The notes under the pieces were generated by a model. That model was not told the origin of the DNA and did not search any database. It saw nothing but the letters and a program-made list of their open reading frames with translations. This document shows, in pieces, positions 1-64,000 of a stretch of 64,000 bases of DNA (its first letter is position 1; each line of letters begins with the position of its first letter). The DNA lies in contig NZ_JAMXFA010000035.1 in the NCBI RefSeq assembly GCF_025370785.1, forward strand, positions 1 through 64,000, written 5' to 3'. This DNA comes from Laspinema olomoucense D3b (GTDB taxonomy: Bacteria; Cyanobacteriota; Cyanobacteriia; Cyanobacteriales; Laspinemataceae). The position numbers and the translations under genes were made by a program.

Positions 1-99
1 CTGTAACAAGCCAAATCACTGAGGAGCCGAATGAGGTGAAAGTCTCATGTTCGGTTCTGGAGGAGAGGTAGAGATGGCGACATTTCTATCGACTCTAAT
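1..99 (+). mobile_element. 3' end of a group II intron (domains V and VI)
   Basis: Positions 24-57 form a 34-nt domain V: the lower stem GAGCCGAA/TTCGGTTC contains the AGC triad, a 2-nt TG bulge follows, and a GAAA tetraloop caps the hairpin. Domain VI follows at about 66-95 as a 10-bp hairpin GGTAGAGATG / CATTTCTATC with a GCGA loop. A92 is bulged as the likely branch-point adenosine, and the intron would end at T99 (AT, matching the usual AY end). The rest of the intron, including any reverse transcriptase ORF, lies to the left of the window. The intron runs on the + strand while the gene it interrupts runs on the - strand, so splicing cannot repair that gene's mRNA. Confidence 0.85.
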
Positions 100-750
100 G
101 ATTCGTGCTTGAATATTATCCGGCACATCGCCATCCAACTGCTGCACAATCTCATCCAGTATGTAGCAATACAAGTTCACAATATCGGTACTTTCATAAC
201 GCACCGTTGGACGCGGCAAATCCATCGCATCAATATAAATTACATCCTTGTCTAAATAAATAGCGCGATCTAAGTATTTATGAATTTGAGAATAATCAAT
301 TTCTTCACTACGCCGGATTTTTTTTTGGATAGAGTTGATTGCTAGGTCATCGTAGGCTTCCAATACCCGCTCAATCATCTTAATCTTGCTGTACAGTACA
401 CAATCTTCGCCATCTTCCGTTTGCATACTGATACCGCCACCAGAAAGGGTGGTCTGATCTTGGTCCTGCTGGAACTCAGGATTATTTTTCTCAAAGCGTT
501 TTGTTCCTATATTGTCACGCTCGAACTTGCGAAAAGTACGATACATCTTGAAAAAGAAATCTCGCACGGCGTCAAAATCCCCATCCGGAAAATTCTCAAA
601 GCCGTTGGGCAAGCAAAACTCATAGCCATCCCCTGATGCTGATTTACGGATGCCAACAAAATTGTCCCTGGGGTTCTCCTTTATTTTGGCCAACTTCAAA
701 CTGGCAAAGTCAAGCATAGAACTGTACAAAAAAACAACTAATTTTTCCAA
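100..750 (-). pseudogene. LlaJI/McrC-like restriction endonuclease subunit, interrupted by group II intron
   Basis: The reading frame gives 217 native residues before it runs into the intron, where it picks up 27 unrelated residues and stops at 16-18. The native part has motifs such as FVGIRK, EFCLPNGFE and DFFFKMYRTFRKFE, which resemble the N-terminal half of LlaJI/McrC-type restriction subunits; this assignment is from memory of the family. The C-terminal half, where the PD-(D/E)XK nuclease would be expected, is missing. The gene lies about 10 nt downstream of the McrB-like ATPase gene, the usual order for these two-component modification-dependent or LlaJI-type systems. The apparent start at 750 is TTG; an ATG at 717 is the alternative. 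The system is probably inactive unless the intron is lost. Confidence 0.6.
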
Positions 751-759
751 ATAATAGAA

Positions 760-1824
760 TTAAGGTTTCGTTCGCCATTCACGCCATTCACCTGCATTAA
801 TTTTTGTGATAAACTTATTATGCAATTTAGTGAAATCGCCGAAGGTGACGAGATCATTTCTTTCTACGTCCAGAAGTCTTACCAACGGTTGCTTGTCACG
901 ATTAAAAACGCTGTCCCATAGAAAGAACATGAGTTTATTTTGGATATTTTCGGCAGTTACGGGCGGTTTTATGAAGTAATAGCCTATCTGCTTGTCTTCA
1001 ATTCCGCGAATTGAGTCATGTTGTTTTTTAATAAATTCGTTAATATTTTTAATCAGTGTTTCCCACTGCGTCTCATCCAATTCTCCATAATCAGCATCCG
1101 GAGGGTGAGTTTTATCCCAGTTTACAAATTCCCAATTCCAACGGCGCTTAAAGGCGCTATCCATAAAATAAATTGAATTGTCAGATGTATTCATCGTGCC
1201 TATAATGGATAGGTTAGGAGGAATCCTAATACAGCTACCAATTATCTTGTCATTTTTGATTGCAATACAAAGTTTGGAAAAGATGTCTTGATGTTTTTCT
1301 AGGGTTTTGGCATGACCTTTTCCTTCATACTTATAGGTAGGCAAATCACCCTCGGTTCCACTGTGGTTAAAGCCTATTAGACTAACAATTGAGCGTAGTT
1401 CCAAATCAGACAGATTGATTCCATAGTCTGACCAGCCCTTTTCATTTCGATCTAAGAGTTGAAATACTGTACCAAAAATAGCAGAAGAATTACCTCTATT
1501 TATTTCATCAATCACTAAAGCTACGTTTTTAACTTCTTCTCCGTCTTGGGTAGAAAGAATATTTTTGTATGCTTGTGCAAGGGCTTTTAAAAAATGACCT
1601 TCATAAAACTTATATTCTACTCTTCTGTCTAATGTAGTAAGAGGCACCAGTTTTCCCATAAAGTCACTGTAGGTGTACTCTGGGTGAAAAACAGTTTTAA
1701 TCACATTTTCTGGGTTTATAGACTCATCGATTCCTAAATAAACAGGAATAATTTCACGCTTGATTCTGTAACTTTTCCCAGTTCCGGGACTACCAAAGAG
1801 GATTTTCTGAATGGGCGATTTCAT
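760..1824 (-). CDS. McrB-like AAA+ restriction ATPase/GTPase
   Basis: This is an AAA+ protein of the McrB/LlaJI family, the NTP-driven translocation or motor subunit of a restriction complex. With the ATG at 1824 it is 354 residues long. The Walker A motif GSPGTGKS is at residues 11-18, the Walker B/McrB signature DEINR at about 106-110, the sensor-like MNTSDNS at about 211-217 and an arginine-rich FKRRW at about 225-229. It starts almost directly with Walker A, so it lacks the N-terminal DNA-recognition domain of E. coli McrB. A TTG 18 nt further upstream is also possible. The partner nuclease gene downstream is interrupted, so this may be an orphan. No methyltransferase lies upstream within the window. 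Confidence 0.85.
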   Translation of the reverse strand: MKSPIQKILFGSPGTGKSYRIKREIIPVYLGIDESINPENVIKTVFHPEYTYSDFMGKLVPLTTLDRRVEYKFYEGHFLKALAQAYKNILSTQDGEEVKNVALVIDEINRGNSSAIFGTVFQLLDRNEKGWSDYGINLSDLELRSIVSLIGFNHSGTEGDLPTYKYEGKGHAKTLEKHQDIFSKLCIAIKNDKIIGSCIRIPPNLSIIGTMNTSDNSIYFMDSAFKRRWNWEFVNWDKTHPPDADYGELDETQWETLIKNINEFIKKQHDSIRGIEDKQIGYYFIKPPVTAENIQNKLMFFLWDSVFNRDKQPLVRLLDVERNDLVTFGDFTKLHNKFITKINAGEWREWRTKP

Positions 1825-2046
1825 GATATTGAAAGTAACCAACCTGACTTTAGCGATAGAGCAACACCGTGCAGCCCCCCCTTTGACAGATGACTCCTTG
1901 GTTAGGGTCTGTCTCCAAAGGGGACGGTAATGGCGAGGCAGTTTAGGTAAATTAGGACAATTTGTATTTTACCAGACTCGCTTGGTTTAGTTGCAAAAAT
2001 TTACAATTTGTTCAGACAAATTTTGCCACCAACCAACAACTCTCAT

Positions 2047-2260
2047 AGAAACCCGGTTTCTGATTCGGGGTAAGGGGCTAGAAACCGGGTTTCTGCGGAG
2101 ATTTGGGTTAATTGGCAGAAATTTGGTCAAGAAACCCGGTTTCTGACTCTGGGTAGGGGGTTAGAAACCGGGTTTGTGCCGATATTTTGGCTAAGTGGCA
2201 GAAATTTGGTCAAGAAACCCGGTTGCTGACTCTGGGTGGGGGAGAAGAAACCGGGTTTGT
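2047..2260. repeat. 83-bp-period tandem repeat of CCCGGTTTC hairpins
   Basis: Three units begin at 2047, 2130 and 2213, an exact 83-bp period. Each unit has an AGAAACCCGGTTTCT-type arm and, 33 nt later, an AGAAACCGGGTTTCT-type arm (2080, 2163, 2246), so each can form nested hairpins. The third unit has diverged. The same palindrome recurs singly near 50047-50126 and 62345-62360, so it is a dispersed family. The stretch 1825-2500 has no convincing gene. Confidence 0.85.
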
Positions 2261-2270
2261 GTCTAGCCAG

Positions 2271-2301
2271 AAAAAAAGACCAGCAAGAATTTTTGCTGGT
2301 C
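2271..2301 (-). terminator. Rho-independent terminator, minus strand
   Basis: A 9-bp stem GACCAGCAA (2278-2286) pairs with TTGCTGGTC (2293-2301). On the - strand it is followed by seven Ts (the A run 2271-2277). It lies about 200 bp downstream of the rqcH stop codon and probably ends that transcript. Confidence 0.7.
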
Positions 2302-2500
2302 GTCATAAAAAAATACCCTTTGCGTTGTCGTTTCTTTTCGAGGAAATCCTAACTGCGCGTTCCCAACCTTGAGACCGGCGATTGATTTTTAAATCTTTTC
2401 CTCAAGGCGTATTGTAACAGAAGACACGATCGCTTCCTTCCGTATTTTTCCCTAGAGGTCAGTAAATTTTATTGAATTTTCTGACTTCAATAATCAAACA

Positions 2501-4252
2501 TTAAGTCGGCGGGGTAAAATGCTGAGGACAGCCCCAGAGGATACGCTCATGCTTATAAATGACCATGCCGGGTTTAGCCCCCTTGGGTTTATAAACATTT
2601 TTCGGTTCCGTGTACACCACCGGGACTTGCTCACTGTGACGGGCGCGACTATAGTAAGCGGTTAAATCCGCTGCAAATTGTAAATCCGCTTCATCGGCAA
2701 CGGCACCTGGGGGTAGGCGCAATAACCCATGACTTCCGGCAATCTCCTGGGTGTGGAACCACAAGTCATAATCCGTCGCTACCCGAAAACTCAACACATC
2801 ATTCTGGCGATTATTCCGCCCGATCAGCAGTTCAAACCCACTGGGAGAGACAAAGCGGTAAAACTCTGGGGTGGATTCCTGGGTTTGACGCTTGTAGTCG
2901 GGGTCGGTGAGATATCCCTGCTGGATGAACTCTTCGCGAATTTCAGCTAATGCTTGTAAATCTGCCGGTTCCCGGTAGTCGTCGATTTGAGCAATGGCGA
3001 CTTCAATCTGTTCTAAGTAGTCGATTTCCTGGCGAACAGCGGCGAGTAAGGGTTCTACTGCACCCCGCGCCCGTTTTAGTTTTTGGTGGCGTTTGTAGAG
3101 GGATTGAGCATTTTGCACGGCATTTTTTTCTAAATCCAGGGGAATGGTGACGGGTTCGCCAGTCTCAAAGTCGGGCAGGGCGATCGCCTTCATCCCCGGT
3201 TGCCACTCCTGCAAGTTCGCCATCAATAAATCGGCTTTTGCCCGATAGTCATCCGCTTCGGAAGATTCTTGCAAGCGGTTTTCAAATCCCTGCGCTTTGA
3301 CTCGCAATTTATTCAGGAGATTGGAAAGTTTTTGACTCAGTTGATGGCGCAGTTGCTTAAAGTCAAACCCATTGAGTTCATCGGTATAGTACCGATTTAA
3401 TAAGTCTTGGACTGATTTGAAATCCGGGGGTTCTGGATTGTGGTTCCAGTTGATAACTTGATATCCAGTTTCTGTCCAATGGGGATAGATGGCGGATAAA
3501 TCGCCGGTTTGACAGGTTTGGAGAAAGTTTAGCCACTGTTGCCAGCAGGCAAAGAGGTGGTTCCAATCGTCTGGGGTCAAACTGTGGGTAGATTGTTCAA
3601 AGTCGAGTCCCGCAGAGGCGATCGCCGCTTTCACCAAATGAGAACTCAGACCCTGATAACTTTTGAGCATTTGCCGTCCCAAGGCATCAGGAATTAGGGC
3701 AATCCGTTCTTGCCAGCGAGATTGCGGTTCACTGAGGTTGGGGATCGGGTCCGTTAGGCTGGGGGGCAAGGCGTAGGGCGCGCCGGTGAGGATGGGGCGG
3801 ATACTGGACTGCTTTTCACTCACCTGATGGGCAGCAGTGACGATTTGATTATCGGCATTAGCGAGGATAGCGTTACTGCGTTTGCCCATGATTTCGATAT
3901 ATAGATGCCACAGCACCGGGTCTCCCGGACGTTGGGCAAATTGGAGGTCCAGGGCGCGTTCCCAGGGGGAGACGGGGGCGATCGCCACAAATGCCAAACC
4001 CCCCAGTTGATGGCGCAATTGGTCACTAAAGGTAAAGGTATCCGGTTTGCGCGGGGGTGGGTCACTCAGATGCAACCTTGCCGCAGTGGGATGCCAGGAA
4101 ACCGCCAACCATCCGCGCCCGGTGAGGGTTCGCAGGGCTAAAAAAATGGTATGGCGATCGCGCTGATAAACCTGTTCGAGTCGCGCCGGTAACCAAGTGG
4201 TTCGCAACTCGCAATAGGCGGCGATCAGGGTAGTCAAGTCAACAGGTTGCAT
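2501..4252 (-). CDS. rqcH: NFACT-family ribosome quality control protein RqcH
   Basis: The 583-residue protein has the NFACT layout (Rqc2/RqcH, also called fibronectin-binding protein A-like). The NFACT-N part covers about residues 1-200, including WHLYIEIMGKRSNAIL. A helix-rich, coiled-coil middle covers about 280-430, and the NFACT-R (DUF814) domain lies near the C-terminus with GRNNRQND and DLWFHTQEIAGSH. Members bind obstructed large ribosomal subunits with peptidyl-tRNA and recruit tRNA-Ala to add alanine tails that mark stalled chains for degradation. The ATG at 4252 starts exactly at the conserved N-terminus. The gene is monocistronic, with a terminator candidate at 2271-2301. The family assignment is firm; the alanine-tailing role is inferred from the family. 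Confidence 0.92.
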   Translation of the reverse strand: MQPVDLTTLIAAYCELRTTWLPARLEQVYQRDRHTIFLALRTLTGRGWLAVSWHPTAARLHLSDPPPRKPDTFTFSDQLRHQLGGLAFVAIAPVSPWERALDLQFAQRPGDPVLWHLYIEIMGKRSNAILANADNQIVTAAHQVSEKQSSIRPILTGAPYALPPSLTDPIPNLSEPQSRWQERIALIPDALGRQMLKSYQGLSSHLVKAAIASAGLDFEQSTHSLTPDDWNHLFACWQQWLNFLQTCQTGDLSAIYPHWTETGYQVINWNHNPEPPDFKSVQDLLNRYYTDELNGFDFKQLRHQLSQKLSNLLNKLRVKAQGFENRLQESSEADDYRAKADLLMANLQEWQPGMKAIALPDFETGEPVTIPLDLEKNAVQNAQSLYKRHQKLKRARGAVEPLLAAVRQEIDYLEQIEVAIAQIDDYREPADLQALAEIREEFIQQGYLTDPDYKRQTQESTPEFYRFVSPSGFELLIGRNNRQNDVLSFRVATDYDLWFHTQEIAGSHGLLRLPPGAVADEADLQFAADLTAYYSRARHSEQVPVVYTEPKNVYKPKGAKPGMVIYKHERILWGCPQHFTPPT

Positions 4253-4769
4253 CGCTAATGGTCCAAAATACCCGTAAATTTACAATCCCAGTTATCAAAT
4301 TCTCAAAAAGCACCCCACACCTCTCAAAAATCCATGAATTGCCTTGCCGAGTGCAGCGGATTGTCGAGTTTGCCCAAATTTTGTAGATACTATGGAAATT
4401 AGAGCGCGATCGGGGTCAACTCTACAAAGAGCCTGAAATCGGTCACGACTCTGGGTGGCGATCGCAATTCGGCTACTTCCAGGGAGGGTGGCACAGAATA
4501 CTAATTTTGCCCCTATTCAGGGTATCATTCCCTGCTCCTGAATTCCGATGGCCGCTTGTTGTCTCTTGAAAACAGCTATCCTATCCCCCAAGCTGAAAAA
4601 CTTGCCTGCTGAGGTTTACAGCATTTTTAGCAAAAATCCTCCCCGCAACCGGGGGACCGGAGGAGGTTCCCGGACCCAAAATCTCCTCAGATCTCATTTT
4701 TAGGGTTCAAAAGGGTTCAAACTGCTTTGAGAAGAAAAAACGTTTTATATCCCGAGGATGCTCCTATTT
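4253..4769. other. Intergenic region between divergent rqcH and remA
   Basis: No ORF here looks coding. The region must contain the two divergent promoters. A GC-rich hairpin-prone segment (about 4643-4676, with the arms GGGGGACC and GGTTCCCGG) and a direct repeat of GGGTTCAAA (around 4703 and 4713) lie upstream of remA. No recognised operator or riboswitch is visible. Confidence 0.4.
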
Positions 4770-5021
4770 ATGGATATTCAGCTCATTAATATCGGGTTTG
4801 GTAATATCATTTGTGCTAATCGAGTGATTGCCATTGTCAGTCCCGAATCTGCCCCCATCAAGCGCATTGTCACGGAGGCGCGGGAGGGGAATCGGCTAAT
4901 TGATGCGACTTACGGACGGCGGACAAGGGCAGTGATTATTATGGATTCCAGCCATGTGATTCTTTCGTCAATTCAGCCGGAGACGGTTGCCAATCGGTTC
5001 GTTTCCAGTAAAGATAGTTAA
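4770..5021 (+). CDS. remA: RemA/DUF370 family regulatory protein
   Basis: This small protein of 83 residues belongs to the RemA (DUF370) family. The conserved N-terminus [11 protein letters not shown] is followed by [12 protein letters not shown] and the basic [15 protein letters not shown] segment. RemA is a DNA-binding activator of extracellular matrix genes in Bacillus; the cyanobacterial role is not established. The ATG at 4770 fits the family N-terminus better than the ATG four codons upstream at 4758. It sits 120 bp upstream of gmk, a neighbour pair conserved across many bacteria, so co-transcription is likely. Confidence 0.9.
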
Positions 5022-5141
5022 GCCAATCTAGGAAAAGCTTGACTGGGTTTTCCTAGGGGTCGGCGTTCAAGTTATCTAACGTTCCGGCGGCCTCTTTTGG
5101 GAGGAGTTAGCAATTTTTGGGTCTAGGAAGGGATTATCTAA

Positions 5142-5705
5142 GTGATGCAGATGGGTCAATTAATTGTGTTTACGGGTCCGAGTGGTGTGGGGAAAGGAAC
5201 GTTGCTGCGATCGCTGTTGGCACGTCATCCAGAACTAGAGTTGTCGATTTCAGTAACAACTCGTGCACCTCGCGAGGGAGAAATTGAGGGGCGGCATTAT
5301 TATTTTGTGAACCAGGAGCAATTTCAAGGGTTAATTGCGACGGGTCAACTGTTGGAATGGGCAGAGTTTGCGGGAAATTATTATGGGACTCCCCGAACCC
5401 CGGTGGAAGAGATGATCGCCGAGGGGAAATTAGTGGTTTTGGAAATTGAGTTAGAAGGGGCGAGGCAAGTTCGGGAAACCTTTCCCGGGGCGCTGCAATT
5501 GTTTATTTTACCGCCATCCCCGGAGGAGTTGGAACGGCGGATTCGGGTTCGGGGGCAGGATTCTGAGGAGGCGATCGCCCGTCGTCTCCACCGTGCTCAA
5601 GTCGAAATTGCTGCTGCCGATGAGTTTGATATTGCCATTGTCAATGATGATTTTGACCGGGCATTAGAGGCGATCGAAACGGCTTTATTTGCCGCAGTTT
5701 CCTAA
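5142..5705 (+). CDS. gmk: Guanylate kinase
   Basis: Guanylate kinase phosphorylates GMP to GDP with ATP in cytosolic purine nucleotide metabolism. The 187 residues match the usual length. The P-loop GPSGVGKGTLL lies near residue 11, the GMP-binding segment SVTTRAPREGEIEGRHYYF follows at about 36-54, and the lid contains ELERRIRVRGQD. Two further in-frame ATGs at 5145 and 5151 make the exact start uncertain by up to three residues. It follows remA on the same strand and is closed by the bidirectional terminator at 5819-5873. Confidence 0.97.
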   Translation: MMQMGQLIVFTGPSGVGKGTLLRSLLARHPELELSISVTTRAPREGEIEGRHYYFVNQEQFQGLIATGQLLEWAEFAGNYYGTPRTPVEEMIAEGKLVVLEIELEGARQVRETFPGALQLFILPPSPEELERRIRVRGQDSEEAIARRLHRAQVEIAAADEFDIAIVNDDFDRALEAIETALFAAVS

Positions 5706-5723
5706 GTGTTTCAAACGGCTACC

Positions 5724-5813
5724 AAATTCAGTTGTCTCAACTCGTTTTTTTCTATGACGCCGCGCAGGCGGGCTTTGTCTGTAGAGCCAGACCCTTGAGG
5801 GTGCGGGTTTTTA
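5724..5813. repeat. Dispersed intergenic repeat (copy 1 of 3)
   Basis: The segment reading CAGTTGTCTCAA, then CGCGCAGG, GGCTTTGTC, GTAGAGCC and ACCCTTGAGGGTG is shared with 46120-46214. An inverted, shorter version is at 58420-58478. All three copies lie just downstream of genes and can fold on CCCGCGCAGG and ACCCTTGAGGGT. It is not coding. Confidence 0.7.
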
Positions 5814-5818
5814 TAAAC

Positions 5819-5873
5819 AAAAAGCGATCGCCTCTCTCTAATCCCATAGAATAGAGAGAGGCGATCGCTTTTT
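5819..5873. terminator. Bidirectional terminator with HIP1 in the stem
   Basis: A perfect 22-bp inverted repeat (5819-5840 and 5852-5873) begins with AAAAA and ends with TTTTT, with an 11-nt loop. The stem contains GCGATCGC. It separates gmk (+) from psaJ (-) and can terminate both transcripts. Confidence 0.9.
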
Positions 5874-5920
5874 GTTTAATCAATCCCAACAGTTCTGGCT
5901 TGATCTATCTTTAGTCACTC

Positions 5921-6046
5921 TTAAAAGGGAGGAACTAAGGCATCAGGATAGATTTTGTTGGCGACAATCAAGAGAGTGGCTGTTAGAGACAGCCATACGA
6001 TTAAGACAACTGGCCCGAGCGACAGATACTTAACAAAAGAATCCAT
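5921..6046 (-). CDS. psaJ: Photosystem I reaction centre subunit IX (PsaJ)
   Basis: A 41-codon gene. The translation begins [18 protein letters not shown], continues through a single hydrophobic helix (about residues 10-30) and ends YPDALVPPF, the recognisable pattern of PsaJ. This one-helix thylakoid protein contacts PsaF and stabilises its position in photosystem I. An AGGAG ribosome-binding site lies 9 nt before the ATG. It is 90 bp downstream of psaF on the same strand, the usual psaF-psaJ operon. Confidence 0.95.
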
Positions 6047-6136
6047 GAACGCTTCTCCTAAATTGAACAAGGGTTAATATTGAGATTTTAGATCTTAGCT
6101 GGGCTAAAATCTAAAATCACTTTCAACTGAACTTTC

Positions 6137-6625
6137 CTAACGGGGTGAGACAGTAATCTCATTATTTTTGGCCGTTAATTTACCCGTGGTAAATTCGCCT
6201 AAAGCAGCCAAAGGCCAAACGGCACTACCTAAAGAACATTTGATTGCCAAAGGAATGTCAATGATAATTTCTTTTTCTTCAGGACTGCCACTGCCACGAA
6301 CGGCAATCAGGTAGGAACGCCCTGCCCAGCCAATCCATCCGGCAATATAGAGAAACAGCAAGCTAGGAATTCCAAACTCATTAACGTGAGCCAAGTTGCC
6401 ATCCACAATCAAATGAGGATAGCCTTCAGGTCCACAGAGCAAGCTGGAATATTTATCAAAGCGAGCTTTTGCGCCTGGATTTTTAGCAATAGAATTCTTA
6501 GCCTTTTGAACGAATGCCGGATTATCACTGCAAGGAGTGAGGTTTTGGTATAAGTCAGCAGATGCAGCAGGGGCAAAGCTGAACCAAAGGCAAATCGTCA
6601 GAACCAACGCGAACAATCGTCCCAT
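6137..6625 (-). CDS. psaF: Photosystem I reaction centre subunit III (PsaF)
   Basis: PsaF is a lumen-exposed subunit of photosystem I. The 162-residue precursor has an N-terminal signal peptide (about residues 1-23, ending SFAPAASA) followed by mature DLYQNLTPC. Two conserved cysteines (NLTPCSDN and [10 protein letters not shown]), the [15 protein letters not shown] segment and the transmembrane [15 protein letters not shown] are all typical. An AAGGAAA ribosome-binding site precedes the ATG. psaJ lies downstream. The divergent gene tsaD starts 287 bp away, so the gap holds both promoters. Confidence 0.97.
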
Positions 6626-6911
6626 AGAATTGTTTCCTTTTGTTACGAAACATCAAGATTGTTAACAAAACCGGAGGCTGCTTTGTTACTCGATCTAGTT
6701 TATCGATCTGTGCGTTCTTTTGCTCAGGCTCTGGGAGAAAGAGGGTTGAAGTCATTCTCCCCCGGACATGAGGGCAACACCGAGGATAAAACGCGATCGC
6801 GTAAGAGCAGGTGAGTTCTGGGAACTTCCAGAAAATCATACTCTGCTAAGACAACCTCGTAAAGATTAAGCTAGGCAATAGTTAACCCAATATTCCAAAA
6901 ATTACCAGCCA

Positions 6912-7952
6912 ATGGCAACCGTTTTAGCAATTGAAACAAGTTGTGACGAAACTGCGGTAGCAATTGTAAAGAATCGTGAAGTGAGCAGTAATGTGGTTTC
7001 GTCGCAAATTGCAGTGCATCAGCAGTATGGCGGCGTAGTTCCAGAAGTGGCGTCGCGATCGCATTTAGAAGTCATTGATGGGGCGATCGCCCAAGCTTTA
7101 GCGGAAGCCGAACTCAGTTGGGCCGACATTGATGGTATCGCCGCCACCTGCACCCCCGGTCTCGTCGGTGCTCTCTTAGTCGGCCTCACCGCTGGCAAAA
7201 CCCTCGCTATGCTGCATCAAAAACCCTTTCTAGGCATCCATCACTTGGAAGGACATCTCTATGCCTCCTACCTCACCGAACCCACCCTAGAACCCCCCTT
7301 TATTTGCCTGTTAGTCTCCGGGGGTCACACCAGCTTAATTGATGTCCAAGCGGGGGGCCTTTATGAAACCCTGGGACAAACCCGGGATGATGCTGCCGGG
7401 GAAGCCTTTGACAAAGTAGCGCGATTATTAAAGCTGGGTTATCCCGGAGGGCCAATCATCGATCGCCTTGCCAAATCTGGGAACCCCAAAGCGTTTAAGC
7501 TACCCGAGGGCAAAATTGGACTGCCTGAAGGGGGGTATCATCCTTATGACACCAGTTTTAGTGGGTTAAAAACCGCCGTTCTGCGGTTGGTGGAGAAACT
7601 CAAAGCCACTGGGGAAGAACTCCCAGTCAACGATATTGCTGCCAGTTTTCAGGATACAGTGGCTAGAGCCTTAAGCAAACGGGCCGTTGCCTGCGCCCGC
7701 GATCGCCATCGGGATACCATCGTCGTCGGGGGTGGAGTCGCGGCGAATAGCGCCCTGCGAGAACACCTGCTGGCGGATGCTGCCCCTCATAACTTGCGCG
7801 TCCTCTTTCCGCCCTTGAAATACTGCACCGATAACGCCGCAATGATTGCCTGTGCAGCAGCCGATCGCCTGAACCGAGGCGATCGCAGCCCCCTGACCCT
7901 AGGCGCTCAATCCCGCATGGCCCTAACTGATGCCCACCAACTGTATTTATAG
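6912..7952 (+). CDS. tsaD: tRNA N6-adenosine threonylcarbamoyltransferase TsaD
   Basis: TsaD transfers the threonylcarbamoyl group from threonylcarbamoyl-AMP to A37 of ANN-decoding tRNAs, together with TsaB and TsaE. The 346 residues match the family. The ASKHA ATPase-fold start [15 protein letters not shown], the metal-binding histidines in HHLEGHLYA, the [10 protein letters not shown] segment, and the C-terminal [13 protein letters not shown] and CTDNAAMIA are all present. It appears monocistronic. The 500 bp downstream are repeats, not genes. Confidence 0.97.
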
Positions 7953-8038
7953 TAGGGCTGCTTCATTCTAAAATTTTCCTGCTCCCATAAGCTTTACAGC
8001 CCAAAGGGTTTCGGCCTGATTTGTTTAGTTTAAACGAA

Positions 8039-8231
8039 GGACCACCCCGCCCCTGCGGGGCACCCCTCCAAGGGAGGGGAATAAGCCTGTATCCTCTGCC
8101 AGATAAAAGGATTGAACAATCCCCAAATTAATTGGATCCTTGAGAATCAAACAGTCCTACTCCATAACAGGGAAATAAGCCCCAAAATTCCCCTCCTGTG
8201 GAGGGGTGCCCCTTCGGGGCGGGGTGGTCAA
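8039..8231. repeat. Foldback element with GGACCACCCCGCCCC arms
   Basis: A left arm at 8039-8081 (GACCACCCCGCCCC, GGGGCACCCCTCC, GGAGGGGAAT) is repeated in inverted orientation at about 8188-8230, so the segment can fold into a long hairpin. The right arm is repeated again at about 8353-8393 as part of the adjacent 166-bp duplication. It is probably a non-autonomous intergenic repeat. Confidence 0.75.
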
Positions 8232-8438
8232 TTCTAAGGACTGCTCCGGTATTTATCTATGGGCCCTACTCTAAGGATTGAACAATCCCCAAATTAATTG
8301 GATCCTTGAGAATCAAACAGTCCTACTCCATAACCGGGAAATAAGCCCCAAAATTCCCCTCCACAGGAGGGGTGCACCTTCGGGGCGGGGTGGTCAATTC
8401 TAAGGACTGCTCCGGTATTTATCTATGCGGCCTACTCT
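8107..8438. repeat. 166-bp near-perfect tandem duplication
   Basis: Copy 1 (8107-8272) and copy 2 (8273-8438) start with AAGGATTGAACAATCC and match almost base for base through CTCCGGTATTTATCTATG. They differ at a few positions, for example ACAGGG/ACCGGG and CCTGTGGAGG/CCACAGGAGG. The second difference keeps base pairing in the small hairpin. The region 7953-8486 has no gene. Confidence 0.9.
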
Positions 8439-8486
8439 GGAGAATGAAACAGCCCTACCTGTATTTATAGGGGCAATAACCGGACC

Positions 8487-9344
8487 CTAACCATGATTGC
8501 CCAGAATCTGGAGAATTTCAGCCGCCACCACCTCCGGTTGCTCCACCATCGATAAATGGCCGCAGTCCGGAATTTCAATCACATTCATGCCTTCTTGTTC
8601 AAACAGGGCATGAAAACTGGCCAAATGCCGAACATACTTCGGTTCCATCACCTTGTCCTTCGTCCCCGTGATGAAATAAACCGGCTGGGTGAGTTGGGAA
8701 ACCAGTTGAGGAAGCTGGTGGACCTCGACTTCCGTCGTGGAATCGAGCAAAGCCCCGATCGCCGCTTCTGGGTGAGCCATCACAAAATCCAGGAGTCTTT
8801 GCCTTGCCCAGTGGCGCGGGAGAGGACTAGCGACACTATCGCGAGTAAATAACCAATCAATGCCCGGGAGATGGCACAGCCAACGGGGCCGCATTTTCAC
8901 AAAGACCTGTCCCGCAGCGCGGAAGCGTTCAAATTCTTCTTTTATATAAATGCCGCCGCCGGAATTGACGCAGAGCGCCCCTTTCACCTTAGAGGGGAGT
9001 TGAGAAGCGCCCCACAGGGCGATACTGCCCCCGAGGGAGTGACCAATTAGCCATGCGGTGGAGATATTGAGTTTGTCCAGCAAGACTTCCAAATCTCGGG
9101 CATAGGCGCTAGGAGTGTAGCCTGCGTGAATCTGAGGCGTTGGGGGGGGAGAGGGTTGAGAGTCCCCAAATCCGCGCAAGTCATAAGAGAGGCATTGATA
9201 ATCGGGCGAGAGGCGATCGATTAGGGGCTGCCAATAGCGGCGGCTGAGGAGCCAACCGTGGATAAAAACCAGAACATGGGGACAGGGGCGAGGATCTGTG
9301 AGTTCATAAGCGTGAGGAACCCCGAGGATGTCAATCGTTTCCAT
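8487..9344 (-). CDS. Alpha/beta fold hydrolase
   Basis: With the ATG at 9344 the product has 285 residues and shows a complete alpha/beta-hydrolase set. The oxyanion HGW motif is in VFIHGWLLSRRYW near residue 31, the nucleophile elbow GHSLGG near residue 113, an acidic residue in TGTKDKV and the catalytic histidine in PDCGHLSMVEQP. It lacks a signal peptide, so it is probably cytosolic. The substrate cannot be told from sequence. An upstream in-frame start at 9383 would add 13 unconserved-looking residues. It lies downstream of the ACT-domain gene on the same strand, about 200 bp apart. Confidence 0.88.
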   Translation of the reverse strand: METIDILGVPHAYELTDPRPCPHVLVFIHGWLLSRRYWQPLIDRLSPDYQCLSYDLRGFGDSQPSPPPTPQIHAGYTPSAYARDLEVLLDKLNISTAWLIGHSLGGSIALWGASQLPSKVKGALCVNSGGGIYIKEEFERFRAAGQVFVKMRPRWLCHLPGIDWLFTRDSVASPLPRHWARQRLLDFVMAHPEAAIGALLDSTTEVEVHQLPQLVSQLTQPVYFITGTKDKVMEPKYVRHLASFHALFEQEGMNVIEIPDCGHLSMVEQPEVVAAEILQILGNHG

Positions 9345-9553
9345 GTTGTTATCAAGAGCGAAGAATCGTCTGAATACAATCACTTAGGCGATCGCGGACG
9401 AGGGAGAAGCCAGCGATCGACACAGCCGGTCCAAGGGGACCACCAGAGTACCGGGAGGAGAATAGAGCCTCCTGTTTTATCAAAAATCGAACCCTTGGGT
9501 TTTCAGGCTCAAGGTTTGGGTGGACTTGGGGATGGCTAGGGCCAAAGTGCCGA

Positions 9554-10252
9554 TTAAAAGCGCCTCCCGAGCAATCGCTGCCGCACGCCTTCAGCAATCT
9601 TTTGTCCGAGATATTCGGGAATCAGACTTTCATTGGGTCCCAGTAAATACAGAATTAGGCGGGTTCGTCCCCGCCAAACCAGTAAATTCGCATTAACGAC
9701 CAGCAAATCCTCTTGCCAGATGGCGTACATCACTTTATAGAACAATCCAGGCTGGTTATCGGCTTCAATTAGAAGGGCTGGAAGATGGAAAACCGGATCG
9801 ACGTAAAACTCGGTTTCCACGTCCTCTAAACCAGCATCCAGATTGAATTCGACCGCCAGCATCTCTTCCACTTCAAAGTGACCCGCCAGGGCTTCACGAA
9901 CAGCCCGACAGACATTTTCTGCGGTCTTATCTGTGAGTGCTTTACCCCCCCGAGATACCACCAACTTGATAAAGACCAACATCGGTGGATAAATTTGGCC
10001 GTAAAGACTCAGACTGTGGATCGTGAGTCCGTAGGCAGCCAGAACCCCAAAAATGTCACTCAGCAAAAAAGATTGATTGCGGTAGGCAAAATGCAGAGCA
10101 CTTTTGGTCCCTTCGGGTCTCAGTTCAATGACTGCTTGTTTAGTTCGGTAAAGCTGGTAGGCGAGCTTGAGGTTTTGGAGCTGAATTTCACTGCTGACAA
10201 ATTGTTCGTAGAACTGCGGAAACGCTCGGTTAAAGCGCTTGAGCAGATCCAT
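9554..10252 (-). CDS. ACT domain-containing protein (GlnD C-terminus-like)
   Basis: The protein (232 residues from the ATG at 10252) looks like two ACT-type ligand-binding modules. The first includes SFLLSDIFGVLAAYGLTIHSLSLYGQ at about 60-85. The second includes LLIEADNQPGLFYKVMYAIWQED at about 165-187. The DxPGLxYxVxxAI-type pattern resembles the C-terminal ACT repeats of uridylyltransferase GlnD, but no nucleotidyltransferase or HD domain is present. A role as an amino-acid or nitrogen sensor is an inference. A GTG/TTG-type start upstream at 10321 is possible but adds low-complexity sequence. Confidence 0.72.
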   Translation of the reverse strand: MDLLKRFNRAFPQFYEQFVSSEIQLQNLKLAYQLYRTKQAVIELRPEGTKSALHFAYRNQSFLLSDIFGVLAAYGLTIHSLSLYGQIYPPMLVFIKLVVSRGGKALTDKTAENVCRAVREALAGHFEVEEMLAVEFNLDAGLEDVETEFYVDPVFHLPALLIEADNQPGLFYKVMYAIWQEDLLVVNANLLVWRGRTRLILYLLGPNESLIPEYLGQKIAEGVRQRLLGRRF

Positions 10253-11004
10253 CGTGGATGATTTTAAACCCGGTGCCATATTGGGGTGTGGGAGAACTCG
10301 CGGTTCTCCTGTCAAAAACACAAAGGAAGACAGCAGCCCGGGGTCCTTTACGAGAGAACAATGATCTGATGGCGAAAGCTATTAAAGTTTCGTCCTGTTT
10401 AACCCGGGCTGGAACTGTCATACCCTGCGATCCGAGCCACTGCACGACTCGCAACGATATGCTCTTTTCGCATCTCCCCAACCCAAGGGGGGCCTTTTGA
10501 CAAGTTCAAGCCGAGGCTAATCTCGGGGGACGGGTTGAGCCTCGGCTAATCTGCTGGACAAAGGGGGTGTACCCGGTCTCGTCAGCTCCCGATCGCAATA
10601 GGGGGCTAACTTAAGACAGGGGTGCATCAACTGGGTTGAGGTAGATTGCTATATTAATCCTATGCCATCATGGGGGACACTGCGCCGATCGCCACGGGGG
10701 ATTGCGATTCTCTCGGGCTTTTGGCTAAAACTTTGGTCCATCAATCCCTCGGACTCCCAGGGATTTGAGTCTAGCCATTCCCCGGATGGAAGGGTTAGCA
10801 TCTTCCTGGGGACTGGCGTAAGTCGCGACTTGCCACTGTACAATCATAAACGGGTACGCCATTCCGGTACACCGTCAGGCAGCAGTTTACCCTTTGTTTA
10901 ACCTGGCGATCGCCCCAATTGGGTCGATCTCTTGGCATCATCAGCTTATCCTCGGTGGGGGATAGCGCTTGTCCACCCCGTTCTCCTACCTTAACCAAAC
11001 CTTC
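10253..11004. other. Gene-free region upstream of the GNAT gene
   Basis: I see no convincing gene in these 750 bp; overlapping frames on both strands have no family resemblance. A 9-bp hairpin GCCGAGGCT / AGCCTCGGC (10510-10518 and 10538-10546), each arm followed by an AATCT, is the clearest structure. An AT-rich TATATTAAT at about 10650 could be a -10 region for a long leader. Both divergent promoters should be here. Confidence 0.4.
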
Positions 11005-11535
11005 ATGGGTTTTTGGAAAAATTTATTTAGCGGTTCTGATACGTCTTCTGCGCCGATCGGGGCGCAAATCGAGGGATATCAATCTGCCGGGACTAGCGAT
11101 CGCCCCGGCACCAACCCTCGTGTCTATTTCAGTACAGATCGAGATATCGACCTTTATGAACTAGAAGAGCTCTGTGATGCAGTCGGCTGGTCTCGTCGCC
11201 CCCTGCGTAAGGTCAAAAAAGCAATTCAATACAGTTTTCTCGTAGTCTCTATGTGGGAAATGCGGGGAAAAACCCGTCGCTTGATCGGCTTTTCCCGCGC
11301 CACCTCAGATCATGCCTTTAATGCCACCATCTGGGATGTGGTGGTCCATCCCGAATACCAAGGCAAAGGGTTCGGCAAGTCCCTGATGAATTACACCATC
11401 AAGCGTCTGCGAAGTGAAGATATTAGCAATATCACCCTATTTGCTGACCCTCATGTTGTCGAGTTCTATCGAACCTTGGGATTTATGTCCGATCCCGAGG
11501 GCATTAAAGGAATGTTTTGGTATCCCAATCGTTAG
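11005..11535 (+). CDS. GNAT-family N-acetyltransferase (Ycf52-like)
   Basis: A GCN5-related acetyltransferase of 176 residues from the ATG at 11005. The acetyl-CoA binding region is clear: [19 protein letters not shown], with the RGxGxG-type loop as QGKGFG, followed by the C-terminal FYRTLGF segment. The overall pattern ([22 protein letters not shown] at the start) is that of the cyanobacterial and plastid Ycf52/GNAT group. The substrate is unknown; plastid relatives acetylate proteins or serotonin. A TTG at 10969 in the same frame would extend it by 12 residues. Confidence 0.85.
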
Positions 11536-11804
11536 AAAGTCCCACCTAGGCCGCCGTTCGAGTATTTGATCCGTAGATGAACGCCCTAGATTTTCCGAAT
11601 GGGAATTTTTGCCGATTCACCCGGGAAATATTCAGGGTGAAAACGGGTTTCACCTCCTTTTGCGTCAGGGCAACAGGCATCCTTACTAGAAAGTGGAAAA
11701 GCTGTAGGGATTTGTACGATCGCTTTTACCGTTTGGTACTAGAATGCAACAGCTAGAGCGATCAAGACCGCTCAAGATCTCTATATTTGGAGTGGAGTAA
11801 GGTG

Positions 11805-12863
11805 ATGGGTGAATTAGAAAGTGTGCGGGTTGGCATTGTTGGGGCATCAGGATATGGTGGTGTCCAACTCGTTCGACTGATTAGAGATCATCCCCAACTG
11901 GATTTAGTGTACTTAGGTGGCGATAGCAGTGCAGGTAAACCCTTCTCGGATCTGTATCCTCATCTTTCTCATGCCACTGACCTGATCATTGAGTCAGTGG
12001 ATGTTGACACGATCGCCGATCGCTGTCAAGTGGTTTTTCTCTCCTTGCCCAATGGCTTAGCCTACCAAATGGCCCCCCGGTTACTGGAAAAAGGCTGCAA
12101 GGTTCTCGACCTCTCCGCCGACTATCGATTTAGTAATTTAGAAACCTATAAAAATTGGTACGGTGGCGATCGCGCTGATGCCGAAACCGCTGCGGTGGCT
12201 GTCTATGGCTTGCCGGAATTATATCGCGATCGCATCAAGGATGCCCAACTCGTCGGCTGTCCCGGTTGCTATCCTACCGCCAGCATTCTCGCCTTGGCCC
12301 CCCTGCTCAAACAAGGTATGATTGTCCCCAATAGCGCCATCATTGACGCCAAATCGGGCATTTCCGGTGCCGGACGTCAAGCCAAAACCAATCTCCTCCT
12401 CGCCGAAGCGGATAACTCCGTCGCCGCTTATGGGGTGGCGCGTCATCGCCATACCCCAGAAATTGAGTCCATTGGTAGCGATCTCGCCGGACAGGATATC
12501 CTTGTCCAATTCACCCCCCACCTGATGCCGATGGTCCGGGGAATTCTATCCACCGTCTACGCCACCTTGCGGGATCCAGGTCTAGTCCGGGAAGATTTGG
12601 TCACCATTTACACGGCATTTTATCGTAATAGTCCTTGGGTCCGGGTCCTCCCGGCGGGAGTCTATCCTCAAACCAAGTGGGCGATGAATAGTAATATGTG
12701 TTACCTCGGGGTGGAAATTGACCCCCGGACCGATCGCGCGATCGTGATTTCCGCCATTGATAACCTCCTCAAAGGTCAAGCCGGTCAAGCCATCCAATGT
12801 CTCAACATTATGATGGGTTGGGATGAAACCCTCGGATTGCCCGAACTCGGTTTCTATCCCTAG
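11805..12863 (+). CDS. argC: N-acetyl-gamma-glutamyl-phosphate reductase
   Basis: ArgC reduces N-acetyl-glutamyl-5-phosphate to the semialdehyde with NADPH, the third step of arginine synthesis. It is 352 residues from the ATG at 11805, which has a GGAG/TAAGG region just upstream. The NADP-binding GASGYGG is near residue 14, the active-site cysteine is in [10 protein letters not shown], and the C-terminal HTPEIES and SNMCYLGVE segments fit the type-1 family. A TTG at 11787 in frame is less likely. The next gene is convergent; a hairpin at 12874-12911 overlaps the 3' end of that gene and may stop argC transcription. Confidence 0.96.
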
Positions 12864-12866
12864 GAA

Positions 12867-13589
12867 TTAAGGCAAAAGGGCTAATGGGACTCTTTCCCGG
12901 TTAGTCCTTTTCCCTCCAATTCGGGCTTCTCGTCCTAGATATCCAATGGCATCTGTGGTGTTGGAAAACTCCCGTCCCACGAAAGAACTTGGGGTCATAG
13001 CGAGGATGCCACTCCCATCTAACTTCTCCTGAATGCGACCCATGCAGCGATGGTGCAATCCAGTTGTCGTTGGGAACGTTGCCCAAACCTCATATTCTGC
13101 AACCTCCAAATTAGGGATTTTTTCCAGATAAAATCCTTGGGGGCATTCTTGGCGGTTGATGGAAATAGGAGTGCCTTTTAATCGCGTTTCGTCGAGGATG
13201 GCATCTTCTTCGCCCCTCTTTTCTCCTAGATTTCGCAATAGCTTGATATGCTGACAGGGCGGTTTCTGACCTAACTCATCGGGTTGAGTACATTTGAATG
13301 CCAGACAACTACACCAATCTAAGTTAACCCGGTACTGTTTACCCGTTTCCAAGTTGGTGCAAATTACGCGATCGCCTTCATATTTGAGATGATATCCCTT
13401 AAACTTGGCCCGGGCAATAAATGTGGCCCATCGCCTTCCCGTTGCTTTCGAGACATACAGCGCCCAAGGGCATTTGTTTCCCAGCATCATTCGCACGTTG
13501 ACGATCGCGCTGGCAACATCTTCCAGTACGCAGGCGACTACATTGATTAAATCGTCGTAAGTTTCGACCTCAAGAATGCAGGCAGTCAT
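12867..13589 (-). CDS. Hypothetical protein with SWIM zinc finger
   Basis: A 240-residue protein of unknown function. It carries a SWIM-type zinc-binding motif, CxC-x16-CxH, with C93, C95, C112 and H114 (WCSC ... PPCQH). SWIM modules bind DNA or protein partners in bacterial ATPases, MuDR transposases and other proteins. Before it, residues 50-90 (RWATFIARAKFKGYHLKY and RVICTNLETGKQYRVNLDW) look like a small beta-rich domain reading into the finger. No transposase or helicase catalytic motif is visible. It is convergent with argC and divergent from the RHH-like gene. Confidence 0.7.
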   Translation of the reverse strand: MTACILEVETYDDLINVVACVLEDVASAIVNVRMMLGNKCPWALYVSKATGRRWATFIARAKFKGYHLKYEGDRVICTNLETGKQYRVNLDWCSCLAFKCTQPDELGQKPPCQHIKLLRNLGEKRGEEDAILDETRLKGTPISINRQECPQGFYLEKIPNLEVAEYEVWATFPTTTGLHHRCMGRIQEKLDGSGILAMTPSSFVGREFSNTTDAIGYLGREARIGGKRTNRERVPLALLP

Positions 13590-13648
13590 GGTATAATTCC
13601 GTTTAGATTATTTTTTGGAATTACCGGGTTGTCAGCCCGGTTTTTTTT
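13589..13648 (+). promoter_or_regulatory. Extended -10 and attenuator-like hairpins upstream of the RHH-like gene
   Basis: TGGTATAAT (13589-13597) is an extended -10 element on the + strand. Downstream, GGTATAATTCC (13590-13600) can pair with GGAATTACC (13617-13625). A second hairpin, ACCGGG...CCCGGT (13623-13641), runs into eight Ts (13641-13648), an intrinsic terminator. The two stems share ACC, so they exclude each other. Because a start at this -10 would leave out most of the first stem, the arrangement may be a short terminated RNA or, with an earlier promoter, an attenuator. Confidence 0.4.
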
Positions 13649-13744
13649 AGTTTCGTTAAACCATAAATCTATATTAGAGGCCGTTTAATAGATTGTCAAG
13701 AGGGGTCAAACCCCCGATTTCATCCCCGAGGGAAACGAGTAGCA

Positions 13745-13975
13745 ATGAACGAGAAAAAAGAATTGCATCCCAATTCTCTAAAAAATTTGACCTACCATGA
13801 GGGTCGTCCGCAAAAATGGGGAGAAAAGAAGAAAACCCGGAAGCTCACCGTCACAGAAACGGGTTGGGAAGGGGTAGTGGCGATCGCCCAAGAGCAAGGT
13901 CATAGCGTCAGCGAGCTCTTAGAAATGCTAGGCCGAGGTCAACTGTCTTTGCAAGTCAAAGATATCCAGCAATAA
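13745..13975 (+). CDS. Small ribbon-helix-helix-like protein
   Basis: A 76-residue basic protein. Residues 30-66 (a beta-strand-like KKTRKLTVTETGW, then VVAIAQEQG and SVSELLEMLGRGQL) have the strand-helix-helix spacing of ribbon-helix-helix DNA-binding proteins, often antitoxins or small regulators. No toxin gene is adjacent on the same strand. It is flanked by near-identical 22-23-nt direct repeats (13705-13727 and 14004-14025, sharing CAAACCCCCG and TTTCAT). It is preceded by the attenuator-like element at 13589-13648. The function is unknown. Confidence 0.6.
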   Translation: MNEKKELHPNSLKNLTYHEGRPQKWGEKKKTRKLTVTETGWEGVVAIAQEQGHSVSELLEMLGRGQLSLQVKDIQQ

Positions 13976-14059
13976 AAGGCAATTTAAAAAAATAAACGGG
14001 AGTGACAAACCCCCGTTTCATTCCTCAATTTAAAACAATCAAACTGCTGGCAATAGTAC

Positions 14060-14097
14060 CAACAAACCCCTGAGTTTAAAAACTTAGGGATTTGTTG
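14060..14097. terminator. Hairpin downstream of eno
   Basis: An inverted repeat CAACAAA-CCCT-AGTTT / AAACT-AGGG-TTTGTTG with a short A-rich loop lies 10 bp past the eno stop codon, in the gap to the converging small gene. A shorter hairpin AAACGGG / CCCGTTT is at 13994-14018. Neither has a strong U-tract towards eno, so activity is inferred. Confidence 0.55.
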
Positions 14098-14106
14098 TTT
14101 GAAGCA

Positions 14107-15408
<1,302 letters not shown>

Positions 15409-15697
15409 TCAGTTTCCCCTGAAATTTCAGATATTCTTGGGCTGAACCTCGGTGAGTTTTTGAGTTGTACCTCACCGTCAAACCCGAAAAAGCAAATCAT
15501 TGCCTCAACGTTTTACGATACAGCCAACTTCGGGGTTCAGGCACAGATTTAATAAAGTTTCCCGATCCGGATCCGAGGCAGTCGTCTCACCTGCGCTAAG
15601 TCAGCAAACCCTTACCCCCCGAGAATAGCAACTCGTTTCGGACCGGAACTCAACGGCCCTTTACAATAAGAGTAAAGTCAGGAAACTTGGAGAAAGC

Positions 15698-16087
15698 ATG
15701 AGAATTTTACACACGATGTTGCGAGTCGGCAACCTGGAAAAATCCCTCGATTTTTACTGCAACGTTCTCAACATGAAGCTATTGCGGCAAAAAGACTATC
15801 CCGAGGGAAAGTTCACCTTGGCATTCGTGGGGTATCGCGACGAATCGGAAGAAGCGGCGATCGAACTGACTTATAACTGGGATACGGACCACTATGATAT
15901 CGGGACGGGGTATGGTCATATTGCCCTAGGAGTGGATGACATTTACGCCACTTGCGATCGCATTAAAGCAAAAGGGGGCAAAGTCACCCGCGAACCGGGT
16001 CCGATGAAACACGGTTCCACGGTGATTGCCTTCGTTGAAGACCCGAATGGTTATAAAATCGAACTAATTCAAACCAAACCTGCTTAA
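15698..16087 (+). CDS. gloA: Lactoylglutathione lyase (glyoxalase I)
   Basis: Glyoxalase I converts the hemithioacetal of methylglyoxal and glutathione to S-lactoylglutathione. The 129 residues match the bacterial nickel-type enzymes. It opens with the metal-ligand region [20 protein letters not shown] (His5), has [21 protein letters not shown] (Glu and His ligands) and ends with [23 protein letters not shown] ribosome-binding site lies just upstream of the ATG. The gene is followed by an inverted repeat at 16113-16147 and then clpB. Confidence 0.96.
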
Positions 16088-16112
16088 TCCACAATTTCAG
16101 TTTTTCTCTTAA

Positions 16113-16147
16113 GTTCAACGTCACGACTGATAGTCGTAACGTTGAAC
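16113..16147. promoter_or_regulatory. 14-bp inverted repeat between gloA and clpB
   Basis: GTTCAACGT-C-ACGA (16113-16126) and TCGT-A-ACGTTGAAC (16134-16147) form a 14-bp inverted repeat with one mismatch and a 7-nt loop. No T-tract follows on the + strand. It could be a transcript-end structure for gloA or an operator for clpB. It is not a CIRCE element. Confidence 0.45.
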
Positions 16148-16297
16148 AGCGGAATCTTCCCCATTCCTCCTTCCCCAGAACGGTGACCGGAGCGAAAAAC
16201 TCCGATAAGATACCATAGCTATAGAGTCCGGATGCGACTTGCAGCCGGTTAACCCTTGAAATCAAGACGACCTTTGGAGGCCAACAGCACTTAAAAG

Positions 16298-19084
16298 ATG
16301 CAGCCTACTGACGCCAGCAAATTTACAGACCGCGCTTGGGAAGGGATTGTCAAGTCCCAAGATGTCGCCCGTCGCTACAAACATCAGCAATTAGAAGTCG
16401 AACATTTAGCGATCGCCCTTTTAGAACAACCGGAAGGACTCGCCCAGCGGATCCTCTCTAAAGCCGGAATCCTGCCAGAGAAACTCTTACAACAAATTAG
16501 TACCTTTGCCTCGCGCCAAGCTAAAGTCGGCAATACCAGCCAACTTTACCTCGGTCGCGGGTTAGATCAGTTATTAGATAAAGCCGAAACCGCAAGGCAA
16601 AATCTCGAAGACCAATTTATCTCTATCGAGCATATTTTACTGGCCTTTGCCGAGGACGATCGCCTCGGACGCCGCGCCCTGAAAGCCTCTACGGTGGACG
16701 CCCGCACCCCGTTTGAGCAACAACAACTGGATTTAGCCATTAAAGAAATTCGGGGAAGTGCCAAAGTCAAGGACCAAAGTCCTGAAACCGAATATCAAGC
16801 CTTAGAACGCTATGGCCGGGACCTCACGGAACAGGCCAAACAAGGCAAACTGGACCCGGTAATTGGCCGAGATGAGGAAATTCGCCGGGTGATTCAGGTC
16901 CTCTCGCGCCGGACCAAGAATAATCCCGTGTTAATCGGAGAACCCGGGGTGGGTAAAACCGCCATTGCCGAGGCCCTGGCCCAACGGATTGTCAATGGCG
17001 ATGTCCCCGAATCCCTGAAAAATCGGCAACTGATTTCCCTGGATATGGGCAGTCTGATTGCTGGGGCCAAGTTCCGAGGAGAATTTGAGGCCCGACTCCG
17101 CGCAGTCCTGCGGGAAGTCATGCAATCCGATGGTCAAATTGTCCTGTTTATTGATGAATTGCATACCGTGGTCGGAACGGGTGCAGGGCAAGGGACAATG
17201 GATGCGGGAAATCTGCTCAAACCCATGTTAGCCCGGGGTGAATTGCGCTGTATCGGGGCGAGTACCCTGGATGAATATCGCAAATATATCGAAAAAGATG
17301 CCGCTTTAGAAAGGCGCTTCCAGCAGGTGATGGTGGATCAACCCACGGTGGATGACACCATTTCTATTTTGCGGGGGTTGAAGGAACGTTATGAGGTGCA
17401 TCATGGGGTAAAAATCCTGGATGCAGCATTGGTGGCAGCAGCAAGTTTGTCGAATCGGTATATCAGCGATCGCTTCCTTCCCGATAAGGCGATCGACCTC
17501 GTAGATGAAGCAGCAGCCAAGCTGAAAATGGAGATTACCTCCAAACCCACAGAATTAGAAGCAGCCGATCGCCGGTTGATGCAGTTAGAAATGGAAAAAC
17601 TCTCCCTGGAAGGGGAAGGCGCCGGGGTGGTGGGAACCAGTGCCTATCGCGCTTCTCAGGAACGGTTAAGCCGGATTACCCAGGAGATGGCCACCCTGAC
17701 GGCGAAACAGCAGAAACTCAGCCATCAATGGCAGATGGAGAAGGATTTGCTCAATGCTATTAATGCGCTCAAGGAGCAGGAAGATGGGTTGCGGGTGGAG
17801 ATTGAAAAGGCCGAACGCAACTATGATTTGAACAAGGCGGCGCAGTTGAAATATGGCAAGTTGGAGGTGTTACAGCGCGATCGCGAAGCCAAGGAAGCGG
17901 AACTGCTGAAGTTGCAAGCCAGTGGCTCTACTTTACTGCGAGAACAAGTCACCGAAGCCGATATTGCCGAAATTGTTGCCAAATGGACGGGGATTCCGAT
18001 TAACCGCCTATTGGAATCGGAACGGCAAAAACTGCTGCAAATGGAATCATTCCTCCATCAGCGCGTGATAGGACAACAAGAAGCGGTTTCGGCGGTTGCA
18101 GCAGCCATTCGGCGCGCTAGGGCCGGGATGAAGGACCCCGGACGCCCGATCGGGTCGTTCCTGTTTATGGGACCGACTGGGGTGGGTAAAACCGAACTGG
18201 CGAGGGCGTTGTCTCAGGTGCTATTTGACACCGAGGAGTCCCTGGTGCGCCTGGATATGTCCGAGTATATGGAAAAACACTCGGTTTCTCGCTTAGTGGG
18301 TGCGCCTCCGGGATATGTCGGCTATGACGAAGGGGGCCAACTCTCAGAAGTGGTGCGCCGCAATCCTTATTCGGTGGTGTTGTTGGATGAGGTGGAAAAG
18401 GCTCATCCCGATGTGTTTAATATTTTGTTGCAAGTGCTCGATGATGGTCGAATCACTGACTCCCAAGGGCGGTTGGTGGATTTTAGAAATACGGTCATCG
18501 TGATGACAAGCAATATCGGCAGTGACCATATTTTGGATTTGGCGGGGGATGATACTCGCTATGAGGAAATGCGGAAACGGGTGATGATGGCCCTGCGGAA
18601 GCATTTTCGTCCGGAGTTTCTGAACCGGGTGGATGAGATTATTTTGTTCCATGCTTTGACGCGATCGCAATTGAGCGAAATTGTCAAGATTCAAGTTAAG
18701 CGCTTGGATAAGCTGTTGGCGGAACAAAAAATTTCGCTCAATCTCATGGATGAGGCGCTGGATTATGTGACCGAAGTTGGGTATGATCCAGTTTATGGGG
18801 CGAGACCCCTCAAGCGGGCCATTCAACGGGAGTTGGAAAACCCGATCGCGACTCTGTTATTAGAAGGGAAATTTGTGGCGGGGGATACGATTTACATTGA
18901 CCGAGGGCCGACAAAATTAGTATTTGATACTAAACCGCCGGTTCCGAGGAAAGAAGAACCTGTGATCCCGGTATCGGAACCCCCAGAACCGAGTGAAGAA
19001 TCAGTAGTAGAAGTCAAGACGGAACCCCTGCTGAGTCGATTTGTTGATGAGGCGATCGATGTTAAAGGGGAGAGGATTCCATAA
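16298..19084 (+). CDS. clpB: ATP-dependent chaperone ClpB
   Basis: ClpB is the hexameric AAA+ disaggregase that works with DnaK to rescue aggregated proteins after heat stress. The 928-residue protein has the Clp N domain (residues 1-145), AAA-1 with Walker [10 protein letters not shown] near 214, a coiled-coil middle domain (about 410-540), AAA-2 with Walker [10 protein letters not shown] near 625, and the [18 protein letters not shown] segment near 830. It is longer than the usual 870 or so residues because of a proline- and glutamate-rich C-terminal tail of about 60 residues. Cyanobacteria often have two clpB paralogues; which one this is cannot be decided here. Confidence 0.97.
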
Positions 19085-19134
19085 AGAGAGCAGAGAAACC
19101 GTAGCATGATCTAGCGCAAGGGGAGTATCAAAAG

Positions 19135-20106
19135 ATGGGGATCGATTTAACAGTTGTCATTTGTACTTATAACGGGGAAAAGCGTTTTCCGGAAGTGTTA
19201 GAAGCACTTAGGGGCCAAATTAACACCGAAGACTTTTCGTGGGAAATTCTCGTGGTTGATAATAACAGCACCGACAATACTCCCCAAATTCTGCAAGACT
19301 ATCAAGCCAAATGGGATGCGATCGCCCCCTTACGCTATTGTCGGGAACTAGAGCAGGGGGCTGCTCACGCTCGTAAACGGGCTGTTAAAGAGGTTAAAAG
19401 TCCCTTAATTGGGTTTCTGGATGATGACACTATTCCAGCCTCAAATTGGGTATCGGCTGCTTATCAATTTGCCCAAGAGCATCCTCAAGCCGGTGCTGTT
19501 GGCAGTTACATTCAGGGGGAATTTGAAATAGAACCGCCCCCCAATTTTAAGCGCCTGAAGCCCTTTTTAGCGATTACCCAACGAGGGTCAAAACCATTAC
19601 TTTATCGTCGGGATAAAAATTTGTTGCCGCCTTCAGCAGGATTGTTAGTCCGCACTCAAGCATGGCAGGAAAGCGTTCCGGAACACTGCATTCTCAGTGG
19701 ACGAACTCCTGGGAGTATGCTGACCGGAGAAGATTTAGAGGCCCTGGCTTATATTAAAAAAAAGTGGGAAATTTGGTATAATCCGACGATGCAACTTACC
19801 CATAAAATCCCCCGGGGGCGCTTGGAAATGGAGTATTTAATTCCGTTTTTTAGGGGGATTGGGTTGAGTCGATATGTGACCCGGATGGTCGGAGTGCAAC
19901 CGATATTGAGGCCAGTTTTTATCGGCGCTTACTTCGCCAACGACTTACGGAAACTGATTCGGCACGTTCTGAAATATGGGATTCCAGCTAATGATGCGAT
20001 CGCCGCTTGCGAACGGGAGTTATTGCTAGGTAGTTTGAACAGCTTTTTTTATCTGTGGCGTTACGGGTATTTGAAGCCCGCTACCAAGATAACCCCAGTA
20101 AAGTGA
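19135..20106 (+). CDS. HpsE-like family 2 glycosyltransferase (first copy)
   Basis: A GT-A family 2 glycosyltransferase of 323 residues. Its N-terminus TVVICTYNGEKRFPEVLEAL and VVDNNSTDNTPQIL form the nucleotide-sugar binding half, and FLDDDTIP is the metal-binding DxD. The central AYQFAQEHPQAGAVGSYIQGEFE and the ELEQGAAHARKRA segment match the hormogonium polysaccharide glycosyltransferase HpsE group, known in Nostoc punctiforme for secreted polysaccharide needed for gliding. It is closely similar to the next gene, so the pair is a tandem duplication. A GGGAG ribosome-binding site precedes the ATG. Confidence 0.85.
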   Translation: MGIDLTVVICTYNGEKRFPEVLEALRGQINTEDFSWEILVVDNNSTDNTPQILQDYQAKWDAIAPLRYCRELEQGAAHARKRAVKEVKSPLIGFLDDDTIPASNWVSAAYQFAQEHPQAGAVGSYIQGEFEIEPPPNFKRLKPFLAITQRGSKPLLYRRDKNLLPPSAGLLVRTQAWQESVPEHCILSGRTPGSMLTGEDLEALAYIKKKWEIWYNPTMQLTHKIPRGRLEMEYLIPFFRGIGLSRYVTRMVGVQPILRPVFIGAYFANDLRKLIRHVLKYGIPANDAIAACERELLLGSLNSFFYLWRYGYLKPATKITPVK

Positions 20107-20201
20107 GTTGCCTAAAAACGGGGCAGTAGCTATCAATAAATAATAAACTTTTTTACAAAGGTCACCCCTTTGTTAACCGGATTTATGGGGATTTTACCGA
20201 C

Positions 20202-21194
20202 ATGAATAAGCGCTTATACAACTTAACTGTAGCCATCCCCACCTATAACGGAGCGCCTCGCTTACCCAAAGTTTTAGAAGCCCTCCGCCATCAAATCAAT
20301 CCCGAAAAATTAGCGTGGGAAATTATCATAATTGATAATAATAGCAGCGACGAAACGGCTCAAGTGATTAAAGACTATCAATCCAACTGGGCAGAAGATT
20401 TTCCCCTAGAATACTACTTTGAAGGACAACAAGGACTGGCCTTTGCCAGAGAACGAGCCATCCAAGAAGCCCAGGGGACTTATGTGGCTTTTTTAGATGA
20501 TGATAACATCCCCGCCCCAGACTGGATAGCTGCTGCTTATCAATTTGGTATTAACTATCCTCAAGCTGGAGCATTCAGCGGTCAAATTCATGGAGAATTT
20601 GAAGTACAACCCCCGGAAAACTTTAAACAGATTGCACCATTTTTAGCGATTCGCCAACATGGTTCTAAACCATTCCTTTTTGACCCCGATAACTTAAGAC
20701 TGCCTCCTGGTGCCGGATTAGTGGTTCGTAAACAAGCGTGGCGTGAAGCAGTACCCAAGACGCCTAAAGTGGTGGGAAATCAGGGAGATGCATTAGCACG
20801 CGGAGACGATTATGCACCGTTGCTGTATTTGCACAAAGCCGGATGGGAAATTTGGTACAATCCAGCGATGCATATCAATCATCAAATTCCGCATTGGCGA
20901 CTGGAACGAGACTATTTGTTATCCTTAGCGCGCGCCTGTGGTTTAGCCACTTGTCAGCTACGGATGATTAATGCGACTACAAGGGAAAAACCCGGGATTT
21001 GGGTGAAGACAATTTTTGGGAATTGGCGCCGCATAGTACAGCACCGCATTAAATATGGCGACAGGCTCAAAAGTGAGCTAATTCCGGCCTTTCAAATGGA
21101 GTTTTATCGGGGAAGTTTAATGAGTTCCTTTTATTGGCTGAACAAGCTTAAATGGGGTCAAGCCGGGGCTGTGGACAAAGCAGAGGGAAAATAA
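20202..21194 (+). CDS. HpsE-like family 2 glycosyltransferase (second copy)
   Basis: A second HpsE-type family 2 glycosyltransferase, 330 residues. TVAIPTYNGAPRLPKVLEAL, IIDNNSSDETAQVI and the DxD-bearing FLDDDNIPAPDW correspond position by position to the copy at 19135. The shared pattern continues through QFGINYPQAGAFSGQIHGEFE and the C-terminal LLGSL/YRGSLMSSFY region. The two have diverged enough that different acceptor or donor sugars are plausible. Its TAA stop is one base before the ATG of the next glycosyltransferase, so those two are almost certainly co-transcribed. Confidence 0.85.
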   Translation: MNKRLYNLTVAIPTYNGAPRLPKVLEALRHQINPEKLAWEIIIIDNNSSDETAQVIKDYQSNWAEDFPLEYYFEGQQGLAFARERAIQEAQGTYVAFLDDDNIPAPDWIAAAYQFGINYPQAGAFSGQIHGEFEVQPPENFKQIAPFLAIRQHGSKPFLFDPDNLRLPPGAGLVVRKQAWREAVPKTPKVVGNQGDALARGDDYAPLLYLHKAGWEIWYNPAMHINHQIPHWRLERDYLLSLARACGLATCQLRMINATTREKPGIWVKTIFGNWRRIVQHRIKYGDRLKSELIPAFQMEFYRGSLMSSFYWLNKLKWGQAGAVDKAEGK

Positions 21195-21195
21195 A

Positions 21196-22158
21196 ATGCC
21201 CACCATTTCAGTGATTATTCCCGCCTATAATGCTGAAAAGACGATTCAGGAGACGATTGAATCGGTTTTAAATCAAACTTTTCAGGATTTTGAGTTGATT
21301 ATCATTAATGATGGATCGACTGATAAAACCGGGGAGATTATTTCTGGCTTTACCGATGCCAGAATTCAAGTGTTTACTGTGTTTAATTCTGGCGCTCCAA
21401 GAAGTAGAAACATCGGCTTTGCCAAATCTTCCGCCAAGTATATTGCTTTTTTAGATGCTGATGATTTATGGATAGCTAATAAATTAGAATTGCAATACAA
21501 AGCCCTCCAACAAAATCCTGAAGCCGCAGTAGCTTATAGCTGGACGGATTATATTGATGAATCCAGTCATTTTTTATACGCAGGTTTCCATAAAAGCCCG
21601 GAGGGTGATATTTATCCACTTTTATTGGTAAAAAATTATTTAGAAAATGGCTCTAATCCTTTAATTGCTCGGCAAGCTTTATCGGAAATTGGTGGATTCG
21701 ATGAATCCCTAAGCGGTGGTCAGGATTGGGATTTATATTTGCGTCTAGCTGCCCGGTATAAATTTGTGGCTGTACCTCAAGTTCAAATATTGTATCGTCT
21801 CTCGCCTAATTCGATGTCTAGTAATATTTTACAACAAGAATCAGCTTGTTTGCTTGTACTTTCCAAAGCTTTTTCAAATGCCCCCATTTCTTTACAGCCT
21901 ATCAAAAAGCAGAGCCTCTCCCACCTGTATTTTTATTTGATGTTGAAGGCCCTACAAAAGCCTTTGACAAGGCAAAAAGGGATGATCGCAGCGAGATATT
22001 TTAGGGTGGCTATTTACTACGATCCAGGTTTGCTGAAGCGGCGATCGCGCCTGATGTCAATTCTCTTTGTAAAAATTGCTGCTACTCTTGTTTTATCTCC
22101 TCAAACAGCAAAAATATTCCTGAATCGAGTAAAACATCTTTGGCCCGATCAAACTTGA
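21196..22158 (+). CDS. Family 2 glycosyltransferase
   Basis: A 320-residue GT-A glycosyltransferase. The N-terminal ISVIIPAYNAEKTIQETIESVL and IINDGSTDKTGEII are textbook family 2, and FLDADDLW carries the DxD. GGFDESLSGGQDWDLYLRLA matches the acceptor-side ED/QD-type motif. The C-terminal 100 residues are helical with basic and hydrophobic stretches that could associate with the membrane. It starts 1 bp after the previous glycosyltransferase stop and is likely the last gene of this polysaccharide operon. Confidence 0.9.
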   Translation: MPTISVIIPAYNAEKTIQETIESVLNQTFQDFELIIINDGSTDKTGEIISGFTDARIQVFTVFNSGAPRSRNIGFAKSSAKYIAFLDADDLWIANKLELQYKALQQNPEAAVAYSWTDYIDESSHFLYAGFHKSPEGDIYPLLLVKNYLENGSNPLIARQALSEIGGFDESLSGGQDWDLYLRLAARYKFVAVPQVQILYRLSPNSMSSNILQQESACLLVLSKAFSNAPISLQPIKKQSLSHLYFYLMLKALQKPLTRQKGMIAARYFRVAIYYDPGLLKRRSRLMSILFVKIAATLVLSPQTAKIFLNRVKHLWPDQT

Positions 22159-22933
22159 TAGGATAAACCCTTGGGTGATAAGACCTATCCATTGTTGTAC
22201 TCTAAGGGTTTAAAATTTATAGCATCCAATTTACTGAAAATGCTGGGGGAACCTAAAACGGACAGTCCCGAACATAAGATGTTAGGTTTGTCAGGGTTTT
22301 AAAATATTCTCTACTCTCTTATTTTACCTACGGAATGTAGGCTATAAGTGCGAGCATTTTGCTCAGACTCCTATTAAAATCAAGCATTTTGCTCGAACGG
22401 ATCATAAGATCTGTACCCCATGACTTTGGGCATTACTAATATTTAGAGTAAAATTAGGAGCGAATGGGTCGAGGGGTGAAATGCTCGGTTAGGGCTTCTG
22501 CCCAGGGACGGTCCTCGTCAATAGGAATGTTCGACTGGACTAGAGGGCCGATCGCCCCTGATGTCCCTCGAATTTTAGAAGATTATCCTGGTAATGGTTT
22601 AACCTCCTAGTATTTCAACCCGGGCTGAAATGAGGTATATTATTATCATCAAAACTCAAAACTCTCGGATTTCAAATTTCAACCCCTAGCCTGATTTATG
22701 ATTTTAGCAAAACCGACTAAGGTGGTCCTTAAAAATCGGCTGAGGGTCTCGATGGCGGGCCGACCAAAGGCCCCCAGGTGACCCTATGAGCTGATCTGCG
22801 GGGCAAGCTGGCATCCCCTACACAAAATTGCTATAGGAAATGACCAGGCGGAGCCGATTGTTACCTCGGAGATGGCCCGAAAATAATCCCCCCGAACCCA
22901 CTTAAAACTTTACTCCCTTAACGAGCAATTATC
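22159..22933. other. Gene-free 775-bp region in the polysaccharide cluster
   Basis: No ORF of note is present. Two copies of AGCATTTTGCTC lie about 40 bp apart (around 22344 and 22382). Codon-like structure is absent in all frames. An uncharacterised small RNA cannot be excluded, but I see none of the conserved marks of rnpB, tmRNA, 6S RNA or SRP RNA. Confidence 0.35.
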
Positions 22934-23554
22934 ATGGCCGCAAACTATTTAACCAAAACTCGAGTAATTAGCTACTACAACCAAAAAAGGCTCATCCAGG
23001 CTTTAGGTAAATCGGTTCATAAAGTTTTGGAAGTGGGAATTTTTAATTCTTTATTATCGGAATTTTTGGTAAGAGAAGGCTATGAAGTAATTCGGGCCGA
23101 TTTTGACCCGGGCTTGAATCCGGATATTATCTTAGACCTTAAAAGTGATTTTGAAATTGCTCACAATACATTTGATGTGATCGTGCTGTTTCAAGTTTTG
23201 GAACATATCCCCTATGAGGATTTTGAAGCTGCTATCAAAAAAATCGCCCAAGCTACCAAGAAATTTGTCGTCATTTCCCTCCCCTATAATACGGCCTATT
23301 TGACCCTACAAGTTCAATTTTTCTTGTATCAGTATCAGCGTCCCCGGAGTGTGCTATTCCAAATTCCTAAATTTTGGAGCAATCAGCCCTTTACCCCCGA
23401 TGAACATTGCTGGGAAATGGGATTAAAAGGCTATCCTAAAAAACGGATTATTGCCTCCCTAGAAAATGCCGGTCTTCAACTCAAACGGGAATATCAAGAC
23501 CCTCTAGAGCCGTATCACTACTTTTTTGTCCTAGAAAAGCTAGAAAAGAAATAG
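22934..23554 (+). CDS. Class I SAM-dependent methyltransferase
   Basis: A 206-residue Rossmann-fold methyltransferase. Motif I is seen as VLEVGIFNSLLSEFL at about residues 31-45, the acidic end of strand 2 as VIRADFD, motif post-I as FDVIVLFQVLEHIP at about 77-90 and a late strand as KFVVISLPYN. The GxGxG of motif I is degenerate (EVGIFNS). The HIPxEDF sequence is typical of bifunctional-looking or glycan-associated methyltransferases such as those of surface polysaccharide loci. The substrate is unknown. Its position between glycosyltransferases and an esterase-like gene suggests glycan or lipid-linked sugar modification. Confidence 0.82.
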   Translation: MAANYLTKTRVISYYNQKRLIQALGKSVHKVLEVGIFNSLLSEFLVREGYEVIRADFDPGLNPDIILDLKSDFEIAHNTFDVIVLFQVLEHIPYEDFEAAIKKIAQATKKFVVISLPYNTAYLTLQVQFFLYQYQRPRSVLFQIPKFWSNQPFTPDEHCWEMGLKGYPKKRIIASLENAGLQLKREYQDPLEPYHYFFVLEKLEKK

Positions 23555-23594
23555 AAAAAGGGAGTGAATACTCCCCGTTGTTTACAGAGTCGTT

Positions 23595-24611
23595 ATGTTT
23601 TATCCTAAATGGGTTGAGAAATGGCTGAAACTGCTCGCCGGTAAGGGGATGAGTGTGATGGTTCTAACTAATACCTTTCTCGCCAGCTTTTCCCTACCGG
23701 GCAGAACCGCATCTATCCAACTGTTTATCTTAGCGGGACAATCCAATATGGTGGGATATCGGTCCAATTTGGACGATTTACCCCCCTATTTACAGGAGCC
23801 TCTGTCGCAAGTGTTATGGTACGATCGCCAAAATGAATGGGTAACCCTGCAAGCCCCAACCGAACCCTTACCTTTTAGTCAGGGGGTTGCGAATTCCCAA
23901 GGATTTGGCCCAGAAATTACCCTAGCGGCCACGATTTCCAGGCATCTAAAACAACCCATCGCTTTGGTCAAATATGCCCAAAATGGCACGAATTTAGAGA
24001 CTCAGTGGAATCCTAAACTGGAAGATTCTCTGTATCATCAAATGCTTGACCGAGTGCAACAGGCGATCGCCGAACTCTCCCGTCTGGGTTACTCAGTAGA
24101 AATTGCGGGATTTTTTTGGATGCAGGGAGAATCCGACGCCAAAAGCGATCGCTATATGGCCTCCAATTATGCCCAAAACTTCACCCATTTTATCGCCCGA
24201 CTTCGGCAAGATTTAAACCAACCCGAACTCCCCGTCATTTATGGTTTAATTCCTATTGTCAACCAGCAATCTACTACGCCCTTTGGTACTTTTGAGTATG
24301 GGGATATCGTTCGTCAGGCTCAATTTCAAGTCTCCCAATCCGTTGCGCACACGCGACTTGTAGAAACCCTCTATTTTTCTCGTGATGCCGATAATCTGCA
24401 CTTCCATTCCCTCGGACTGATGAGCTTAGGTCATCATTTTGCCCTGCAATGGGTGCAGATGAAATGCGGTTTTTGCTGTTTTCTCTATCCTTCCTTAGAC
24501 TGGACAAAACCCTCTCCTGCTTTGTTTTTTGAACCGTTAAATCTTACAGGCAGGCAGTGTTTGGATTCAGGGGAAATTCATCCCAATTCACCGATTACAG
24601 CACCTTGGTAA
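23595..24611 (+). CDS. Sialate O-acetylesterase/CE6-like secreted esterase
   Basis: An SGNH-type esterase of 338 residues from the SASA/DUF303 (carbohydrate esterase 6-like) family. A membrane-spanning or signal segment lies at about residues 16-40. After it LFILAGQSNMVGY holds the nucleophile serine, FFWMQGESDA the conserved WxQGExDA block, and DADNLHFHSLG the D-x-x-H catalytic pair. Such enzymes remove acetyl groups from polysaccharides. It lies 40 bp after the methyltransferase on the same strand. The opposite strand encodes an MBOAT acyltransferase, so acetyl groups may be both added and removed on the same glycan. The last ~40 residues look non-conserved. Confidence 0.8.
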   Translation: MFYPKWVEKWLKLLAGKGMSVMVLTNTFLASFSLPGRTASIQLFILAGQSNMVGYRSNLDDLPPYLQEPLSQVLWYDRQNEWVTLQAPTEPLPFSQGVANSQGFGPEITLAATISRHLKQPIALVKYAQNGTNLETQWNPKLEDSLYHQMLDRVQQAIAELSRLGYSVEIAGFFWMQGESDAKSDRYMASNYAQNFTHFIARLRQDLNQPELPVIYGLIPIVNQQSTTPFGTFEYGDIVRQAQFQVSQSVAHTRLVETLYFSRDADNLHFHSLGLMSLGHHFALQWVQMKCGFCCFLYPSLDWTKPSPALFFEPLNLTGRQCLDSGEIHPNSPITAPW

Positions 24612-24636
24612 TCAATTAACAAAATGCTGTAATCGG
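24591..24636. terminator. 12-bp inverted repeat at the convergent gene ends
   Basis: CCGATTACAGCA (24591-24602) and TGCTGTAATCGG (24625-24636) pair perfectly across a 22-nt AT-rich loop. The left arm overlaps the last codons of the esterase gene. It sits between the convergent esterase and SGNH-like genes and may end both transcripts, although no long T-tract follows. Confidence 0.5.
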
Positions 24637-24687
24637 GGGCGTGGTAGCATCTTGCTCGATTTCTTTATAGCTATATCTCATCACGAA

Positions 24688-25842
24688 TTAAGGCTTTAAT
24701 GCTTCTACAAATTCGACCCATTTAGGGTTTTCTTTAGCCCATAGTTCCCGATCGCGACGAATTTGTTCTAAATGAGTCTCCAGGTTAGTCGGTGTCAGCA
24801 ATATGCCAAAATCCGAGGGGACCGTTTCGGGTCGGTAATCTAATATCCGGTTGAGGACCAAATCCCCGAGTTCCTTACGGTAATGAGAACTTTCAATATA
24901 ATACTGCATCGGATCAGCGATCGCCTCAGTGGTCATGCTATTGTACCCCGAAAAGTCCCAAATGGGTGAGAGATTGACCAGTGCTCGCTTCCAGGCTTCA
25001 AACTCGGACCACAATCCCGCCACTCGGATGGCTTCCCATTGCAACGCATGACTCGGCGAAATAAACAGATGTAAGCGAATTCCCCGCTGTTGACTGGTCG
25101 TAATCACGGCGTTTAAATCGTTGAGATAATCCACAGAAAGCTGATAGGTTCCATAGAGGTCGGGTCGCACTAGAAAATCTCTTAAAACCATCCTAAATCG
25201 AGGGATGACGCCTTGATTGAAATAAACCTGTTCAATGGTGGAATCGGGGTTTCGCCTGCCATCCTCATAGAAAAACCCTGGATTATTTGGACGCGAAAAA
25301 CTATTTTTTAACGTTCTTAAACTGCTAATAAAGGCTGGTTTTGATAATAAAACTTCAAACAAGTCTCCCACAAATAAATTCCGGGTTCCTAAGCGTTCTT
25401 CCCTGAAATCCGGTGTATTTTTTTTGGCCTGATTAAACATGAAAAAATCTAGACTTAAGATAATCTCTTTAACCTCCGGCTGAGTGGCGATCGCATGGTC
25501 AAAATAGCGACGGACCTCATACATATTCCCCCCAGTAATTGCCAAATTATATCCCGGTTGGAGATCTCTCAACCCTGGATGATTGGTATCTAAACCAAAT
25601 TCCGTCCGCGATGACCCTAAAAAGAGGCTTTTCGCTTCAATTTGATTCACCGCCACCGTTTTAAACAATCTCACCTGAATGTCTTTCTCCCGCTTAACCT
25701 GATTCAGCCTCTTAATGGTGGGAGTACCAATCACCTGATAAGGGTCGAAAAACCCATTAAATCCGGCAATGAGGGCCAAAAAAACAGCGGTTACGGTTAA
25801 TAACCTTAAGCCATAACGACGATAATCCTTGTGATCTGACAT
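24688..25842 (-). CDS. SGNH-like membrane-anchored protein, MBOAT partner
   Basis: A 384-residue protein with an N-terminal signal anchor (about residues 11-32, ending GFNGFFDPY). LFLGSSRTEFGLD near residue 72 looks like block I of an SGNH fold and SSHYRKELGD near residue 320 could provide the catalytic histidine. The layout resembles AlgJ/AlgX or DltD-type partners that deliver acyl groups to exported polymers. It starts 4 bp after the MBOAT stop codon on the same strand, so the two are translationally coupled. The acyl-transfer role is inferred from this pairing. Confidence 0.72.
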   Translation of the reverse strand: MSDHKDYRRYGLRLLTVTAVFLALIAGFNGFFDPYQVIGTPTIKRLNQVKREKDIQVRLFKTVAVNQIEAKSLFLGSSRTEFGLDTNHPGLRDLQPGYNLAITGGNMYEVRRYFDHAIATQPEVKEIILSLDFFMFNQAKKNTPDFREERLGTRNLFVGDLFEVLLSKPAFISSLRTLKNSFSRPNNPGFFYEDGRRNPDSTIEQVYFNQGVIPRFRMVLRDFLVRPDLYGTYQLSVDYLNDLNAVITTSQQRGIRLHLFISPSHALQWEAIRVAGLWSEFEAWKRALVNLSPIWDFSGYNSMTTEAIADPMQYYIESSHYRKELGDLVLNRILDYRPETVPSDFGILLTPTNLETHLEQIRRDRELWAKENPKWVEFVEALKP

Positions 25843-25846
25843 GGAA

Positions 25847-27322
25847 TTAAAACTGAAAATATAGAAACTCGGACACTTGATTGAGAGAAATAAAACATCC
25901 CGCTGCTAGACTGGCAATTCCCACAGTCCAAACCCAATTTGTCTTAAATTTTTGTACCATTTCCAGGGCATTCGGCAACAACATCACGATTAATAACACT
26001 CCCAAAAGAATTAAACTATTTAACTCTACCCCCCATCGGGGTAAATAAGCTAAGGTTGCAACTGGCTGAAATTTCAATCCCAACGGACTTAACCAGCCGA
26101 GAATTCCTTGGTAATGGGTGGGTAAGATCACAGCTTTCATTCCCGCCATTGCTTGTAAAAGTTCTAAAGCATCCTGAAATGTAGCAGCCCGAAACACCAC
26201 CCAACTGGCAACGACTGCCAAAAATGTAACCGTCACTCCCACAAATTTCGGCAGTGAAATCCCCAACTTGCGCCAACTATGATTAATGCACAAAAATAAT
26301 CCATGCATTCCTCCCCAAATCACATAAGTCCACCCTGCACCATGCCACAAACCACCTAAGAGCATCGTCACCATTAAATTAATAATACGGCGGGTTTCTC
26401 CCTTGCGGTTACCTCCTAGGGGAATATAAAGGTAATCTCTCAAAAAGGCCGAAAGGGTAATATGCCAACGCCGCCAAAAGTCGATCATTGAACTGGCTTT
26501 ATAGGGAGAATTAAAATTAATCGGTAAGTTGATATTCACCATCCATCCCAAGCCGATCGCCATGTCTGAATATCCCGAAAAATCAAAATAAAGTTGAAAG
26601 GTATAGCTCAAAGCCCCGATCCAGGCTTCCACAAAAGTCACAGACTCTGCATTATTAAAAACCAGGGCCACCCAAGGGGATAAATTATCGGCAATCAGCA
26701 TTTTTTTGGATAATCCCAGAATAAACAGGGTTAACCCCAAAACAAAATTTTTTTCAGAAAAGATAAAATTCCTCAGCGAGCGAAACTCGGGAATTAGTTC
26801 GTCATGGCGCAGAATGGGACCGGCGATTAATTGCGGGTAAAATGAGACAAACAGACTGTAGGTGACTAAATCGTAATTGGAGTCTTTGGTTTCTCCCCGG
26901 TAGGCATCCACCAGATAGGCGATTTGAGTAAAGGTGTAGAATGAAATTGCCAAGGGGAGAACAATATCGGGACTGTGCCAAGTCCAGTTAAAGACCTGAT
27001 TGAGGGAACTGAGGAAAAATTCGGCATATTTATAATAGCCAATGAAGACTAAATTAATAAGAATGCCGACAATCAGCAGGAATTTGGCCCGATCGCTCCT
27101 TAAGGGACTAGAGCCGATCGCCCTGCCGAACCCATAGTTCAGACTGATGGAAACCAGCAGCAACAACAAATAAGGGGGATTCCAGTAGCCATAAAAGAAC
27201 AACGAGGCGATCGCCATCCAAACTATCGCCGCCTTCACATAGCGCAAGCGCGTCAACCCAAAATAGACCAACAAGGTGACCGGGAGAAACCCGAAAATGA
27301 AAACGTAAGAATTGAATAACAC
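25847..27322 (-). CDS. MBOAT family O-acyltransferase (AlgI-like)
   Basis: A polytopic membrane protein of 491 residues with about 11-12 hydrophobic segments. The MBOAT core is clear: SYTFQLYFDFSGYSDMAIGLGW near residue 245, the WRRWHITLS motif (RxxWH type) near residue 290, and the invariant histidine in LLGGLWHGAGWTYVIWG near 327. AlgI relatives move acetyl groups from the cytoplasm across the membrane for O-acetylation of alginate and other exopolysaccharides. Translation starts with GTG at 27322. The SGNH-like gene follows at 4 bp. It is divergent from htpG. Confidence 0.92.
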   Translation of the reverse strand: MLFNSYVFIFGFLPVTLLVYFGLTRLRYVKAAIVWMAIASLFFYGYWNPPYLLLLLVSISLNYGFGRAIGSSPLRSDRAKFLLIVGILINLVFIGYYKYAEFFLSSLNQVFNWTWHSPDIVLPLAISFYTFTQIAYLVDAYRGETKDSNYDLVTYSLFVSFYPQLIAGPILRHDELIPEFRSLRNFIFSEKNFVLGLTLFILGLSKKMLIADNLSPWVALVFNNAESVTFVEAWIGALSYTFQLYFDFSGYSDMAIGLGWMVNINLPINFNSPYKASSMIDFWRRWHITLSAFLRDYLYIPLGGNRKGETRRIINLMVTMLLGGLWHGAGWTYVIWGGMHGLFLCINHSWRKLGISLPKFVGVTVTFLAVVASWVVFRAATFQDALELLQAMAGMKAVILPTHYQGILGWLSPLGLKFQPVATLAYLPRWGVELNSLILLGVLLIVMLLPNALEMVQKFKTNWVWTVGIASLAAGCFISLNQVSEFLYFQF

Positions 27323-27483
27323 AAGCAGCCGCCTTTTATACCGTGAGCCAACCGGGAACCCAGCTTGAATTCAAAAAGTAGGGAGATCCGAATCCTTTGC
27401 GGGGGGTTCCCCTGATCTACAACCACCGCGCGATCGCCCAAAATCAATACTGAGCTAAACTTTACCCTTAAACTGAGAAAACT

Positions 27484-29460
27484 ATGACCGTACTGGAACA
27501 AGGCCAAATCACGATCCATACCGAGAATATCTTTCCCATTATCAAGAAGTCTCTATACTCCGACCATGAAATCTTCTTGCGGGAACTCGTCTCGAACGCC
27601 GTCGATGCCATTGAAAAACTCAAAATGGTCTCCTACGCCGGAGAATTTAGCGGCGACACCAGCAACCCCGAAATTACCATCGCCATCGATCCTGACAAAA
27701 ACACCCTCTCCATCAGCGACACCGGCATCGGCATGACCGCCGACGAAGTTAAACAATACATCAACCAAGTCGCCTTTTCCAGCGCCGAAGAATTCATCAG
27801 TAAATATCAATCCGCCAGCGATCGCCAAATAATCGGTCACTTCGGACTCGGCTTTTACTCCGCCTTCATGGTCGCCAAAACCGTTGAAATCGACACCCTC
27901 TCCTACAAAGAAGGTGCACAAGCCGTCCATTGGAGTTGTGATGGGTCCCCCACCTTCAAACTCGAAGACTCCAGCCGAACCACCCACGGCACCACCATCA
28001 CCCTCACCCTCCAGGACGAAGAAAAAGAATACGCCGAAGCCTCCCGCATCAAGCAACTCGTCAAAACCTACTGTGACTTTATGCCAGTTCCCATCAAAAT
28101 AGATGGCGAACAAATCAACCGGCAAAAAGCCCTCTGGCGCGAATCTCCCAGCAGCCTCACCGACGAAGATTACCTCGACTTCTACCGCTACCTCTACCCC
28201 TTCCAAGAAGAACCCCTGTTGTGGGTCCACCTCAACACCGACTATCCCTTCCTCGTCAAAGGCATCCTTTACTTCCCCAAACTGCGTCCCGATGTCGATG
28301 TCACCAAAGGACAAATCAAACTGTTCTGCAATCAAGTCTTTGTCTCGGACCACTGCGAGGAAATCATTCCCAAATTCCTCCTCCCCATGCGCGGCGTCCT
28401 AGACAGTCCCGACATTCCCCTGAACGTCTCCCGTAGCGCCTTGCAGATGGACCGGACCGTCCGCAAAATCGCAGACTTCATCGCCAAAAAAGTCGCGGAC
28501 CGACTCAAAGAACAGTACAACAACAACCGCAAAGAATATATCCGAAGCTGGCAAGATATCGGCACCTTCGTTAAATTTGGCTGCCTCAACGATGATAAAT
28601 TCAAAAAGCAACTCGAAGATATCATCATCTACCGCACCACAGCCGACCTCAAACCCGCTGAATCCGACCAACCCGCCGTAGAAGTGCAAGCCGAAGAAGG
28701 AGACGCCTGGAAACAAGTCTCATCGGACAGCAAAACCGAGGGACCCTCTTACACCACCCTAGACGAGTACCTAGAACGAAACAAAGCGCGCCACGAGAAC
28801 CAGGCATTTTACTGCACTGACTCCGTAGCGCAAGCTACCTACGTGCAACTGCACAAGAGTCAGGGATTAGAAGTCCTATTTATGGACTCCTTCATTGATC
28901 CCCACTTCATCAGCTTCCTGGAACGGGAACATACCGAGGTCAAATTCTCCCGGGTGGATGCGGAGATTGACGACAAACTGATTGAACAAGACAAAGCCTC
29001 GGAAATCGTTGACCCCAGTACCAACAAGACCCGTAGCGAACAAATCAAAGAAATCTTTGAGCAAGCGCTCAACCAACCCAAACTGACCATCCGCACCGAG
29101 GCCCTTAAATCCGACGACCCCCAAGGCACTCCCCCGGCAATGGTCCTGCTGCCAGAATTTCTGCGCCGCCTCCGGGATATGAATGCCTTAGTCTCCCAGG
29201 AATCTGCCAAATTCCCCGACGAGCATATCCTCCTGGTGAACACCGCGCATCCCCTGATCCAACATTTGACCGAACTTTCCCAAAGCAGCATCATTCAAGG
29301 GGAAGGAAAATCCCCCTCAGCAGAACTGGCGGACATGATTTGTCACCATGTCTATGATTTAGCGCTGATGGCTCAAAAAGGCTTTGACGCCGAAGGCATG
29401 ACCACCTTCGTAGAACGGTCCAACCGCTTGCTCACCCGCTTAACTGAACAACGGTCCTAG
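27484..29460 (+). CDS. htpG: Chaperone protein HtpG (Hsp90)
   Basis: Bacterial Hsp90, a dimeric ATP-driven chaperone that in cyanobacteria also protects phycobilisome and tetrapyrrole pathways. The 658 residues include the GHKL ATPase domain with SNAVDAIEKL (metal/ATP residue Asn), DTGIGMTADEV and GHFGLGFYSAFMV, the middle domain with FPKLRPDVDVTKGQIKLF and NVSRSALQ, and the C-terminal dimerisation region. The conserved middle-domain acidic insert (about 410-425) is present. It is divergent from the MBOAT gene across 161 bp. Confidence 0.97.
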   Translation: MTVLEQGQITIHTENIFPIIKKSLYSDHEIFLRELVSNAVDAIEKLKMVSYAGEFSGDTSNPEITIAIDPDKNTLSISDTGIGMTADEVKQYINQVAFSSAEEFISKYQSASDRQIIGHFGLGFYSAFMVAKTVEIDTLSYKEGAQAVHWSCDGSPTFKLEDSSRTTHGTTITLTLQDEEKEYAEASRIKQLVKTYCDFMPVPIKIDGEQINRQKALWRESPSSLTDEDYLDFYRYLYPFQEEPLLWVHLNTDYPFLVKGILYFPKLRPDVDVTKGQIKLFCNQVFVSDHCEEIIPKFLLPMRGVLDSPDIPLNVSRSALQMDRTVRKIADFIAKKVADRLKEQYNNNRKEYIRSWQDIGTFVKFGCLNDDKFKKQLEDIIIYRTTADLKPAESDQPAVEVQAEEGDAWKQVSSDSKTEGPSYTTLDEYLERNKARHENQAFYCTDSVAQATYVQLHKSQGLEVLFMDSFIDPHFISFLEREHTEVKFSRVDAEIDDKLIEQDKASEIVDPSTNKTRSEQIKEIFEQALNQPKLTIRTEALKSDDPQGTPPAMVLLPEFLRRLRDMNALVSQESAKFPDEHILLVNTAHPLIQHLTELSQSSIIQGEGKSPSAELADMICHHVYDLALMAQKGFDAEGMTTFVERSNRLLTRLTEQRS

Positions 29461-29560
29461 GGAAAAGCGATAACACCTTACTCATAGCCCTCCCCTTAGC
29501 AAGGGGAGGGTTGGGTCTTACAAGGGTAGGTTTTTTACGCTCAGGGTGATTTAGCTCAGA

Positions 29561-29868
29561 TTAACTTCATTTCCGGTCCCCTCCCCTTGGCAAGGGGAGG
29601 GTTAGGGTGGGGTCCTGGTTATGTGGCGATTCCCTACGGGATAGCTTCGCTTACCGCCACATAACGTACTCTAGGAGGCGATCGCGCCTGGAGGCTGGTC
29701 CAACCTCTTTTTTCGTAAGGCTGGATCGCACGTCACCACCGACACCCTCCACCCACCGATTTCTCGTGACGCGCGGTAAGCGGAAGCTCTCCCGTAGGGA
29801 ATCGCCTCCAAGAGGACCCCACCCTAACCCTCCCCTTGCCAAGGGGAGGGGACCGGAAATGAAGTTAA
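29561..29868. mobile_element. 308-bp palindromic MITE-like element
   Basis: Perfect 56-bp terminal inverted repeats lie at 29561-29616 and 29813-29868 (arm ends TTAACTTCATTTCCGG and AGGACCCCACC). Inside, a second inverted pair reads GCGATTCCCTACGGGA and TCCCGTAGGGAATCGC, so nearly the whole element can fold into a cruciform. It encodes nothing. The arm core CCCTAACCCTCCCCTTG recurs near 29490 and at 63578-63776, so it belongs to a dispersed family. I see no transposase nearby, as expected for a non-autonomous unit. Confidence 0.85.
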
Positions 29869-29953
29869 ACGACTCCATCCTCCATCCTTCCCCAAAACTC
29901 GGTACAATAGAAGGTCGCGTTTCAACATAGCCCAACTTATCTAAGGAGAAACC

Positions 29954-30190
29954 ATGTCCCGCAAATGTCAACTCACCGGCAAAAAAGCGAATAACGCAAT
30001 GGCCGTTTCCCACTCCCACCGCCGGACCCATAAGCTGCAAGAAGCCAACCTGCAATGGAAACGAGTCTGGTGGCCCCAAGGAAACCGCTGGGTGAGACTG
30101 CGCCTATCCACCACCGCTATCAAAACCCTCAATAACAAGGGGTTGCAAGCTTACGCCAAGGAAGCGGGAATCAATCTGTCCAAATACTAA
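29954..30190 (+). CDS. rpmB: 50S ribosomal protein L28
   Basis: Ribosomal protein L28 of the large subunit, 78 residues, as usual for the family. [25 protein letters not shown] opens the conserved L28 fold and [24 protein letters not shown] forms the rRNA-contacting second half. An AAGGAGA ribosome-binding site lies before the ATG. It is followed by the strong hairpin at 30221-30248, so it is transcribed alone. Confidence 0.98.
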
Positions 30191-30220
30191 GACCCCAACC
30201 CCTGGGGAACTTTTACAATG

Positions 30221-30248
30221 AAGAGGCGCGGCAATGCCGTGCCTCTTT
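30221..30248 (+). terminator. Terminator after rpmB
   Basis: AAGAGGC-G-CGGCA pairs with TGCCG-T-GCCTCTT with a very short loop and ends in TTT. It lies 31 bp past the rpmB stop codon. The following 228 bp up to hpsA probably hold the hps promoter. Confidence 0.75.
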
Positions 30249-30475
30249 CCATATTGGGGCCTTAAAACCGTTTATCTAGGCCCCTTTTGACAAAGTTTCT
30301 AACCCTAGGCTGATTGATTTTTCTATCTAGCTGGGTAAGCTAAAAACTAGATAATACAATAGTTTAACAAAAATCTCCGGAAATATACGGATAGTCAATT
30401 CCGGGATTTTTAAGCTAACACAGAAAAAAGACTCTCCATTTCTCAATTAATGGCACCTGCACTCACGGAGTAGCT

Positions 30476-33400
30476 ATGGCTAGAAAGCACAAAATCCAAA
30501 AAGCGTTAACGCACCTCGTGCAAGCAATCATTCGATTTGCTCAAAAGCTGACAAGTCGAGATACCTATCGTTTTCTGCGAACTGCGTTCGTCACGTCACG
30601 CCGTCGATTGCAGGCGGGTTTTGTGTTGCCAACGACTACTCTACTCATCATCGTGATGATGTTGGTGGTCAGCACTTTAATGTTTAGATCTTATCAGCGA
30701 TCGACGGATGCAATTAGCGAATTCCAGCGGCAGGAAGTTCAAAATGCCGCTGCACCTGCGATCGAACGAGCCAAGTCTAAACTTGAGAAATTATTTAATG
30801 CCAATCTGGTAGCTGGAATTCCCCCAGAAGCTCTGTTGGAACAAACCTTGTTATCTAATGATTATCTGTTTCCCAAGGAAAATCTATTAGCTATGACAGC
30901 CGGGGGACAGAATGTTCCAGCTTGGAGCTTTAAAGTTAATGATGAAGATAATGATCCCAGTAATGATATCACTGTTGCCTATACCATTCTGTTAAGAACC
31001 ACTCGGGGTGGTGTAACAATGGACCCCGATAGGGAAGGGGCTTTAACCTCTGATCAAGAAAAAGCCGATGCTCTTCTGGTACGGAATGGGCCACTGATTA
31101 CGGGACGAACAGATAATCCCCTTTGTCAGAGTGCGGGTAATGGCGAAGAAGGGCAAGTCCTGGAAGAAGGTTGGTTTGCCCCTTCAGGAGGTATTTTACA
31201 GAAGAATTTTCAAGTTTATGCTGTAGCAATTCCGACGAGTTCATCAAATCAGTCCATTTCAACTCTTCAATATCAACAAGACCGCTACATGGACCGGGGA
31301 AATAAGTGGGGCGCCTGGTTCCGAACGGACCTGGAATTGTTTCCGGGTCCAACTTTTACTTGGAATGGGGCAATGCACACTCAAGGGAGTTTCTTTGTTA
31401 GAGCAAAGGATGGCTTTAACTCATTTTTAATTAGTTCAAAGGACTCTTGTTTTTACAACCCCGCACTTAACTCCGATATTACAATGGCTCAACACCTTGT
31501 ATATTCCATTCCATCCCTGCCTTCTGAAAATGGTAACTTTGGCGGGCCTGTAAATTTTGATCGACACGAAGCGGGTACAGCTGCCAGCGATCCGGAGCCG
31601 GAAGTTACCAATCTGAATAACGAAAACCTTGATTCCGTTACTGGCAGCCTCAACACGGCCATTAATATTGCCTTGGATCCGGTAAAAATCCTGACCAATG
31701 ATTCAACTGAACCTCTAAATCGAAGTACGGCAGGGTGGGCTAAAGATGATAATTGGGAAAATGGAGACCTGGCCCAGCGCATTACGATTAACAACCCCGC
31801 TTGTCCTCCCTACGTTGATGACACCTATCGCGCCGATAACCGCTATGGTCCGAAAACTGCTTATAATCAAGCATTTCGTGACCCTGACGATCCGACTAAG
31901 TGTTCTATTCCCGTCGGTGAAGGCAGCTTTAATTACGGTCAGCCAATCACGGGTGAGGACCGATTAATTCGGAATACACCTCCCGTCGATCAACCTACAG
32001 GATATGGATTAGATGGATATTGGGAGAGACGTTCCCGAGGGGAAGGTCTTCGGGTGATCGTGGGTCAGCGTTTGGAATTAGGAAATCCTTTTGGTTGGGT
32101 GCAAGATCGGAACCGTGATGGTACCACTTCCGATGATAAAATTCCTGGAGATGATCCGCTAAATCCCAATCCGCGCCTTCCCGCTCATGCCTTTCCCTCC
32201 CATGAGCAACGGCAGCGTCGCACTCTGCGAGATAATCTAGCTGCAGTGCAATCGACGGCGGTTTATTTCCACAGTCAGCAAACCGGCGATTTGCCTGTGG
32301 CATTTGTTGCAACAACAGTTCATCCAGGTAGCCCAAACACCCTGAGAGAAAGTGCCACGTTTGATCGGATTACATTTGCTAGGGACAACGACGCTGCTTT
32401 TAATGGGCTAGGTAATACAGCGACTACTCCGATTATTGCTACCGACTTTTTTAACGGTCGAGGTACGAATGGAATGGAGTTTGAGGGGCTAACCGCAGGT
32501 TTTCAGAGCAATGCAGCGCGGCAAACAGCCCTAAGAAATTTGGCGAATTTTACTGGAGATCTTGATAGTGCTGTTGGTGGGCCTATTATCCCCAGCAACA
32601 GACCTGCACGGACCATGTGGGGCAATTATTCCAACCTTCGCCGAATTCTGGACAGTGGTACTGCCTATAACGCACTCAGCATCGCTGACCAATCTACCCT
32701 ACAAACGGCTTCTGGTACGTTGGGAATGTTGGCATATAACATCAACTATCTGCAAGCCTATTATTATGGGGATACAACTAACACAGCTAACCGAGATAGA
32801 GGTTTAGATAACGTAACAGGTGCTAATGCAGCAGGCTTAAACGCCCTAGCGGATGAGCTTTGGCAATTGCAAAACGGGAGTGAGAATACAGCAGCACCAA
32901 CTTTTGACTATGAGGTTATTCCTATTCCTATTACATCTCCTCCATCTCCTCCGCCCCCTGCTACTGCTTACAACCTCCCTCCTGAAGCTTACATAGCAAA
33001 ACTAGAAGAAAAACGAAATGCTTTAGTCGCGCAGAATAGGCCAGCAACCGAAATACAGCGAATGAATTCTATCGTTAAGCTGGCACGGTTGGTCATGACC
33101 AAAGAGCAAGTAGAGCGCGATCGCTTCAATGGCTTTAGCGTAAGTGATGTAAACGAGACGGTTAGTAATCAGACTTTTAGGGTTACTAATTCTCGTGGTG
33201 TTATCTTCCAGGTCAATACGACCACGACTACTGCTCCTCCTCGTAACGTTAATATTGCTTGCAATTTAAGTGAACCAACACTACCAATTTATGCCAATAA
33301 TAATTTTGGCTTAGGAGAACCACTCACTCAACCACTCAGTGCAACACTTATTCCGGGTACTCCGGCACCTCTGACACAAGGGGAGTATGTGGTTGGCTTA

Positions 33401-35179
33401 TCCCGCCTATGTTCCAACGAGCCGAAATTCCCCTCACTGTACTACCTCTTCCCGGCTGAAAACCATAACCATGATGGGAGTGTAGGCGGCCCCGCTCAAC
33501 CTCCTACAGAACCCTATATTGCGGCCCCTAATACCGCGAATTACCAAAGTCTGACTCCGGCGGAAATTGGGCAAATAGCTCTGAGACCCAGGTCCCTCCC
33601 AGCTAACTGGATATTGCCAAGTGCTGTGGCCAACAGCCCGTTGCTCCCAGCGGCTCCTAATTCCAGCGATCGCGAACTGATTAGAATTGTCCAGGGTGCC
33701 ACTACAGAGTATAGGCAAGTCGCATTCAAAGATGCCGCCCTATATGATGGCCGTGAAGCGATGAATGTGCGGGTGCTGAATATAGATTTGAATATGCTCC
33801 GCACCACTACCGCCCCTGGTGGGGGCGGTGAAAATTGGTTACCGGCGACGGGTATTGTTTATGCGTTCCGGGAAGATGCGGTGCGTGAAGATGCGATCGC
33901 CCGCCCCCAAGGTGCAATCATGAACGCGAATGCCCCGACGGATCCACCCTTAGTTACCTTACCCCCTCCAGCTACCGGCTCAATCAGTACAAAATCCGTG
34001 GATTATTATCCCGACCCCGATCGTCGTCCTTATGGTTTCCGCCTCAAAAACGGGAGTACAGTGCGGCGTCAAGCAAACCCAAATAATCCCGCCGGGATGA
34101 CCTTTGTATCGGATAATCCGGTCTACATTCAGGGCCATTTCAACCTCCATAACGGTGCAGCAACGGGCGCGGGAAACACCATCCAAGAGTTTACCCAAAC
34201 CCTGGGAGGTACTCCCACGAGACAGGCTTTTTACGATCGCAGAGATACCCAACTCAATCCCCAATTTGCGAACCCGGCACAAGATTGGTGGCGGCCTACA
34301 GAGATCATGGCTGATGCAGTGACCATCCTCTCCAATAACTTCTGCGATGGGAGCATTGAAGACGGCATTATTTATGCTGGGGTATCGGATCCGAAGGACC
34401 CTAGTCAACTCAGTGCAGTGGATCGGCAGAAAAAATACGGCTGTAATACGGCGAGCAATTATACCTCTTATATCAATCAAAACCGTCCGGCAACCACTGT
34501 TAATGGTCCTTGGATGAGCGAGAATCGGTTCGATCCTCCAACGCAGCAAGATGCTTCGATACCGAATACTACTAATAATCATATAAAGTCGGCCAACTCT
34601 CCCATCAGGATTGCTCCCTCGGGGGACCCGGTTTATTGCACGAGTACAGGAACCAATTGCACAGATCCTACCAACTGGAGAGTATATCGAGTAGCGCCGG
34701 ATACTGGCACCTATCTACGATTCACTCAGAACTTCAGTAATGGAAAAAGACATATAAACGCTGCGAATACCACGGTTAATATGGTCATGGTCAGCGGAGT
34801 TATCCCGCAGCGACTCAACCAAATCAATGGAGGATTTCATAACTTCCCCCGCTTACTAGAAAACTGGACTGGCAGAGATCTATTTATCCAAGGTTCTTTG
34901 ATCCAGCTCAACTTTAGTAACTATGCGACGGGACCGTTCTCTCAGAATGCCTGGGAACCCACTCAGACTCCCGCAGCTAATGTGAACCCGTTTAATTACT
35001 ATCAACCCCCCAACCGGAACTGGGGTTATGATGTGGGGCTCCAGTATGCTCCGGCTGGTCCTATCTCCTCACGGATGATTGTACCTAACTCCAAACGGGA
35101 CGAGTTCTATCGAGAGCCAGAGGCGGACGATCCATACATCTGTAAGCTACGGGAGGCGCTAGGTTCCGGCTGCAATTAA
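30476..35179 (+). CDS. hpsA: Hormogonium polysaccharide biosynthesis protein HpsA
   Basis: A very large 1567-residue protein. After a basic N-terminus it has a pilin-like membrane helix, QAGFVLPTTTLLIIVMML at about residues 46-63, followed by FRSYQRSTDAISEFQRQEVQNAAAPAIERAKSKLE, as in PilX-type or minor-pilin N-termini. The remaining 1480 residues are exported-type sequence rich in Asn, Pro, Thr and Gly with few cysteines and Asp-rich loops. This is the architecture of HpsA, needed for hormogonium polysaccharide secretion and gliding in Nostoc punctiforme. An ACGGAG ribosome-binding site precedes the ATG. It heads the hpsA-hpsB-hpsC-FimT-FimT series. Confidence 0.88.
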   Translation: MARKHKIQKALTHLVQAIIRFAQKLTSRDTYRFLRTAFVTSRRRLQAGFVLPTTTLLIIVMMLVVSTLMFRSYQRSTDAISEFQRQEVQNAAAPAIERAKSKLEKLFNANLVAGIPPEALLEQTLLSNDYLFPKENLLAMTAGGQNVPAWSFKVNDEDNDPSNDITVAYTILLRTTRGGVTMDPDREGALTSDQEKADALLVRNGPLITGRTDNPLCQSAGNGEEGQVLEEGWFAPSGGILQKNFQVYAVAIPTSSSNQSISTLQYQQDRYMDRGNKWGAWFRTDLELFPGPTFTWNGAMHTQGSFFVRAKDGFNSFLISSKDSCFYNPALNSDITMAQHLVYSIPSLPSENGNFGGPVNFDRHEAGTAASDPEPEVTNLNNENLDSVTGSLNTAINIALDPVKILTNDSTEPLNRSTAGWAKDDNWENGDLAQRITINNPACPPYVDDTYRADNRYGPKTAYNQAFRDPDDPTKCSIPVGEGSFNYGQPITGEDRLIRNTPPVDQPTGYGLDGYWERRSRGEGLRVIVGQRLELGNPFGWVQDRNRDGTTSDDKIPGDDPLNPNPRLPAHAFPSHEQRQRRTLRDNLAAVQSTAVYFHSQQTGDLPVAFVATTVHPGSPNTLRESATFDRITFARDNDAAFNGLGNTATTPIIATDFFNGRGTNGMEFEGLTAGFQSNAARQTALRNLANFTGDLDSAVGGPIIPSNRPARTMWGNYSNLRRILDSGTAYNALSIADQSTLQTASGTLGMLAYNINYLQAYYYGDTTNTANRDRGLDNVTGANAAGLNALADELWQLQNGSENTAAPTFDYEVIPIPITSPPSPPPPATAYNLPPEAYIAKLEEKRNALVAQNRPATEIQRMNSIVKLARLVMTKEQVERDRFNGFSVSDVNETVSNQTFRVTNSRGVIFQVNTTTTTAPPRNVNIACNLSEPTLPIYANNNFGLGEPLTQPLSATLIPGTPAPLTQGEYVVGLSRLCSNEPKFPSLYYLFPAENHNHDGSVGGPAQPPTEPYIAAPNTANYQSLTPAEIGQIALRPRSLPANWILPSAVANSPLLPAAPNSSDRELIRIVQGATTEYRQVAFKDAALYDGREAMNVRVLNIDLNMLRTTTAPGGGGENWLPATGIVYAFREDAVREDAIARPQGAIMNANAPTDPPLVTLPPPATGSISTKSVDYYPDPDRRPYGFRLKNGSTVRRQANPNNPAGMTFVSDNPVYIQGHFNLHNGAATGAGNTIQEFTQTLGGTPTRQAFYDRRDTQLNPQFANPAQDWWRPTEIMADAVTILSNNFCDGSIEDGIIYAGVSDPKDPSQLSAVDRQKKYGCNTASNYTSYINQNRPATTVNGPWMSENRFDPPTQQDASIPNTTNNHIKSANSPIRIAPSGDPVYCTSTGTNCTDPTNWRVYRVAPDTGTYLRFTQNFSNGKRHINAANTTVNMVMVSGVIPQRLNQINGGFHNFPRLLENWTGRDLFIQGSLIQLNFSNYATGPFSQNAWEPTQTPAANVNPFNYYQPPNRNWGYDVGLQYAPAGPISSRMIVPNSKRDEFYREPEADDPYICKLREALGSGCN

Positions 35180-35185
35180 AGGGTA

Positions 35186-35224
35186 TGAGGTTTTAGGGCT
35201 GGCTTGTGCGGCTCTAAAACCTCA
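35186..35224 (+). other. Hairpin between hpsA and hpsB
   Basis: TGAGGTTTTAG (35186-35196) and CTAAAACCTCA (35214-35224) make a perfect 11-bp stem directly after the hpsA stop codon. No T-tract follows, so it may stabilise the long hpsA transcript end or lower read-through into hpsB rather than terminate fully. Confidence 0.65.
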
Positions 35225-35287
35225 CCTTGACAGCGATGGAAAAAGTCCCTGAGTAACAACCCTGCATAGTAAAGACGGAGGATTCAA

Positions 35288-35959
35288 ATGCGACGAAGTA
35301 AACCCCACTCGACGGAACAAGGGCTGACGCTAATCGAGTCTCTAGCGGCGATCGTGATCTTTGGCGTGGCAGTGGTTGCGGTTGGTCCCCCCATCGCACT
35401 ATCTCTGGCTGCTCGGGTCCGCGCTCACCGGGCTGAACAGGCCCTAAATCTGGCCCAGGGAGAAATTGAACGAGTACGACTTTTGGTGGAACAAGGACGT
35501 AAAAGTTCGGAGAAAACTTTAACTATAACGGAATTTACGAATTTGTTGCCCCCCACGGGAAACAACTTGAATGTGGTTCCCACCTCCTTTGAAAATTGCG
35601 GGGCTTCGCCTGTGGCAAGTGCATCAACAACAGGCTGCACTGTAGATATCGATAGAAATGGAATAATCGAGAAAATGGATTTTGTGGTCCAAAGTTTTCG
35701 GACGGCAAGCCAATGTCAAGGAGACAATAATGATGTTCCTGTGGGGTTAAATATGGTAGTTAGAGTTTACACCGTAGCTTCTGTTGAAGCAAACCCAGGT
35801 AGCCTCGTTCCCAAGCAAGGGTCTTTAGCTTTTTCTGGAGCAACAACCAGTGGCCCCAGTCCCCTGGCGGTTCTTTCTATTCCCATCGTGAGAAGTGACT
35901 TGGGGAGTTCTTCCTTAGCGTATCAGAACCTACTCAATGGAAATGGAAATTGTCCTTAG
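35288..35959 (+). CDS. hpsB: Pseudopilin-like hormogonium polysaccharide protein HpsB
   Basis: A type IV prepilin-like protein of 223 residues. The prepilin peptidase site is TEQG/LTLIESLAAIVIFG, cleaved after G12, with the conserved Glu at mature position 5 (E17). A hydrophobic helix runs to about residue 36 and continues as a long amphipathic helix (AEQALNLAQGEIERVRLLVEQG). The C-terminal globular part has two cysteine pairs. A GGAG ribosome-binding site is 6 nt upstream of the ATG. Its position after hpsA identifies it as HpsB. Processing by PilD is inferred. Confidence 0.83.
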   Translation: MRRSKPHSTEQGLTLIESLAAIVIFGVAVVAVGPPIALSLAARVRAHRAEQALNLAQGEIERVRLLVEQGRKSSEKTLTITEFTNLLPPTGNNLNVVPTSFENCGASPVASASTTGCTVDIDRNGIIEKMDFVVQSFRTASQCQGDNNDVPVGLNMVVRVYTVASVEANPGSLVPKQGSLAFSGATTSGPSPLAVLSIPIVRSDLGSSSLAYQNLLNGNGNCP

Positions 35960-36012
35960 TAGAATTCTTGAAAAATTAAGTAATATCAATAATTATTTGA
36001 GGCGGCAGTGAA

Positions 36013-36966
36013 ATGGGAAGAAAAAATAGAGAATTGATATTTAAAACATACATTGCCCATCTGCGTCAAAAGCAAACAGCCGGGTTTACTCTTTTGGAAC
36101 TATTAATGGCGATCGTGGTGGGTTCTATTGTCATGTATGCCATGATGACATTAGTTCTCAGTTTGCTGGGAACTGAAAAGCAGGAAACCGCCAAGAGCCA
36201 AATCCAGCAAGAAATGGGTCTAGCAATGGATTACATAGCGAGTGAGATGCAGGAGGCAGTTTATATCTATCCGGGCGATTGCCTAAATGGAGTAAATGAA
36301 GACCCTGATAAGTGTACAGATTTACGAACTCAGATTAATTTTCCCCAAGAAATTCAACCCATATTAGCCTTTTGGAAACTCGAACCTGTTCCCTATACTA
36401 CTGATGACGGTCTTCCAAATGACTGTAACGCTGTCAATTCGCCTCAAGACTGTAGGGATTTAAAGACCAGAGGTCATACCTATACTTTAGTCGTTTATTC
36501 CTTAAGAGACAATCAGACCGAACCCTGGCAAGGCCCTGCACAACTTACTCGGTATCGCCTTCGTCAATATCAAACTTTAGCAAATTTAACCCCTGCACCA
36601 GGATTTAACCCTGCCCCAGAGCCTCCAGATTTTGGAAATTGGGGGGGTGGAGGAATTCAAACCACACTCCAGGATCATCCGGTTTTGGTCGATTCGGTAG
36701 ATAATCGGAATCAACCACCACTGACAGATTGTCCCACGGATTATACCCGATCTCCTGTTAACGCGAATAACAGCAGTAGTTTTTATGCCTGTGTTCGGAA
36801 CCCTGGAAGAGGAACGATGCAAGATGCAATTGTGTTCTTACGGGGTAATGCCATTGCCAGAGCGGGGCTGCCCCTTGATTCCAGAAATCCCACCTATTTA
36901 CCCAGCTTGCAGAGACAAGTCCAAGCGCGAAGCGTATTTGGAAGAGAACCGCCTACGCTAGATTAG
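36013..36966 (+). CDS. hpsC: Pseudopilin-like hormogonium polysaccharide protein HpsC
   Basis: A prepilin-like protein of 317 residues. The peptidase motif is QTAG/FTLLELLMAIVVGSIVMYAM, cleaved after G24, Glu at mature position 5 (E29). The helix leads into KQETAKSQIQQEMGLAMDYIASEMQEAVYIYPG, the pattern of PilW/GspJ-type minor pseudopilins and of HpsC. Several cysteines in the soluble part (CLNGVNEDPDKCTDL, DCNAVNSPQDC) suggest disulphides after export. It follows hpsB at 53 bp and overlaps the reading context of the next pseudopilin by only 16 bp of spacer. Confidence 0.83.
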   Translation: MGRKNRELIFKTYIAHLRQKQTAGFTLLELLMAIVVGSIVMYAMMTLVLSLLGTEKQETAKSQIQQEMGLAMDYIASEMQEAVYIYPGDCLNGVNEDPDKCTDLRTQINFPQEIQPILAFWKLEPVPYTTDDGLPNDCNAVNSPQDCRDLKTRGHTYTLVVYSLRDNQTEPWQGPAQLTRYRLRQYQTLANLTPAPGFNPAPEPPDFGNWGGGGIQTTLQDHPVLVDSVDNRNQPPLTDCPTDYTRSPVNANNSSSFYACVRNPGRGTMQDAIVFLRGNAIARAGLPLDSRNPTYLPSLQRQVQARSVFGREPPTLD

Positions 36967-36982
36967 GAAATTAAACAAGATT

Positions 36983-37522
36983 ATGAAAGTATTTATGGAT
37001 TTGAAAAAAAAATTCACTTCAAAGCAGACCCTAGGCGATCGCGGTGCTTCGGTAGGAAGCAATGAGCAAGGCTTTACGTTGCTGGAAGTTCTAGTGGTAG
37101 TCTTTATGGTGGGGATTTTAGCGGCGATCGGCGGTCCTAGTTGGCTATCAATGCTCAATAACACGCGGCTGAACAAGGCTCAAGATGCAATTGCTGTAGC
37201 AATTGGTGATGCCCAAAGGCAAGCTAGGCAGAGCAAAAGTTCCCGGAAAGTGACCATCCAGCAAGCCTCTTCCGGTGGAATAGTTCAGTGGGCGATACAT
37301 ACAGAGCCAACTCCACCAACTGAGGGGCAAAAGATTGAGCAAGACGGACTCATCATTGATCCAAGCAGTTGGACTATTACCTTTGACCCCAAGGGTTACA
37401 CGGACGACACTGGGACCATGCTGATATCTCTTCAGACTGGAGGTGCACAAAAATGCGTGATTGTGAAGACCCTTTTAGGAACAGTTCGCAAAGCCCAAGG
37501 GGATGCTTGTATTCTTCCGTAG
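36983..37522 (+). CDS. FimT/GspH-like minor pseudopilin (first)
   Basis: A prepilin-like protein of 179 residues. The motif NEQG/FTLLEVLVVVFMVGILAA is cleaved after G30 and has Glu at mature position 5. It is followed by PSWLSMLNNTRLNKAQDAIAVAIGDAQRQAR, the FimT/FimU/GspH signature, and a small beta-rich end with a cysteine pair. In Nostoc punctiforme the hps locus carries three pseudopilin genes, hpsB-D, so this is a candidate HpsD. It lies 16 bp after hpsC. Confidence 0.83.
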   Translation: MKVFMDLKKKFTSKQTLGDRGASVGSNEQGFTLLEVLVVVFMVGILAAIGGPSWLSMLNNTRLNKAQDAIAVAIGDAQRQARQSKSSRKVTIQQASSGGIVQWAIHTEPTPPTEGQKIEQDGLIIDPSSWTITFDPKGYTDDTGTMLISLQTGGAQKCVIVKTLLGTVRKAQGDACILP

Positions 37523-37613
37523 CAATGTTGCCTGTTGTTGTTGATTGTTAATCTGTTTACTCTCCTGAGTACCCTGCCCACCCACTCTTCTGCCAATTGT
37601 AAAAAAATATTAA

Positions 37614-37652
37614 AAATCCTCCCAATTTCTCCCGCGAGGATTTATTTTATTT
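37614..37652 (+). terminator. Terminator between the two FimT-like genes
   Basis: AAATCCTC (37614-37621) and GAGGATTT (37636-37643) pair across a 14-nt loop, followed by ATTTTATTT. It lies about 90 bp after the first FimT-like stop codon and 36 bp before the second ATG, so the second gene may have partly independent expression. Confidence 0.6.
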
Positions 37653-37678
37653 AAAAACAATAACCAGGGTGTTGAGCG

Positions 37679-38209
37679 ATGCAATTAACACATCAAATTA
37701 AACGTCAGTTCGGGAACTCAACGACTGCCGGATTCACTTTGCTGGAAGTTTTAATTGTTGTTTTTATCATTGCCATTTTAGCAGTGATCGGTATTCCAAG
37801 CTGGCTTAATTGGTTAAATAATACTCGTCTGACGGCAGGACAAAATGAAATCTATGATGCGCTTTTAAAAGCCAAAAGCAAAGCGACTCAGCAAAAAATC
37901 ACCTATCAAGCTAGTTTTCGTCAAGGGAATGATCTGGCCCAATGGGCTGTGCATCCGGCTTCGGTGGATCCCACGGAACACTACTGGCAAAATCTCAATT
38001 CTTTTGTAAAAATTGATGAAAGCAAAACCACCCTTTATCAATACTCTTCAAATGGGGTTTGGCGAATGCAATTTAATCATAAAGGGAACTCCAATGGTCG
38101 CATTGGACGGGTGACGGTTCGCCTCCGCAATAGTAACAGTAATAAACAGCGCTGTGTGTTTGTTTCTACCCTGTTAGGGGCGATGAGGAAAACGGACCAG
38201 TGTGGTTGA
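37679..38209 (+). CDS. FimT/GspH-like minor pseudopilin (second)
   Basis: A paralogue of the preceding gene, 176 residues. TTAG/FTLLEVLIVVFIIAILAVIG is the prepilin site, cleaved after G18 with Glu at mature position 5. PSWLNWLNNTRLTAGQNEIYDALLKAKSKATQQ matches the first copy (PSWL-x-x-LNNTRL), and both end in RCVFVSTLLGAMRKT-like or KCVIVKTLLGTVRKA-like segments with a cysteine. The tandem arrangement implies duplication. A terminator candidate in front suggests separate regulation. Confidence 0.83.
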   Translation: MQLTHQIKRQFGNSTTAGFTLLEVLIVVFIIAILAVIGIPSWLNWLNNTRLTAGQNEIYDALLKAKSKATQQKITYQASFRQGNDLAQWAVHPASVDPTEHYWQNLNSFVKIDESKTTLYQYSSNGVWRMQFNHKGNSNGRIGRVTVRLRNSNSNKQRCVFVSTLLGAMRKTDQCG

Positions 38210-38245
38210 GGTTCGTTTGAGGCTGGGCGGGGGAGCAATTCCCCG

Positions 38246-38297
38246 CCTGCCTATTCCTGGTGACGTGGCGATCGCGCCTCACCAGGAAATAGGCAGG
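38246..38297. other. 19-bp inverted repeat between pseudopilin and glgB genes
   Basis: CCTGCCTATTCCTGGTGA (38246-38263) pairs with TCACCAGGAAATAGGCAGG (38279-38297) with one bulge. The loop contains GCGATCGC. It lies between the convergent pseudopilin and glgB genes and could end either transcript. A second fold-back (GTGACGCGGCAAAG/CCACGTCACG) follows at about 38342-38366. The sequence TTTAAACCCCCGTCGGCTGTTGC near 38410 recurs near 48592. Confidence 0.55.
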
Positions 38298-38435
38298 TTA
38301 AGCCGTTGCTTGGGGACTGGAGGCAGAGCCTCCTTCAGAGCGTGACGCGGCAAAGCCACGTCACGAGTACAATCCGGGTTAATCGTAAAAACCTACCGTT
38401 GGAAGGCGGTTTAAACCCCCGTCGGCTGTTGCTTC

Positions 38436-40745
38436 TCAAGTTTGAGACATCCAAGCCTTCCGCGCTTCTTCAGTCTTTTCCTGATCTAACTTAAACACCA
38501 AGACGGATAACGGAGGCAAGCACAAATCCATTGAGTAAGCATGACTATGGAACCACCACTCATCGGCCCATTTACCGCCTAGATTCCCCATGTTGCTGCC
38601 GCCATATTTGCCGGAGTCGCTGTTAAAAATTTCGCTGTAGAATCCATGTACCGGAACCCCGACGCGATAGTGACTGTGCGGTTGCGGGGTGAAGTTACAA
38701 ACCACCACCACAAAATCTTCTTTATTTTTATCCCAGCGGATGAACGAGACGACACTATGGCGATTGTCAGAACAATCAATCCATTCAAACCCTTCTTGTC
38801 CGAAATCTTGGGTATAAAGTTCAGGGGTTGAACAATAGAGGTGATTCAGGTCAGTCATAAAGGTTTTGAGCTGTTGGTGTGGCTCAAATTGCAAGAGTTC
38901 CCACTCCAAATCGCCCCAGACATTCCATTCACTCCACTGGCCGAATTCCATGCTCATAAACAGGGTTTTCTTGCCCGGGTGAGCAAACATATAGGTAAAC
39001 AAACAGCGGACATTGGCTAATTTCTGCCAGCGGTCCCCGGGCATTTTACCGATAATATTGCTCTTCCCATGCACCACTTCATCATGGGACAGGGCCAGCA
39101 TGAAGTTCTCGCTGTGGTGATACCACATACTAAAAGTGATGTTGTTCTGATGGAACTGGCGGAACCAGGGGTCCATGCTGAAATAATCCAGCATATCGTG
39201 CATCCAGCCCATGTTCCATTTTAAGTTAAACCCTAACCCGCCAACATAAGTGGGCCAGGAAACCATCGGCCAGGAGGTAGACTCTTCGGCAATGGAAAGC
39301 ACGCCAGGATAATAAGAAAATAGCAGATGATTGGCTTGGCGCAGGAAGTCTGCCGCCTCTAGGTTTTCCCGTCCGCCATATTGGTTGGTGACCCATTCCC
39401 CTTCTTTGCGGCAATAGTCTAAATACAACATCGAGGCGACGGCATCGACGCGGATGCCATCAATGTGGAATTTATCAAACCAGAATAGGACGTTCGATAC
39501 AAGGAAGTTGCGGACTTCGTTGCGGTTGTAGTTAAAGACGAGGGTTCCCCATTCTTTGTGTTCGCCTTTGCGGGGGTCAGCGTGTTCGTAGAGGTGAGTT
39601 CCATCAAAGAAGGCTAATCCATGTCCATCTTTGGGGAAGTGACCGGGAACCCAGTCTACCAAGACGCCAAGTCCTTCTTTGTGGCAGCAATCCACAAAGT
39701 ACATGAAGTCTTCCGGGGTGCCAAAACGGGAGGTAGGGGCGTAGTAGCCGGTGACTTGATAACCCCAGGACCCATCAAAGGGATGTTCGGCGATCGGGAG
39801 TAATTCGATGTGGGTGTAGCCGAGTTCTTTAACGTAGGGAATTAGTTTTTCGGCGAGTTCTCGGTAGGTGAGGAATCTGGCCCCGGGTTTGAGTTCGGAG
39901 ACGATGACGACGGGTTCGGTGTCTCCGTTGGGGAGTTTAGCGGGTTCCGAGGCGGAGGCGTGGAGCCAGGAGCCTAAATGACATTCGTAGACAGAGATGG
40001 GTTTGGTGAGGGGATCGCTGTTGCGACGTTCTTCCATCCACTTTTGGTCGGTCCAGGTGTAGGTGTCCAGGTCGGTGACGATGGAGGCGGTTTTGGGCCG
40101 GGGTTCTTGTTGGAAACCGTAGGGGTCAGATTTTTCGTAAATGTGACCTGCGGAGTTTTTAATTTCATATTTGTAATGTTCGCCTACACCGAGGTCCGGG
40201 ATGAAGAGTTCCCAGACGCCGTTGCCGCGTTTGGCCATTTGATGTTTACGTCCGTCCCAGTGGTTGAAGTCGCCGAGGACGGAGATGTTACGGGCGTTGG
40301 GTGCCCAGACGGCAAAGTAAACGCCTTTAACGCCGTTGACTTCCATTGTGTGCGCACCGAGTTTTTCGTAGATGCGATGGTGGTTGCCTTCGGCGAAGAG
40401 ATGAATGTCGAGGTCGGTGAGTTTGGGGGACCGGAAGGCGTAGGGGTCGTAGATGACCCGTTCGCGATCGCCTTCTTTGATGCGAAATTGGTAGTTTGCT
40501 AGTTCTGCGGTTTCAATGACGCATTCAAAGAAGTGGGGGTTATGCACGGATTGCATGGGATATTCTTGGCGCTGTTCCGGGACGATGACGGAAACGCTAT
40601 CGGCGTTGGGGAGGTAGGCTCGCACGGCCCAATGGGAGATTTTGCCGTTGTCTTGGATGGGATGAGCGCCGAGGATTTCAAAGGGGTCTTGATGTTGATT
40701 CCCAACTATCTGATGGACTTGATCGGGGGCGATTGTTATGGTCAT
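38436..40745 (-). CDS. glgB: 1,4-alpha-glucan branching enzyme GlgB
   Basis: GlgB introduces alpha-1,6 branches into glycogen, the cell's carbon store. At 769 residues it is full length with the N1 domain (about 1-110), the CBM48 module ([21 protein letters not shown] near 155) and the GH13 barrel. Catalytic regions are [19 protein letters not shown], the nucleophile in [15 protein letters not shown], the acid/base Glu in [10 protein letters not shown] and [12 protein letters not shown]. It is transcribed away from the hps locus, on the opposite strand. Confidence 0.97.
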
Positions 40746-40934
40746 GTTTTGTTGCCTAAATGGAGTTCATGAATGGGTTTCGATATCTGTGCGGTTGATT
40801 AACCCTGGATGAGGGTTAAGGCACAAGGATTAGATATTGCGATCGCCTCGGGTGGGGGTGTTAATGATAGCTTCATCTTAGAGATTTCTGGGTCTCTGTG
40901 ATGAAGAGTGCTGGTTGGCTCACACACCGGCTCC

Positions 40935-41107
40935 CTAATGCGGGGAGATTGGGGAGATTGGGGAGATTGGGGAGTTGGGGAAGATTGGGGAGATTGGGGA
41001 GGAAACGACAGCAAGTCGTTACTACAAACTTCCCCATCTTTTCTATCCTCCCTATCCTCCCCATCTTCCCTATCCTCCCCATCCTCCCTATCCTCCCCCC
41101 CTAATGC
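40935..41107. repeat. Low-complexity foldback of GGGGAGATT and CCTCCCTAT repeats
   Basis: The left side repeats GGGGAGATT about seven times (40940-41001). The right side repeats CCTCCCTATC/CCATCTTCC (41030-41100). The two are inverted-complementary, both flanked by CCTAATG-type ends (CTCCCTAATGCGGGG and CCCCCCTAATGCC), and the centre has a short hairpin AACGACAGCAAGTCGTT. The intergenic stretch 40746-41289 contains no gene. It is a strong candidate for replication slippage and for cruciform or triplex formation. Confidence 0.75.
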
Positions 41108-41289
41108 CCTGGCGATCGCCGCCCTAGAGGGAGCAACTCTTTTACAGGACTGACGCTTGTTCCAGGGATTTAACCCGATAGGATTGATGCTTTTCATGAA
41201 AAGCACTTCCTCTCTACTTCAGGTGATGGGTCGGTCCTGTTCTATCAATACACCAGAAATATTAAGGATTGTAAACTAAAATGGCACGT

Positions 41290-41652
41290 TCAAAACGGAA
41301 AAATCACCCTAAGTAATTCTCTGACGGGCAATCGATTAATCATGATCTGCCCTGGAGGGATTGGCCCAGTCGCCATAGGTGGGCTGCCATCGTTTGGGGC
41401 GATCGTCCCTTGAAATGCCTGATTTTCGAGCAATGCGGCATATTCATCGGGGGTAAGGGGTGCGCCATCAACGGGCGATCGGCCTTGGGTAATAATTTCA
41501 GTTCGCAAAATTTCCTCGGGGACATCCGAGGCTGGAGGTAAAGCGGTAGCCAGTGGGGTGATCCCCAGCAAGATTCCCCCAACTAAAATCAACTGAATTG
41601 AAGGGGTATAACCCGAGAGTTTAGGACCGATGGTTTGGTGGCGATCGCTCAT
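41290..41652 (-). CDS. Conserved-type secreted or membrane-anchored hypothetical protein
   Basis: A 120-residue protein of unknown function. A hydrophobic segment (about residues 20-37, ILVGGILLGITPLATALP) is a probable signal peptide or anchor. The rest is a short acidic, proline-rich region with PPASDVPEEILRTEIITQGRSPVDG and PLTPDEYAALL, resembling small cyanobacterial proteins with a conserved EEILRTE-like core. The function is unknown. The upstream glgB gene is on the same strand, 540 bp of repeat away, so co-transcription is doubtful. Confidence 0.6.
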   Translation of the reverse strand: MSDRHQTIGPKLSGYTPSIQLILVGGILLGITPLATALPPASDVPEEILRTEIITQGRSPVDGAPLTPDEYAALLENQAFQGTIAPNDGSPPMATGPIPPGQIMINRLPVRELLRVIFPF

Positions 41653-42370
41653 ACAAATTAATAGATGATCTTCTTAACTTTTACTAGCATATTTTCCGCC
41701 CTTTTCTATCAGTCTTAAGTCATAAATAAGTCAACCAAATTCCCCTCAAATCACAGGTTGAACTCAAAAACTGCTGATGGGATAACCGAGTTTACCGCCC
41801 GATTCAGCAGACCCTGCTCCACTCGTTCCAGGAGGGTGCAGAACTGCCCCTCTTTTGGCTCCTCAAAAAATAACCCTCGACAAATGTCAAGGGTTTGTGA
41901 CTCGGATGACTTGAGCAAGGGCGCGAGGTTGAGGCCCTTACTGCGAGTTAATCGTTTGTAGTTGTTGTTAGGGGACTCCACAAAATAAAGTCTTCGGTGA
42001 GAGATTCCACTAACCCCCTGTCAGATCCCCTGACCGTCCCCCTGGGATCCCTCTCCCGTCCCCCTTGGCTCCCCGGACCTTCCCCCTTGGCTCCCCGGAC
42101 CTTCCCCCTTCAGAAGGGGGAAACCCGAGGAATCAATGTTTAATTCCTGGGGGAAACCCGAGGAATCAATGTTTAGAGCAGGGGGGAGGCTAGAGGAATC
42201 AATGTTTAGATTACGGGGGAAGCCAGAGGAATAAGTGTTTGATGGACGAGGGGACGAGTGCAATTCCCCAAAGACCTCTAATGCAGAACTGTTTTATGGA
42301 AATCCCTTATTCCCATTCCTACACCCGTTAGTTACTGCTCAGTTTTGTTTTAAGGAGCAGAAGGAGTGGT
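41653..42370. other. Repeat-rich region without a clear gene
   Basis: This stretch holds a tandem pair of CCCTTGGCTCCCCGGACCTT (about 42060-42105) and the 33-bp repeats at 42116-42247. Opposing frames of 76 and 80 codons exist but neither has a recognisable start region or family match. The 80-codon minus frame covering the repeats is discussed among the findings. Confidence 0.4.
42116..42247. repeat. Four 33-bp direct repeats (11-codon period)
   Basis: Units start at 42116, 42149, 42182 and 42215. Each begins GGGGG and contains GAGGAATCAATGTTTA; the fourth is diverged to GAGGAATAAGTGTTTG. The 33-bp period is a multiple of three, and on the minus strand it reads as an 11-residue repeat NIDSSGFPxxL. 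No spacers of a CRISPR kind are present. Confidence 0.85.
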
Positions 42371-42709
42371 TTACGGAGTCGTTGGAGCTGCTTCGGGGGT
42401 TGATTCCGGAGTTCCTTCGGTGCTTGATTCCGGAGTTGCTTCAGGGGTGGTTTCCGGAGTCGTTGTAGTTCCTTCGGGGGTGGTTTCCGGAGTCGTTGTA
42501 GTTCCTTCGGGAGTGGTTGCCGGAGTCGTCGGAGTTGCTTCGGGAGTGGTTGCCGGAGTCGTCGGAGTTGCTTCGGGGGCTGTCTGGTCTACAGGAACTT
42601 CCTCTGTGGGGGTAGTCGTAGCAGGGGTTTCCGCTTCATTGGTATTGCAGGCTACAACCGAGGTAGACAAAGCGAGTAAAACAGCTAAACTTGCGATTTT
42701 GTTTTTCAT
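42371..42709 (-). CDS. Small lipoprotein with Pro-Thr-rich repeats
   Basis: A 112-residue protein. The N-terminus MKNKIASLAVLLALSTSVVAC is a lipoprotein signal peptide with a lipobox-like STSVVAC, so Cys21 would be lipidated and the protein membrane-anchored. The mature part is almost wholly repeats of TPEATPTTPATTPE and GTTTTPETTPE, rich in Pro, Thr and Glu, giving an extended, possibly glycosylated wall or spacer region. There is no catalytic domain. The opposite-strand frame over the same repeats is a by-product. No clear ribosome-binding site precedes the ATG. Confidence 0.7.
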   Translation of the reverse strand: MKNKIASLAVLLALSTSVVACNTNEAETPATTTPTEEVPVDQTAPEATPTTPATTPEATPTTPATTPEGTTTTPETTPEGTTTTPETTPEATPESSTEGTPESTPEAAPTTP

Positions 42710-42942
42710 TGTGGATATTTGGGAGTGAATGAATCAGCCATGACCAAGAACCCAGACTGCCTCAGTCGTTTCTACAAACTGAACAACTGCGAATGAACCC
42801 AATCTAGGACAGTTTTTCAGGGTGCTTTCTCCGGGACCTACCCAGGGAAAACTCCCTTAAAATCTGCTAGTAGTATAGGATAGGGCATTTTCTCGAAAAA
42901 AGTTACAAATTTTCATCTAACTTAAAAAATTTTTATAGCTTC

Positions 42943-43347
42943 TTGACGAAACCCTCCCAGATCCTGGGGTGGATTGACCGGGCAATTTTAGATTCTGGGG
43001 GGCAAGTCCCCGAACTCACCCTAAATTTGCCGGGGGTGCTAGTTGTTACAATCCACCCCACGAGTGGGTACGGATGGACCCTCTCCGTTGATCTGATCAC
43101 GGGGGAAGAGGTCTTCTATATCTTAATTGAGCCAAGTCAACAACTCCCCCAGGAGAGGGAAATGGAGGGAACCGGAGCGATCGCCCTCCTGAAATGGGAG
43201 TTCCCCAACTGCAAAAGACTTACAGACAAGCCGGTGCTAGGATGGGGAAGTCTCCGTGGAATCCACAAGACCAGGAACGTCGGAATTCTCAACTCAATTG
43301 ATCCAAGGACTCAATCCAGGCTGTCGCTGAGAAGGGAACCGATATAA
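42943..43347 (+). CDS. Uncertain hypothetical ORF with TTG start
   Basis: A possible 134-residue protein that would start with TTG; there is no ATG before residue 67. ILGWIDRAILDSGGQVPELTLNLPGVLVVTIHPTS at the front has a coding-like alternation of charged and hydrophobic residues, and WTLSVDLITGEEVFYILIEPSQQ follows. I do not recognise a family. The codon use looks cyanobacterial, but the last third (SRLSLRREPI) is unconvincing. It may be a genuine small gene or a chance frame upstream of the ftsL-like gene. Confidence 0.3.
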   Translation: MTKPSQILGWIDRAILDSGGQVPELTLNLPGVLVVTIHPTSGYGWTLSVDLITGEEVFYILIEPSQQLPQEREMEGTGAIALLKWEFPNCKRLTDKPVLGWGSLRGIHKTRNVGILNSIDPRTQSRLSLRREPI

Positions 43348-43387
43348 ATAGCGCTATTAACAGAATCGCCTAATATTGCTTAAAGTT

Positions 43388-44020
43388 ATGACAGTTGCAT
43401 TCAGACCCCCAAATGCTCCGAGAAAAATCAGGTCCCGCCCCACTTCGGCAGGAACATCCAGTAAAGTAACCTCGATCGCAACCAAGCAGAGAAAACCGAA
43501 AGAAGGCGCGGCGATCGCCCCAAGAACCTCCGCGCCCGTCACCCCTTTGCGATCGCCTCAATCCAGTCCCCGAGTCGGCGAAGGACTAACCCCTAACTCA
43601 AAGACAACCGAACCCCGAAAGAACACACCAGCGAGAAATCAGTCCACCTCAAATCCTTGGGCTATTCCCTTTTGGTTGCGATCGCTCGTGAAAGCTCAAA
43701 CTGTTTCATCCTTCGCCACCTTCCTCCTCGTCAGTGCCGCTTTATTCATCTATGGCAGCACTGTCTACTACCAGCAACAGTGGGGGACATCCTTCCGAGA
43801 GTTAGAAAATTTGCGTCGCCAAGAGCGAAAACTGACCACAACCAACGAAAGCTTAAAAACCCAATTTTCCAAACAAGCCGAAGAACCAGGAAGCGGGTTA
43901 GTACCCCCTAACTTAAATCAAATGATATTTTTAAAACCCACCCCCGTGGAACCCCCAGCAGCAGAAGAAATTAGCGGGGAAAAACCCCCTATTTCCGATA
44001 CCGGACCCGTGGGATATTAA
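43388..44020 (+). CDS. FtsL-like cell division protein
   Basis: A membrane protein of 210 residues from the ATG at 43388 (a TTG at 43376 is the alternative). A basic, proline-rich cytoplasmic tail of about 100 residues is followed by one transmembrane helix (VSSFATFLLVSAALFIYGST) and a short coiled coil (RELENLRRQERKLTTTNESLKTQ), then a proline-rich end. This topology is that of FtsL/DivIC-type divisome proteins. It lies 122 bp upstream of the FtsI-type gene on the same strand, the usual ftsL-ftsI order. Sequence identity to known FtsL cannot be claimed; the family is very divergent. Confidence 0.6.
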   Translation: MTVAFRPPNAPRKIRSRPTSAGTSSKVTSIATKQRKPKEGAAIAPRTSAPVTPLRSPQSSPRVGEGLTPNSKTTEPRKNTPARNQSTSNPWAIPFWLRSLVKAQTVSSFATFLLVSAALFIYGSTVYYQQQWGTSFRELENLRRQERKLTTTNESLKTQFSKQAEEPGSGLVPPNLNQMIFLKPTPVEPPAAEEISGEKPPISDTGPVGY

Positions 44021-44142
44021 CCTCTACCCGTTCTGGATTAAACCCGACTTATTTCGGACCTAAAGCGGGGAATATCACCTGAATCAATTCCTTCTCAAAA
44101 ACCTTCAAATTCTCCAACCTGATTACACTGTACGAGCGGAAT

Positions 44143-46092
44143 ATGGCATCAAGGATTCCACACCCTGGGGGAAGTTTGCAGCGGAACTCTCATTCCAAAA
44201 CCCCATCTAAACGCCCGAAAAAAATCAACCGGGGGACTGCTCGGAATAAGCGGGGACCAGAGGGCAGTAAAAACTTATTTTTACTGTTACCCCTGGCCTT
44301 TTTACTATTAATTTTGGAGAATTTGAACAGCTCGCCGCGAGTGAGGCGGGGAGTCCGCGCCCTGACGCGATTGGGTAATCCGCGCATTCGGTTCGCGGTG
44401 GTGTGGGGGGTTTTAATAGCCGGAATTTTGGGATTGAGTGGGAATTTGTATCGATTGCAAATTGTGAACGGGCAGGACTTGCAAGAACAGGCCCGACAGC
44501 AGCAAGATGTGAAATTGCAGCCGTTTATTCCCCGACGGGCGATCGTCGATCGCAGTGGCAATGTTTTAGCCCTCGATCGCCCGGTTTATACCCTATATGC
44601 CCATCCCAAACTGTTTCAAATCTCCAAGGAAGAGATGGCGGTAAGCCTCGCCCCGATTCTGAATCAAACCAGCGCCGAACTCTTCGGAAAATTTAACGCA
44701 GCAGAAAGTGGAATTACGGTGGCGATCGGAATTTCGGAGGAAAATGCCGATCGCATCCGAGAGATCTTCCTCGATGGACTAGAACTAGAGCAAAATCGCG
44801 CCCGCTATTATCCCCAGCAAAACTTAGCCGCAGATGTGCTGGGATATGTGGATACAGAAGGCAAAGGTCAAGCGGGGATAGAAGCCAGCCACCAACACTT
44901 ACTCGCCCGGGAAGCCTCACTAGAACTCGATCGCCGATTATGGGGTTCGCTGATCCCCGACCCGGTACCAGCGGAATTTATGCGCTTGGACGATTTGCAT
45001 TTGCAAATCACCCTAGATTCCCGGTTGCAACAAGCGGCGCGAGTTGCCCTAGAGAAACACCGGAAGCAGTGGAATGCCAAACGGGGGACTGCGATCGTCA
45101 TGGATGCTAAAACTGGAGAACTTTTAGCCCTGGTCTGTGACCCTTCCTATGACCCCAATGAATATTTTAAAGCCGATGTGGAGTTATTTAAAAACTGGGC
45201 GCTCACGGATTTATACGAACCGGGATCGACCTTTAAACCAATTACCGTGGCGATCGCCTTAGAAGCCGGTGCCATTGAACCCAACAGCGTCTTTTATGAT
45301 GAAGGGCGGATTTTTGTGGATGAATGGCCGATTTCCAACTCCGATGGGGCCGGTCGAGGCAATCTCACCGTAACCGAAATCATCCGCTATTCCAGTAATG
45401 TGGGGATGGTGCATATTATCGAACAGATGCGATCGCGGGTCTTTTACAGTTGGCTGCAACGCCTGGGGATCGGCGATATCATCGGCGCAGACTTACCCTT
45501 TGAAACCGCCAGTCAACTGCGATCGCGAGCCGAATTTATGGCTTCCCCCGTCAATGCCGCCACCGCCTCCTTCGGTCAAGGTCTTTCCCTGACCCCCCTC
45601 CAACTGGTCCAAATAAACGGCGCTTTAGCCAATGAAGGGTATCTCGTCACCCCCCATGTCGTCCGGGGACTCTTTGATAGTCAAGGACGCCAGTATTGGC
45701 AACCGGACCTCCGTCCCAAGCGCCAAGTCTTTTCCCCCTCCACCACCCAAGCCGTCGTGGCAATGATGGAGGATGCCATCACCGACGGCACCGGCAGCGC
45801 CGCCCAAATTCCCGGATATCGGATTGCCGGAAAAACCGGGACCTCTCAAAAAGCATCCGATGATGGGACAGGTTACTCCGAGTACGCCCGGATCGCCAGT
45901 TTTGTGGCAATTTTACCCGCAGATAACCCCCGCTACGTCGTCCTCGCTGCCGTAGATGAACCCGTGGGGGGCTATGGGGGAACCGTCGCCGCACCCATTG
46001 TCAAAGAAATCATGGAATCCCTGATTCAAATTGAGGGTATTCCCCCCTCAGAACAGGTTCAAACCCCCGAGGTTGAGGAGTCTGCGGAGTAA
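44143..46092 (+). CDS. ftsI: Penicillin-binding protein 2/FtsI-type transpeptidase
   Basis: A class B penicillin-binding protein of 649 residues for septal peptidoglycan crosslinking. A basic cytoplasmic region precedes a transmembrane helix (about residues 85-101, FAVVWGVLIAGILGLSG). The dimerisation/pedestal domain starts with RRAIVDRSGNVLALD. The transpeptidase motifs are SxxK in YEPGSTFKP at about 364, SxN in RYSSNVGM at about 421, and KTG in IAGKTGTSQKA at about 568. The upstream FtsL-like gene and this gene form a divisome pair. The C-terminal tail is acidic. Confidence 0.93.
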   Translation: MASRIPHPGGSLQRNSHSKTPSKRPKKINRGTARNKRGPEGSKNLFLLLPLAFLLLILENLNSSPRVRRGVRALTRLGNPRIRFAVVWGVLIAGILGLSGNLYRLQIVNGQDLQEQARQQQDVKLQPFIPRRAIVDRSGNVLALDRPVYTLYAHPKLFQISKEEMAVSLAPILNQTSAELFGKFNAAESGITVAIGISEENADRIREIFLDGLELEQNRARYYPQQNLAADVLGYVDTEGKGQAGIEASHQHLLAREASLELDRRLWGSLIPDPVPAEFMRLDDLHLQITLDSRLQQAARVALEKHRKQWNAKRGTAIVMDAKTGELLALVCDPSYDPNEYFKADVELFKNWALTDLYEPGSTFKPITVAIALEAGAIEPNSVFYDEGRIFVDEWPISNSDGAGRGNLTVTEIIRYSSNVGMVHIIEQMRSRVFYSWLQRLGIGDIIGADLPFETASQLRSRAEFMASPVNAATASFGQGLSLTPLQLVQINGALANEGYLVTPHVVRGLFDSQGRQYWQPDLRPKRQVFSPSTTQAVVAMMEDAITDGTGSAAQIPGYRIAGKTGTSQKASDDGTGYSEYARIASFVAILPADNPRYVVLAAVDEPVGGYGGTVAAPIVKEIMESLIQIEGIPPSEQVQTPEVEESAE

Positions 46093-46119
46093 AGTTGCAA
46101 CACCTGACGGGTGTTATAC

Positions 46120-46214
46120 CAAATCCGGTTGTCTCAAGTCGATTTCCTCGATTAGCCCGCGCAGGAGAGGCTTTGTCCGTGGAGCCTCACCCTTGAGGGT
46201 GTGGGGGTTTTATA
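46120..46214. repeat. Dispersed intergenic repeat (copy 2 of 3)
   Basis: CGGTTGTCTCAAGTCG ... CCCGCGCAGG ... GGCTTTGTCCG ... ACCCTTGAGGGTG matches 5724-5813 closely. Like that copy it is in the gap after a + strand gene (ftsI) and before a - strand gene. It contains no ORF. Confidence 0.7.
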
Positions 46215-46282
46215 GACCTTTGACAACCGGATTCCGTATTCCAACTTTGACGAGGGAGAAAGGGAGACTAACCGAGCGATCG

Positions 46283-48343
46283 CTAGGAGGGTCTAACTTG
46301 AGCACCTTGCATCTGTTCTAACAGTTGTTCGGCGGTGGTGGCGGGTTCTTTACAGGAGAGGCCCTCACAGACTAAGCCGATCGCCTCCGAGGGGAGGTCC
46401 GGTTTTTGCTGAAAAATACAGGTGGGAAAATATTGGGACATTAACCCGGGAATGCGACTGCCTTCAGTGCGGACTAGGGTGTGATGACGATACCAATCCA
46501 AGGCAGCAAATAGACTGGGACAGGCGGAAGGTGCGCGCTCCATAATGGCCCCAAAGGATGTCAGGGCATTAAAAGCCAGGTCCAGATAGGTCAAGTCTTC
46601 GGTAAGCATGGATAACCGAATCAAGGAGGCGATCGCCACCCCATTGGCTGCTGGGGTCGCATTATCGGTATAACTGCGTTCCCGCACAATCAAATCACTA
46701 CTGCTATCGTTAGCGGTATTAAAATATCCCCCCAATTCCACACTCCACAGGAACTCATCAAACTCTTTCTGAACCTCAATCGCTTTCTCTAACCAATTGG
46801 AATTAGAAGAATGAACCTGTTCCATTTGTTCTAAATCTAATAAGGCTTTAATCAACAACGCGTAATCTTCTGATTGGGCGAGTACCGCTGCTTGACCCTC
46901 ATAGTTGAGGCGATGCAAACGACCCTCAACCCATTGATGGTCCAGAATAAAATTCGCCGCAGTGGTGGCTAGGGTGGCATATTCCCGATTGTCAAACACT
47001 ACCGCAGCTCTTGCCAACCCCGAAATCATTAAACTATTCCAAGCGACAATCATTTTGGGGTCAGTGACTGGGGGAATTCGCCCGGGCCAATTGTGGGTTT
47101 TAGCTATCAGATTGTTACAAGCGGGGGGAAAGGTTTTCACCGCTTCGGGTAAGGCACCATAGCGGACTTGAAATAGCTTGGCTAAAGCGGTTTCTACCGT
47201 GGGACTCAGGGCTTGGAGATTGGTCCGCTTTAAGACAATTTTTCCTTCAAAATTCCCCTCGGGAGTGAGGAAAAATTGTTGATTGAGGGCAGTGAATTCT
47301 TCTGTTGTTAAAAGACTTTCTAATTCTTGATAGGTCCAGACATAAAATGCTCCTTCTTCTGGTTCTTTGTCCTGGGGAGTGGTGAAACTATCAGCATCTT
47401 GGGCGGCATAAAAATAGCCTTCTGGGGCGGTCATTTCGCGTTTGAGCCATTGGATTGTTCCGGCTACGGCCCATTCAAATCCCGGTTCTTGGATGCCTTC
47501 ACTCCAGAGATTTGCTAAAAATTCGACAATCTGACCGTTGTCATAAAGCATTTTTTCAAAGTGGGGGACCGTCCAGGTGGGATCGACGGTGTAGCGATGA
47601 AATCCACCGGCAACGGCGTCATAGATGCCACCAGAGGCGAGGTCAAAACCCCGCTGGGCGATCGCACTCCTGGCGTCATATTCTGATTCGCGGTCAAAGC
47701 GAGTGGATTGCAGGACCAGTTGAGCGTAAGGCATCATGGGAAAGCTGGGTCCATATTCCCGGTGGGCAATCACGGTGACACTGGTTTCTAATCCTTTCCA
47801 GAGGAGTTCTTCTGGGAGGTCCTCGGTTCCTGGGAGGGTCGCCGCCTGTTGGAGATGACCCATAATTTCTGTTTTGAAGGCTTCGAGTTTGCCTTTTTCG
47901 AGGTCATAGTAGCGGCGAATCGCTTGCAGCAATTCTAGGAAACCGGGACGACCATAGCGGGGTTCCACGGGGAAGTAAGTCCCGCCATAAAAGGGTACCA
48001 GGTCATCGGGGGTGAGAAAAATATTTAAGGGCCAACCGCCTTGGCCGGTCATCATTTGCAAGGCTTGCATATAGATGCTGTCAATATCGGGTCTTTCTTC
48101 GCGATCGACTTTAATCGGCAGAAAGTTGGCGTTCATATAGGAGGCGATCGCCTCACTGGAGAACGCTTCTCCTTCCATGACGGTGCACCAGTGGCAACTG
48201 GAATATCCAATGGAGAGAAAAATTGGTTTATCCTGTGCCTTGGCGGTTGCTAATGCTTCGTCACACCAGGGCCACCAATCGATCGGATTCTCCGCGTGTT
48301 TACGAAGATACAAACTTTGAGTCTGTGCCAAATGATTTGTCAT
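46283..48343 (-). CDS. DUF255 thioredoxin-domain protein (YyaL-like)
   Basis: A 686-residue protein of the DUF255/YyaL (spermatogenesis-associated protein 20-like) family. The N-terminal thioredoxin-fold part (about 1-170) contains the conserved DWWPWCDEAL and SIGYSSCHWCTVM with a CHWC redox-type motif, and IKVDREERPDIDSIYM and GGWPLNIFLTPD. The rest (about 200-680) is an alpha/alpha-barrel of the kind seen in N-acylglucosamine 2-epimerase-type folds. The reaction is unknown. It lies after a heptamer repeat array and is followed by a long repeat-only gap to the next gene, so it seems monocistronic. Confidence 0.9.
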   Translation of the reverse strand: MTNHLAQTQSLYLRKHAENPIDWWPWCDEALATAKAQDKPIFLSIGYSSCHWCTVMEGEAFSSEAIASYMNANFLPIKVDREERPDIDSIYMQALQMMTGQGGWPLNIFLTPDDLVPFYGGTYFPVEPRYGRPGFLELLQAIRRYYDLEKGKLEAFKTEIMGHLQQAATLPGTEDLPEELLWKGLETSVTVIAHREYGPSFPMMPYAQLVLQSTRFDRESEYDARSAIAQRGFDLASGGIYDAVAGGFHRYTVDPTWTVPHFEKMLYDNGQIVEFLANLWSEGIQEPGFEWAVAGTIQWLKREMTAPEGYFYAAQDADSFTTPQDKEPEEGAFYVWTYQELESLLTTEEFTALNQQFFLTPEGNFEGKIVLKRTNLQALSPTVETALAKLFQVRYGALPEAVKTFPPACNNLIAKTHNWPGRIPPVTDPKMIVAWNSLMISGLARAAVVFDNREYATLATTAANFILDHQWVEGRLHRLNYEGQAAVLAQSEDYALLIKALLDLEQMEQVHSSNSNWLEKAIEVQKEFDEFLWSVELGGYFNTANDSSSDLIVRERSYTDNATPAANGVAIASLIRLSMLTEDLTYLDLAFNALTSFGAIMERAPSACPSLFAALDWYRHHTLVRTEGSRIPGLMSQYFPTCIFQQKPDLPSEAIGLVCEGLSCKEPATTAEQLLEQMQGAQVRPS

Positions 48344-48350
48344 AATGGGG

Positions 48351-48406
48351 TCATTGGTTGTTGGTCATTGGTTGTTGGTCATTGGTCATTGGTCATTGGT
48401 TGTTGG
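48351..48406. repeat. Heptamer array (TCATTGG/TTGTTGG)x8
   Basis: Eight consecutive heptamers of TCATTGG or TTGTTGG lie just upstream of the DUF255 gene start. The complement CCAATGA is the same unit as in 55513-55547. These are the short tandemly repeated repetitive sequences known in filamentous cyanobacteria. The remaining 460 bp up to the NYN-RNase III gene hold no ORF of note. Confidence 0.85.
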
Positions 48407-48869
48407 TCGGTGAGTATTCAATCATCCAAAGGACAAATGACAAAGGACAAAGGTTGAAGCGCCTTGGACTGGAAGCGATACCCGATCTAAGATATCAGAT
48501 CCCCAGCAGTCTGTCGGAGGTTCAAACCCTTGCCTCATGGTAGGCGATCGGTTAAAACCCGACATCTTCCACTAGCAACAACCAGCTAGGGTTTCAACCC
48601 CCGTCGGTTGTTGCCACTCCATTTGACTGCCTCCATTCCCAAACAAACGGTGCAACTGCCTTGTCCCTCTTGTTAGATCTGTGCTGTAGTTACATAATCA
48701 CAATCAAACTCCGATAGAGGAAAATTTTTCTCGTCAGACTGTGTAACAACACCACAAATTCAGCATAATTTAGGGGAAATTCATGTTTGATACAATGATT
48801 AAAATTGTTAAATCCTTGGATCTGATTGATTGAATTTTTGCCTACCTATTCCAGAAAATTTTAACGCTT

Positions 48870-50030
48870 ATGCCTGCTAAAAAAACATTGTCAAAATCAA
48901 CGGTTAAAACTAGCTCTCAGCGAGTCGCGCTTTATTGGGATGGTCAAACTGTCAAAATTAGTCCAGAACGAGCCGACTTTTTGGTAGAATTTTCAGCCAA
49001 ACAGGGAGAATTGGCTCTGTGCCATGCTTACTCTAATTTAAAACAGGAAAATCGGAATTATGCCGATTATTTAACGGAACTAGGATTTAAACAAGTTGAT
49101 GTGTCTTCTGAGGGCAGAAATAGTCTCGACCACAAGTTGATTGTGGATTGTGTGAATTATGCCGTGGAACCTGATTCGGCGGAAATTTTTATTATTGTAT
49201 CGGGAAAGGGAGATTTTGCGAGTTTAGGTGAGATTTTAAAAAGCCGAAACAAAAAGGTGGTTGTTTTGGTCCCAAAGGGGGGATTCAGCCCCGAGCTTCT
49301 GGATGTGGCTGATGAATTTCATATTATGGAAAGTTTGGATGATGTCCCCAGTTTGCCTACTTTTCGTGACCCTGCTTTACTGGATTTGGCTTTAATTCAT
49401 CGGTCTTATGCAAATGAACATCCCGAGGTGGGTCAGAATAATGAAACGCTGGAGTTTTTAGGCGATTCGGTTCTCAATTTTCTGAGTACCCATTTTCTTT
49501 ACCGCCTTTATCCCGATTTGAATGAATCCCAATTGACTCGATTGCGATCGGCCCTGGTGGATGAAACTCAACTGGCCGATTTTGCCAATTATTTGGAGTT
49601 GGGTAAAAAGATGAAGTTGGGGAAAGGTGCAATTAAAGATAAAGCTCGAAAAAATGATTCATTGTTGAGTGATACGTTTGAAGCGATTATTGGGGCATAT
49701 TTCCTAGATTCCGGGATTGAGGCGGTTCGCAATTTTGTAGAACCTTTATTTGAATCGGCGGCGGAAGGTCTTCTCGATCGCAAATTGACGGCTGAATCTA
49801 GCATTCTTTTAGATACCAAAAATCGCTTTCAGGAATGGGTACAGGGAAATCTCGGTCCGACTCAACCCAAATATGAAACGATCGCCCAATCCGGACCGGC
49901 TCATGCACCCGATTTTACTGTGGAAGTGAAGGTGGGTAATCAAGTGTATGGCGTGGGTAAAGGGCACAGTAAAAAAGAGGCGGAAAAACGGGCGGCTGAG
50001 TTAGCCTTAAAACAGGTTGGTGCATTATAG
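48870..50030 (+). CDS. NYN domain-RNase III-dsRBD fusion protein
   Basis: A 386-residue fusion of two nuclease folds. Residues about 17-155 resemble an NYN/PIN-like (LabA-type) domain: VALYWDG (D24), LDHKLIVDCVNY (D87, D93) and FIIVSGKGDF (D115). Residues about 168-300 are an RNase III catalytic domain with NETLEFLGDSVLNF (E192, E195, D199) and SDTFEAIIGAYFLDSG (D268, E271), matching the metal-binding acids of bacterial RNase III. Residues about 315-384 are a double-stranded RNA binding domain ending KGHSKKEAEKRAAELAL. All RNase III acids are kept; the NYN domain is partly degenerate (Asn of DGxN is Thr, SGDGDF is SGKGDF). It may process dsRNA with guided single-strand trimming. Confidence 0.85.
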   Translation: MPAKKTLSKSTVKTSSQRVALYWDGQTVKISPERADFLVEFSAKQGELALCHAYSNLKQENRNYADYLTELGFKQVDVSSEGRNSLDHKLIVDCVNYAVEPDSAEIFIIVSGKGDFASLGEILKSRNKKVVVLVPKGGFSPELLDVADEFHIMESLDDVPSLPTFRDPALLDLALIHRSYANEHPEVGQNNETLEFLGDSVLNFLSTHFLYRLYPDLNESQLTRLRSALVDETQLADFANYLELGKKMKLGKGAIKDKARKNDSLLSDTFEAIIGAYFLDSGIEAVRNFVEPLFESAAEGLLDRKLTAESSILLDTKNRFQEWVQGNLGPTQPKYETIAQSGPAHAPDFTVEVKVGNQVYGVGKGHSKKEAEKRAAELALKQVGAL

Positions 50031-50046
50031 TAAACTCCAAATCCTC

Positions 50047-50132
50047 AAGTCTGCCGCCAGAAACCGGGTTTCTGAAATAAGTCTGGCATCTTACCCAAGA
50101 TGATAGTTAGGAAACCCGGTTTTTGGAACCTT
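50047..50132. repeat. Single copy of the CCCGGTTTC hairpin repeat
   Basis: AGAAACCGGGTTTCT (about 50054-50068) and GGAAACCCGGTTTTT (about 50111-50125) lie between the convergent NYN-RNase III and rluD genes. They are the same palindrome as the 83-bp array at 2047-2260 and may serve as a bidirectional transcript end. Confidence 0.65.
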
Positions 50133-50149
50133 TTTGCTGGATTATCACC

Positions 50150-51082
50150 TTAGTTCGATCGCCGTCGCAGGACCTCTAATAACGTATGCAAATAATCCGG
50201 CAAGGGGGCGATCGCCTGAATGGTTTCCCCGGTTTCTGGATGTTCTAGGGTCAAACTCCAGGCGTGTAATGCTTGTCCGGGCAGATTTACTCCCAGCGAT
50301 CGCCCACTAGAATACACCGGATCACCGACGATCGGATGTCCGATATAGGCACTATGGAGGCGGATTTGATGCGTCCTTCCGGTTTCCAGTTGAAAATGAA
50401 TTAACGTATAATTCCCCAAGCGTTCTTTAATTTGCCAATGGGTTACCGCCTGTCTCCCGCCTTTTTCTACAGGAACGATCGCCATTTTCTTGCGATCGCT
50501 CGGATGTCTGGCGATCGGTGCATCAATGGTTCCGCTTTCGGTTTTCGGGACTCCATAAATAATCCCCAGATAGTCGCGACGGGCAGTTTTAGCTTGAATT
50601 TGACCTTGTAAATGTTGATGAGCGTGATCCGTTTTGGCGATGACGATCGCCCCACTGGTATCTTTATCCAAGCGATGAACAATTCCCGGACGCTGTACGC
50701 CGCCAATCCCGGACAAGTTCTGACAATGTGCTAATAAGGCATTGACTAAGGTATCATCGGAATGTCCCGGTGCCGGATGAACCACTAAACCGGCGGGTTT
50801 ATTGATGATAATCAGGCAGTCATCTTCATAGAGAATATCCAGTGGAATCTCAGTGGCGCCGACTTCCAAGGGTTCTGCTGGGGGAATCTCGATGCAGAGG
50901 CGATCGCCGCTTTCCACCTTGATCTTTTTCGAGGTGCAAACCTGCCCATTGACTTTTACGCAATTTTGTGATATCAATTGCTGTATTCGGGACCGGGACA
51001 GGTCGGGGAGTTGGGAGGCCAGATAGCGATCGAGGCGATCGGTCTCCTCATTGACTTCTAAATTAATTTCTCTAATTGCCAT
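50150..51082 (-). CDS. rluD: 23S rRNA pseudouridine synthase, RluD family
   Basis: A 310-residue RluA/RluD-family pseudouridine synthase. The S4-like RNA-binding domain is at the N-terminus (LDRYLASQLPDLSRSRIQQLI). The catalytic motif GIVHRLDKDTSG has the active-site aspartate; INKPAGLVVHPAPGH, PVEKGGRQAVTHW and LETGRTHQIRLH complete the family pattern. Which large-subunit rRNA sites it modifies is inferred from family. The frame could extend to 51304, but that region encodes tRNA-His, so the ATG at 51082 (or 51085) is chosen. Confidence 0.93.
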   Translation of the reverse strand: MAIREINLEVNEETDRLDRYLASQLPDLSRSRIQQLISQNCVKVNGQVCTSKKIKVESGDRLCIEIPPAEPLEVGATEIPLDILYEDDCLIIINKPAGLVVHPAPGHSDDTLVNALLAHCQNLSGIGGVQRPGIVHRLDKDTSGAIVIAKTDHAHQHLQGQIQAKTARRDYLGIIYGVPKTESGTIDAPIARHPSDRKKMAIVPVEKGGRQAVTHWQIKERLGNYTLIHFQLETGRTHQIRLHSAYIGHPIVGDPVYSSGRSLGVNLPGQALHAWSLTLEHPETGETIQAIAPLPDYLHTLLEVLRRRSN

Positions 51083-51206
51083 CATTCCGGTGTAAGTCCC
51101 TATTTTTGAGGGCATTTCTCCCGGTTTGGAAAACCCCTGAGCTAAAATACGACTAAAATAAGATAAGTCAGGGATACAGAACCACTGTTTCCCTGACTTA
51201 TCTGAG

Positions 51207-51279
51207 GGCGAACGACCGGGATTGAACCGGCGAATGGTGGAATCACAATCCACTGCCTTAACCACTTGGCTACGCCCGC
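51207..51279 (-). tRNA. trnH: tRNA-His (anticodon GTG)
   Basis: The acceptor stem GCGGGCG pairs with CGTTCGC (two G-T pairs). The anticodon stem GTGGA/TCCAC encloses TTGTGAT with anticodon GTG, and the T arm is CCGG-TTCAATC-CCGG. The extra 5' G (51280) that tRNA-His carries at position -1 is encoded and opposes C73. No 3' CCA is encoded. It lies between rluD and the divergent DUF4359 gene. Confidence 0.95.
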
Positions 51280-51431
51280 CACCACGTTTTTTAATATAAC
51301 ACACCCTTGTGGATTTGATCTACCCTTTTTCAAAAAAAAATCAAAATTTTTGAAAAATTGCAGGGAAGGGGTGCTGAAGTCAGGGGGGGAATGGGGAAGT
51401 CTAAACAAAGAAATGGGTACGTTGAGTGACG

Positions 51432-51800
51432 ATGAAAAAAATGAATGCGATCGCGGCGGTGACGGGTACGGTATTAGTGGGGTTGGGCGTAGGAATGGCG
51501 GTTACCAACCCGGGTCCAGAGTCTTATCACGACTATGCCAGTCAACGACTGATGGAGTATGCCCAAGCAAATGCCTGTGACCGATTACCCATTGCTAAGG
51601 GGGCCTGTGTTTCAGCGATTGGATCCGTCCAGAGCGACATCGAGGACATCATCCGCCGTAACACTCAGCGCCAAAACTTCCTGTTGTGGAGCGTTTATAA
51701 AACCGATTTATCTTTGCCCCTGCCCTTAATTCCGGCTTATCAGTTTGAAACCGTAGGGGCCTTCCAGAGCTTCTACACCTACGAATATAAAAAACAGTAG
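51432..51800 (+). CDS. DUF4359-type secreted/membrane-anchored protein
   Basis: A 122-residue protein with a hydrophobic N-terminal anchor or signal (residues about 4-21, AIAAVTGTVLVGLGVGMAV). The conserved-looking NPGPESYHDYASQRL, ACDRLPIAKGAC and LWSVYKTDL segments follow. They match the DUF4359 family of small exported cyanobacterial proteins of unknown function. The two cysteines in ACDRLPIAKGAC may form a disulphide. The ATG at 51432 is chosen over a GTG at 51426. It is about 90 bp upstream of the kinase-GUN4 gene on the same strand. Confidence 0.7.
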   Translation: MKKMNAIAAVTGTVLVGLGVGMAVTNPGPESYHDYASQRLMEYAQANACDRLPIAKGACVSAIGSVQSDIEDIIRRNTQRQNFLLWSVYKTDLSLPLPLIPAYQFETVGAFQSFYTYEYKKQ

Positions 51801-51892
51801 CCAAATTTGGGGGTAAATCCTTAAGACCATGTTATACCGGGAATGACACCCTGTGGAGTCTAACTTTACCCGATCGCGCCCTGGTCAAAGTC

Positions 51893-53446
51893 ATGAGCTA
51901 CTGCGTTATTCCCGGATGCGTCCAACCCCAAAATCTTGAGTCGGCGAAGACTTGCCAAAGCTGTGGCAGTAAATTAATCCTGAAAGCTCGCTACCGACCG
52001 ATTCAGGCCCTAGGACATGGGGGATTTGGGCGGACCTTTTTGGCGGTGGATGAAGATATCCCCTCTAAACCCCGATGTGTCGTCAAGCAACTGTTTTTTC
52101 AGAAAGGGGAAACCCAGCACATCCAGAAGGTGAAGGACCTGTTTTATCATGAGGCAGTGCGCTTAGACGATCTGGGACATCATCCCCAAATCCCCTCCCT
52201 CCTGGCCCATTTTGAGCAAAATCAACGACTGTATCTGGTGCAGGAGTTTATCGAGGGACCGACTCTCTCCTCGGAATTGAAGCAAAAGGGTGCGTATCAG
52301 GAAGCCGAAATCCGAGCATTGCTGAATGATTTACTCCCGGTCCTAACTTTTATTCACGATCGCCAGATTGTACACCGAGATATCAAACCAGCCAATATCA
52401 TTCGCCGCATCGGGAGCGATCGCCCCTCTTTCACGGAGCAACAATCCGGGCAAATTGTGCTAATTGATTTTGGCATTGCCAAGCTGTTAAGTGCGACAGC
52501 GATGATGCAAACTGGGACAATTATCGGGTCGCCGGAATATATGGCCCCGGAACAAAACCGAGGCAAGGTCGTTCCAGCCACGGATTTGTATAGTTTAGGG
52601 GTGACTTGTCTGCATTTACTCACGGGAATGTCTCCGAGTCATTTATACGATGCCAACCAGGACCGATGGCGGTGGCGGGATTTTGTCCGGACCGATAAAC
52701 TCATCAGTGCAGATTTAGGGCGGATCTTGGATAAACTGGTGGAAAATGCTCTCACGAAGCGCTATCAGTCGGCGGGGGAAGTGCTGCAAGACCTGAATCC
52801 GCCTCCTGCCGCCTCACTTGCGGTATCGCCCTCCCCGACTCCTCCTTTGAGGCGATCGCCTCTTCCGTCCAAAGCTGCCCCGGTGCCCCCCCTGCGCCAA
52901 AGTTGGCGGAATGCTTTCGGTCAATTATGGTCGGAAGTGGTCCCGTCTTCAAATCCAGTCCGTGAACCGGATATCCTCACTTCAAGCCTCGGCATCGATT
53001 ATAGTCGCTTGCGAGATTTACTGGCAGCTAAAAAGTGGAAACAAGCGGATGAAGAAACCCGGACCTTGTTATGTCAAGCTGCCGGTAAATACCCGAGAGG
53101 TTATTTATTTGAAGATGATATTGCCAAAATTCCCTGTGAAGATTTACAGATGATGGATCTGTTGTGGGTGAACTATAGTGATGCGCGGTTTGGGTTTAGT
53201 ATCCAATCGCGAATTTATGAAGGGGTGGGGAAAGATTATGGTGCATTTTGCGATCGCATTGGGTGGAAAACCTACAATCCATCGCTTCCTTCCGATGGGA
53301 TTCAATTTAATTTAAAAGCCCCGATTGGTCATTTACCTTCCCGGAGTTGGTCCGCTGGTTCTAAATGGTGGCGACACGCTGGGGCGATCGCGGCGAAATT
53401 GCAACAGTGCGATGCCACCGATGAGGGAGAATTGTCCAACGGATAA
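51893..53446 (+). CDS. Serine/threonine protein kinase fused to GUN4
   Basis: A 517-residue fusion protein. A CxxxxC-x11-CxxC zinc-ribbon-like start (C4, C9, C21, C24) is followed by a Hanks-type kinase (about 32-300): glycine loop GHGGFGRTF, K65, HRDIKPANI at 161-169, DFG at 192-194 and APE at 218-220. A linker rich in Pro and Ser leads to a C-terminal GUN4 domain (about 358-505) with DYSRLRDLLAAKKWKQADEET and WVNYSDARFGFSIQ. GUN4 binds porphyrins and activates magnesium chelatase, so this may link phosphorylation to chlorophyll synthesis. All kinase catalytic residues are present. Kinase-GUN4 fusions are known in cyanobacteria; the substrates are not known here. Confidence 0.93.
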   Translation: MSYCVIPGCVQPQNLESAKTCQSCGSKLILKARYRPIQALGHGGFGRTFLAVDEDIPSKPRCVVKQLFFQKGETQHIQKVKDLFYHEAVRLDDLGHHPQIPSLLAHFEQNQRLYLVQEFIEGPTLSSELKQKGAYQEAEIRALLNDLLPVLTFIHDRQIVHRDIKPANIIRRIGSDRPSFTEQQSGQIVLIDFGIAKLLSATAMMQTGTIIGSPEYMAPEQNRGKVVPATDLYSLGVTCLHLLTGMSPSHLYDANQDRWRWRDFVRTDKLISADLGRILDKLVENALTKRYQSAGEVLQDLNPPPAASLAVSPSPTPPLRRSPLPSKAAPVPPLRQSWRNAFGQLWSEVVPSSNPVREPDILTSSLGIDYSRLRDLLAAKKWKQADEETRTLLCQAAGKYPRGYLFEDDIAKIPCEDLQMMDLLWVNYSDARFGFSIQSRIYEGVGKDYGAFCDRIGWKTYNPSLPSDGIQFNLKAPIGHLPSRSWSAGSKWWRHAGAIAAKLQQCDATDEGELSNG

Positions 53447-53625
53447 GGGTGGTTAATTTAAGTTTGACTCGGGTGTAGCTCAGAGGCACAGCCTCCCAAG
53501 AAGCATTCCCAGGCTCTGCCGGGGAACGAGGATAACTCAGGGATTGTAGGCAAATCCCATCCAAACAAGGCACAATTTGAGTGAGAATGTTGTTTTGTCA
53601 GTCTGTTACCGACTCTATAGATCTC

Positions 53626-53985
53626 ATGGCTCAATCAAATCCTCGTTCACCCCTGGCTCAAATCTCTGTCCAAGAACTCGCCGATCGGCTTGCCAGTGCA
53701 CCCGCCGATTTGCAACTGATTGATGTACGCGAACTCCACGAGGTCGAAATTGCGGCGATCGCCGGGTTTACTATCCTTCCTCTGAGCGAGTTTTCCCAAT
53801 GGTCCGGGGAGATTTACAACCACTTGGATCCGGAGAGGGAAACCCTTGTTTTATGTCATCATGGTATCCGATCAGCTCAGATGTGCCAGTGGTTACAAAC
53901 CCAGGGATTCAGCCAGGTTAAAAATATTAGTGGCGGCATCGATGCCTATTCCCAACTGGTAGATCCTACTGTGCCACGGTATTAA
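53626..53985 (+). CDS. Rhodanese-like sulfurtransferase domain protein
   Basis: A single rhodanese domain of 119 residues from the ATG at 53626. The active-site loop is VLCHHGIRSAQMC with the catalytic cysteine; LIDVRELHEVEIAAIAG and NISGGIDAYSQ are typical for the fold. It is a small cytosolic sulfur-transfer or thiol-signalling protein. Upstream in-frame starts at 53581 (GTG) and 53587 (ATG) would add an unconserved leader. The preceding gap contains a dispersed repeat with GGGGAACGAGGATAA. Confidence 0.88.
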   Translation: MAQSNPRSPLAQISVQELADRLASAPADLQLIDVRELHEVEIAAIAGFTILPLSEFSQWSGEIYNHLDPERETLVLCHHGIRSAQMCQWLQTQGFSQVKNISGGIDAYSQLVDPTVPRY

Positions 53986-54189
53986 TTTTCCTTCGGTTTC
54001 CTGGAGAGGGAGACTCCCCCTTGACTCCCTAAGCCTGGATTTCTTACATTGAGGAATCTGAGGCGATCGCTCGATGGCAAGTAGGCCTCGGAGGGATTTT
54101 TTCCCGCCTTCAAGGGCGTCAATTTGATTAAAATAGGAACTCTGTCATGATGATTTGATGAGATTTGAACCGAGTCTAGATCGCCTACT

Positions 54190-54948
54190 TTGGATAAAAC
54201 AATTTTGAAATTCCCCTCGGCTTATTTACTGGTTTCCCACGGCAGTCGCGACCCTCGTCCAGAATTGGCGATGGAAGCGTTAGCCGGTTTATTGCGCGAT
54301 CGCTTGCACCAGGGTCACTCCTCTTTGCCAATGGTGGAAACAGCACAATTAGAATTGCATCCCTTGCCATTACACCAACAAATCACAGGGTTTGCCGATC
54401 GCGCCCGTGCGGTGGGATGCGATCGCCTCCAAATCTTACCCCTGTTTCTCCTAGAAGGGGTTCATGTGATGGAAGATATTCCGGCGGAAATTGCCCAAGC
54501 TCACCGCATCCTAGGCACAACCATTCAGTTAGATTTACGCCCGCATTTAGGCAGTCAAATCAGCGGATTGAGCCACTTACTACAATCGGCTATTCAACCT
54601 GCCGAGGAACAAAATTCCGGCGATCGACAGTGGATTGTTTTATCCCACGGGTCGCGCCGGTTAGGGAGTAATCAGGTAGTGGAGGACATGGCAAATCGAC
54701 TACAGGCAATCCCCGCTTACTGGTCCATTTCTCCTAATTTAGAAGAAAGGATGGAACAGTTAATTCAAGCGGGACATCGGCATTTGGGTATCCTCCCCTA
54801 TTTTCTGTTTCCTGGGGGAATCACCGATGCGATCGGCAAAGTGGCCCGAGAGATTGCTCAACGCCAACCGGAACTTGATATCCAGTTAGCTCATCCTATC
54901 GGCGCAACGCCAGAATTATGCCAATTAATTTTAGCACTGACTGATTAA
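54190..54948 (+). CDS. Sirohydrochlorin/cobalt chelatase, CbiX/SirB family
   Basis: A two-domain CbiX/SirB-type chelatase of 252 residues. LLVSHGSRDPRPELAM (first half) and IVLSHGSRRLGSNQVV (second half) are the paired metal-site histidine motifs. LPLFLLEGVHVMEDIP and LPYFLFPGGITDAI follow each. Such proteins insert Fe into sirohydrochlorin for sirohaem, or Co for cobalamin; which metal is not decided by sequence. No ATG lies in the first 50 codons; the start must be TTG at 54190 or 54205, both in frame with no strong ribosome-binding site. A sequencing or start-codon issue is therefore possible. Confidence 0.82.
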   Translation: MDKTILKFPSAYLLVSHGSRDPRPELAMEALAGLLRDRLHQGHSSLPMVETAQLELHPLPLHQQITGFADRARAVGCDRLQILPLFLLEGVHVMEDIPAEIAQAHRILGTTIQLDLRPHLGSQISGLSHLLQSAIQPAEEQNSGDRQWIVLSHGSRRLGSNQVVEDMANRLQAIPAYWSISPNLEERMEQLIQAGHRHLGILPYFLFPGGITDAIGKVAREIAQRQPELDIQLAHPIGATPELCQLILALTD

Positions 54949-54994
54949 ATAAGAGACAACTTTTCCCTATTCCTTAATCCAGAGGTTCCGATTC

Positions 54995-55480
54995 ATGGAA
55001 GTAACCGCAACTGAATCTATCCAAGCACTCGTAGCACCGGCTGTCATGATTTCATCGAGTTCTCTCTTTTTTTTGGGATTAAATGCTCGACACTCCTCCC
55101 TATTGAGCCGAATTCGACTTCTAACCGACGAACGTCGAAAACTCGCCCGAGAAATTAGCCATAGTCAAGAAGTGGAACGGGAAGAAGAAATTCGATTAAT
55201 GAGTGTTAGAAGTCAACTTAGATTTTTACTGCGCCGCGCTAAATATGTTAGAAACTCAGTTTTTTGCAATATTATTGCTGCCACCTTATTTATTTTAAGT
55301 TCCTTGGCGATCGGACTCGATTATTTACTAGAAAATCCGGTAAATCAGCATTTTCCTCTCTCCCTCTTTGTACTCGGAATGTTAATGTTTTTAGGAGGAG
55401 TTACCTTTACCGGAGTCGATGAGCTCATTTCCTATTCCGTCATTCTAATGGAAATGAAAGATGAGCAAGACTCGAAATAG
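54995..55480 (+). CDS. DUF2721 integral membrane protein
   Basis: A 161-residue protein of the DUF2721 family. Three hydrophobic segments are seen: the N-terminal PAVMISSSSLFFLGLN (about residues 15-30), AATLFILSSLAIGLDYL (about 95-111) and SLFVLGMLMFLGGVTFTG (about 122-139). Between the first two runs a charged coiled-coil-like region (LLTDERRKLAREISHSQEVEREEEIRL). The function is unknown. It ends just before a heptamer repeat array. Confidence 0.85.
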   Translation: MEVTATESIQALVAPAVMISSSSLFFLGLNARHSSLLSRIRLLTDERRKLAREISHSQEVEREEEIRLMSVRSQLRFLLRRAKYVRNSVFCNIIAATLFILSSLAIGLDYLLENPVNQHFPLSLFVLGMLMFLGGVTFTGVDELISYSVILMEMKDEQDSK

Positions 55481-55512
55481 TTGCTTGTCATTGGTCCTTG
55501 CCAATTGATTTA

Positions 55513-55547
55513 TGACCAATGACCAATGACCAATGACCAATGACCAA
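55513..55547. repeat. Heptamer array (TGACCAA)x5
   Basis: Five perfect copies of TGACCAA, followed by the near-copy TGATAAA, separate the convergent DUF2721 and response-regulator genes. It is the complement of the array at 48351-48406, so one STRR family is used at both places. Confidence 0.85.
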
Positions 55548-55554
55548 TGATAAA

Positions 55555-55926
55555 TCACCCCAAAGAACGCAGTAAATTTTTCACCGTTTCAATCAATTCC
55601 GATGGATGAAAAGGCTTAGTGAGATAGGCATCTGCGCCTTGCTTAATCCCCCAATAGCGGTCAAACTGTTCCGCCTTACTCGAACACATCAACACCGGAA
55701 TATTTTGACCATTGGGAGTTTTTTTCAACCACCGGCACAAATCATACCCATTCATGCGCGGCATAATAATATCTAATACCACGATATCCGGAGGACTATC
55801 GGCAATTTTTTGTTGAGCCTCGACCCCATCCCGGGCTTCAATGACCTTCATTCCGACATTTTGGAGGATAGATGAAAGCATTTCCCGCGCTGTAGCACTA
55901 TCGTCCACAATCAATACCGTACTCAT
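55555..55926 (-). CDS. Stand-alone response regulator receiver (CheY/PilG-type)
   Basis: A single receiver domain of 123 residues. The acidic pocket is VDDSA (D9-D10 region), the phospho-acceptor aspartate is in VVLDIIMPRMNG near residue 53, the switch serine in LMCSSK and the conserved lysine in AYLTKPFHP. PilG/TaxP and CheY-like receivers of this type act in type IV pilus and phototaxis control in cyanobacteria; a motility role would fit the hps locus in this window but is an inference. Confidence 0.9.
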   Translation of the reverse strand: MSTVLIVDDSATAREMLSSILQNVGMKVIEARDGVEAQQKIADSPPDIVVLDIIMPRMNGYDLCRWLKKTPNGQNIPVLMCSSKAEQFDRYWGIKQGADAYLTKPFHPSELIETVKNLLRSLG

Positions 55927-56713
55927 AATGACCTTTCTATCTATATGCTGGGTTGCAAACCTTGACTGAATAGGAACGCGATCTATTTTATCTTACAAGT
56001 TTCCTCAAAGCAGAACTGAGCGAGTGAGCTTTCCCGAACCAAACCCAACCATTTCTACTTTTTCCTTTAGAAGGAATTGCACCGCCGGATTTCCTGTTTC
56101 TGCCGAATTCAAAGCCGGTTGGATTGAACGCGAATGGGTTTAGCAGGTGTGGGAAGAGTTTCCTCTAAATCCCCTTTTTTATCCGGGGAGTAGCCGCTTG
56201 AGTAATTTGCTCTATCCTCAACCCGGAATGGATTGAGGGTAGTGGGATAAACTGGGCATCACGGGTGTAATATCATAACCTCTAAGTGGGGATAATTAAC
56301 CAAGGGATTGGCTGTTTCCTCTATTTTAAAAAAGCTGGGGAGAAATAGCATCCGGCAAAAGGCACAACTTCGTCTATGACAAAAGTGCGAAGGCAAACAA
56401 TGACTTTTGTCATAATTTCCGGAGGCACTCACCCTTTTGCCTGTTGCAATGAGTCAACTCAAGTGCTTACCCTGGTAGAGAAAAAGGGGAACGGCGATAG
56501 GGGGAAGAGGGTGTTACCGGGAGGAAGAGGGGGGAATATTTCTGGCGATCGCGACAATTCCGGGGGTGCGATCGCCTCCCGAAATCCGAGATTTCATCGT
56601 AATATCGGCTAAATGCCAGTTTTCCGCCTACCCCCTTATGAAGTCCTTCGCCTCCAACCGAAGCGACGGGTTGTCGGATCACGGCTGATATCTGCATTTG
56701 TGAAGGGGTCCCA
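55927..56713. other. Long intergenic region upstream of the NarL-type regulator
   Basis: About 790 bp with no convincing gene. A perfect inverted repeat at 56375-56414 is the main structure. A 78-codon frame at 56376-56612 overlaps it but has no coding character. No tRNA or known ncRNA is visible. Confidence 0.4.
56375..56414. promoter_or_regulatory. Perfect 12-bp inverted repeat, possible operator
   Basis: TATGACAAAAGT (56375-56386) and ACTTTTGTCATA (56403-56414) are perfect inverted repeats with a 16-nt spacer, about 300 bp upstream of the NarL/LuxR-type regulator gene at 56714. Two arms with a spacer could bind a dimeric regulator, possibly the downstream protein itself. Confidence 0.4.
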
Positions 56714-57367
56714 ATGATTCGCATTTTATTGGTAGACGATCAGAATCTGATTCGTCGGGGGTTGATGGCATTGCTGGAAGCGGAAACCGATTTGAAGGTG
56801 GTGGGAGAGGCGGAAAATGGACAACTTGCGATCGAACAGGTGAACCATCTCCAACCCGATGTAGTGCTGATGGATATCTATATGCCAGTGATGGATGGGG
56901 TACAGGCAACTCAGGCAATCTGCCAGCAATTTCCCGAGGTGAAAGTCTTGGTGCTCACCACGGTGGATGATGATGAGTCGGTGGCGGAGGCGCTGCGCGG
57001 GGGTGCGCGGGGATACTTACTCAAGGATACACCCTCGGAAGAGTTAGCCCATGCAATTCGCACGGTTCACAAGGGCTATACTCAAATTGGACCCGGTTTA
57101 GTTACCAAAGTGATGGCAAAAGTCCCAACAACGCCTCTTCGCAAACCGAATGTTCCCCTAGGATGGCAAGAATTAACCCCGAGGGAATTGGAAGTGTTGC
57201 GGTTCATTGCTCAAGGTGCGAGTAATCGGGAAATTGCTAAACAATTGTATATTACCGAGGGAACGGTGAAAAATCATGTGACGCATATTTTAAATCGATT
57301 GAGTCTGCGCGATCGCACTCAAGCGGCGATCGTTGCTCATGCGGTATTTTTTGAGGAAAACTCGTAA
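56714..57367 (+). CDS. NarL/LuxR-family response regulator
   Basis: A two-domain response regulator of 217 residues. The receiver has ILLVDDQNLIRRGL, the phospho-acceptor Asp in VLMDIYMPVMDG (about residue 54), the switch Thr in VLTTVDDD and the lysine in GYLLKDTP. The LuxR-type DNA-binding domain (about 150-210) shows LTPRELEVLRFIAQGASNREIA and EGTVKNHVTHILNRL. No histidine kinase gene is adjacent, so the partner is unknown. It is 75 bp upstream of the M28 peptidase gene on the same strand. Confidence 0.95.
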   Translation: MIRILLVDDQNLIRRGLMALLEAETDLKVVGEAENGQLAIEQVNHLQPDVVLMDIYMPVMDGVQATQAICQQFPEVKVLVLTTVDDDESVAEALRGGARGYLLKDTPSEELAHAIRTVHKGYTQIGPGLVTKVMAKVPTTPLRKPNVPLGWQELTPRELEVLRFIAQGASNREIAKQLYITEGTVKNHVTHILNRLSLRDRTQAAIVAHAVFFEENS

Positions 57368-57442
57368 ATTAGAGCAGTTGGCAACAAACCCCAGACTTTT
57401 AATCATGTTACTGCTCATTATCCTTTCACAAACAAACTGATT

Positions 57443-58321
57443 ATGCAGGAGAATCCTCACCCCGAAGAGACAACCGGAGAGTTGAAAGCAAACTTGCAAT
57501 CCCATCTTGTCCAAGTTGCACGCGATCGCGACCCTTACTTTGCCACAGGCGGCTATTTCTATGTCCGAGAATACATCCGCCAACAATTCCAACAGTATGG
57601 CATTGTCGAAACTCACTCCTTTGAAATCCGTGGCAGAACCCATGAGAACTTAGTATTAAATCTTCCGGGAGGCGATCGCACCAGCAAACTCAAACCCCCC
57701 ATCTTAATTGGCGCACATTATGACGCCGTGCCCGGTTCTCCCGGTGCTGACGACAACGCCACCGGCATCGCCGTCTTACTAGAAATAGCCCGCATCTTCG
57801 CCACCGAAACCACCCGCTATCCCCTCCGTCTCATCGCCTTTGACATGGAAGAATACGGCTTATGTGGCAGTACCGCCTACGCCACCGAACTCGCCGCCAA
57901 ACGCGAACCCCTCCGGCTGATGATTTCCCTAGAAATGCTAGGATACTGTAACCCTCAATCCCATTCCCAACAGTATCCCCCAGGATTACAATATATCTAC
58001 CCCAATCAAGGAAATTATATCGCCTTAATCGGCAATATTTACACCCTAATCGACCTCATTAGAATCAGCCGAATTATCAAAAAAACTGGCCTCCCTTGCC
58101 AATGGTTACCCGCCGGTAAAAAAGGCAACATCGTCCCCGATACCCGACGCAGTGATCACGCTCCATTCTGGGATTTAGGATATCCAGCCATCATGATTAC
58201 CGATACCGCGAATCTCAGGAATCCCCATTATCACGAACCCAGCGACACTATAGAAACCTTAGACTTAGACTTTTTAACAGGAGTTTGCCAGGGATTAATT
58301 GCCACTATTCGGAAGTTGTAA
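57443..58321 (+). CDS. M28-family zinc peptidase
   Basis: An M28 metallopeptidase of 292 residues. The co-catalytic zinc ligands are in GAHYDAVPGSPGADDNATG (His and bridging Asp), the catalytic Glu and a ligand in AFDMEEYGLCGS, an Asp in RSDHAPFWDLG and the final His in NPHYHEPSD. Members are aminopeptidases or related hydrolases. No clear signal peptide is seen, so it may be cytosolic. The gene follows the response regulator by 75 bp, and the two may be co-transcribed. Confidence 0.9.
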   Translation: MQENPHPEETTGELKANLQSHLVQVARDRDPYFATGGYFYVREYIRQQFQQYGIVETHSFEIRGRTHENLVLNLPGGDRTSKLKPPILIGAHYDAVPGSPGADDNATGIAVLLEIARIFATETTRYPLRLIAFDMEEYGLCGSTAYATELAAKREPLRLMISLEMLGYCNPQSHSQQYPPGLQYIYPNQGNYIALIGNIYTLIDLIRISRIIKKTGLPCQWLPAGKKGNIVPDTRRSDHAPFWDLGYPAIMITDTANLRNPHYHEPSDTIETLDLDFLTGVCQGLIATIRKL

Positions 58322-58419
58322 CCCATTCCATCTGTAGTGAAATTAGATGAATTAGGTTAAATTCAGATTTAGGCTAATCCAATCTTTGAAAATTATGTTA
58401 TCATGGCCGTTAATAGAGA

Positions 58420-58478
58420 AAGCCCGCACCCTAAAGGGTGGGGCTACAGGAACGAAGCCCGCCTGCGCGGGCTAAGAG
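58420..58478. repeat. Dispersed intergenic repeat (copy 3, inverted)
   Basis: AAGCCCGCACCC, AGGGTGGGGCTAC and GAAGCCCGCCTGCGCGGGCT are the reverse complement of the repeat core at 5724-5813 and 46120-46214. It contains two nested hairpins (CACCCT/AGGGTG and AGCCCGC/GCGGGCT) and lies upstream of the Uma2 gene. Confidence 0.65.
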
Positions 58479-58537
58479 GAGAGAAAGTGTTTTATAAACC
58501 GGATAAAGTAGGACCATTTAATCCCTAGGAAGTTCTT

Positions 58538-59074
58538 ATGGTAATGACTACCGAGACTGAACAGTTCACCCTAGAAGACTTCATGAAAAATCCACCGGAA
58601 AACATGGAATGGGTGGATCAGAAACTGGTGGAGAAAACAGGAATGACACTCAGACATAGCGAAATTCAATCGAGACTATCTCGTTACTGGGGAAATTATA
58701 AGACCGAATCTGGACAAGGAGGTGAGGTTTATGTAGAAATGCCTTGCCGCACCCAAAAACAGGGACGCCGACCCGATGTTTCTTACCTGACCCCAGAACT
58801 GCTAGAACGCTATAGAAATGAGCCAACCTTACCCCAGAGTCCGCCGTTAGTTGCTGAGATTGCTTCTCCCACCGATGTAGCCGAGGAGTTGTTTGCAAAA
58901 GCTCAAGAATATTTAGACTCCAATTGTCAAGAAGTCTGGCTAGTTTTCCCCGAGGGACGGCGAATTTTAATCGTGACTGAAAATCAGACTCTTGCCTTTC
59001 AATCGGGTGATACTGTTAGCAGTCAAGTGGTTTTGGAGGGATTTAAGATTACGCTTGATGAATTATTAGGATAG
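58538..59074 (+). CDS. Uma2-family (DUF820) putative endonuclease
   Basis: A 178-residue Uma2/DUF820 protein with a PD-(D/E)XK-like nuclease fold. The core has VYVEMPCRTQKQGRRPDVSYL (the acidic site as RPDVSYL), PPLVAEIASPTD (the E-x-x-SP pair) and YLDSNCQEVWLVFPEGRRILI. The family is hugely expanded in filamentous cyanobacteria and its substrates are unknown. An AGGAAG ribosome-binding site precedes the ATG. It is followed by a bidirectional terminator. Confidence 0.93.
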   Translation: MVMTTETEQFTLEDFMKNPPENMEWVDQKLVEKTGMTLRHSEIQSRLSRYWGNYKTESGQGGEVYVEMPCRTQKQGRRPDVSYLTPELLERYRNEPTLPQSPPLVAEIASPTDVAEELFAKAQEYLDSNCQEVWLVFPEGRRILIVTENQTLAFQSGDTVSSQVVLEGFKITLDELLG

Positions 59075-59183
59075 TCAAGAGTAACAAAGCAGGTTTAAAT
59101 ATCAAAGAATCTCTATTTTATAGAATGAGAAAACTAATTGATAGGGAACTATCATTTAGCAGCCTACATTATTTCATCCTCCT

Positions 59184-59217
59184 AAAAAAAACAGCCTGCA
59201 ACAGCAGGCTGTTTTTA
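59184..59217. terminator. Bidirectional terminator between Uma2 and leuA genes
   Basis: ACAGCCTGC (59191-59199) and GCAGGCTGT (59204-59212) enclose AACA. Seven As precede and Ts follow (TTTTT), so it can stop both the Uma2 (+) and leuA (-) transcripts. Confidence 0.88.
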
Positions 59218-59239
59218 TATCAATTACCTGAAATTCAGG

Positions 59240-60847
59240 TTAAAGTGTTGCGGTTGCGGGTTCGGGAGTTACTTCCTCCTGCTTCTCCAAAAACGCATAC
59301 AAGCGATTCAGGGCATTGACATAAGCGTGAGCGGAGGCGACAATAATATCAGTATTTGCGGAATGACCGGAGAAAATCCGATCGCCATGACGTAAGCGAA
59401 TCGTCACCTCTCCCAAGGCATCAATTCCGGCAGTTACCGATTGTACCGAAAACTCAATCAACTGATTTGGTACATTCACCACGCGATTAATCGCCTTATA
59501 CACTGCATCCACAGGACCAGTCCCGATCGCCGCGTCGGTGAGTTCTTCTCCCGTGGGAGTGCGTAACGTTACCGTTGCTGTCGGACGGGCGTGATCGCCA
59601 CAGGATACCTGCACCAACTCCAAACGGAAAATTTCCGGCGGTTGCTGGATTTCCGCATTGACAATGGATTCGAGATCCCAATCCGTGACTTCTTTCTTCT
59701 TGTCCGCTACAGTCTTAAACTTGAGAAAAGCATTATTTAACTCACTATCCGAGAGGTCAAATCCTAACTCTTTTAACCGCGTGGCAAAAGCATGACGTCC
59801 CGAGAGTTTACCTAGCACAATTTGATTGTCGGTCAACCCAATGGATTGTGCATCCATAATCTCGTAAGTTTGCTTATGCTTAAGCACACCATCTTGGTGA
59901 ATTCCCGACTCGTGGGCGAAAGCATTTGCACCAACGATCGCCTTATTCGGTTGCACAAACATCCCGGTGAGATTCGACACCAACCGCGAGGTTTTGTAGA
60001 TTTGCCGGGTGTCAATATTCGTTAACGATTCTTGACAATCCACCGGACGTCCGAGGAAGGGATTAAAATACTGACGACGGACGTGCAAGGCCATCACTAA
60101 TTCTTCCAGGGCCGCATTTCCCGCCCGTTCGCCTATGCCATTAATCGTACATTCCAGTTGTCGCGCCCCGTTTTTGACCGCTTCTAGGAAGTTGGCAACG
60201 GCCAAACCGAGGTCATTATGACCATGAACGGAGATGATGGCGTTATCAATGTTGGGGACATTTTCTTTGATGCCGCGAATGATGGCACCAAATTCTCCCG
60301 GGGTGGTGTAACCGACGGTATCGGGGATATTAATGGTGGTGGCCCCAGCAGCGATCGCCTTGGTCAAAACCTCATACAGAAATTCCGGGTCCGAACGTCC
60401 CGCATCTTCGGGGGAGAATTCCACATCATCCACAAAAGACTTGGCATAAGCGACCATTTCCTCAGCGATCGCCACGACTTCCGAACGAGTCTTTTTGAGT
60501 TTGTACTCTAAATGAATATCCGACGTAGCGATAAAAGTGTGAATTCGGCTTTTGGCAGCGGGTTTGAGGGCCTTTGCTGCGGCCTCAATGTCCGCCCGAG
60601 TCGCCCGCGCTAACCCGCAAATGGTGGGGCCTCCTTCGACCCCGACCAATTCCGCGATTTTTTGGACCGCTTCAAAGTCTCCGGGACTGGCGTAGGGAAA
60701 TCCTGCTTCGATGACATCCACACCCAGTCGCGCTAACTGCCGCGCTATGGTCAGTTTTTCCTCTCCATTCAGACTGGCCCCTGGCGATTGTTCACCATCG
60801 CGAAGGGTCGTGTCAAAAATAATGATGCGATCGGGTTGAGTTGTCAT
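59240..60847 (-). CDS. leuA: 2-isopropylmalate synthase
   Basis: LeuA condenses acetyl-CoA with 2-ketoisovalerate, the first committed step of leucine synthesis. The 535 residues include [19 protein letters not shown] at the start of the TIM barrel, the metal-binding [21 protein letters not shown] and the [18 protein letters not shown] segment, and a C-terminal regulatory domain (about 400-535) that binds leucine for feedback. A strong AGGAGG ribosome-binding site (60856-60861) precedes the ATG. No leader peptide or T-box is visible in the 127-bp gap to the next gene upstream. Confidence 0.97.
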
Positions 60848-60974
60848 GGAATGTACCTCCTAGTCCATGTTGAGCTAATGTTTGTCCGTTGACAACGAAA
60901 GCGGGCGGTTAGGGGTGCGTTTGTTGCACTGCCATATTCTGATTATTCTAACCGCCCATCTGGAGTTCTGACTT

Positions 60975-61484
60975 CTAATAATCGATTTTCTCTATGTGGT
61001 CGCGAATATCATTCAAGTCAATATAGCGATCGGTGGCATTTCTCAACTCTCGGGCAATCATTCCTTCGGTGGAAACGACGGTGATATGAGTATTTTTAGA
61101 CCGTAAGAGTTCGATCGCCCGCTCGAAATCCCCATCCCCACTAAATAGCACCACTCGGTCATACTGTTCTACCGTATTAAACATATCGACGACAATTTCG
61201 ATGTCTAAATTAGCTTTTTGAGAATAGCGGCCCGAAGTGTCGTCATAATATTCTTTAAGAATTTTCGTGCGAACAGTATATCCCAAACTAATCAGTGCAT
61301 CTCTAAAACCCCGTTGGTCCTGGGGGTCTTTGAGTCCGGTGTACCAAAAGGCATTAATTAACATAATCCCAGGCTGCTCTTGGGTAAAATATTCTAGCAC
61401 CCTTCTGGGATCGAAAAACCAACCATTCTTTTGTTGAGCGTAGAACATATTGTTCCCGTCTACAAAAATAGACAGACGGTTCAT
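60975..61484 (-). CDS. LabA/DUF88 NYN-domain protein
   Basis: A 169-residue NYN (PIN-like) domain protein of the LabA/DUF88 family. IFVDGNNMFYAQQ carries the first Asp and Asn, KANLDIEIVVDMF the middle acids and VVLFSGDGDFERAIELL the last, so all expected acidic residues are present. LabA affects circadian output in Synechococcus elongatus, and other NYN proteins are RNases. Compare the degenerate NYN part of the fusion at 48870. The ATG at 61484 is chosen; an ATG at 61496 adds four residues. Confidence 0.9.
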   Translation of the reverse strand: MNRLSIFVDGNNMFYAQQKNGWFFDPRRVLEYFTQEQPGIMLINAFWYTGLKDPQDQRGFRDALISLGYTVRTKILKEYYDDTSGRYSQKANLDIEIVVDMFNTVEQYDRVVLFSGDGDFERAIELLRSKNTHITVVSTEGMIARELRNATDRYIDLNDIRDHIEKIDY

Positions 61485-61496
61485 TAAAAAACCCAT

Positions 61497-62447
61497 AGAA
61501 ACTTAGACCTAATATTAGTAGAAAATAATTAACCATGAAATGTGAATCCCTGCGGGTTTATCCAAATAAACCGCTTTGAATGGGGTTACCAAAAGAGCAG
61601 AGCGTTGGTTGGCTAACATCAGCGAACCAGACGAAATCCCCTGAGCCAGCAATTGACTATTCAGGAGGTTTTATCCTGAATGCTGGGGGTTGGTGAGCTT
61701 TGGCACTCCTGTTAATCTTCAGCAGTGATTCCGATATGAGAGTCCCACGCCAATCTAGGTAATACCGTATTTTTTGCGCTACCCATAGAGGGTTAAAACG
61801 GGTCGAACTAAGAAGTTTGAATGCTTAAGACAGTAGTTGTGAATAGGTTAGAGTTTTTTCTATCATAAGTCTGTTTAGGAAATAGCATCATTCTACTGCA
61901 TTGCCCGTTATAAAATCGCGATATGGATATTTTTTGTGATGTGGGATTAAATAAATATATGCTGGGTTGAGTGTGGCCCTATCACCTCCGGTTACTGATT
62001 GAGTGGAGTCCGTATCTCATTAACAACTTGAGGAATTCGGGGAGGCCCAAATCCTTCTTTATCACTTTACCGCTAAAACCGAGTTCCGGATTGACCAATT
62101 TCAAATAGGAGGGGGCGACTGCCTCTCCATAACCCCAGTAGCCGCCTTGTTGCTGCGTCTAGGTACAGAACAGCGGCTGCTTTCTGATCAGGAGTTAGCA
62201 GAAATCCTGACCCCTCCTAGCCACCTCAAAGAACCCTGATTTTAGGAAAACCGATGGGGGTAAGACTCGGGTCGCCACTTAGCCCTGCGGGCCAATTAAA
62301 ATGGAGAATCACCCAGTCCTAGGGCTGTCGCTTCGGGATTCGACCCAGGGGACAAGAAACCGGGTTTCGGGCACTCAAGAAAGTTGCGTGTTCAGGAGAG
62401 ATGAGGACAAAAAACCCCGTTTGTCTTCCCTCGCCGGTACTAACGCC
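61497..62447. other. 950-bp intergenic region with a possible gene remnant
   Basis: No full ORF is present. At 62024-62239 an open, coding-like frame without a usable start suggests a decayed gene (listed separately). A single copy of the AAACCGGGTTTC repeat is near 62345-62360. Nothing else is recognised. Confidence 0.4.
61972..62239 (+). pseudogene. Frameshifted remnant of an unidentified gene
   Basis: A + strand frame reads VWPYHLRLLIEW then SPYLINNL (about 61972-62030). In the neighbouring frame from 62024 it continues as coding-like ILLYHFTAKTEF, FQIGGGDCLSITP and ALLLRLGTEQRLL, ending TGA at 62237-62239. No ATG, GTG or TTG begins the second part. Amphipathic composition suggests decayed coding sequence with a frameshift near 62024-62033. 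I do not recognise the family. Confidence 0.25.
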
Positions 62448-63095
62448 CTAGGCCATTTTACTTTCAATTGCCCACCGTGCTAACTCAGTCCGGTTATGCA
62501 GACCCGTTTTCGCCAGCATATTGGAAACGTGACTTTCAATGGTGCGCTGAGAAACTTTCATCGCCTCAGCAATTTCCCGATTCGCCATCCCCCGGGCGAC
62601 AAACTGAACCACCTTCGTTTCAGTCGGCGTCAGTTCCACATCAAAGGGAACTTGAATTTTTGGCCCATTTGTACCAAGTTTGAGCTGATGCTGAAGCAAT
62701 CGTCCCGCTTGCTTGAGGGACGCTTCCACCTGAGAAACCAGTTCTTCCGGTTCAAAGGGCTTAACCATATAAACATCAGCGCCAGTATTCAAGCCTTTGA
62801 CCCGATCTTGACTTTGACCCTTGGCCGAAAGGAACAGGACCGGAATCCAATTCGTGCGGGGGTCTTTTCTAACCTGTTCCACAAAGGCATAGCCATCCAT
62901 TTCTGGCATCATGACATCGCAGATAATCATGTCTGGCATTTCTTTTTCTAAAATTTCCAGGGCTTCCCGACCATTTTCTGCCGTGGTGACCTCGTAGCCC
63001 CGAAATTCGAGATAGTCTTTAACTAACAGGATTAAGTTAGGGTCATCGTCAATCAGCAGAAGTCTCTTTTGAGCGCCTATACTGGGTTCAGTCAT
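62448..63095 (-). CDS. NarL-type response regulator, Rre1/Ycf29-like
   Basis: A two-domain regulator of 215 residues. The receiver opens RLLLIDDDPNLILLVKDYLEF, has the phospho-acceptor in IICDVMMPEMDGYAFVEQV and the lysine in MVKPFEPEELV. A LuxR-type DNA-binding domain ends it (LTPTETKVVQFVARGMANREIA and SQRTIESHVSNML). The DYLEFRGYEVTTAENGREALEIL pattern resembles Rre1/Ycf29, a cyanobacterial and red-algal plastid regulator linked to redox and stress control through Hik2/Hik34. The assignment is from memory and should be treated as likely. Confidence 0.9.
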   Translation of the reverse strand: MTEPSIGAQKRLLLIDDDPNLILLVKDYLEFRGYEVTTAENGREALEILEKEMPDMIICDVMMPEMDGYAFVEQVRKDPRTNWIPVLFLSAKGQSQDRVKGLNTGADVYMVKPFEPEELVSQVEASLKQAGRLLQHQLKLGTNGPKIQVPFDVELTPTETKVVQFVARGMANREIAEAMKVSQRTIESHVSNMLAKTGLHNRTELARWAIESKMA

Positions 63096-63783
63096 GTGTT
63101 ATTCAGTACCAAATTTTGAATGGATTAAATGTAGATGGTTCGAGCCTTACGCTACAAATTTGATGAAATCCGGTGGAGAATCACCATCGGAGTGCTAGAG
63201 TCATAATTTCTCCGTTGGTGATCGCCTTAGTTTGATTCCCTGCCATCCGGTGATTTTCAGCCCTTAACCGATCGGCTCAAACTAACCCTGTGAGCGCTTT
63301 ACTCCAAGGAGTAATCTGGTTAGTGGGTTTCTACAAAACTAATGTATTAATAAATATTACTCGCCATACAGGTTTAGTTCGCTATCGATTATAACGGATT
63401 GTCCTACGGTTGAAAGGGTTTTCAACCCATGCCTCCCTGGGGTGAGCTTCACCCCGAGAATCAAGGGGAAAAACCGGGATAGAACGAGGCGATCGCCTCT
63501 CCCAAACCCTCGGACCAATTCTACCCTTGAGTCGGGATACTTGTTACCACCCCATCGGGTTTTAATCCCGGGAAGAGGGGACCCCACCCTAACCCTCCCC
63601 TTGCCAAGGGGAGGGGACAGGATATTCCGGTCCCCCCCCCTTAGCAAGGGGGGGTTAGGGGGGGTCCAAATGTTGAGGGAAACACTCCAATATTTAAGAG
63701 AGGAAATAGACGCTTTTAATGCTCGGGGGAGTGGACCCCACCCTAACCCTCCCCTTGCCAAGGGGAGGGGACCGGAGGTGCAG
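63096..63783. other. Repeat-filled intergenic region before the ferredoxin-like gene
   Basis: No gene is visible. Copies of the CCCTAACCCTCCCCTTG palindrome lie at 63578-63618, inverted at 63629-63667 and again at 63733-63776. Long frames on both strands of this segment (around 63357-63815) are by-products of the repeat and contain no family motif. Confidence 0.7.
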
Positions 63784-64000
63784 TTAATCTTCCGCATTGG
63801 GAGTGGGTAACGCATGAGTCAGAAATGCATACTCCTGCACCACCTGATTCCCAATTAAATGCTCTTGGATAATCCTTTCAATCACCCCTGGCGTTGCAGA
63901 ACGATACCAGACCCCATCGGGATAGACCACCAAAATCGGGCCATCACAGCAGACCCGCAAACAGTTGGCTTTCGTGCGAAACACACAATCGGGACGAGTC
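63784..64000 (-). CDS. 2Fe-2S ferredoxin (thioredoxin-like) domain protein, 5' part missing
   Basis: The frame is open from 64000 to the TAA at 63784-63786, so the start lies outside the window. The visible 71 residues contain [33 protein letters not shown], the C-terminal half of a thioredoxin-like [2Fe-2S] ferredoxin: the CLxxCxxGPxxVVYPxGVWY pattern with two cluster cysteines. The N-terminal cysteines are presumably further right. Related cyanobacterial proteins act in redox transfer, often next to hydrogenase or assimilation genes, but nothing in this window tells which. Confidence 0.82.

Follow-up and report, generated by a model that had tools for sequence, protein, structure and literature searches.

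Antisense RNA, structured mRNA and the precursors of stable RNAs are all substrates of RNase III, an enzyme of which cyanobacteria have several copies with no clear division of labour among them. In the window, the whole 64,000-nucleotide stretch of Laspinema olomoucense D3b DNA analysed here, one reading frame joins an RNase III and its double-stranded RNA-binding domain (dsRBD) to an N-terminal NYN domain. This gene raises the questions of whether the fusion is genuine and inherited, whether its NYN partner is associated with RNase III elsewhere, and what the two halves may do together.

Domain architecture of the fusion protein

48870..50030, + strand: NYN-RNase III-dsRBD fusion gene, 386 aa (Pfam, NCBIfam; kept across the genus and in two further genera)
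48921..49328, + strand: NYN (PIN-like) domain, residues 18-153 (Pfam PF01936, 78.8 bits; a genome search gives the same bases)
48948..48950, + strand: codon of T27, Asn in most relatives (alignment)
49206..49208, + strand: codon of K113, in most relatives an Asp aligning with the catalytic-triad residue D452 of MARF1 (alignment)
49329..49367, + strand: 13-residue junction between NYN and RNase III (domain limits, Pfam)
49368..49742, + strand: RNase III domain, residues 167-291, with E192, E195, D199, E219, D268 and E271 (Pfam)
49818..50015, + strand: double-stranded RNA-binding domain, residues 317-382 (Pfam PF00035)
61014..61478, - strand: a further NYN gene, falling outside the RNase III-linked clade and no part of the fusion system (117.7 bits; NYN tree)

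The fusion is a single uninterrupted open reading frame (ORF) with an ATG start, and all three domains exceed their curated Pfam cut-offs: NYN (E 7.7e-22, 78.8 bits against a cut-off of 24.2), Ribonucleas_3_3 (residues 167-291, E 1.3e-31; Ribonuclease_3, residues 192-282) and dsrm (E 7.1e-20). The NCBIfam 'ribonuclease III' equivalog TIGR02191 covers residues 164-382 with 226.6 bits against a cut-off of 166.25. These matches bear out the original prediction, made from the letters of the window, that NYN, RNase III and dsRBD share one ORF, and the residues it named (D24, T27, D87, D93, K113, D115, E192, E195, D199, D268 and E271) are all found at their numbers.

In profile searches of the PDB, a NYN profile (A2) finds VPA0982 (2QIP, E 2.8e-13), and MARF1 (6FDL, E 9.4e-13; also 5YAA), and the RNase III half resembles solved bacterial RNase IIIs and Drosha. 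From the profiles (Pfam; PDB 2QIP, 6FDL) the N-terminal half is assigned as a predicted NYN domain; AlphaFold, run on six close sequences, returned models of low confidence, with a mean pLDDT of 45.6 for the whole protein and 42.8 for the NYN half alone. A HEPN domain found no Pfam match in the fusion protein up to E 1. The RNase III subunit is worded in a passage of PMC10989914 as one RNase III domain plus one dsRBD, from which the D3b subunit differs by its N-terminal NYN. Compared with class-I enzymes (TIGR02191; E. coli Rnc), with which it shares the RNase III domain, the dsRBD and the six catalytic acids, it has ~160 extra N-terminal residues, which make up the NYN domain. The sequence is best read as a class-I RNase III that carries its own NYN partner, probably a non-cutting one in D3b.

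Inheritance of the fusion

Among the 14 genomes of the family that were searched, the fusion is present in all eight of the genus Laspinema, at 85-88% identity and without stops in the other seven, and at 57% identity in G396, which belongs to another genus of the family; in five of the 14 the best match is an unfused RNase III. Order-wide, 42/388 genomes have a match at E <=1e-72, and ten of these 42 span both domains, namely the nine of the family and G495 of another family (46% identity), whose NYN (43.9 bits) and RNase III both exceed their cut-offs. In a class-wide sample of 388 genomes, an unbroken full-length match occurs only in the strain's own genome among the matches listed (to E ~2e-56), and a wider contig scan yielded, outside cyanobacteria, one alphaproteobacterial RNase III match (L047), which has no NYN part. 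Named carriers are Oscillatoria sp. HE19RPO 216, Phormidium pseudopriestleyi FRX01, Laspinema palackyanum D2a, Laspinema sp. D2d and an Oscillatoria metagenome-assembled genome (MAG). The flanking genes are common to L041, L042, L044, L045 and L137, are shared on one side by L043 (L. palackyanum D2a) and are not shared by G396; G390 (L102), with short flanks, has a different downstream neighbour.

A frame error, the risk raised with the original prediction, or an assembly artefact is rejected because the fusion recurs without stops in 8/8 genus genomes and in two further genera (G396 and G495). Recent import by phage or plasmid is likewise rejected: among the matching records, 0/64 from plasmids and 0/12 from phages cover 80% of the fusion, and two pattern-based scans found no relative in viral contigs.

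The fusion is not alone in its genome, where a second rnc had been sought. Four genes in all encode an RNase III domain; besides the fusion they are an unfused rnc behind its own NYN on contig C26, a deeply divergent ('type 2') gene on C4 and a shorter one on C46, which is Mini-III-like by length only. The genome also has a YacP-type NYN on C21. A separate NYN-rnc pair is found in 5/8 genus genomes. In G389 (3 contigs, listed as 100% complete) only the fusion and a divergent type-2 rnc were found, and in this genus the fusion may have replaced the ordinary class-I enzyme.

A recurring NYN-rnc gene pair

The unfused 232-aa rnc on contig C26 is preceded, at a distance of 109 bases, by a NYN ORF of 180 aa; the corresponding distance is 12 bases in G053, and the two genes of G159 overlap by 8 bases. 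Profile A2, whose ten rows are all fused or linked, was run over the 388 class genomes and matches at E 1e-6 in 283 of them. We examined 48 of the best 50 NYN rows (83 bits and up). In 30 of the 50 the NYN is either fused to rnc or part of a same-strand cluster with it; since six of the 50 are profile seeds, the figure for the non-seed rows is 24/44. Twenty-nine of the 30 are fused to rnc or directly upstream of it, and one is the first of two tandem NYN genes before rnc (G183, L085:2087-4021; one of the two is 687 bases off). Gaps between linked genes, measured on mechanically called ORFs, run from -146 to +306 bases. Four short NYNs (G185, G155, G169 and G371) and 14 members of a long, ~450-aa NYN family have no rnc in the available sequence, which downstream is short for L069 (311 bases), L070 (128), L091 (424) and G371 (425); the remaining two of the 50 rows have the length of the long family. 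Among the rows examined below 83 bits (L094-L097), L096 is linked, and L095 runs to the end of its contig. With few rnc among several thousand genes, we estimate that chance cannot explain the pairing.

In the NYN tree, which has several long branches and unsure inner joins, the linked and fused NYNs fall into one clade (97/89) and make up 47 of its 51 rows, the other four being unlinked; the long NYNs and the genome's other NYNs fall outside it. In this tree, whose rows include no named LabA sequence, the fused NYN groups apart from the genome's other NYN proteins (L004, L005 and L008), with which a LabA-type protein would be expected to group. The separate NYN that the original prediction placed near 60975 is real (61014-61478, - strand) and stands outside the clade of the fused NYN. 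The fusion is the fused state of a recurring cyanobacterial NYN-rnc gene pair. The fusion of the original prediction is genuine and inherited, but it is no isolated oddity. A NYN subfamily found repeatedly before rnc, and fused with it on at least one occasion, is a candidate RNase III partner, and the pairing makes the partner question testable in laboratory strains.

RNase III trees place the NYN-linked enzymes in several lineages. In these trees, which give no frequencies because the rows without NYN were chosen as best matches, nine fusions form one group (98/95; 78 RNase IIIs, G495 absent), and another clade (100/100) has 25/28 rows NYN-linked, including the strain's own C26 copy; the NYN-linked label needs at least seven changes on starred branches. 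With G495 included (75 rows, near-copies dropped), the fusions form one group at 53/44, in 47% of bootstrap trees, and because this grouping is only weakly supported a single origin of the fusion is neither shown nor excluded. An 846-aa ORF of G365 (L202:561-3101, - strand) joins a part that by eye is N-acetylmuramoyl-amidase-like to an RNase III-dsRBD; it is possibly an assembly join, because its contig is only 3.5 kb.

Many linked NYN proteins (L049, L050, L053, L054, L057, L059, L060 and L066) have a conserved C-terminal module of ~85 aa after the NYN domain, for which no significant Pfam or PDB profile match was found; a LOTUS/OST-HTH identity, suggested by eye, is unsupported by these profiles. 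Stretches like the module were also seen by eye in L128 and L129.

Active-site residues and selection

The catalytic triad of MARF1 consists of D358, D426 and D452 (PMC11346440), which in our reading of the profile alignment correspond to D24, D87 and D113 of the fusion. The D3b protein has D24 and D87, with a Lys at the third position (K113). Seven of the ten fusions have a complete triad, which is lost in D3b (G000, K113), G390 (N113) and G495 (N24, E87), the last of these with a diverged NYN, so that the alignment of its triad is less sure. Among separate linked NYNs the triad is complete in 37/38, the remaining one, L096, having a gap at D24 near a contig end, and it is complete in 7/7 unlinked and 14/14 long NYNs. 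Triad loss in 3/10 fusions against 0/37 scorable separate linked NYNs gives a Fisher p of 0.0074, uncorrected for relatedness.

The original prediction had called the NYN half partly degenerate and proposed that it may recognise rather than cut RNA. The degeneracy stands for D3b, with K113 and T27, but is no family trait: 6/8 genus members and G396 keep the triad. Recognition without cutting is likewise plausible for the D3b copy, where K113 occupies the position of a catalytic Asp of MARF1 and VPA0982. The three genus fusions with changed NYN motifs (G000, G390 and G394) all come from genomes that also have a separate NYN-rnc pair.

Over the 28 pairs of genus members, mean dN/dS is 0.27 for the NYN half and 0.076 for the RNase III half. 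Because the NYN value is below 1 in 28/28 pairs (at most 0.44), the NYN half is still selected as a protein, under purifying selection. It spans 0.08-0.40 in pairs with intact triads and 0.22-0.44 in pairs with D3b, which suggests at most a stronger relaxation in the D3b copy; since the ranges overlap, relaxed selection on the NYN of degenerate members is not clearly shown.

The equivalents of E192, E195, D199, E219, D268 and E271 are complete in 10/10 fusions. We take their correspondence to the E. coli residues from the motif, with which an alignment to the T. maritima enzyme agrees. In E. coli these acids are E38, E41, D45, E65, D114 and E117, and the D114A mutant is weakly active in vitro and binds little dsRNA (PMC8708148). 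At the D114 position, distinct NYN-linked RNase IIIs have Ser in 27, Cys in one and Asp in seven (n=35, several near-identical genus copies included), compared with Ser in 15 and Asp in 20 of 35 unlinked RNase IIIs, a set chosen as close matches rather than as a random sample, which includes one alphaproteobacterial sequence and some loci for which the upstream sequence is short (e.g. 391 bases for L202). Five rows missed by the pattern used for these counts were taken from the alignment.

Relation to known RNases

A bacterial RNase III fused to an RNase-type domain is already known. HEPN-RNase III-dsRBD fusions in a cyanobacterium were called 'two-headed RNases' (Anantharaman et al. 2013, PMC3710099), a precedent that qualifies the premise of the original prediction that RNase III normally has no N-terminal partner. 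Like the D3b protein, they are cyanobacterial proteins in which an RNase-related domain precedes the RNase III-dsRBD; they differ in the partner, HEPN instead of NYN, in having Asn at the E. coli D114 position in 10/10, where the NYN fusions keep Asp, and in their separate place in the RNase III trees. We found ten distinct HEPN fusions, including L129, each with HEPN_Swt1 above cut-off. At least 12 genomes encode such HEPN_Swt1-RNase III-dsRBD proteins, which are ~395-432 aa long (L128-L130, L190-L197 and L201), and the HEPN fusions of L193 and L201 have a plain rnc as their immediate neighbour.

On the NYN side, MARF1 and VPA0982 match by profile over the NYN domain, and the triad of these and the CRISPR-associated NYN nuclease is kept in most fusion relatives; the fusion differs from all three in being joined to RNase III, and the D3b copy in lacking one triad Asp. 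With the cyanobacterial NYN-rnc pairs it shares the NYN clade and a class-I RNase III, whereas the pairs are two genes, with an intact triad in 37/37 scorable NYNs and mostly Ser at the D114 position of the RNase III (27/35). In the titles, abstracts and passages of the open-access literature searched, including PMC8195603 and PMC2848206, we found no earlier account of a NYN-RNase III fusion, of a NYN-rnc pair or of the residue pattern described here.

Proposed joint action of the two halves

We lean, with modest confidence, towards an account drawn from sequence in which the class-I RNase III and its NYN-subfamily partner would work jointly on RNA. The RNase III-dsRBD half would form the usual dimer and, by family knowledge, would cut double-stranded RNA such as sense-antisense duplexes and structured precursors, while the NYN half would engage single-stranded RNA beside the duplex, a substrate that for the linked NYNs is our guess. 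In relatives with an intact triad the NYN may also cut, trimming single-stranded ends or loops; one complex would then make two kinds of cut, and fusion would render the pairing obligatory. The D3b NYN, predicted to be non-cutting because one catalytic Asp is Lys, would instead bind or position the RNA. Other NYN domains are metal-dependent single-stranded RNA endonucleases (PMC11346440, PMC6294520), and the Anabaena RNase III Alr0280 is described as co-degrading a sense-antisense pair (PMC10989914). Should the two heads share the work, bacteria would offer an example of a dsRNA-cutting enzyme coupled to a nuclease for single strands, and the fusion and the recurrent gene pair point to a two-part RNA-processing tool in cyanobacteria. 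Three observations speak against joint action: the ~3.5-fold higher dN/dS of the NYN half, which also fits decay towards a passenger, the absence by alignment of two triad residues from the fused NYN of G495, and the 35 distinct same-class RNase IIIs, picked as close matches, that have no nearby NYN.

A more elaborate version, which we regard as rather doubtful, is an undescribed two-headed complex whose catalytic work passes from one head to the other: when the two are fused, the RNase III would cut and the NYN guide it to RNA, and in separate pairs most of the cutting would fall to the NYN, which the RNase III would direct to duplexes. It would account for separate pairs with intact NYN triads (37/37 scorable) and Ser or Cys in place of the metal-site Asp in 28/35 linked RNase IIIs, and for fusions with complete RNase III acids (10/10) and lost NYN triads (3/10). 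It is at odds with the seven Asp-bearing linked RNase IIIs, none of which has a triad-less NYN. Shared ancestry may explain much of the pattern, because Ser also occurs in 15/35 unlinked enzymes and Asp-linked NYNs keep the triad.

Alternative explanations

The NYN half could be a decaying passenger, acquired when a stop was lost between neighbouring genes and leaving only the RNase III-dsRBD half at work, a possibility we take seriously while thinking it improbable. The triad has been lost differently in the three fusions that lack it and in none of the scorable separate linked NYNs, in rows that are not independent, and the dN/dS values of the two halves (0.27 and 0.076) would also fit. Against this, no pair of the 28 exceeds 0.44, the NYN persists without stops in 10/10 fusions of three genera, even the most changed one (G495) is above the Pfam cut-off, and 7/10 have the full triad. 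An enzyme of stable-RNA maturation, by analogy with Mini-III and the NYN nuclease Rae1/YacP of B. subtilis, seems to us unlikely. Mini-III and Rae1/YacP share one operon in B. subtilis, and a NYN/RNase III processing complex was reportedly proposed in 2006. The likeness is that of an RNase III-family enzyme and a NYN nuclease in one chromosomal region of 76 genes, the two enzymes functioning in the maturation of 23S rRNA and at the A site of the ribosome (PMC8266666), and in Synechococcus PCC 7002 one RNase III matures both tRNA and rRNA (PMC10989914). The B. subtilis proteins are, by contrast, unfused and of another RNase III class and another NYN family (PF05991 rather than the PF01936 of the fusion), and the maturation job may already be filled in D3b because its genome has the YacP-type NYN on C21 and the short RNase III on C46.

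We consider it equally improbable that the fusion is a two-headed anti-phage or anti-transposon RNase, akin to the 2013 proposal for HEPN-RNase III proteins, which are treated there under bacterial RNA-based defence (PMC3710099). HEPN-RNase III fusions adjoin a NYN protein of the linked clade in three genomes (directly behind it in G397 and G398, in front of it in G399), an ATPase bearing a NACHT C-terminal domain follows one unlinked clade NYN at ~600 bases, and a NYN nuclease is known from a type III CRISPR locus (PMC11346440). The fusion, like several linked NYNs, weakly matches part of the PADLOC model 'LabA-like NYN nuclease' (27.7 bits, E 4e-7), as is expected of a NYN domain. On the other side, presence in 8/8 genus genomes, mostly in a conserved place and under purifying selection, is unlike patchy defence genes, and the searches of viral contigs and of phage and plasmid records (at 80% coverage) gave no relative. 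We also compared up to three genes per side at 20 NYN-rnc loci (113 proteins; the D3b window locus is outside this set) and 20 unlinked rnc loci (117), with neighbours taken as the longest non-overlapping, mechanically called ORFs, a procedure that lost one core gene in L150 and L151. Among the top 25 of 101 families per set there is no PADLOC concentration near the NYN-rnc loci, the most frequent PADLOC family having four members in each set; the arrangement therefore looks like ordinary chromosomal RNA metabolism, and a defence island is unsupported.

Neighbouring genes

In the neighbour scan, response regulators, DUF2887, Uma2 and kinases come first near the NYN-rnc loci, and sigma-54 activators and response regulators near the control loci. 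In the window, tRNA-His at 51206-51279 (- strand) falls within a mechanically called ORF (50150-51304); the pseudouridine synthase-like gene there probably starts downstream of the tRNA, as comparison with relatives of 311 codons indicates. The unlinked clade NYN near the ATPase with the NACHT C-terminal helical domain is that of G185 (L138:3096-3533 and 4137-6749), and a transposase-like ORF is found nearby. The NYN-rnc pair on C26 (L009) has a TumE toxin-family gene upstream (2240-2626) and a DUF2887 gene downstream (5097-5876).
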